Part shown: one piece after another, positions 1-64,000 of the stretch
Numbering within the stretch: position 1 is the first letter of the stretch
Layout of the letters: each line of letters begins with the position of its first letter
Assembly: GCA_025345505.1 (NCBI GenBank)
Contig: JANVCC010000064.1
Location: 3,423,538-3,487,537, forward strand
From: Todiramphus chloris collaris
Lineage: Eukaryota; Chordata; Aves; Coraciiformes; Alcedinidae
Direction of reading: 5' to 3'
Length of the DNA: 64,000 nt
Made by a program: the position numbers and the translations under genes
Notes under the pieces: model-generated
Told to the model about the DNA's origin: nothing
The model's input: the letters and a program-made list of their open reading frames with translations, nothing else
The model's database searches: none

Positions 1-50
1 AACCTCTCTGAACAGGACTCAGGTGTTACACTGCAATGTTTGCCCAGAGG
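1..50 (+). CDS. Partial first exon of the window, end of a cysteine module
   Basis: Read from base 2 this gives [17 protein letters not shown], which fits the C-x-x-C-P-x-G end of each module in this protein. It should hand over in phase 1 to the exon at 131, but the base pair after position 50 is GA instead of GT. The likeliest explanation is one missing T in the sequence; a rare GA-AG intron is the alternative. Confidence 0.6.
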
Positions 51-3000
51 GAAGCTGCGAGTGGTTGTTTTTTCTGCTTTTCTCCCTTTGTCTTAGTGCT
101 TTAAGTGCCATTAGCCTCTCTGTCTTCCAGGTCTGCCTGTCCCCAGTGGGGAGTGTGCTGCTGGGTTTTACTGCAAAGGTGGAGCAGCTCTCCCTAAGCC
201 AACAGATGGTGTGACTGGGAATATCTGTCCGGTGGGGACTTACTGCAGTAAGTATCCAGCATCGATCAGGACTAAAGAGTCCATGCCACAGAATAGCTGA
301 AATACTGAAAATTCCATGTTATATAATATCTGAAACTGATGGGTGATTTTGAGAGCATGGTGGCCAGGTTTCTAGGGTCTGACCAGGGTGTCTGAAGTCC
401 CAGGTTCTTCCCCTAGTTCTTCCCTGACCTCTTCTTTGAAAGTGGTGACATATTTGTCTCAGTGCCTAAACTTGTCTGTCTTTGGAATGTAATTGGCTTC
501 ATCTCTGTTTCCCTTGGTACAACGAAGCTAATAACGTCTGTCCTCTCCCATGCGAGCCTGTTGGATTTACGAGTGACAAACAAGACTTGATACCCTTTCC
601 ATGCTGCTCTGTGTTCATCCAAACCTTGGATGCGATCTCATGCGTTCTTGCATTGTTCATTTCTCTTTGTCTTTCTTCTGTTCTTGCAGCTGCAGCATCA
701 GCAGTACCCAAACTCTGCCCAGCTGGCACCTTTTCCAGCCTCCTAGGGAGGAGAACGCTTTCTGAGTGCCAGCCTTGCCCCTCTGGCTTCTACTGCGAGG
801 TACCTGGCCTCAGTGCCCCGACTGGAGAGTGCTGGGAAGGTGAGTCAAGAACAAACTGCACTGTGCTGCAGACTGACAAGAGTCTCTGGGGACGTGCTCA
901 AAGGAGCGTGTGTGGACTAGCAGGTGAGATTGAAATAGATCTCAGAGAGTCACTGTTTTAGAGTGGAAAAGCCATTCCCCTGCTGAATGATCCAACGAGG
1001 AGTCAGAAAGGTGCTGTAGACTGTACAGGCATCCAGAGAATAGGAGTTCAAATTCTCATTCAGTGTATCCCTCATACGAGAGATACCTGCTTATTATTGA
1101 CTCCTGAGCCTTCCTGGGGATGGGAGTTTAGAGACTTGCTGCCTGCCTCGGTGGTTTCCTTCCCTGATCTGGAGGAGAACAATTTCTGGCTCCATGTGAG
1201 AAGGCCATTCGAGCTTAAGGCAATTCAGATGTGAAAGGAGGGACAGCATCGTCTGCATATTCTGTGCAATGCAAGTGTTGGCAAAGGAAAACTGATGTTC
1301 AGTGGAAAAACTTTATTTGAAGGGTTTCAGTAACTGAAAGGAAACGGAGAGATGGATGCTGTGTCCCTAAGTGTTCTCCTGGGCCACCTGTAAGTTTTGT
1401 CCTGTGTTCTGGGAACCACCGCGTGGTAAATTTCCTTCTAAAGAGTGCAGCAAGTGGAGAGCTTCCGTGCGGATTTGTCCCAGTAGGAGTGTGATTCAGA
1501 TCAATAGTAATTTAAGGTCAGCAAGAGATGTATTTTTTCAGTGGCCAGCGAGGTACTTTGTACGCCTGGGAGAACCTGTTAGGAGTCTTCTCATGAGCAG
1601 TGCCTCGCTAGCTAGTATCTCACAGTGACTGATTCAGCTGTCTCGCCTCTGTCTTCACTGCAGGCTATTACTGTGATGGCCAGCAGGGGCCACTCACCGA
1701 TTTCACCCTTTACCCGTGCCCGCCAGGCTTTTACTGCCCACCAGGGACGAAAAGCAGCACACAGTACAGTTGCCCTGCAGGAACCTTTGGGCCAAGGCAA
1801 AAACTGAAAACGGTGAAGGAATGTCAAAGATGCCCACCAGGAAAATACTGTGAATTCTCTGGACTTGCTGCCCCAACGGGTATATTGCTGTTATGAGCTT
1901 ATTTGCTAGTGCTTGAGAGTCGTGTCAATGCCTGATGGTTAGAGCCAGGGTTCTAGGGTTCTGATCTCAGCCAAGGTGAGCCATCCCATTTTACTTGTCA
2001 AGTGAGGAACAGAAAGATTTTCTTTTTTTCAGCAAGAAGTGAGAGAGAGACTGCAGAAACCAGAACTGAGAAAATCCAGTGGGGAGCTTTCCGCTGTCAA
2101 ACCTGTCTGGCGTTCTTTTCAGAATGAGTTTTTCCACCCTGGTTCCCAAAGAACTAATCTCTTCTCTTAATTGACGTGCGTGTGATTAGGCTTAGCAGAG
2201 AAAGAGAGGGTGAAATGCGCAGCAATGATGGTTTTTTCGAGATTATTTTTTTCACATCAGTGCTGATGACTTTTCATTGCTCGTTATACTGCATAAAGAC
2301 AGACCTTAATTCAGCAAAGCACTTCGATAAAATTCTTAATGTTTCTGGCTTCGCTTAAGGATGTGTTGAATATGTGCCTAAAGAGAATGTGTGCTTAAGT
2401 ACTTTCCCAAACATGGAGGCAGGGCTCAGTCAGAGCTAAGTAAAGATCTTCCCTGTCCAGGAAGTGTCAGTCTGGCATCTGCCACCAATTCTACACTCTT
2501 AACAGTTAGAAGCAGCTCCTCTGCTTGATAACAATCGCGTCGCTAATTTGGAGTCTGGCAGTGGCTCTGCACGATGGCCCAGGGAATGACTGTGCTAAAG
2601 TCTGTGTTCTGAAATTTGCATCTCTGTGCCTATTATTGCAGTACGTTCATGTGTTTTGTATACATTGCTCTGTTTTGTAGGAGATTGTGCTGAGGGATTT
2701 TGGTGCAAAAGCGGCGCCCGAGTAAGAAATCCCCAAGATGGAGAATCGGGACTTCCTTGCCCTCCTGGCCATTACTGTCCTGAAGGTAAGGTGCTTCACT
2801 AGAGCCTAAGTTTTCTTCACTCAGAGAAAGCACGAAAGAGCATTTCCTCACTTGGTGCAATTCGCTTTGCCAGGTGCACCAGTTCCATTGCAGTGCCCTC
2901 CTGGCACATGGTCTGGCAGCGAAGGCAGGAGGAGCCTGCAGGAATGCCAGGCTTGCCCTGGGGGATATTACTGCAACAGCTCTGGGCAGAGGGCCCCCTC

Positions 3001-6000
3001 TGGACACTGCAGCCCAGGGTAGGGGAATAGCAAACACGTGTGTGTACTCTGTTTGAAGGAGAGGTGTTCTGTGAGGGATCTCCTCAAGCCTTCTGAAATA
3101 AAGAGAGTATGTTCCTGTTTCCGTGGCTGCAGGTACTACTGCATCACTAGGGCCCAGACTCCAACACCCACAGATGGCTTCTCAGGAGCTCCGTGTCCAC
3201 TCAGTCACTTCTGTCCTCTTGGATCCAGGAGTCCAGCGCCTTGCCCTCCTGGCTCCTACATGCCCCACACCCGTGGAGAGAAGTGCCACGCTTGCCCAGA
3301 GGGTGAATACTGTGCCTCTGGTGAGAAGCCACAGCCATGTCCCCAGGGTGAGTTAAGATCTCCTGAAGTGTCTGGTTTGTCTTTCATTTTCCAAAGACTG
3401 CTGATTCCGACCTGTTCTCTTTTTCCCAGGGTGTTTCTGTCCCAAGGGCACGGCCCTTCCAATGGCTTGTCCAGCAGGGTCCTATAACCCTTCAGAAAGG
3501 CAGGCCAGCTGCCTCCCCTGTCCTGAAGGGTAAGAGACAGTGAGCCTAGCACTGTATGAGTAAGGGACTATGGGAAACAGTTGCTTACCCAGTTTATCAT
3601 GGAGCAGCGTGCAGTGGGGAAATTAGGTGGGTTTTTTTTGCTACTAAAAGACATTTGTCTCTGAAAGGACACCGAGTAACCCTTGAGCTCTGTTTAGCAA
3701 TGCAGTATAGTTGATTCTGGAACCAGGCAAAGTCCTAAACCCAGGTACAGCTGCACTGGAAGGGAATTTAGATCAGAAGGCCATTCAGTGTGAGGAAGCC
3801 ATCAGCACCATCACCCTTTTTGTGTCTGAATAGATGGTTCCCTTGGCAACAGGCTGGCAGAGGCCTGTTGAAGGGGAAGATCATCTTGTATGTCACCTGA
3901 TGCTGAGTCTGGCTTTTCCTTGGGGGATTCATCTCCAATTACTGACTGGATTTGACCTTGATTAACTTTTACGAGTTGATGAATCGCAGCCTGGATATGT
4001 TATGACTCAAGTTAAGAAAATTACGTCTCTGTGGCTTTTGCAATTATGCCATCAAATTGGCACACGAGGAAACAAGTAAGAATGCAGTAATGTGCATAAG
4101 TAGGTCTGTTTTGTGGTCAGTGCAGCCCAGGGCAGCAGCTACATTAGGCTAGCTAGTCCCACCATTAAGTTCTTATTCAGGTTGGGTTTTTTTTCTTAAA
4201 TCTCTCTTTGGACCAGGTTCTTTTGCCCCAAAAATTCCTCTTCCTTTTTGGAGAATGAATGTTCAGCTGGCCACTACTGCCCTGCTGGTACTGCTTCTGC
4301 CACCCAGTTCCCATGTCCTAAGGGGACTTACAACCCACAGACAGGAAGCAGCCTCATGTCTCACTGCACCCCCTGTGACCCAGGTAAGCAGCAAACAAGC
4401 ATATCCTGGGATGGTGACAGGAGAACGTGTGAAAATGTGGTGTTGAGTGTTCTTGAGCCCCAGTGGTTCAGTGGATGCATTGCCTCAGTGAGTGGCCTGC
4501 TCTCTGAGGTGCCTTTCTGGTTTTTCTGCCCTGGTGATGGCACTGCCTTCGTTCTCAGGACACTACTGTGCCCGTGCGGGGCAGTCGCAGGTGACAGGGC
4601 CCTGCTTGGCCGGCTTCTACTGCAGCGGAGGCGTTTCTAGCCCGACGCCTACCGACGGTCTTCTGGGGAACACGTGCCCGAAGGGAACCTACTGTCCTGG
4701 GGGCTCTGCCTTTCCACAGCCGTGTCCTCCTGGTTATTACAGCAACTCAACTGGGAATACTGGGATTGAGGACTGTCTCCTGTGTGATGCAGGTACAATA
4801 CTGGAAGAAAAGATGAATGAAATTCTAGTCAGACACCTGAATTTCTAAGGCTCCTGAGAGACTTTATGGGTTTAGGGCAGGCAATCGTGGACGAGTGCTT
4901 TCTTGAAGAGAGATGTGAAGTAGATCATAGGGAGACTAAATCTGATAATTTTCCATGTAAAAGGACACTCACCGTGAGCTGTGAGCTTCTGCTCTGTCAG
5001 CAGCCCTTTCCACCCTCTCTAGATGCTTTCACACTTTGAGATGATACAAGGACTGCTCATGTTCAGGTGTGTAAGCTCTGTCCTTGCAGCTGTTCTCAGT
5101 GAAAGCATCTCCAGGAGAGTAGAGGCGGGTGACACCAAACGTGACACGTCAGTGATCATTTCCTCGCAACGTATTTGCTGTGGTCTCTTGTGTGACCATT
5201 CTCAGTGTGGCTGGTTTATGGTCCCTCTTGACTTCAGGGTATTTCTGCAATGGCAGCGGACTCGTGTCTCCGACTGGACTGTGTGAGGCCGGATTCTACT
5301 GCAGCGGAGGAACCGTTTCTCCTAAACCTCCCAGGGTAAGCTGTGCTCGTGGTGTAAATAGTGTGAAATGTTATATCCATGGAACCGAAGACCATAAGGT
5401 CACCTTAGTTCTCTTGCACTGGATTAAACTCTGTGTTAGGACTTTCTCTTCTGTATCAGGTACATTTGGTTTATTTATAGTGAAAGGGGCTAGAGATAGC
5501 AAAATACATCTGGCTTGCTTTCAGCTTCTACATCTAAAAGCTGACCAAAAATAGTTCTGTCTTTGCATATTGATGCTGCAAAGCAGAGCGGAATGCCACG
5601 ACATTAAAATTAGAGATGCTAGGAGTACATGAGTTTGATTAGAATACTGCATATGTCAGCCCCCCTCCTAGGCAAAATACAATAAGAATTTTTAAAGATG
5701 ATAACAAGACACTGATTTTATGCCACAGCTTTCTGCAAACTATGAATGAGTAAGAGGTGGTGTCATCTTCCCCATGGCCAGCCCAGCAAGATTTGTTACA
5801 GGAGGAATCCTGATCCCTTGTTTTGGAAAAGGATGGGTGTGCAGCCTTAAAGACTAAGGGACAAGGGCAGGGTTTCCTACTACATGTCTAATTCCCTCCA
5901 CCAGTAGAATCTGATGCAGATCTTTTTGCAAAGTCACCCCCTTGAATCTGTAGACTTGTAACTATGGTGTTTGTCTTCAAAGACAACAGTCAGTGGAGGA

Positions 6001-9000
6001 CCATGTCCCCCTGGACATTACTGCGTGGTGGGGAGCAGCCGAGCCCGGCCGTGCCCTGCAGGGACTTACAGCCCGTCCTGGAGTATGGCACAGTGTTTGG
6101 AGTGCCCTGAAGGCTTTTACTGCACCACTGCTTCCACAAACTACACCGATTGCCCCGCAGGTGGGTCTCATGGCACCTTTCTGCTCTTCCTAGAAAATTT
6201 TGTTTCAGGGACTGGCAGGTCCCCATACAGCTGAATGGAGTAGATTTGTCACTGGGCTGGGTTGCATGAGGCACAGATCTCTGCCACTGGACAGATCAGT
6301 GACCTTGGTCAAAATACTTAAGCTCTTTGGGGTTTAGTTCCTGCCTGGACATAGAAAAAGGTAAATGGCACAAACAGTTTTAACAGTAGACCGTCATCAC
6401 ACGCTTTGAGATCTTCCATTGAAAAACTACATGGTAGTGAGCTAATCCTTAGCCCTATCAGCTTCATTTTATGCAGCAAATAAAATGTAGCTATCACACA
6501 GCAGTGGTAAATTGCAGGGTGGGCCCAGTCCTCCTCAGAAAGAGAGGAAGAGAATGCTATGTGTGCAGGCTGGGGTTTCTTCCTAGGCTGTTACCAGCAT
6601 GTGTTAACCTTTATGAAATCAGACTTTTCTTTCCTAGGTCACTATTGCCCCAGGAATACAGAATTCGCCACACAATATCCTTGTCCTCCTGGAACCTACA
6701 GTGAATCTTTAAATATCTGGGATGCTTCCAAGTGCCAGCTGTGTCCTCCTGGAAGGGTCTGTTCCAAGCCAGGCCTAGCAAGACCAGATGGACCGTGCTT
6801 GCCTGGATGGTTTTGTCCTCCTGGATCCACATCAAGCAAACCAATGTTTCCTGGAAATGACTCTGGTACGAAGGGGAACAGTAAAGCGTGGTGATGATCA
6901 TTGTTGAGGAGGTGCTCTTACAGAGTCACCTAAAGGATTCGGTCAGCTTCCAGGTGGCTTACTTTCCTTTTTTAGTTTCCTTAATTTAGTGCTGTAGTTC
7001 TCTTCTTCCTGAGCTCTTTAGATAAGATAGAGTGCTTGCAATTCTTACGTTTCAACTCCCTGGAGTTAATGTACTACCAGAAGTGTAAGAGTGAATGTAG
7101 AGGCTCAAATTTTGCTGTGTGGCAGCCACTGCCACTGGCAGCCTGCTGCGTTAGGCTGCAGGAGGAATATCTGCCCGGGCATTTGAAAGCCCATCTGCTG
7201 GCTGGGATCCTGTGTTAAGCTCACTGATGCCTTAACTCCTGCTGTGTAGTGTGGAGGAGACCGTGCCTGCCCACTCCTGCCACTCCACTTGTCCAGTGAA
7301 ATAGCTGGGACGAAGAAATCAAGATTTATACTTAAATATATACGTGAAGTTGAAAAATGCTGAATGCTGATTAACCTTGTATGTATGTAGACGTGTATTA
7401 TAGATATTTGTTTGTATGTATGTACATGTAGAGGTGTGTACATGTATAACTAGAATAAATAAGTGGTCTCTGCCTGTCTCTTGGGGACACCCTGCTTGGG
7501 TCCCTGAGCAGTGCCTGTGTCTGAGACAGCCCACCTCTTTCTCTAGGCAGTGAGGGTTACCACAGGAAGCCTTGCCCCAGTGGCCATTACTGCCCTCCCC
7601 TGGCATCTGCCCCTCTGCCCTGTCCCCCGGGGACCCACGGGAGCAGCAGCTTCGCAGAGCACATAGAGGATTGCCAGGCCTGTCCTGCTGGCACCTTCAA
7701 TCACCTTCCTGCTCAGGCTGCCTGCTTCCCCTGCGGCAGCTCTTCTTCCTCTCAGCCTGGTGAGTTGCTGCGCAGTGATTGACTGGCTCCTTATCCTCTG
7801 CAGTGGTTTAATGTACAAGTTGGTGGAGTGCTTGTCAGAATGTGGCTGCTGTGAATGTTCAGCTGGGCCCTTCTGCATCTCCTTAAATGGACACTTCAGG
7901 AAACGGTCTGATGATTGTGTTGGTGGAGCAAAAGGCAGCCTGGTTCCAGCTGGCTTTCCTGTTGGTTCAGCTCTGCTGTGCCACTGGGGTAGCAGGCTCC
8001 AGGAGCGTGCTCAGATGAGCAGTGTGATTTGTCAGAGTGTTCTACACAGGAACTGCTCCTTTCTGGGGACCACAGTTTTTGCAAACTATATTCCTTACCC
8101 TGATTACCACTCTAATTCCAACCTCTTCATCAAGGTGCTGCCAGCTGTACTTGCCATGGGCTGAACCGGGCTTTCCAGCCGTCGGATGCCTCCTGTATCT
8201 GCCGAGCAGGTTACATTTACTATGATGAGAGAGGCAAGAAAGTCCCTGACAGCAACAGCGATCAAGACTGCCAGCCTCAGGTAAAATTTAGCTTCAGAAC
8301 AAAGTTGTTGAGTGGCATTCAGGAGAGGGAGAGTAATGCAGTGCTTTAGGCCTCGTGCGCTGTCCAAGTTCAGTTCTCTGGCCTGCTGTGGACACAAGCA
8401 AGTCCTTTAGCTGTTGTGTTTGAGAGCCCTGGCCATTCCCTGAAGGATAATGGCACTTGCCTGCTTTACTGGAATATTCTGAGGCTAAATTTATAGAAGA
8501 TGGAGGCAAAGGATGCTTCCATTTCAGGGCAGTGGGGAGCAGTGCAGTATCTCAGATGACAGATGCAGGAGTTTAAGCCTCTGTGTTGTTACGGTGGAAT
8601 TCTTCATCAGACCTGCCTGAAGAACTTGGATGGGAAGTGAAATTTCTTCCATGCTTTCCAAGTTACCTTTTAATGGCCCTGGTTGGATGACCTTCACATT
8701 GAATGTCACCAGTGTAGGTGGGGAAGGAAGAGAATTTTAGGGATGCTGAATCTTGAAGTGCTAAGAGCTTGTCTGGTTTCACGTCGCGGATGAGTGTTGT
8801 TCCTCCAGGTGGACGAGCTGTGTGCTCCCGGAGAGGTCCGGCTAGCATCGACTCGCCAGTGCGTTCCTCCCGAGCGCTACGACTGCTCTGCTTCTTGTGG
8901 GCCTGCAGGTGGAGAGATGAGTGCAGAGCTGGGCATGTAAGTCTCAGCCCAGCCTTTCAGTAGCAAGCACTTCACAATTGGTTCTGTCTGGCTGAGTTCC

Positions 9001-12000
9001 TGATCCCATGAGGTCATTCCAGGGTAGGGCTGTGGGAGGTGTTGTTGAGAAACTTGCCATTGCTGGAGTTCCCTTCTGTGGAGATGCTGGTCTTCAGTCT
9101 GCATTTGTTGGCCTCGTTCCTCTGCCTGAAGAGTGTGCCTGAGTTTTCAACATCACCTCGTGCTTTTGTGTGCTTGGGTGGAGATGTCAGAATGAACACT
9201 GTGTGACAGGGTGAGGGTGGACAGAGCTCACGTTTTCTGAGGTAGACTTTTCCACATACCTCAGGCTGAGCCCTCCTGAAGTGGATGATCACTCTGTTAG
9301 ATTTAGACCAGAACTGAAGAAATAAATCCTCATCCCCCCACCTTAATGCTGGCTAAAGCATTGAAGCTAGTTCTTGTCATGTGATACTGCCTTTTTCTCC
9401 GTGGGAATGAACTTTATTTTGCAAAATCTCCTGTCACGGATGCACAGAAATCCAGTGTGTTAAATATACTTTGTTCCTTTCAACTGCAGAGCAGAACTTG
9501 TAAGCTGTTAAGTTGATCTTTCTGACACACCAAGGGAGAGTGATGTATCACATTTTGGCCTGTCACATTCACTGAATGGCACAGACAGTGCAGGATGAGA
9601 TGGACTATGATTCTCCATGGCCATAGGCCCAGTCTTAGTGCAGACTCTAGGATATTAGGGCTAACCTGACCGTTGGTGTGTGGGAGCTGTTTGCTCAGGG
9701 ATCATAACTGATCAAAACCTTTTGTCTGCTTTGCAGATGTCACTGCAAGCAGTATGTTTCTGCTGAGGAGCTCTGTGACCAGCTCTGTTTGCTGAGAGCC
9801 CCGCTCATCTCCTTGGGTTTCGGCGTCAATAGAGAGCTGCTTCTGAGGACGAACGAAGGAGACGTGAGGGTAAGTATGGACTGGGGAATGCTTCCTCAGA
9901 GTGCAAGTCTGGAGAGAGCCCTTGGAGGTTACAGCAAGGTGAAGGGACTCCTGGGGGCTGAGGTTGCAGAGGGGGGTGAAGCTGTGAGCAGGGAGGGAAG
10001 ACTCCGTGTGTCTCGTTACCCAGAGTACTGACCAGGCAGCAGGTCAGTGCATTTCTGAGAAATGACAGTCCCTGAGTGGCAGGGAAAAACCCTCCCTGGA
10101 GCAGTCTGGTACAGCTCAAGGTGAGGTTGGTCACAGGCTAGAGTTCAAGTCCAGGGTCGATTGTATCAGTGATTAGTGTTCCCCTTGGCTTTTAACAGGA
10201 AGTGACAAACGTCCTGGGCCCAGATGAACATGTGCAGAAAAGCCAGCGGGTGCACTTGGTTCTGTTTAGTCCCAGTGGAGTGCTAGGTTTCATTGTCTCC
10301 AGCGTGGATGTTCTGGATATATTTCTCACAGGTAAGACTTGAGAGTGAGCCTGACTAAGCTGTTCGTTTCCTTGCAAGTTGGCATAGTAAGTGGACAGCA
10401 AGTTGACACAGAGGGAATTTATTGTCAGGTGCTCCAAACTGTTTGCAGGGTAAGATGAGATGTCATTTTGTCTCGGAGTAAAAGATGGGGACCTGCACTG
10501 GCTGCATGGTTAGCTCCCTGAGACTGGCTCAAACAAAGACTGTAGGATGATTTTTAGCCTTCCAAGGAACTACAACAAACTCCATTTCGAGGCAAATCTG
10601 TTGACAAGCGTGTGCAGGTTCCTGATCCCAGTTGCTCCTCATTTCTCTGGTAGTGTGACTGAGAGCAGAATTTGGCCTTGTGAGATGTAATTGCCCACTG
10701 ATATAAATAAAAAGTCCTTCATTGCCAAGAATCAGGTGTCTTCACGTGCTGCTCATTTTGCAGAATTCATTCTGTTCTGTGCTGTTGCCTGTGACAGGAG
10801 TTTTTTCATCAGATCAGTTGCTGCAGAAAGGTCGTCGAGCCCAAAGGACTTCCACCAAAGATATCCAAGCCTTGCCCCTCATTCCTAACCCAGTAGTATG
10901 TTTGGAAGCAGGAGACACGATCCTTTTCCAGCTTAGCATCAATTCCCAGGGTGAGTGCTGTAGGGTCTGTGTGCAGGAACATGTGTCCAGACCCATTCAG
11001 AGCAATGGCTCCACATTTGGTCATGCTGGATGTATGAGCACATTCCTTCTCCTCCCTGTTTCTCTTGCCTTCAGGGGATTCCAGAACTTTAGTCTGTGAC
11101 TTTCCTGGTACTTTTTTTCACTTTCTGACTGGATGTCTGCTAGTAATTACCTAAGATAAATGAGTGTGGCCCTATAAAAGAAATGCAATTACACAGTTCT
11201 TGGCCAGACCAGTGTCAGCTTTCCTAACTGAAGAGGGTCAGAGTTACTGACACTGCTGAACTGTTCCCAGACCGTGCATCCAGCCACTACCCTGTTTATC
11301 AGAAGCAGCATCTGTACAACAGCAACCCAGGCTGGGATTTTGGACCCTTCCGAAGGCTAGACCATCTCATTCAGGAGACTCAGCTCAACATCTCCTGGTA
11401 AGATCTGCTCTCACTAATAGTGCATGTATTATGGGCAGGACTTAGACAGTCTCACAGAATCAGTAGGTCCTTGGCAGTGCTCAGTCTGTGCAATCCCCAA
11501 AGTCTGGTGTGTTCAAGTCCCCATATTTAACCATCATCACAGCTGGAGGCTAAAGGAAGCTTGGATCAATTAGTGCCTTCCTTACTTCTCCCTTTTAGGT
11601 TTGCCCATGTCTTTCTGGAGTCTGGGACGTATGTTTTCAGGGATAGGACCATTCAGGAGCACTTTCTGATTGTGACTGTGAATGAAGCAAACGTGGGCTG
11701 TGACCCCAGAGATGTGTCCTTCCAGCCCTCTTCTCTGTTCCAGCTGGCCAGACACGGGGTTTTGCAGAAACGAGATCTGAACTTGGCTCCTAACTGGGCC
11801 GCTATCACAGGTACAGCCAAAACACTCCGGTGTCTGTCTGGAACCTTGATGCTTATGTATTTAAAGAAGCATTTTCTTTGGAAATAACCATCAAACCTCT
11901 GGCTTTGTCAGCTTTAGTCCCTTTCTCCTGTGGACCTTCCCTTCCCAAAGTTCACTGCTCTCTAGCCAAGAACCTGCCTGTGTGGAAACTCAAGGAGGGA

Positions 12001-15000
12001 GAGAGTGAAGGAGCAATTGTGTTTCTTCCCACACCTTGCTTGAAGAGTTCAAGTAATTGAGGGCTTTGTTTTCTTTGGCTTGAAAGCAGCACCAGAGCGC
12101 TTCTGTAATAAACTAAACTGAAATTAAATGCATCATTTAAGAGTTTGCTGAAGGCTGAACACAAGGGCATTAAGGTCTTTCCTCAAAGCCATATCTCTTA
12201 AGTGCTGTGCACATTCCAGTCCCTTGTCCCTCGATGAGAGGACAGCTAAAGCAGTAGAAATGAATGTGTGGCTTGCAGATGTGATCCTTGGTTCTGTCAC
12301 CTTCAGCTACCACTGCTGAAAACCTTTTGCCTCCTTGCTTATGTTCACCAGATGGGCAAGCAGAGAAGCAGAAGCCTCTGTAATGAATGTGGAAGTTGCT
12401 ACATGTTGGGTTCGTGTGGGAAGGAGAGTGTTTGGGAAGTGTAAAAGGGCAGCTGTGCTATTGGTACTGTTTCCTGCGTTTCTCACTTCCTGCCATCCCT
12501 GTTGGCTTCCCCAGCAGTCCTCTTTGTTCTGGCCTTCCTCATTGTGGTGCTGACAACCTTGGCTATAGTGTTCCAGCCTTCTGTCCCCATCACTAGCCCC
12601 ATGAAGAGCTGGAAGCCACGATGGAGGAGCCTGGGGGAGCCGCACATCCCGCCAGAGTACATCCTCCTTAAGGACAGGTAAAGCCCCTTTGCCTGGCAGC
12701 TCTCAGCAGCCCAGGCCTTGACAGTACAAAAGCTTGTCCTGTTGCAATTGCTGACTCCCACAGTCCCCAGTGCTGGCCTTCTGCCAGCTTTTACAGCATG
12801 CTGTGTTTCTGGGTGCACACAGAGTTTCTTGGTATTACCCAGCAGTATTCCAGCTCTATAATGGCTCTGTTGTGCTAGTATTACAGAGTGTTCTTGCCTG
12901 TGTTAGTAGTACAGAGTATTATTGCCTGAATTACCTGGCCTGGGCTTCCCCTGCGTGTTCTGACTTCAAAACCTAGACAAGAAACGTATCCTGCTTGGAC
13001 TAGGCTGGTGATACTACAGGATCTGTGTTTACTGAGGAGGAGTTCCTCTTCACTCTCTTCTGTCATTCCCTCCAGCCTTCAGTTCTATCAGACGGTTGGT
13101 CCTCACGGTTCTGGAGAAGATGCTGGCCTTGGAGAGAAAGGAGCTGCGCATAACGCAGGTGAAGTGCTGGGCCCACGCTGACTTCTTCTGACTTAACTCC
13201 CCGTTCTGTTGCCTTCTGCCAGCTCTCCAGTTTCGATACCTGCTCAAGCCAGAAACCTGTGCACACACGTGAGGCCCCGCAGGCTCTTGGGCTGCGCTGC
13301 GCTCGCCCGTTTGCGCACATTCCCGCGCACGCTCGCCACACACGCTTCCATCCCAGGTTCCTTTGATCTGTGCAGCTGGGGAGTGTAACTCCCTGTCACT
13401 GGAACGGGCTAGTGTTTTCTTCCTGAGGATTTAGGAGGGGAAGTGGCCAGCACTGAAAAGCCCTTTAAAACAGTAACAGGTTCAAACGACTGGTGAAGAA
13501 AATTACGGTCTTTAAAAATCTTTCCCTGGCTTCTCCTGTTGGTCAGTGTTCAGTGAAGGCACGTGACTTATGGGCCTTGTTTGCCTTCTGGGGATGACCT
13601 CATCTTGGGAATTTCAGGATGTTCTGCAGGGTACAGCAAACTCAGAGCCCAGCAGATGGCACCATCTGGTGATGCTGAGAACAGCTTACAGAGAAGTAGC
13701 ACCCTGGCAGTTGATGGGACAGGTTAGGAGTTGATAGTAACGCTCTGTCATCCTCCCCCTCCCTAAGGAACCAGACCTTTTCTTACATCTTCTGCCTCAT
13801 CCATTTTCCTTCTTCACAGTGCACAAAATTCCATTGCCTCCTGTGAACAGGCAGCGACCCTTCTGGGAAATAAATTAGAGCAGACTTGTGGCCAGTGGTT
13901 AAGTATGAGACCTACCTTGTTTTTCAGAGGAGCATTTTGTGCTGAGGGTTCTGGAGGATTTCAGCATTCGCACCGTGTACGATAAGCTGGAAGATCAGAA
14001 CCTGCACCTGGCATCGCAGCTGGCGAAGCACAGGATGGATGTGTTGGTGTTTTACAATGGAATCAGACAGCAGATTCAAAGTCTCATGGTCAGTGTAAAG
14101 AAATAGTTCAGGGAAGGGCCTTTTGACCTGTGACATTTACAAGATAGATGATTCCTCTGAAGTGATAGTTTACTGGGGGATACATCTTAAGCCTTTTGGT
14201 ACCTTATTTTGCCATAAAATAAGCTACCCTGATCTGTTCTGAGAGGAGAGGCAGAATGAGGAATGTGTGAGTTGTGAGTCTTTGGGAGTACAACGCTGCT
14301 GCTTTCTGTAAGCAGGACACGGTGCAAGCACTGGACTCTGAAGGCCTGAAGGTCTTTGCCAGGCAAACGATTTCTGGGCATAAACCTGCAGAGAGCAGCT
14401 GGGCAGCAGCGGGCATCGAACCATGTGGTGAGCACTGTGGCACCAGCTTCCAAGCAGGTGAGAGAACCAGAGTGCAGAGCAAGAAAGAAGCAGAATATCA
14501 AGGTAGCATCAGTGGACTGGTTTAAAAAAACAGGTGTGGTTCATACACATGAGAAGAGATCCACAGGATTGTGGCTGCCAGTGTTGTTGGAGTTCAGTAA
14601 GAGCTGACAGCCTGTCTTTGTGTGAGCTGGATGAGAAGACAGGTCTGTCGGCTTAGGAATGGGTAAGCACAGAGTTATTTGGAAATGTTACAGCGTGAGG
14701 CATCTTGGGAGTGATCTCAGGGAATTTCTAAAGAAAGAATCCTGCTCTTGATTTTTCTCTGGAGATAATTGCAGTTCTTGATGTGGTACTGTACAAGTCC
14801 ATTTAAATTGCTTTTCAGGTTCAGTCAGTGCTCCATGGAAGGAGGCAACAGAGTTAATGAAAGCTCTGGAAATGCTGCTTGGGAAAGCTCTGCACGAGAA
14901 CGTAGCTGTGAAACAAGAGATGGAGCAGAAGGTCGAGGGACAAGATGCAGTGTGCATTGTACCCCCGCTGGACAGCCTGGCCAGTGAAAGCAACTCAGAA

Positions 15001-16753
15001 GTAGTGGAAGGGCAGGTGAGTTTTGGGTGGCTGTTGCCAGGCAACCTCTCACTTTTCTGACAGTTTTCCCACTTGCCTGTTTCTTTAACTCTTGGGCCCT
15101 TTTTATCCCCCAGGATCATGAACTGCCTCAGCAACGTGAACTCTTGAGTAGGAAAGATGCTTTTTTCAGCTTCTCTGGACACAGAGAACATGGTAAGGGC
15201 AGTGACTTAGCTGCGGGTGTCGTGTGCTTTTCAGAGATCACAGTAGAAGGCCTTCAGTGAGGGTGTATGAGTTTGCTAACAGAGCAGATGTATAGTTCCT
15301 TTTTCCCATTTATGCCATTTCTAATTTCATGTAATCTTTTTTTTTGCTGAGATTGAATGACTGGAATTTCTTCAGATCAGGAAAGCCCTGTCTCTCTCCT
15401 CTTTGCCTTTGTAACGGGGAAGTTAAGGAGCTTTTGTCCCCACAGACCCTTAGCACCTCTATTTTAAGCAGGTGCGTACAGGGAAGAGACTCAGTGTCAT
15501 TATACTAATTAAATGCTAGTATGGGTAGGTCAGGAAAAATCAGGAACCATCACTTCTGTGATCCTCACAGCCCGTGGGTGGGCATTCTCTCTGCTCGGTA
15601 CAGTATTTCCTTATGGCAGCAGTCATTTGGCCATGAAGAGACTCTTCTTTTAGACTCCAAAGTGTCTCCCTGTTTTCTGCAGCTTCTGATCTCCACTTGG
15701 CTTACCTGACTGAGTTGGAGGTGGAGGGCCTGATAGCACCTTCCCCCCTTGCCAAGACTCTGTGTGAAATCAAGCAAAGTTTAGTGAATCTGCAGCAACC
15801 TTCAGACCTTGTTAATCCAGGTAACAAATCTTAGTCTATATTGCAGTTTTTGTTGCCCTGTAAGAGGATAAGATAGAAGATTACAGACTGGGGGGAGAGA
15901 AGATGTCTCTCATTCTTGGTGCCTTGGTAAAACACACACACAGACGTCTGCTGTTGAGCTGCAGGTCATTAGAAAGAAGTCACCAGAAGATCAATAAGCA
16001 GACCAAAGTGCTTGTCTAATTCACATGTGTAGACATGTTTCCTACTTTCTCTCAGCAGGTGCTGAAACAGAGGGGTTTTGTTTTTTAGGAATTCATTTGT
16101 CAGAGCTTTTCTGTTCATCACAAAAGGTTTCTGGGGAAAATGTAATAAAGCCAAGATCTGTGATCTTAGGGAGCAATTTACCAGCAAGAGAATAAAGCGC
16201 CTGGTTCTTTTCTTGTGTACTGGTTTATAGCAGTAAATAAACAGAGTTAAAATAAGCAGGATGTCTTCTGAACTGAACGTGATGCTTAGAGTTTGAAATT
16301 ACTACTGGTGTGGTTTTGGTGTAATTATGGGTGGATCAGATTCAGATACAGTGCACTTGGCAAGGGCCTGGACACGCTGTCAGTGTGCTCCGTGCAGCTT
16401 GCCGCGGGCTCTAGAGTCACTGCAGCAGGGTGTAATGCTGCCAGGAGATCCCGTTCCAGTTTTTTTTTCCCCATTGGACTGGACTGCTGTGGTGGGGCCA
16501 TAGCAGTCCCTTGATGCTGTCCACTGAACCTGCACTCTGCTTTTGTTTTGAATTTCTGTAACAGACAGCAAACAGCAAACAAGCGTGGGGAGCTCAGCCC
16601 TCTTCTGAGCTGCTGGATTCTTGCGCCACAAAGAGGGATGAAGCTCTGCTGCTGGAAATAAAGAGGAGCTGCATGGCTCAGAGGATTGAAGAGACAGAAG
16701 CAGAAGTATTTCATCTTCTGCAGAGTATAATAGCTACCAGCTCATTTCCTTGA
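1..16753 (+). CDS. Large cysteine-rich type I membrane protein with GCC2/GCC3 repeats (5'-partial)
   Basis: The gene enters from the left edge, so its start and signal peptide are not seen. I joined 29 exons by GT-AG sites and frame: 2-50, 131-247, 690-839, 1664-1879, 2681-2785, 2874-3018, 3133-3347, 3430-3529, 4217-4383, 4559-4792, 5238-5335, 5983-6160, 6638-6865, 7547-7759, 8135-8280, 8809-8936, 9737-9869, 10199-10331, 10798-10950, 11271-11397, 11599-11810, 12515-12677, 13076-13158, 13928-14088, 14316-14457, 14819-15015, 15114-15192, 15683-15820, 16569-16753. All phases agree, giving about 1,464 residues. The order is cysteine modules, a second Cys-rich block, a beta-rich juxtamembrane region, one membrane helix and a cytoplasmic tail. 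The repeats resemble Pfam GCC2_GCC3/ephrin-receptor-like modules. A surface receptor or adhesion role is inference; I do not recognise a named orthologue. Confidence 0.86.
1925..2016 (-). repeat. Possible decayed MIR-type SINE in an intron
   Basis: CCCATTTTACTTGTCAAGTG at 1985-2004 followed by GAGGAACAGAAAG resembles the MIR core (CCCATTTTACAGATGAGGAAACTGAGG), and TGGTTAGAGCCAGGGTTC nearby resembles its other end. The match is weak. Confidence 0.3.
6275..6370 (+). repeat. Decayed MIR-type SINE in an intron
   Basis: CAGTGACCTTGGTCAAAATA then CTTAAGCTCTTTGGGGTTTA and GTTCCTGCCTGGACATAGAA follow the MIR 3' half (GTGACCTTGGGCAAGTCACT, TAACCTCTCTGTGCCTCAG, TTTCCTCATCTGTAAAATGG) in order. The alignment was done by eye. 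Confidence 0.6.
7375..7446 (+). repeat. Degenerate TATG/TGTA-rich simple sequence
   Basis: TGTATGTATGTAG and TTTGTATGTATGTACATGTA in an intron; an old, interrupted tetranucleotide repeat. Confidence 0.6.
8135..9869 (+). other. Second cysteine-rich block after the repeats (exons 15-17)
   Basis: The exons at 8135-8280, 8809-8936 and 9737-9869 leave the GCC pattern. They carry [10 protein letters not shown], then [16 protein letters not shown], which looks like an EGF-type C-x-C turn followed by an acidic, aromatic strand. After that come [14 protein letters not shown] and [17 protein letters not shown]. The phases (1 to 0, 0 to 2, 2 to 0) differ from the phase-1 repeat exons, which suggests a separate domain of different origin. 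No exact family is recognised. Confidence 0.75.
8340..8495 (+). repeat. Decayed MIR-type SINE in an intron
   Basis: AAGCAAGTCCTTTAGCTG, then CCATTCCCTGAAGGATAATG, then TTTACTGGAATATTCTGAGG track successive parts of the MIR consensus (CAAGTCACTTAACCTCT, TTCCTCATCTGTAAAATGGG, GGTTGTTGTGAGGATTAAAT). Divergence is high, as expected of an old amniote element. Confidence 0.5.
10199..11810 (+). other. Juxtamembrane beta-rich, cupredoxin-like region (exons 18-21)
   Basis: Exons 10199-10331, 10798-10950, 11271-11397 and 11599-11810 encode alternating hydrophobic strands: [17 protein letters not shown], then [15 protein letters not shown], then [15 protein letters not shown] and [16 protein letters not shown] 'GDT' strand followed by an 'H-x-F...G-x-Y-x-F' strand and a final 'V-x-V' strand recalls the Greek-key layout of cupredoxins. 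I do not see a complete type 1 copper site. The fold call is inference from pattern; that these are exons is well supported by splice sites and frame. Confidence 0.7.
12515..12677 (+). other. Transmembrane exon of the cysteine-rich protein
   Basis: This exon encodes the only clear membrane segment seen, [19 protein letters not shown], followed by a basic stretch (KSWKPRWR) as expected for the cytoplasmic side of a type I protein. The acceptor reads CAGCAG, so splicing can use 12515 or 12518; the choice adds or removes one alanine in front of the helix and keeps the frame. The donor at 12678 is in phase 2. Confidence 0.85.
12871..12926 (+). repeat. 28-bp tandem duplication, two imperfect copies
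   Basis: Bases 12871-12898 and 12899-12926 both read TGTG(C/T)TAGTA..ACAGAGT..T..TTGCC, with about five differences. It lies in the intron after the transmembrane exon. Confidence 0.75.
13076..15820 (+). other. Cytoplasmic tail exons (23-28)
   Basis: Exons 13076-13158, 13928-14088, 14316-14457, 14819-15015, 15114-15192 and 15683-15820 encode a cysteine-poor, charged, mostly helical tail. It includes [34 protein letters not shown] and [15 protein letters not shown], with leucines spaced as in amphipathic or coiled-coil helices. No kinase, death or other known signalling domain is visible. The donor after 14088 is GTCAGT, weaker than the rest, but the frame continues cleanly into 14316. A scaffolding role is speculation. 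Confidence 0.75.
16569..16753 (+). other. Probable terminal coding exon with coiled-coil tail
   Basis: Joined in phase 1 to the exon ending at 15820, this gives [19 protein letters not shown] and [14 protein letters not shown], a clear amphipathic helix, and stops at TGA 16751-16753. An alternative acceptor four bases upstream (exon from 16565) shifts the frame and stops at 16606-16608 after about 14 residues. The helical character of the longer reading makes it the better model, but the first AG would normally be favoured. Confidence 0.6.
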
Positions 16754-17692
16754 GGAGCCTTTTCCTTGGCAGTGGCTGAAGGTGGATTATGGGAGAGCAT
16801 GTCTGTGTCTGTGGACAGAGCTGCGGTGCCTGACGTAACAATAGATATGCATTCAGTTAGATACGTACTTGCTCAAATATGTAATGAATAACCCATACTC
16901 CTGTTTGCTTAACCTGGCTGAAATACTTTCCAGTTTGCCTTGGATTATCAATAATGTGTAGGCCTGAGAAGGAAGCTGAGGTTCTCGACATTGTTGGTTT
17001 TCTAGTATTTGTTGTTGGGTCAGTACAACAGAAAACCTGTGATGCTACAGGTGGCAGAAGAGCCCCTGCTTATCAGCACATTCTGTGTAGCCTTTCTGTT
17101 CTCTCCTACAAAGGATATTTTTCTAGTGTAGTTTAGAGCCATACTTCTAAGCCTTGCCCGGTGTCTCTGTGTTGCCTGTGCATGTTTTCAGTATCCTCAC
17201 GTTGATCTCAGTATCTGCTGGCAGAGACCTTGAAGGTCTCTAGAGTTCTCTGAGCAAAGAATACAATTAAATTACTGTCTGTAGTGGGGACTGCATGAAT
17301 CAGTGTAGCTGCTAGTGCCCAGTGTGCTGGGAGCCTGATCTTTAAACTCAAAATGTCCCTTCTCACAGTCTTACTCTTTTGGCCTGTCTGTACAGTGCCA
17401 AGAGAGCCTGGCTGTAAAGTGGGCTTTGCCTCTGTGGAACAGGAGCAGGATCAGAACATCTGCTCCATCTCCCTGCACAGTACTCCTTAGCTCCTCGTGA
17501 AGTACAGCAACTTAAAAGTTTAGGCTATCAGCAGATATGTTTATAACAGTGTTACCTGGAGGTGAGCCTCTTCAGTGATTGCCATCTCTAATATCCACAG
17601 GGAGACGTGGTGCCCAGACAGGTGATAAAGTTAGCTCTGTGACTTGTGGTTCCAGGTTATGTTTGTTAAAGGAAGGGTGGAAGGCAGCAGTA

Positions 17693-17698
17693 AATAAA
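17693..17698 (+). terminator. Candidate polyadenylation signal AATAAA
   Basis: AATAAA lies about 940 bases after the stop at 16753 and could end the 3' UTR of the shorter transcript. Similar hexamers occur by chance in AT-rich DNA, and another lies near 17989. Confidence 0.3.
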
Positions 17699-17763
17699 AC
17701 TTGACAAATTTTTTCATTGTAACTGTTTTCCAGTGAAAACATTTTGTTGTTGTTGCTTTAGAT

Positions 17764-17782
17764 AAAAAAAAAAAAAAAAAAA
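17764..17782 (+). repeat. Poly(A) tract of 19 bases
   Basis: An uninterrupted run of A, preceded by TTGTTGTTGTTG-like sequence. No retrocopy body is recognisable in front of it, so I treat it as a simple repeat. Confidence 0.8.
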
Positions 17783-19783
17783 GATAGGTGTATGAAACTG
17801 TGCTGGAAGTTTTCTGTTTCCCCCACTGTGGTTTTCTTACCATTTCAGTTATAAGTAAACGTTTTTGAGTTTCAGAATTGTTTGGCTATTCCCCACCCCC
17901 CAAACCCAAAGAATATCAATGAACAGACCAGAGTTTCACACAGTTTCTTTTCATGCTCTGTTAATAGATCCCTGGAAAGGAAAGCACAAATAAAAAAGAG
18001 TGGTGCAACCATTGCTTTTCTTCTAATTCTGAAGTATTTACTGTTGATAGCTCTTTTTCTAGTGGTCTGTGGAATCTTCTGGGTGTCCAGTGCTGTCTGG
18101 AGTAGCTGTGAAGTCCCTTCACATTCGGGAGGATGCCATTCCCTGAGACTGCCGATGAGAGGGATCAGTGCAGGGTCACTTTTTTTGGTATTTGGAGAAG
18201 GGCCCCAGGGCTGTTGTTTTTTCATCGGTTGCTTTGACTTGTGCCTCTCCACAGAAAATGCAAAGGCCCCTTTCAGCATTCAGTGTAAAGTTCAGCTTCT
18301 CTTGGAGAGCATCGAACTCTGCTGTGTCTGTGAGAAGGAAGGGATGGTTGAGTACCCTGAAAAGGAACCTCTTTCGTTTTTGGCACTCTGTGGCTCTGAG
18401 TTCTGAAATGTGCTGGGTGGTTTCTGCTGATCACGTGTTTTGGTGTGAAATTTTCCTCAAGCCTTCCAGTATCTTAACAAAGCCAGGTGATGTTCCTGAA
18501 GGTGTTTGTTGCAGTTAACTGAGGCTGCCCTGGGCTGTGTTCACTGTCTGGTCAGTCCTTGCCCCTTAGACGTGCACAGCTCGATACAGTGCTCTTCAGT
18601 TCTGTAAGAAGAAAAGGTCCAATGAAAATGTCCATCTCAAGAAAATACCCCATGTGGGTTTCATTACTGTGCCAACATGATGAAATGTGCTAACGATCCA
18701 GATCTGCTGGCAGATTCTTTGCAGATTTTCACACTCAGTCCATGAACACAGTCACGTTAACCAACCTACCAAGTTGCCGCTGATGAACTAACTAACGACG
18801 GTCCCTTGAGTTCTTCTGGATCACAGAAAGTGCAGTGTATTACGAGCCAGCTTATCCCACAGCCAGAGAGGTTTGTGCCAAGTTGGACAGCCCAGTCTTT
18901 GCCTTGACAAAAAGTGTACACATCGATGTAACTTGGCTACTGACCACTGGGATCAGAGGCAGACAGTTATTTTGAGAATGGTCGTGAGTCACGGTACTCT
19001 ACTGAAGTGCAGCCAGCCTTTGGGCTGTGTCTCAGATGTGGAGTACCTTTGCATCGCTGAGACATGCCTTGAGTTTAATTGCTGTAGCTCTTGGTAGCTT
19101 CCTGCCCTTGCACCCTGACGTAGGCTTCTCTGTGTTGCAGGTGAAATTGAATTGGCAGATGAGAACAGCCAGGTGAAGAATTTGCTCCAGAACCAGGACT
19201 CCACTACACATCTCAGCTCCTGAGAGAGCGTTTTCTGTACTACTCAAAGTTGCACGTGCATAAATTTACAATTCCCTGTTTTGGAGATGCTTTTGCTTTT
19301 GGTTGAGGCTAAAGAAATAGTCCTACACAGGTTGAAGTTGAAAGTTGCAGAGTATTTTTGTTCTGAGTTCCTAGCTTGAGCCTCTGAGCATGCGTTGCTC
19401 CACTCAGAGATGATAGGATCTACTCATGTTGAACACTTGCTGAGGACAGAGCTAGGACACCAGAAATTGGACACTGAAAATAAGGGTGCTTTTGAAAATC
19501 GTCTAGTGGAAGTCAGGATTGCCTCTGTGTAGGACAGAGATTTTCTGGTAGTCCCAGTTCTACCTTCAGGAAATGTTCTTTTGAAAGCTTCTGCTTTTAA
19601 TACTGTGCTTTTATCCCTCACAGAACACGGAGGTCCCAAGAAGCTGTTTTTACACCGCTGCTGGAAGACCCCAGCATTGTCACTCCAGCGTTCCTGGGTA
19701 GGTAGCCTGAAGTAGATGTTTCTGTAATCGTTTCTCAAACATGAGAGGAGAGAATATCATATCAGTCATGCTCCTAGGGGAGG

Positions 19784-19789
19784 AATAAA
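19784..19789 (+). terminator. Candidate polyadenylation signal AATAAA for the 19.1-kb exon
   Basis: AATAAA lies about 565 bases after the stop codon at 19220. It would suit a transcript that uses the candidate terminal exon. Confidence 0.3.
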
Positions 19790-19986
19790 AGCCTGAAGTA
19801 AAGAAGAAGGTTTTTAATGTATAATTAAATTGGGAAATCTTTATTTCCAGAAGTATAAAACTAATGAAAGAAGAAAATGCTTTTTAGTCTTTCAGTTGTG
19901 TGTGAAGTACTGGGGTTGTAGATGATGTGTGTTTACAGGAAGACGAGATCATCTCCCATCAGCTACTTCTCTTCTTGTCTCTTCAG

Positions 19987-20071
19987 CTGAACTGGGCAAT
20001 TGGGAATATGTGAAAGTGTCACCTACCAGAGTGAAATCCAGTTTTGCTTTTGGAAGTTCCATCCACAGAAG
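19987..20071 (+). other. Weak exon candidate downstream of the cysteine-rich gene
   Basis: Bases between a CTTCAG acceptor and a GTGAGA donor read in phase 1 as ELGNWEYVKVSPTRVKSSFA with no stop. No partner exon with a matching phase 2 acceptor was found downstream, so this may be chance. Confidence 0.15.
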
Positions 20072-23000
20072 GTGAGACCTGTGACCTGAATGAAATTAGC
20101 GCTGTGACTTTCTTTGGCTCCCCAGTAGCTATCCCTGAGTGTATTTTCTTTCTGCCTGGGTAAATGGAGTCATTTGCCACAGGATAAAAGACAAAAATTG
20201 TGGCTTCTTCTTCCAAAGAAACTGGAAATTCTAATGATGGCATCTGGAAGGAGTTGCTTGGTCCAGAGTTTTGGAGGCCAACTTTATGCTTGTTGGTTTA
20301 TTTCTTGATGAAGCACTTTATTTGTTGGGTCGTTTCCAGTAGCCTGAAATAGTAAATGCTTCATTTTATGAGAAAAGAATAGTCTTGCTGAGCTAGTTCA
20401 TCAATGGATCAGTTTGAAGCCAGGTATGTGCTTAATAACTTTGCCAAATGAAGCCTTGATACTCGCAGGCACTGGGCTTGCGTGGTGAGTCACAGAAACT
20501 GGCAGAAGGACAAGCTGCAGCTCCAGGTTGGTTCATCTTTAACTCAGTAGGTTTATTTCTGGAATTGTTGAAGTATTCAGTTAACAAGTCCATAGTACTT
20601 TTAGCTCAACTTCTACCTGACCAGCTTCTATAAATAATTTTATAACTCCTCCAATAAGTCCTGTTTCCACGGAATGGACCCTGCCATGTCTTTCATGTGC
20701 CTGCTGAGTCAGCAGTCCTGCTGGTTTGCTGTGCTAAGTACTTGTATATAGGCAGCACAATGAGAAGCACAGTAAAACTGCATATAAAAATTCAGATACT
20801 CTTGTAAAAGCTATGGGTGAACCTCTCTTCTTCCAGGTATCTCTTAAAAACCCCAAAGGCTGTAAAACCTAATCAGTGAGAATGTAACTTTTCTCTGTAC
20901 AGCACCCAGTGGTACATTGATCTCAGATAAATTCACAACCAATTTTAAAGTTGCAGGGGCTTGCTTTTATGTAACTGGTTTGTTGCTGAAAATATTTCTA
21001 AGTAAACGGTCTCCAAATGTATTTTTTTAACAGTGTCTCAGAGATAAGACAAGAGCTGTTAACATGCTCAGTAGGAGAGAGTGTCTGCTTTGGGTTTGTG
21101 GAGACCTAAGATTTGTGGGGACACAGCATTTTTGTAAGGTAGCATCAGAAATAAGTTACTTCTGTGGGAAATCTCTGTTTTCTCTTGAACTTAAATAATC
21201 TAGTCATGGACGAAGTCTTGAGAAAATGAAAATGGGATGAAGGGAATAGTTACCCCAGTAGCTGTCCCTAGGAGAGAACACAGATAACGCTGGAAGAGCA
21301 GAAGGTAGACAAGATGGCTTCATAAATTAAGCAGAACAAAACATTGTTTTAAAGTAAGCCAACTATCCAGTCCAGTCACTGGAAAAACTGCAAGAAACTT
21401 GAACTGAGGAAGAGGCAACTTGGTTTTCCATGTTACCTTTCACTGACTGGCAGTATTAGACCCAGAAAAAGAGAGACCTGGAAAATCCACTTTTATCTAC
21501 CAAAAGCAACAGGCATTGATTCCCAGTCTCCCCCTCGCCCATCTGTCAGCCATTCTGACAAATCCAAGCCCAGAATAGCACAAAATATGCACTGTTCTCT
21601 GGAAGAAATTTGCTGCAGCCCATCACTCCTACACCTTTAAGCAACAAAGCAAACAACTCTGTATTTTGTGGTCCCAAAACCATACCAAGTGTACGCCTGT
21701 GGTATTCTTACGGGGAGAAAAGCTATTAATAAGCCTATTTCTTTGAGAAAATTTGACAACTCAAACATGAAGTGATGAACGTGGCATTAAAAATGCTGGT
21801 GGTTTCCAGGTGCCCAGCTCTTACTAAATTGTACTGGAGAGCTATTGTGCGTAGGTCTGACAGGCTGGCCTTTGCCAACAGTGCCAGGATAGGTACTACC
21901 TGATAACTGGGTTGTGGTCAAGAAGGAAGTCATCATGCCATATAGGTCAAAGACCTCTTGTAGTGCTAGGTATTGAGGCCAGTCACTTTTTAGCAGGTGT
22001 AAGAAACTGGTTTTGAAAGCAGCTTGCCTGACGCAGCAAGCACTTCAGGATCCATGGACTGAGCAATGTTGGAAGGCAGAAAGGGGGAAATACCACAGTC
22101 CTACATGTAGATCCTGGGCTAACAGCTTCTTGGGAAAGGGCCAGATAATGAATATGCTCACAAATGATACCAGGGGAGAGATTAGAGGAAAAAATGGATA
22201 ACTGTGGTTTGGATTTACATTACAACACTACTGAAGAAGTTAGAAGTTGGAACTATAAAAAGACACGGTCCTCTCTTGTTACCTGATGCTGTGAAGTTGG
22301 GTTTACTCCACTTAAAAGAAATTTTGATGTATTCTGCTATAAATGACGTCAGGATCTGTGGAGGTTTTTTGGTCTTGTTAGAGAAGACAGAGTTACCTTT
22401 TTCTCTTCTAGCAAAAGAAGTGTTGCACACTAGGTCAGCAGTCCTTCAACTCTATTCTGGAGAGATAATTTTAAATTTAAGATGTAAATATTATTTGATC
22501 CATAGTAAGTCCATCAGCAAGTGACCCCCATCAATGATTTACCACCCTAAGGACTTTCCTTGCAGTGTATTTGCCTGTGCTCTGTGGGTCAGCAGTAACT
22601 AAGAACAAGGAAGACTTTGTAGTGTTAGAAATCAAATCCTTTGCTTACCTTAGCTTCTCCACCCTCTCTTGGCAAACTGCAGTTCCAAAACTTAGCTAAG
22701 CTCAGAAAGGAAGTATTCATGCAGCAGAATCACTCCCCTCAGGTTTGGTGGGTTTTTTTTATTTATTTTATGGGGTTTTTTTCTTCCCACCACATTCACC
22801 TTCTGGACTGGGAGGAAATTTGAGACTGGGTTATGTAGGTCATGGACTCAAGGAGAAGCTCACCTTGCGGAAGAGTTTCATCTCAGCAGCAAGCTGGATC
22901 CAGCTGCAGTCTCAACTGGAGGCTGTGAAGCCAAGCGTCCACTTCCCTTTTGAGTTACTATCCATACTTCATTGGGTGGTGCTGAGCGTGGGGCAATTCT

Positions 23001-25285
23001 CCTGTGTCCAGCTGACCTGCCCTGGTGTGTACCCAGGCAGTGTGTACCCTGTAAGGAAAGCTCGCTTACAGCTGCCCAGTTGGGGGGAGATTGGTCTTGG
23101 CAATGCTGACTGTTCAGGATGTAATGAACTTTACTCCAGAGTAGCTCATACCTGGCTATTCCAGGCAGAAATATGTGGTAATTCAAGGCTAATGTAGCAG
23201 AGCTGACTTTGAGACCCCTGGGAATTTAAAGCAAAATTCATTTCAGCCGCAATGAAGAGACTGGTTCTGGCCAGAGCCGTGCTGCTCCCAGCGTGGCAAA
23301 GGAGTGGAGAGAGTTAAGACAGGGCAAGCCCTAGATGTTTACCAGAATGACTGACCTGAATGCTTGAAATGCAAGAGCAGTACAGCAGCATTGTGCTCCT
23401 GACCTCACCTGAGGACTTGCATGTGTAAATAGGGAAGTTTATACCGGTATCTGCTTTCTCCAGTTCTGCTGGTAAATGACTTGGGGTAGATAGGTTAATG
23501 TTTGTGCTTGGGGAGTCTCTTGAACCTTGGTGGAAAATTGAGGCTGAGGTTGTTTGGGCTATTGGCACAGGTTTATGCTCTCCATGACTGGTGTTTAGGT
23601 AAATGGAGACAGCTGACAGCATTACACCAGATTGCTTCTCTAAATCTTGGTCAAATTCAGGCCACGTGCTGTAGAGAGTGCATGGATCTCCATAGATGAG
23701 ACAAAACCAAGGAATATTTCTTTGTGTGATGGTATTTTCACTTTCAGAACTCAAAAAGGCTGGGTTTGATCTTTTACAGATCACAGGCTTATTATTTATG
23801 TACTAGGAAGAAACAGATCCATTTTCCTGGGACAGAATCTCTTTGTGGACTTGAACTATCTGTTAAAATCCCATAGGAAATTACATTTACACTGTACTTT
23901 GCCCTCAAGTCACTTTTAGGATGTGGGGGGGAGGAACCCCACCAAAACAAACCCCTACATGGGTAAAAAGAAGATCTTCATGTGTAGAAGATTTGGTTTA
24001 GTAGGGACGGGGCAGACGGTCAAACATCGTGATCAGATCAGTTACAACAGAAATTGCTGCAGTTGAGGAACTGGAACTCAGAGAACATCCCTACAATGTG
24101 CTTTTTGGACTGTCTCAGTATTCTGTCATACTTAAACTGAAATTCTCCCCTCACAAACCAGTACTTTCTTTAAGAAAAGAGAAGGCTACAGGAACTAGCA
24201 CAGGAGGCGTCTTTAAAATTAAAAATAGTTGTATGTGTATTTTTCTTCCTCTTTCTGTCATAACTGTAGTGCTTCTGCATGGCTGCTTCCTTCTGGCAGC
24301 CCTCCCTGCAGGCAGGTAGCAAAGCTGATCTCAAAATCAATCAGGTTTAAAGCTCTGCTATGAGTAGTATCTGAACTTTAAGTCTCCCCCTTCCTTGATG
24401 CTCTGGCACCACTTTTGCCCCAGGAGAATGGAAGGCATCTTCTCAGGATGTTGGGCTTCAGGGGAATTCCCTACGTCTTGTGGGTCTTATCTACTCTCTT
24501 ACTCAACATATTCTAGGGTTTTCTTGTGCAGAACTTCTGAAACACTGCTGAGCTGTTTCACACAGTCACTCCATTCAACACACTTCTACATTCCTGCCTC
24601 TGTCCATCTCCCTCTCCATCCATATCACTTCCGTGAGTCTCCTAGGTGCGTTTCTGTGCTCTGCTTAGGATTCACATATCACAACTGTTCCTCTTCAACT
24701 GCACACTCTGATCTGCAGACCAGTCTGACTGCCAGGGAAGTCACTGAGATTTTGACTTCATGCCTGGAAAACAGGTCTAGAGACCATGTGAGATATGCCA
24801 GGAATTCTACCAGAAGCAGGTTGACTCTCATGATAAATGATACCATTCATGGGATTTTCCTCAGAACTGAACCCTTCAGAGGATTTACAAAGGGAGAACT
24901 TTTATTTTCTTTCTTTAGATGTTTTTTTCAGTTTCTTGATGTAGCTGCCCTGGTTTCTGAGGGGCCCTTTCTGTTATTTAAAATGTTTGAATCATTATCA
25001 TCAGCTCCTGTGATGTAACTGACGTTCATATCAGACAACTGATGCTCTCTCCCCAAGCCTCTGAGGGTAACACCCGAGGCAGACTGTGGAGTGTCACAGG
25101 CTTACTTGAGCCATTTTGCTTCATTTACTTTGCCATTTATTGTGGAGTCTTCGCATCTGCCAGCTGTAGCTGTGAAGGATTCTTCTGTGCTGCTAGAACT
25201 TCTCTACTGACATGGCCAGTGTGATGGAGAGGGACCAGAGAGATGTTAGGGCCTGGGGCAGCGATGGTGCACGGGGGTGAGAGGA

Positions 25286-25360
25286 TCTGCTGGTACCAGC
25301 AGAGAAGAGGGAGCACGGTCTGTCTGTGCACGCGGTCTCTCCTCCTTCCCTGCTGGTACC
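25286..25360. repeat. Inverted repeat / hairpin around an 18-bp palindrome
   Basis: TCTGCTGGTACCAGCAGA (25286-25303) is a perfect palindrome. Its right half extends as GGTACCAGCAGAGAAGAGGG (25292-25311), which pairs with CCTCCTTCCCTGCTGGTACC (25341-25360) at 18 of 20 positions across a 29-base loop. Confidence 0.75.
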
Positions 25361-25917
25361 AGTGCATTCTCGTTAGTCAGGTTCAGGCTGGTTTCACACA
25401 AAATAATTTGGTTTTCTGTATAGTTAAAACAAAGGTCACAGCAGCTCTTTACAGCTGAGGGACACCTGCTAGTGGGGGAGAGCCTTTCAAAAGGCATGGC
25501 TCTTAGCTGGGCTGAGTCTCTGCAGGGCTTCAGACCTGGCAGACTGACAGCATAGGAATTTCTGCCTAAGAGGCTAGGCTTGTACAGAACAATGTGGTTT
25601 TTCTTGTAGTTTCTCAGTTACATAGCCCAGAAAGTTGTCTGGTTTCCAGTTTTACGAGAGTGGTGTCCGAGGAAGTATGGAGACTATGTAGGGCTGGAAA
25701 CTGGGACAGAACAGAAGGACTGAATGGCTGAGGAATTCATAGGTCAGAAAAATAAATGGTGCAATCACTTCCAATATTTTTATTGTAAGATAGTTACAGG
25801 TTAGGACGTTTCTTGCCTGGTGACTGATGAAGTACCTTCTGGGATTTTTGTTGAGATTGGAATGAGATTGGGCCAAGTGGTTATTAACCTAACGGTGGGG
25901 TTAGGTGTGTACAAAAG

Positions 25918-25972
25918 CCCCAATTATAATTGGGGTGACATTTGGAGGACTCTTGGGGTGACATTTGGAGGA
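25918..25972. repeat. 18-bp palindrome overlapping a 20-bp direct repeat
   Basis: CCCCAATTATAATTGGGG (25918-25935) is perfectly self-complementary. TTGGGGTGACATTTGGAGGA occurs at 25930-25949 and again, identical, at 25953-25972, a period of 23 bases. Confidence 0.85.
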
Positions 25973-28900
25973 ACAGAGTCATGGCAACAGTTGAAGAGCT
26001 TCAGGGCCAAGCTATTTCAATCATAGTTGTTATAAAATAACTATTTTTTTCTTTGTGTTTAAAAAAGGATCGATTAAGTTGCATGGGCCTCAGATACCAT
26101 GACAGGTTGTGGGTTTGTTGACTTGAAAGGGAGATGTTTCATTGTTGTTAAATGTGCTTCATTGAGCAGAGAAACCTGTTACCATTTTTACTGTTTTTTT
26201 CTCTCTTTTCTGCCTATTTTACACCTAAATGCATATTTCTTCTCCTGAAGAATACTGATCACGTTCATCTTGGAAGCTTTTGGGAACACAGAAACGTTTC
26301 TGCTCTCTGGCCCTTAAGTCAGGTAGGTGCACGTGCTTACAGACAGCTTCAGCTGTGCCCATGGGGAGTTAAACACAGAACTGGAGGCTGTGTTTGCTCA
26401 TTGCCCATCTCTGAGGCATCTGCACATCTTGCTGCCTTGTTAGTGCCGATCGGGAACGGGCTTCGGCGTGCCTCTCCCTCCTGCTGGGGAGTTCTTTCTG
26501 GGTGCTGGATAGAAAGTCCTATCTTCCTTCAGTTAAATAACCCAGATGTTTTGGGAGTATGAATACTGAGATGTATCTGTTCCAGTGTGTATTTATTTAG
26601 CAGTTATGCTCTTAGGTTCGCTTTTGTAGAGATCTTGTTGGAAGTCTTGTTATCTTTCTGTTTTTCAAGAAAGAGCAGTGCTTTTTCTCCTTTGGTGGGT
26701 TTTCTTTCACATGAAAATTTGATCAAACACAGGACAGAAGTAATCAGTCTTCTCATCTTTTCAGAAAGAATCATTGCCTGTTGCAATCCATTTTCCAGTT
26801 TAAGTGACATTAGTTAAAAACCAGTGATGTTTCAGAGTAGGCTGTTATATAAAAGACATAGTTCTAGATTTCGAGGGGTTTGCTGCTTTGCTGTACAGAT
26901 CTGCTGGGAAATTCGTGTTTGTCCTTAAATGTGACACACTGGGCTAGTGGGCACTGTGCCCGGAATTCCTAGCGGAACACTACAACGTCTCAGCAGCACC
27001 AAACCAGCTAAAGGTGATTCCAGTTGAGCTTAGCTACCCAAATAGCATTCTTCACAACAGGAGCATTTAAATGATGCCAAATGAGCTTTGAAGATAGCAT
27101 CTCACAGGTACGAAATAGTAGCTCGTGTTGCTGTGGTTATTATGGTCGGTCCAGAGAATTTGCTGGGCAGGCAAATGCTGGGAGTAAATACCTTTGCTTC
27201 TAGCATTTTTCTCGTTACTTCTTTTTCATTTATATCCTCAAATCTTGCACCTTCAAAGTAAAATTCTTTTTTCAGCTTAAAAATAAACAATCGCTTCACA
27301 ATGTGGAGTCAAAGGAAACTCGGTTATGGTTGGAGCAAGAAATCGCATGTCATTAGGAATGCAAACTACATTGTGCTTGCTGGTGCTGTGACTTGGAATT
27401 AGATGAATTGAGTGATTATAGGGTTTGTAGTGCTGCCAGAAAATAGCTGCTCCCAGGGGGTCTTTCACACCGGTGGGTCTGGACCAGTTTTGCAGTCATT
27501 GCAAAATAATGTTTTGGAAAAAGTTCACGAACTGACCTGGTTAAAGCAGGTGTAATAAGGCATGACTTAGGAGAGCGTGATTTTCCTGTGTGAAAATCTC
27601 TAGTATGAGAAGAAGTTCATGCAGCCATCTTAACAATGTCTGAGAGTGCCTGTCAGAAGGCAGGGCTGCGACAGATCGTTGGGGGCTCTGCAAATTGGGA
27701 TGCCTTAGGTTGAGTAATGCTAAAGACATTTCTGAGGCTATGTTAAAGCACCATAATCCTACTCTGTAAGAGCAGTGCTCTCTCTCTCCTTATGGCTTAC
27801 GTGTTTATGTGAATTTACTTTGCTACATCACAGATCTGCAGTAGGGCCCTTGAGAACTGTTGCCCTCATGAGTAGCCAGCACAGAGTCCTTTGTGTGGTG
27901 GTGCACCAGCAGTAATCTCTTAACTGTAAGAATAAACAGAATGTGGGTTGGGTGCATCTTCCTAGCATCGTTGTGATCATTTCTATTTGCAGTAAGTGTT
28001 GGCACCATAGTGAGAACAGCAATTGTCTGCAGATGTTTGCAGGAGAAGATTAATTGCTGTGGTTTCCTTCCTTTTCTTGTGGAGGTAGGTGTGGGCCAGC
28101 AGTGTCATGGCATCTGCTGATGCAAGAGGTTCCTTACACTAGAGGTAGTGCTGCTAGAACAGGTAATAAGAATTTTCACTGTATAATTTGGCTATGGCTT
28201 TTGTTTAAAAATCTGAACCCTGTCTATGAGTTAATGATGGTGAAGGTACTGTCCACCTCATACAAGTCTTCACTGTATCCCTCCAGTCTTCGCAGAAATC
28301 TCAACATCACAAGTTCTCTCAAACAGTTCTTCAGCTCTTGCTTCACGTTGTGTGGTTAAAAATACAAATCTGAGAATTCCTGGTTGTTAATCCTTTTGAG
28401 AGGGGTTGAGTATCCTACATGGGGTCTGACAAACCAATTCACAGGGAGGGGAATGTGCTCTGCATGCAGCCATCACTGAAAAGTCCAATACCACACCTAT
28501 TACAAGGTTCTGTTCTGCTACTGCCAAAATCAGTTTTGGTTTGAGCAGAAGGGAAAATGCAGAGTTGCCACACATAAGAACTTTATCTCTTGCACCGTTA
28601 TGGTAGAAGGTAGGTATTAACTTCTTGTTACAGTCTTAAAGCTTGGCTAACCCCAAGATAAATTGCTCATAACTCTGACTTGTTCAAAATCTGTGTGTTG
28701 GGAAGCGCAATATAAAATCCCACTGTCACACCTAGTATGAAGTCTCATTAGGAATAAATTTTTGAGCAGCATACTAACAGGGCCAAGAGACAGACCTCAC
28801 GACAGAGGAGCTGGTACAATCTGCCTGCCCATATAGCTTTTTACATACTGCAGTGAACAGTGGGGTTTGCCCCCCTTAAATTCTCCCTTTCTCCTTTGCT

Positions 28901-31900
28901 CCACAGCAGCACTTTGCCTTAAGCCAACTCTGCCTTTTCATCTTGCTTGCCTCATGTCCAGAATGCAGGAATTGTCCAGTAACAGAGCAGGTGAAAGGGG
29001 AAAGGTGTCCGGGTGTTTTGGAGATGGGGAGAGCTAGTTTAAACTAGAGAAAACTGTTCAAAGAAGCTGTTGTTAAGCAAAAGGAGGTAAAGGAAAGCTG
29101 TGAAGTTCAGTGTAATCAGCAGACATCTGACCTGTCTAGTCTGGCTGAGGCTGGAGCAAGAAAGCACCATTTTCTGTTAAAGAAAGCTCTCTCAGTTTAT
29201 GAGCGAGTAAACGAACTCTTAGTATGCTTGCAACATAGTTGTAGGTAGAAAAGAAAGTCTGCTTGAAGGTATGTTAACTTAGGGGTTCAAAATCTCCTTT
29301 TCTCCATTGCATATCTTTTGGTGGTTGCTACTTAACTGAGGGAGACAAGTGGTGATTGCTGTTGAGGTGTTGAGGCTGCAGAACTGACTCAAGGAATTCA
29401 CAAGTAAGTTGAATTTAATTTTCTTTTTGTTTCAGTATTTAGCACAGAAGTGTTTCTCATGGGCTGTGTCCATAGTTCCTACATGTTTTCTCACCCCTCA
29501 AACAACAATAATAATGATGATGGTATGCATGTAGTAGCAGGAAACGTGCAAGGTTGAAAGCTTCCTTGTGGACAGTGCTAACTTCGATGGGTACAGCGAT
29601 GTTCTCTGAGTTCAGTGGGTCAAATGAGGCCTGTGTTTCTGTACAGTTCCACATTCACTTACATCAGATACCATAACCTCATACCTTAGTTAGCTGTCAC
29701 TGGAGGATGCTTAGACTAGACCGGGAAGTCCTACCTGCTGTTTCCCACTTGTGCTGTTGTGCAATGGCATGTCTTGTCCCATGCAGTAATTCCCAGAGTT
29801 ACTTGTTCTAACTAGCATTATGCATGCCAGTGAGCAGATGTGGGATTCATTCTTTCCGTGCCTATGGCCTGTTTGTGCCTTTTACCTTAATGGTTTTGAG
29901 ATCTTTTGTAATACTGGAAAGTCTCATAGATTCAGAAACAGTGAATCTCTCTTTACACATTCATGGGTATGATGTTAATCCTCTGATTTCTTAACCTGTC
30001 TTTTCAGTTGCTTTGTAAACCTCTGTTTTGGACTTTCTGCTCCAGCAGTGACATGGTAAAACAGATTGCAAAGTACAACTTGTCCTCTCAAAGAATATCT
30101 TGGTGTGATGGAGTCACAGGCAGCCAGGCTGGAGAGCTGTTACTGGAGCTGCCTACTCCTCTTAGCCTCTGAAGAGGACTTTGAAGTAAAGCACCATTTG
30201 AAATGCAAAGGAACATTTGTTGGCAACTCTTGCTGAGGGCAAAACTGAGCCTGCAGGTACTAGAGCAGTGTTTCAGAATTGTTTGCTGGTTTTGAGGTTT
30301 TTGCTCCAGAGCATTAGCTGCTTTTCTATTTTACCTGTTACTGATCTTCTAGGTGGATTTTTTTTTCCTGCAGAAAATGTGATTCCCCCACTTCTGCACG
30401 GAGGGGCCACAGACACATAACATTTGCTAGTTTTCCAGATACTATTATGACAGAATTCTTTTGCTCTCCTTCCAGTTATCTCAAAACATTTGTTTCTTTG
30501 CTTTTGGTTTATGGTTTTTGGTGTTGTTGTTTTTTAACTCTGCTTGCATTAGCTTCCAGTGTTAAGTTGTAATACTGTTGCTTGGCCTTGAAATCCTGGA
30601 AAGTTCCTCTTCTGTAGCTCTGTGGTTTTGTCAGTCTCTTCTGTTGTGTTGTGAGTGTCTAAGATTCTGTGTATGCAACTTAATGAGTCTGCTTTTGTTT
30701 TGCATTAGCAGCGAAATGATTGTTGGTTGTGAATGGAATCAGAGATGCTGAGTAACAAAGCAAGTGACAAATGGAGGCCAGGAACAAAACTGCAGGCCTG
30801 TGGGCAGTAAATTCCTAGTGATAGTAGCTCTGGAGGTTTTGCAGAGCAACTGCTGCACTGCTCAGGGCTGTTAGAGCCTTACATCTTCTATGAGTGAACA
30901 ACCCGTCCAGTTATCTTTCCCAGAGCTTTTTCAACAAAATGATTTGGAAAGAAAACAAATGTAGCTATATTCTTTCCTGCTTCTATGTGGTAACTGCCAC
31001 CCCTTTTTCTTTCCTCTTCCTGTTGCTAATGGAACATGTCTTTTTGGCTAAGTACTGCCAGTCTGTATTGATGGTGGAAAGCTGGGCATGTTGCTCGCCC
31101 AACATATGTAGCTTCTCCTCATATTCTTCCTGTTATTTCAGCAAAATACGAAAGAAATCAGTCCTGACTACTGATAAGTGACAAGGTGTCAAAGTGAGTC
31201 AGCTTGGCACCTTGTGTACTTGCTGGTATGTTACGGGGTTGCATTACCAAGTGATAAGCAGCAGCTATATCTGGAATTTGGACTCGCCCATTGTTTACAT
31301 GCTTATTTTTTGTCGCTCTTCCTTCTTCCTTTGCAATTCCTCTTCTTCGTGTCTATATGTGAAAACCAGTGATATCTAGTATAATAGATACTCAGTGTCA
31401 TTCCCAGCCAGCTATTAAGGAGAGGAGTTTTGAGGAAGGAGGCTCACAAAATGAAAAGTAACTTCTGTCACATATAGGTGTGGACTTCTGGAAGGCTTTA
31501 GGCTGAAAAATACTTTCTCCCTTCCCTCAGTTCTGTTGGTTTCTTTCTCGTTGGTAATCCCTCCTGATGTTTGCTGCAACAGGAGTTCTCTTTCTGACCC
31601 TCTTGCTTTAAAGCTCATCTGGATTTGTATTTAAATGTGAAATATCAACATATTTATAGTTTCCTTTAAAATTGATAAAGCCTTGGTCTAAACAAGATGT
31701 GGTACTGACTAGTTCTTGCTAAAATGACCACGCTAAAAGCTTGGTTTCAAATTCAGCTTTAACTGTACCAATCTAATGCACACCAAGGTCTGTTTGGTCA
31801 TAGAGATCGGGGCGTTTGGGAAGTGACTGTTGAGTTTGGTATCCCAAAGTGTTCAAATCTGCTGGTCGTTCCTTGGTTTTCAAGATGCCTTTATCAAAAC

Positions 31901-32065
31901 AGAAGAGGCATTTGAAGTACGTTAGTCTCTTAAGGGGGGCAGAAAAAGCAGAATTGCACTTCTTTCCTGTTGGGCCTGGCAGTGGTCAGGCCCTTTCCCA
32001 TTCTGCTCAGTTTCTCTTAGTCTATAGAAGAAAATAAGATGGAGAACTGTATTCTGGAAAAAGGT

Positions 32066-32071
32066 TTTATT
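32066..32071 (-). terminator. ATP12A: ATP12A polyadenylation signal AATAAA
   Basis: On the - strand AATAAA lies about 450 bases beyond the stop codon at 32521, giving a plausible 3' UTR of about 470 to 480 bases. Nothing else in those bases looks coding. Confidence 0.5.
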
Positions 32072-32520
32072 ATCAAATTGTTCCTATACAGCATTGTTAC
32101 CCTTGGTAAGGTAATACAGATCTACATATGCACTCACTTGGAATTCAGTTCCACCAAAAAAAAGAAAATCAGCAAACACCTTTAGTGCAAATTAATGCCT
32201 TAGATTATATGGATTTTCTGTCTGGGTTTTTTTTTTTCCTTTATGCATGTTTTCCTCTCAGAGTGCTCTCCAAGTTCCAAGTTGTTATAAAAACAGGTAG
32301 CATTTCGATTTCTACACAAGTGTCAGCTTTACAGTACAGTGGGAGGTAATTTATCAACCTCTGAAGTCCTTATTTCTTCATTAAATTAATGAAATTTCTT
32401 CACCCCTTCAGGGGGCGAACTCAAGCTTGATATTGCACAGACAGGACGTGAAAGCAGCAGAGGCTGTGTCAGGTGGGGAAGAAGCTCTCCGTGAGGAGGA
32501 AGCAGGCAGTGGTAAGGACT

Positions 32521-51918
<19,398 letters not shown>

Positions 51919-52000
51919 CTCGGTGAGTTTATTCCTTTCCCAAGGGAGCTGAAAGAGCCAAGATAAAGTCTCTGGATGATAAGCAAAAGCTCAGCTGGAG
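51919..52000 (-). promoter_or_regulatory. ATP12A: Probable ATP12A 5' UTR / proximal promoter with GATA motifs
   Basis: The + strand sequence upstream of the start codon contains AGATAA (51961-51966) and GATAAG (51978-51983), 43 to 65 bases from the ATG. GATA factors regulate gastric H,K-ATPase genes, so these are reasonable candidates. No clear TATA box or initiator is seen, and the transcription start cannot be fixed from sequence. Confidence 0.3.
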
Positions 52001-54889
52001 AATGAAGGGGCTCAGACCAGTTCTGGCTGTTGTGCAAAAGCTGACAGAGGTTGTAGTTCCCTCTCTACTGGCAAGCAGATGTTAGCTGGAATCCTGCTTG
52101 CCCTTCGGCATCCTTCAGGCAGGACAAGTTGGTGGCCCAAAGCCTGTGGAGAAGGAGTGCTGTCTGCTAGTGCTTTATAAATCGGCATCTTGTACTGCCA
52201 CTCCACCCCTCCCCTTCCAGGTCCAGCCCATCTTCTGTTTCACCTATAGTAGGTGGAAAAATACCACAGTAATGGGCATGTGGGTTTCAGGTCAGATAGT
52301 TTCTAATTATTCCTTTGTAGTGTTTGCGCACAGCGAGGGAACTGGTGCATTATTCATCTTGCTAGAAGCAAAGAGTTTCCTTCGGAGACTTTCCAGCACC
52401 AGACTCCCTGTGGGATTTCCAACTGTCGTGGCCACATACAGTGTGGTTAAGGAAGTCTGTGCACATTTTGTCTTGCCTGTTTACATGATGTTCTGTTTGT
52501 CTCCCTAAGGTCCCTGAAAGTCAGATCCCTGGCCTGTGTAGGTACTGACAGGGATTTAGTGGAGTGGTGCTCCTTCAAGCCCCTTAGCTTAGACTTCTAA
52601 TTTCTTGCATTGTGTCTGTCTTTTTAACCTTCATGCTTAGCTGAAAAAAGCACTTCCTGGTGCATTTTCAGCAAGAGCACTTATCTGAACAGCTTCTTTA
52701 AGTAGTTTGTCTTATAGCAATTACCAGCTTCCATACAGGAGTGATAATGAGGTTTATGATACTTGTGATACCTGGTGTATCTCATCACTTAGAAGTAGTT
52801 AACTTCCTCTTCACCTCTGAAATGTGACTGAAGGAAAACTGAGTCAAATCTGGTGAAAGATCTTCTGTACTTGAACATTATTTGGGGGAAAATGTCTGTC
52901 ATCTGTCTGACAGAACTAGTCTTGCTGAAGAGCATAGCATTTCAGCAGTCAAGTCTTTTACATTATATAATTCATTATCTTCAAATTGCATCATTTGAGA
53001 TGCCGAGAGGTACCACAGTCACTAGAAATGATGACTCAAAGCATGTTAATAGAAATAACTAATGCTGACCTCTTCAAGCCATATGTATAAGCTCTTGGTG
53101 TAGGGAAGACAACCAAGAAACATCCTTTACTACTTCAACAGGAGCGTGAATAAATATGTATTCAAATCATGGACAGGTTCCCAGCGATTCAAGTACCATA
53201 CCTCCTTAAGTGACACTTACATTAAAAAGCCAAGCTGTTTCCACTTCTCAGTTTATGTGTATTGGTCTTTTTCCGTGGCATTCTTTAATCTTAGAATGTT
53301 ACGAAAGATGCAGAAGTGTATCTGGAAAGGTTTCACGTTCATTTTCTGCTGTTTGTTCTTTTGAGAACTAGATTGTGTCCTGGGGCTTGAATATAAACCT
53401 TTTCTTATGTATGGAAGTATTGGAGATTTCACAATGTGTGCCATATGCAAGAGCAGTAACGTATTGACTTCATCCAGGGAGCCTGCCTGTGTCACGTGTT
53501 ACCTGGCACGGAGATTGTCCTCTCTGCTGCTGGGAAAGGCACGAGAGCAAGTCAGTCAAGAGTGCAGTGAGCGAGTGTCTTGGGCATCCAACGAGACTGC
53601 TGAGCCTGGAAGTGGGAGGGTACGTGATAGAAAACATGGACTTGGAAATAGGAAAAAGCCTTCCAGGAATGCAGTTGGGTTGTCTGTCGGATCTGCTGGT
53701 GAAGACAGTGGGATGCAAAACGTGAAAACAGTCTTGTTCATTTAGGGGTTTTGACTGGGAGCTCGCATTTCCAGTCCGGTGTCGAGGCATTGCTCATGGA
53801 TGGAAAATAAGGATGTCTGTTACTACATCCTGCTGTTCAGATTTGTAAAAACAACTACCCTGTACTTTTTAGTAATGGTTTGTGATTTAGAATGTTATCT
53901 GGGTCATTTGGACAGTTTTTGTATTTGTCTTCTATAAATCGTGACTAATTTTGCCCGGGGACAAGTGTTAGTAAGGCAGATCAGCAGAGTGTTTGGCAAC
54001 AAGGTGCCGCGTACATCCTGGTCTGCAGGCACTGCTGGTGCATCTGTCGTCGTCTTTGTTGTGTAGCAGATGAATTAAACTGGGAAAGCCCTATAGACAG
54101 TGCCGTGGTTTCATATTTACAGAGGGTTGAGTTGAGTTTGCTGCTGACAAACAAACAATATTGAGCTCTCGAGTTCAAAGTGCAGAATCGATGGTTAAAA
54201 AGTTCTGTCCGCTGAAGGAATTGTTCTCCTGTAGGTTACAAAGGAAAAATGAGAAGAGTTAACCAAATGTCTTGTTCACCATGAACCAACTCGATTACGT
54301 GACTGGGCAGCGTAATACCCTACTGCTGGGAGGAGTTACCCTCTTGACAGTAGTCACTTGCTGCTGACAACCTGGTGTTTTGTCGGCCCTGCTGAAGAGT
54401 TACCGAGAAACAGAGCCCACAGGAGAAGCCAGCCTGCAGTTCTGGACAAGAGCTTGTACACAACCAAATCCTGCCAGAGAAGCCCTCGTGTCTCGGTTTG
54501 GCAAGACACGGCTTGTGTAGAGAAGCGTACGCTTGGGTCTGTGCCAGGGAGATGTAATTGTCACGTGTGTTTCTAGGGTGTCTCAACATTCATAGCTGAG
54601 CCCTCTTTAGAAGGTAAAATGAATTAATATTGTTCTGATTTCTAAACACCAGTCTAGAAAAACAATGCACCCCTTCTGAATGATTGTGTGTCTCGCAGTT
54701 CAGAGTTCAGACGTGTTTAGATCCTGTTCTGTGTTCCTGTGTGCAAGTCCTGTACCAGGACAGCCGGGAGAATGCTTGGCTGTGGTTTAACACACAGACC
54801 ACATTTCTAACCTTTACTTACTGATTCCTGTGCTCAGCCTCTCAGACGGGCTCAGGTCGTGAAGCAAAGGCTGCCTTGTGAAGTGAGGA

Positions 54890-55200
54890 GCGTCCTGCCA
54901 TCCGCCTGCTGCACTTGCCGCGTTGTGCGTACGCTGCCGTCCTGTACGGCACGGGGCCCACGTTGCAGGATGCGGGGGTGCCCAGGATGCGGGGGTGCCC
55001 AGGATGCGGGGGTGCCCAGGATGCAGGGGTGCCCGGCAGAGCTGAGGTGCAGGTGGCTTTTCAAGGCGTGGTGCGGGCACGCTGCCTTTCCGCGGGGAGA
55101 GCGGCAGAGGGAGCGCAGCAGCCTCTCTCCTCTGCTCTCCTCTGCTCTCCTTCCCTCTCCTCCCTCCTCATCCCTTCCGCACCAGCGTTCACAGAACAGA
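54890..55200. promoter_or_regulatory. GC- and CpG-rich block, possible small CpG island
   Basis: CpG dinucleotides are frequent here (CCGCGTTGTGCGTACG, TTTCCGCGGGGAGAGCGG) in an otherwise AT-leaning neighbourhood. It ends in a pyrimidine-rich stretch with repeated CTCTGCTCTCC. It lies about 3 kb upstream of the ATP12A start codon. Promoter or enhancer function is possible but not shown; the minisatellite alone may raise the GC content. Confidence 0.35.
54969..55036 (+). repeat. 17-bp minisatellite, four copies
   Basis: The unit GATGCGGGGGTGCCCAG occurs three times perfectly (54969, 54986, 55003) and once with two changes (55020). It sits inside a CpG-richer block of roughly 54890-55200. Confidence 0.95.
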
Positions 55201-56831
55201 ACAGGGAACATGCCTCTCCTGGGGTCCTTGCACCAGCCTATCTCCAGTGATGGAGAAGGGTTGATTGGTTGTTTTTTTTTCCTTTGAAGCCAGGGCTAAA
55301 ACAAAACGTGAACTTTGGGTGATAGGTTTGCAGCGCTGAATGGAGCTCTCAGGAGCCACATTAAAAGCTGATGTGGCGTTGACACTGGTGATTTAGGCAT
55401 TAGTTGCAAACCACTCCTTGTCTGAGTGCCTACAGCATTCATCTTCCTGGGAGCAGGGAACTAACTGCATGCTCTGTTTCACATAGTTCTGTATGGAGTT
55501 TAAGGAAAGGTTTGTCTCAGCTTTACAGAAGGATTTGTCCCACCCTCACCCTTTTGATGCTAATGTACTTCTGAGGTGAGTTTTGTATGTCCACAAAGAG
55601 ATAGCATGGATGAAAGGTAGATAAATTTCAATATATCTTGTCTTCACATCATCTGAAGAAGAGGTGTGGGGGAAGTGACTGGTCTTTTCATCTATAGCCC
55701 TTGTTTACGGAGTTTCTACAGCAATAGTTGTTTGTGTTGTGCCGCTTTCAGATGTGCACAGCTGCTCACTCAGAATGTTTTCACAGTGTAACTTCCTTCT
55801 TTACATGTGGTGTTATTTCCAACATTTCCTTTGCACTTGCAATCATAAATGATTTATAGGAGTTTGTAAATTCTAGCCTCTGTTTCAAACAGCTGCTGTC
55901 TTGCTCCTTTCATCATTCTCAGGCAAAACGATACACTTTTCCTTTTAAGAAGTTACCCGATGTGCTGGTTAGTGTGCCAAACCAGTGCCTCTGGAACTTG
56001 CAGAGCCAACCTGAGGTTTGCAGTCTGAATCTGCTCCTCTAGAACAACACGCCCAACTTCATGCCTGACAGACATCCCAGCCTGTCAGGTGGTGAGGCAA
56101 GCCAACTCTGCAGGGGGAAGACGGGATGAAAAAGGGGCAGTTAAAGTAGGGATGTGAGTATGGGCTCATGTGTAGCTAAGGCTGGACACACGGGAAGAGA
56201 AAATGGGGAGTTTACCCCAAAGCACCTCTGCAAACGTAGGCAAGGAAGCTTTGGGTAGACTTGCTTGCGAGATACATGGTATGTGTGCTACATGTTTTGA
56301 GTAATGCTGTCTAGAAATGACAGCTGTGCTCAGCAAAGGCTTCCGTACGCAGCCTCTGGAAGGGTGTTGTCCATTATTTGGCAAAAGTCACTTTGAATAC
56401 ATTAGAATTATTTCCTAATTTCAAGTGGAAACAAAGTAAGCATTATTGGCAAAGATGCTCTTTTGCTCAGAAAAATTATGGTCCTGTGGCTTTTGGAATA
56501 TTTTTAGGGTGAAAAGCAGGTCATTGCAATAATGAGGCTGCAGAAGTAATTGCCAGCTGATAGAGCAGGACTAGATGTTGACTAGCAAGATAATTCTCAT
56601 AGGAAGATGGCTGAGGTGCCACAGTTGTTTACTGTCTGGGTGACCTCTATTGGAAAGTGTTTGAAAATGAGTCAGTTGGTTGAATGTGGGTCGTTCAAAC
56701 AGAAGATCCTTTCTGTACCCCGTGATGTCCTTGCATCGCTGCCATGTCACCCGAGAATTCTGCTAACTGAAAATGACATTTTGTGAGCACAGAAGTGGTG
56801 AGTGTTCAGCTGAGAATGCCAAGATGCTGGC

Positions 56832-56965
56832 TCACAGCTTGCAACAGCTGCTAGCAGAGCAAGTCAGGATCTTTAGTCACAGCTTGCAAAGCCGAAGGCT
56901 GAGACTGACAAAGTGATGGCTCACGGTTTACAAGAGCCGACAGACAGCGACCGTGGCTCTGGGAC
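56832..56965 (+). repeat. Degenerate 45-bp tandem repeat, three copies
   Basis: TCACAGCTTGCAA begins at 56832 and 56877, and the related TCACGGTTTACAA at 56921, spaced 45 and 44 bases. Similar material follows each copy (AGC-rich, then GACAAAGTGATGG-like). Confidence 0.6.
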
Positions 56966-57269
56966 AGATTGACCTCTGTGTTTGGAATTCCTGTCCGTGA
57001 CAATGCTGGCAGATTTGCAGCCAGGAAGCAAAGTTTAGGTGGCTGGTAAAGTATATTGAAAACTGCGGGCTTCAGTGGCTCAGTGGAAGAAAAGAGTAAA
57101 CCCTGTTTAAAAATGACTTGTTTGAAACTGTTGCTTCATTTTGCCTGTGCACTATTGCGTTCCCATAAAAGTGGGTGGATTGCATAGAGCTTCTGCAAGA
57201 GCAGGCAGGGAGGCAGACGTCTGCCAAAGCAGTTAACGGAGGATGCTGTGTCCCCCTCTTCTCCCAGTT

Positions 57270-57302
57270 TTCCTTTTTTTTATTTCTTTTTTTTTTTTCT
57301 CA
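57270..57302 (+). repeat. T-rich tract
   Basis: Runs of 8 and 13 T, separated by a few other bases, form a low-complexity tract upstream of ATP12A. Confidence 0.7.
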
Positions 57303-58794
57303 TTTATATGCAGTAGCATTACAGTGGAATTCTGTTGGCCACTTCAAAAGGTGAGGAGGGAGACAGAACATTCTCTACCCAATTCATCATACTTTTAGAG
57401 CTACTTCAGACAATCTGTATGTATTTCATTTTTCATTTCCATTTCCTTCTGAAACTCTGTCTTCTAGCAATAATGGTCACATTTGTGTCCTTGAGTAAAA
57501 CTTAGAGAAGACTTCTGGGGTGAGAGAAAATGGTCTTGAAATAGTTCAAGGTGTTACACAACTGGGATGTTTGAGCTGTGATATGAAGTTGCAGGCAGCT
57601 TTTTACCCGTGGAATTTGAAAATCACATGGGTTTGTACACAGCCCAGAGCAGTGTGAAATCTTAGCCACACAGACCTTGCACTCGGCCTTGAACAGAAAA
57701 TACTTAGGGTCAAGAAAAACTTGTTTCATATTTGTCAAAGCCACACGAAGAGGCTTGGCCAGGTCTCTGGGTCCTTACCGCCAGTGCCTCTGCTTTGGTC
57801 TTTTTGATCCTTTGTACTTGTAACCCCGTGTCTCCCTTCAGGGTCACCCAGGCAGTCCCAGATGCTGCAGGTGAGAGATGTGCAGTTGGGAAGGTAAAAT
57901 GCAGAACCAGAGAAGGTGCCAGTGCCGGGACACAAGGTCTTTGCATGACGAGCGCGAGACATTCCCTGTGCCCATCCTCACCGGTCTCGAAAACACGAGC
58001 TATTTTGGTTCCACAGTGGCTGTTAATTGTGATTCTGTGATGACACAGAAAATCACAACGAGGAAATCTCTGCCGAGCTTTCCATGAAGGCAGCATGAGT
58101 GAGGCCCTGTGCCTCTGCCCGCACTGTTGCTATCACCTCCCCGTACACCCGTGCGGAGCCTGTCCCTGGAAGTGGGCAGGGTTTCACTTTGTGCTTTCAG
58201 TCGTGGGGCAGTTAATGCTGTAGGAAAATCCAGTCTCACCTTTCACCTGTATTCCTCTTGGGAAAATGCCCTTGACTCGGATTTACGCTGGATATTGTTT
58301 GCCTGCTGCTGAGAACCAGTCCAACCGCTCGTTCAGTGCAAATGAGAATAAAGTCAGATAAGTAAGAAATACATGAAGGCCTGGGGCTTGGCTAGCAGTG
58401 AATTCACTAGTTTTCAGTCTGTGTGCCTTTGGAAATGGCTCAGGATAGCGTGGTTAATGTTTGGAAAAGTTTTTCTATCCGCAAAGAATGCAAAGTTTTG
58501 GGCAAGAGGTACCTAAGTGTTTGGTAGTCTTTTTGTACTTACCAGTTCCAAAACGTTACCTTACATAGACAATGTTAGCTGTGGTTAGAGTTTTCACTGT
58601 AACTCCTCTGCCTTTACAAGTCTTGTCTGTAGTGTTTGTACTGTGCCCAGCTTGAGAAGGGTCGCAGGACTGGGCCTTTTTATTATCCTACTTAAAAGCA
58701 TTTGTAAAGCACCCCTGGTTAGTGAATAGTAACACCTCTGCGTTACGGTTGGTTTTATTCATCAGTAGATCCACTCATACTTGGCAGAGGAGGT

Positions 58795-58890
58795 CAGCAG
58801 CACCATCTCCAATTGACAGATGGGGAAACTGAGTCACGGAGAGGCAGTGACTTCGCAAGATCAAATCTGGGGTCCTAGCTGAGTGGCGTG
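58795..58890 (-). repeat. MIR-type SINE upstream of ATP12A
   Basis: CCATCTCCAATTGACAGATG, GGGAAACTGAGTCACGGAGA and GGCAGTGACTTCGCAAGATC follow the complement of the MIR core closely (GATGAGGAAACTGAGGCACAGAGAGGTTAAGTGACTTGCCC in order). This is the best-preserved copy in the window. Confidence 0.8.
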
Positions 58891-61800
58891 TCAACTTGGT
58901 TTGGTGTCACAGCCCCCTGCTAAGTGTTCTCCCTGTTTCCCAACCACTGTCTCACCACTGATGGGCTAAGGTGGACTCACAGCATTACTGTGTAAAGTAG
59001 TCCAAGGAGGACCACTGTTTGCCAGGGGCATCGGGGCTTTTACAGCTGGAGAGCCTCGCAGTCAGAGTGCTTCCAGAGCAACGGTAAGGTCCCAGTGAAA
59101 GGGTGAGACCTGAAGCTTCTGCTTGTTTGCTCTGCCTGTGTCCCTTCCCCGTGTAACGTGCTTGGTAGATGCAAAACACACTAAGATGACCTAGTGCAAA
59201 ATTGCTCAGGGATACAGCTCACCTAATTTAACTCAGGCTACACTAGTCACTCGGGTTGGCTGTATAGCCAAAAGGAAGAAAGCAGCACCTCGAGACAGGG
59301 GTTTGTCTCATTCGTGTTAGGCATATATGAGATAATAATCACCCTCTGGAGGCAAACTGTTCTCTGTCTAAATAAAGAAGCAGCCTGGAAGGATACTTCA
59401 GATGAAATACCAAGCTTTTAGGGGAGATGAGCCCTGTTCCTAGGCCTACCAATGAGTCCAGGTGACGTGGTTGAAACACTAAAACAAGCACTGTTTGGAT
59501 TTGGCTGCTGTGCACAGACACGTCTGAACCAGTCACAGATGTATGTGTAGTCCTTGGGCTTCCTTTTAACACATTTTGCTAGGAGTTGAGCTTCAGTAGG
59601 TCACACTGACTTGCTGTGGAGAAATATTTGATCTTATTGCTGTTTTTTGGATCTTGCAAGTCCCATCAAGTTTGGCATCGAGTCGATTATTTTGAATGTG
59701 TCGGGGCTGAGAAAATGTGTGGAAAATCTGTGAATGGAAAGCTCCCATGTCACCAGTTTGTGCTCAGTATGCAAAGTTGTGTGATGAGTAAGCAGGTGGT
59801 GGCTGAGGTCCATGGTGAGTTATGTGCAGGTACCACAGTGTTAGTATAAGCCAGCAAATGAGCCAAAATAGCCTGTGCATTTGACAAGAGGGACAACAAA
59901 TAGAGTCCTTTTGGTAGTGGATCTGCCCCAAGTGGTTCCCAGGATGCAGGAGGTAGTTCTCTTCTGGGACAAATGCCATGCGCTCCAAATCCTTCTCTGG
60001 AAGTGGAAGAGAGGAATCAAAAGTGAGCAGGTACAGGAGTTGCTCTGAACTTAGTAAGGCGAAGGACTGTGGAGTGCAACATATGCTCATGCTCTTGATA
60101 ACCCTGTGAAAAGATGGCCAAAGCAGGGATAACTGGAACGTGCTGTCAGATGAGCTGCATTACTTGTTTCTTGCTGCTGTGTAGCCTGTCTACAGAGCTG
60201 TCCTTGCAGCTCAGTTAAGGGAGATGTGAGAAGTGTTGAACCTGAGCTTCATGCTTTGGAAGTCAGTTCTGATTTATGGTGGTATTTTTATTCCAGGCAC
60301 TTTTCAGGACAGTGTGAGGGAGATGGGGGTGTCATAGCATAACCACAACCCTGCAACAGGAGGCGGGCAGGGCAGAGACTGCTGGGCTGCTGGCAAATGA
60401 GCCAGTTCCAGAGCTGGAAGCAGCACGATCGCATCAGCACTGTGCTTGTGTTGATAAGCTCTGCTGCATCATGGCGGTAATTGGTATTTGCATAGCACTT
60501 AGCAAATATGAAAGCATTGCTTAAATGCAAATGATAAATAGGTTGGCTTCCAGCCTGCCTGTGTAGCTTGCCCTCTCAGCTAATTAGGCAGTTAGGCACT
60601 TGATGTGAGTGTAAAACAAAGGATTGCATCAAATATCTTTTTTACAGTTTGGTTCTGACTAGACAGGCTTATTCCTCTTCAAATGTGTAGATGGGCTGTG
60701 AAACCATTTGAGCTTAGAGCTCTGTTAGTAGAGGAATGTGCAGCATTTGGGGATCTCGATTCCACAGGGAGCCCTGGGAGCCACGGAAGCAGCCATGCTC
60801 TGCTTTGTTCAGTGGGAGCCGTTGTGTGCTGAGACGTACAGCGCTGGCTGCGCTTGGGAAGCGTCTGCCCTTGGTGTTGATGGGAGTGCAGACTGGGGAG
60901 TGTGCATAGCTCAGTTACTCGGGGGTGCATTGGGTGCTAGCCATGTGCTTTCTAGCAGTAGTAAACTCCATCTCTGTCTTCTCGTGGAATTGGTTTAGAT
61001 TGCAGTGCAGTTTGGGCAGGCAGCACAGTATACGCAGATACGGGATTTGGGATGCCTACTAAAGGTCCAAAACGTGTATTATTCCTCTCTGCTCTGGAAG
61101 CTGTAATCATGGCAAATTAAAATACATGAGTTAGTGTTTTCTTCCTTGGAAGTGAAGTAGGATACTTGGATATTTCACATGCACATAATAATAATTTCTC
61201 TATAGCTAGTGCAGAACTCTGTAAATCTACACTGCTTGGCAGAAGGAGGCTTTGTATTCCTAGCGTGTAGGCGTTCAGGCTACTGCATCATTTGGAAATA
61301 GATTACTCTTTAACATAATGTATTCCAAGATTAATAATTTCAGAAGGTTCTGAGCATCCATTCAAGAGAGCAGCTCCTTGGAACAATGTCTGGTTTTATT
61401 GGGTTGTTGCACAAAATCAGCATTGCATTCAAATATTGCTCTCCTGCGGGATCATCATAAAGCGTATTATTCAGCTGCTGAAGTGATGCTACAAAACGAG
61501 AATCATTTTATCCTAAAGTGAGTACATGTGAATCCAAACATCAGAAAGGAAGAGCTCTGTGCAGTGCTAGTAGGAAACAAAGACTACAATACAATAGTGA
61601 AAACAGCTCTGCAGACACCACCGAAGTTCAGAAAGGGAAACTAGCATCATAAAGAGTATCAGTCGTAATAAATTGCCAGTCCCGTGGGAATTGTCTTGCA
61701 CTCTGTAAAGTAGTTCTGTGTTTTGCTTCTCACCAGAAGGATTAATGAACTGATTCTGCCAAAGGTAGCATGTTTAAGCAAACTGTAAGCACTAAAAATG

Positions 61801-64000
61801 AAAGCTTAGTATTTTTGCAGCTGTCTGTTGTGAAATTGGGTTCTCTAAGGAAGAGGCAAAATTTAGAATACTTGAGAGGGAACTCAACCAATGAAATGAA
61901 GCAGCTTCATTCTGATCCACCAGAGGAAACTGGAAGCACATCAGAAAGATGTGTTATCCCCAGATAAGTTCCTTGCTTTTGCCCTCCCCCAGAATCATCT
62001 CAGCTACCTTAGTCACTTGAGCGTGGAGTTAATCTAGTTTAACATCTAGTTTATCAGCTGGAAATAGTGTGCTCTGCCTTGTATTTGGACATACTGCTTG
62101 CCAATTAAAACCTTAAGGCCACTTCCCCTTTGGCATATGTTGAAGTGGCACTGCTGAAACGGTGAGTGTGAGAGGGGAAAGCCAGGCGTGTGTCTGGAGT
62201 TTCTAGGTGGACCAACCCAATTCCCATCTGCTGTGGGTAGTGCTTTGAAGTCACCCCAGTGCTTTTCAGCACTCCAGCCTCCTGCAGGACGTGTCAGGGA
62301 TGGCCTTTTGATTTACACAAACCCTACTGCCTGAGAAGAACAAGTTGTAAATCAGTATTTGAGAAGTGTGAAGTGGATCAATCCATTTTCTGTTGAAGCA
62401 GGTGGCACAGCTCTGCCAGGTACGCTGTTCTGGATCAGATTTGCATGTGCCTGTCTTCCTCATGTGGATGAGTCAGAGGATAAAGAGTTTCGGTCCAGTG
62501 AGGTTCTGAGTATCTATTTCCAAGCTGCTAGACATTCTTGATTTCTCCTGAGAGGGAGATAGCAAGGACTGAGTATCTCAGCTCATATCACTGGTATCTC
62601 AGATGATAATCTGCGGGGTGAAGAGGATCAGGAGAGTAAAAATCAGAAGCCCAGACTGCAGCAAGCCAGCCAGAAGATGGCTAAACATTGCCCAGTTGCT
62701 GGGTACAGAGAGACTCTGCTTCCCCTGTGCTGATGCTGTTCCCATCCCTCTGCTCTCTGTACTGTGCTCTTGACATCGTTCCTCTTTTTTGTATTTCTAG
62801 CCAATTAAACACTCTTTAGCTGGGGGTTTTGCTGTGCACAGTGCTGTTTGAGCAGTGCAGTATGTACCAGTCTCTCAGTAGTTATTTACGATCCGAAGGT
62901 AGGTTCTGAATCTTGGAAACCACCTATTGTGAGATTTTGACATCTGCCTTGGCTGCGTGCGTGCTGTGACCACACAAAGACTGTGAGGTGGACAGAGATC
63001 CTTCGCAGTCATGGTAAGCATGAAATCCATTTTTCCTGGATTTTTCCTTTAGCAAAAACCCTGGCTGTAATACCAGCATGCTGGGCAGGAGAGGGAGCCT
63101 TCACTTTTGGATGTCACATTGTTGCTTGTGATTAATTCCTTTGGTTTTGTGAGAATGTGGGATGTTGTTGCATCAGAAAGGGTGTTTGTGGAGATAATAA
63201 ATTTATCAGGCCAAGAACACATTCTTTCTCTACTAGGCAACAAATTAGTTCTTCCCTTATCGAGACAGTAAGGGATATCCTAACCCAGAGGAACAGGGGA
63301 GGGCATGACAAGATACAGAAACAAAAGCAGAAGCAGAGGGTGAAAAATACATTTATTAAAGAATGGCTGCAGAATACAAGTGATCTACTGGAGCAGCTCA
63401 TTCATCAAGGGAATTTGGCCTTGCCTCACGCTAATCTAAATTGAATCTAATTTAGATTCCAAGCAAGGGCTGGGAATCCTTTCCCAAACCAAAACATGCC
63501 TTGCCACCTCCTACCTTTTCATTACTCATTCCTTAATTTGTTTGGGTTTGTTATGTAGGACATTCAGGAAGAATAGCTTAAAGCTGTGTGTGCCTGTGCT
63601 AAATCTGATGTTATAATCACTGCTTTGCTGTGCATTAGGTTGATTTTTGATACAGTTACAGCACCCAGAGCTGGTGATTTGCACCCCCAAGAACCTAGGT
63701 GTGAACATTTTTCTCTTTTTTTCCTGAGCACTGAATTGCTTGCCCTGCTGCTTGACTTAGTCTGGGGCAGTCCACTACAGCCTTGGGCTCGAGCAGTGTC
63801 TCCAGTTTTCATTCTAAAAGTCGGCTCTGTTCATGCCTATGTAGATCAAAACCGTCCCGGAAGAAGGGACCGGGAGATAGTTTTCTTTGGGTTTTTGAGA
63901 TACCATGCTTGCTGACCTACTTTCTGTTCTTGCCTTGCAAGCTGAAAAAAAGCAAAATGTGGCCTCCTAGTCCATGCACGTCTGGGAAGACTCAGTGGCA

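Follow-up and report, generated by a model that had tools for sequence, protein, structure and literature searches.

The gene at the start of the window (the whole 64,000-nucleotide stretch analyzed here, positions 3423538-3487537 of contig C45 in the assembly) is real, open in frame and larger than first described. The explanation that we favor, at somewhat better than even confidence, is that an intact-looking gene of ~56 coding exons and ~36 kb encodes a type I single-pass surface protein of ~2844 residues, a long disulfide-rod receptor or adhesion protein that would be an unusual variant of the Ephrin_rec_like proteins with one close relative. We favor it because the frame is open and consistent in phase, because Ephrin_rec_like repeats and a single strong helix are present, and because a paralogue carries the same membrane-proximal blocks.

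The window holds the 3′ half of the gene

The exons of the window part were chosen by reading the sequence together with a candidate exon list. Twenty-eight exons with GT-AG borders, lying between 131 and 16753 on the forward strand, join in a single frame of 1447 residues followed by a stop, with AG at 28 of 28 acceptors, GT at 27 of 27 donors and agreeing phases at every junction. When exons 15-28 are taken alone, the gene frame has 1 stop, versus 32 and 29 in the other two forward frames. The sequence-only reading had joined 29 exons in one frame over this interval; the joining stands, on account of the one open frame, the GT-AG borders and the matched phases, whereas the count is 28 and the interval takes in only the 3′ half of the gene, the array extending upstream of it. 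The parts of the gene in the window are as follows.

131..7759, forward strand: 3′ half of the C-P-x-G cysteine array, exons 1-13 (131-247, 690-839, 1664-1879, 2681-2785, 2874-3018, 3133-3347, 3430-3529, 4217-4383, 4559-4792, 5238-5335, 5983-6160, 6638-6865, 7547-7759); from the joined frame, splice sites and Pfam Ephrin_rec_like
8135..9869, forward strand: second Cys block, exons 14-16 (8135-8280, 8809-8936, 9737-9869); from the joined frame, with a counterpart in the paralogue
10199..11810, forward strand: juxtamembrane region with two motifs of 17 and 14 residues, exons 17-20 (10199-10331, 10798-10950, 11271-11397, 11599-11810); from the joined frame, with the second half common to the paralogue
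12515..12677, forward strand: predicted transmembrane helix (20 residues) and start of the cytoplasmic tail, exon 21; top hydropathy of the model
13076..16753, forward strand: predicted cytoplasmic tail, exons 22-28 (13076-13158, 13928-14088, 14316-14457, 14819-15015, 15114-15192, 15683-15820, 16569-16753), with the stop at 16751-16753; from the joined frame

The domain order proposed earlier, with a putatively beta-rich juxtamembrane region and a putatively helical tail, was recovered. About 35 C-P-x-G turns had been claimed, and the window part, which has 97 cysteines, contains 33 CP.G turns, or 37 with CA.G included; the second Cys-rich block lies in exons 14-16, the low-cysteine juxtamembrane region in exons 17-20 and the single strong hydrophobic helix in exon 21, with the cytoplasmic tail after it.

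The modeled gene extends about 19.5 kb upstream of the window

We searched the genome assembly to which the window belongs (1.17 Gb, 889 contigs) and found that cysteine-module reading frames reach to about −18.3 kb upstream of window base 1. Working back from exon 131-247, we modeled 28 further coding exons with a home-made chaining script that rewards coding and splice signals, the start being forced at a first exon chosen by eye.

−19455 to −19398 (about 19.5 kb upstream), forward strand: proposed first coding exon, signal-peptide-like MANALNWLLFFYSLRSFLR; chosen by eye

The full model comprises 56 exons and 2844 residues with 96 CP.G turns; 240 cysteines precede the helix, and the tail of 363 residues has 6. 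Its 55 introns are divided among phase 1 (30), phase 0 (15) and phase 2 (10). Across the joined frame of 2844 codons the only stop is the final one, whereas the remaining two forward frames have 67 and 99, a difference that is not independent evidence for the upstream exons, since the chain avoids stops by construction.

Codon weights were then trained on window exons 1-15 and the script was run without the forced start over the 19.3 kb that precede the window; it returned a chain with a score of 623, consisting of 27 exons and 1376 residues with 63 CP.G turns. Nine control strands (the reverse complement, plus both strands of four other stretches, three of which overlap and hold ATP12A) scored 25.5 to 73.0 with no CP.G turn, and 20 first-order Markov sequences scored at most 49.3, with one CP.G turn in total. 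As the weights came from the same gene, what this test establishes is that coding sequence of the same kind goes on upstream, not that each border is correct. Some upstream splice scores and borders are weak. The first exon makes a poor signal peptide (its core, LNWLLFFYSL, averages 1.43 over 10 residues), with a hydropathy of no more than 0.69 in its best 19-residue segment, so that the gene may in fact start elsewhere. The proposed start is thus the weakest part of the model, and our confidence in the favored explanation is lowered for that reason.

The cysteine array is an unusual run of Ephrin_rec_like modules

Ephrin_rec_like (PF07699) was the sole Pfam family to exceed its cut-off (23.1 bits, whole-protein score), and it did so in both halves of the model. 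The window part matched it in 11 stretches (E 2.2e-11, 43.8 bits), with one other Pfam entry, NCD3G, at E 9.7 when matches up to E 10 were admitted; in the upstream part it was the only family at E≤1 (E 4.1e-18, 65.3 bits, 9 stretches). In a whole-genome scan with PF07699, the window gene was absent among the 20 places listed, from which it follows that its single exons match the family weakly. As a separate observation, two contigs of ~54.9 kb carry Ephrin_rec_like matches at near-identical places and with equal scores (C851:26746 and C852:26743), and these are probably duplicate or haplotype contigs.

Known Ephrin_rec_like repeat proteins include SCUBE, SVEP1 and ELAPOR. The window gene has this repeat in common with them but differs in its very long array, its many C-x5-C units and its own membrane-proximal block, and Pfam gave no EGF, CUB, sushi or pentraxin domain in it. 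With Eph receptors it shares the class of cysteine-rich module and a weak fold likeness to EphB2, whereas ephrin-binding, fn3, kinase and SAM domains were absent from the model by Pfam (E≤10 for the window part, E≤1 for the upstream part). Its modules are also weakly like those of the TNF receptor superfamily in predicted fold, but there was no TNFR_c6 match at those same thresholds and no death domain, and the window protein is far longer. The domain is described as being of ancient eukaryotic origin and unknown function and as occurring in complement and adhesion proteins (PMC6993872), and it is noted in choanoflagellate glutamate receptors (PMC12716839).

Among the 225 cysteines of the array, the commonest distances from one cysteine to the next are 6 (C-x5-C, 72 times), 3 (C-x2-C, 35 times) and 12 (26 times). 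A PDB sequence search with the array piece from exons 3-6 gave no match at E≤1. We then predicted the structure of exon 3 with AlphaFold, using eight other window exons as the alignment (nine single-exon stretches in all), and obtained a mean pLDDT of 67.3 and a pTM of 0.50. Foldseek matched this model to 125 PDB entries, and all 50 of those listed were TNF receptors, calcium-sensing or sweet receptors (the cysteine-rich domains of class C GPCRs) or EphB2; none of these listed matches reached E≤0.001, the best being E 0.15.

A genome search for the array type, made with a hand-altered query and scoring only the best candidates, placed 23 of 24 matches at E≤0.1 within the window gene itself (3 of the 23 run into a stop, as happens at exon ends), while the other, on C9, has two stops. 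As judged by this search, arrays of this type occur in the genome only in this gene. An NCBIfam search found no family, a result of little weight given that its models are bacterial and archaeal. Relatives were also sought in viral and prokaryote contigs, where 42 and 126 pattern matches, respectively, yielded 0 that were confirmed.

Helix, membrane-proximal region, and tail

By 19-residue hydropathy, the exon 21 helix exceeds every other segment of the model (3.14). A second, lesser peak of up to 1.94, in segments starting at residues 2272-2285, falls in the juxtamembrane region, and we read it as a buried strand. From these hydropathy means, with 0.69 for the first exon, a type I single-pass topology is a candidate reading. 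The gene had been called receptor-like, and that topology agrees with the single strong hydrophobic helix, the long stretch rich in cysteines and the tail; the signal peptide is weak, and the ideas of a "system" and of signaling are conjectural.

Neither Pfam nor the PDB sequences held anything usable for the second Cys block, the juxtamembrane region or the tail; with the 726 C-terminal residues as the query, the best PDB sequence match was at E 0.81. A PDB profile search with an alignment of the juxtamembrane region gave a best match at E 0.18, which we judged to be due to chance. The juxtamembrane region may resemble a cupredoxin-like fold. When the tail was compared with its own genome, six of the seven matches at E≤10 were its own exons and the remaining one had E 3.17.

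A paralogue lies on the same contig

Querying the genome with the C-terminal part of the protein gave two weak but colinear matches (E 1.4 and 2.7) that located a paralogue.

C45:5349241 onward: paralogue, 1.9 Mb downstream of the window gene on the same contig

It is known from a partial exon set. Its parts follow one another as in the window gene: five CP.G turns, the second Cys block (with one further CPxG turn inside it), LYNTNPEFDWG, PGTYV, KKRDLLLKPDWTAIT and the helix. In pairwise BLASTP the two proteins aligned at E 2e-27 over the Cys part (83/246 identical), where composition helps, and at E 1e-12 over the juxtamembrane and helix part (37/139 identical). A reciprocal genome search from the paralogue was weak, recovering the window exon at E 0.63, behind a C8 match with E 0.015. 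The C8 match (C8:31382924) was considered as a third paralogue and was judged to be a chance hit, having two internal stops and lacking most of the cysteines. On the strength of the shared nonrepeat region (E 1e-12), the window gene and the paralogue qualify as a predicted two-gene family.

The second Cys block, the juxtamembrane motifs and the helix are thus common to both genes, while the paralogue differs in its short array, in an Ephrin_rec_like score below the cut-off (20.7 of 23.1 bits) and in its tail, which carries DPxTG-like repeats such as LDPVTGIEVPVL and GLVPITIGARAVSPITGEIGPVIGAQ. Pieces of the paralogue also matched TNFR_c6 at E 8.7. The part of its tail that was searched matched nothing in Pfam (E≤10) or in the PDB (E≤1), and a comparison with its own genome returned its own exons and three matches at E above 4. 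Over C45:5358584-5361950 (loci L026-L027), this tail consists of repeats ~16-18 residues long in which a D/N-P-x-T-G core and V-P-I stretches recur.

Proposed architecture and alternative explanations

In the model that we propose, the array of ~2100 residues would fold as a disulfide-braced rod presenting a binding surface at a distance from the membrane, the helix would be coupled to this rod by the second Cys block and the juxtamembrane domain, and a nonenzymatic tail would dock adaptors or the cytoskeleton. From such an architecture, the most likely function would be that of an adhesion or tethering receptor at a specialized surface; we make no claim of signaling. Because the two genes agree in neck and helix, whereas the paralogue's array is short and its tail different, the comparison suggests that the neck is the conserved working part of the family and that reach and inner partner vary.

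Much of this is compatible with a plainer account, which we think likely, in which the gene is an ordinary vertebrate gene, already annotated as an "uncharacterized LOC" but unstudied, with an unremarkable role in matrix or adhesion. Open-frame genes of this kind are usually picked up by automatic annotation; the frame is open, and the window gene is likely to be annotated in public databases. Among the open-access literature matches listed, we found no description or functional study of such a gene; this absence, weak as evidence, fits the plainer account too. The same negative result is consistent with the earlier description of the gene as undescribed and without a named match, against which the repeat proved to be a known module. 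What sets the gene apart is the membrane-proximal part without a match and the long array; the repeat module itself is known, and its description as an old eukaryotic domain also present in complement and adhesion proteins (PMC6993872) speaks for the plainer account.

Three further readings were weighed. We consider it unlikely that the protein is a ciliary surface receptor under RFX/FOXJ1 control: two FOX-like cores lie 15 and 425 bases before the proposed ATG (of 19 such cores in 104 kb), but X-box-like sites are frequent when up to 2 mismatches are allowed (503 in 104 kb), the interval from −21 to −19 kb has none with 0 or 1 mismatch, and the X-box scan gave no signal above background for a ciliary promoter. 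That the model fuses two genes, one for a secreted protein with the Cys array and one for a small membrane protein, seems quite unlikely. Support for the model as a whole consists of splice phase and the open frame, and the paralogue shows that a short-array version exists, which would suit a fusion; yet exons 13 to 21 continue in phase with no stop, and the paralogue keeps the order of Cys modules, second block, juxtamembrane segment and helix. Decay into a pseudogene would account for the weak splice scores but is very improbable given the lone final stop, evidence that carries independent weight only outside the upstream chain, which was built stop-free.

Returning to the surface protein that we favor, a bolder form of the argument, which we offer tentatively and regard as doubtful, is that the two genes represent an unnamed vertebrate surface-receptor family with a membrane-proximal domain lacking any Pfam or PDB sequence match. 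The ectodomain of one member would be an exceptionally long series of cysteine modules and the tail of the other would be built of repeats, and the family would have been kept here and be missing from well-studied mammals, where we know of no such family. If this is true, its new membrane-proximal domain would make the family a well-defined object for ligand searches, for mapping of expression and for knockouts. To our knowledge, few vertebrate surface proteins of very large size lack a functional description.

Neighboring and regulatory sequences

The gene had been placed next to ATP12A, and this neighbor was confirmed on the opposite strand, with two joined exons giving potassium-transporting ATPase alpha chain 2 as their best PDB match (E 7.6e-56).

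33291..49971, reverse strand: ATP12A, candidate exons; two exons joined, PDB match
17693..17994, forward strand: candidate polyadenylation signals AATAAA at 17693 and 17989; motif only

Further AATAAA motifs occur at 17266, 19784 and 19824. No CpG island marks the proposed 5′ end (the CpG ratio is 0.19-0.57 from −22 to −18 kb); restricted expression would fit this but is not proved by it. Searches of the window found 0 tRNAs and 0 Rfam families. At 53418-53619, on the forward strand, the window contains a candidate exon with a CxxC-rich frame (MCAICKSS...PACVTCYL). A perfect X-box-like palindrome, GTTGCCAGGCAAC, lies at 15033-15045 in the intron after exon 25; the 104 kb scanned contain one other exact site.
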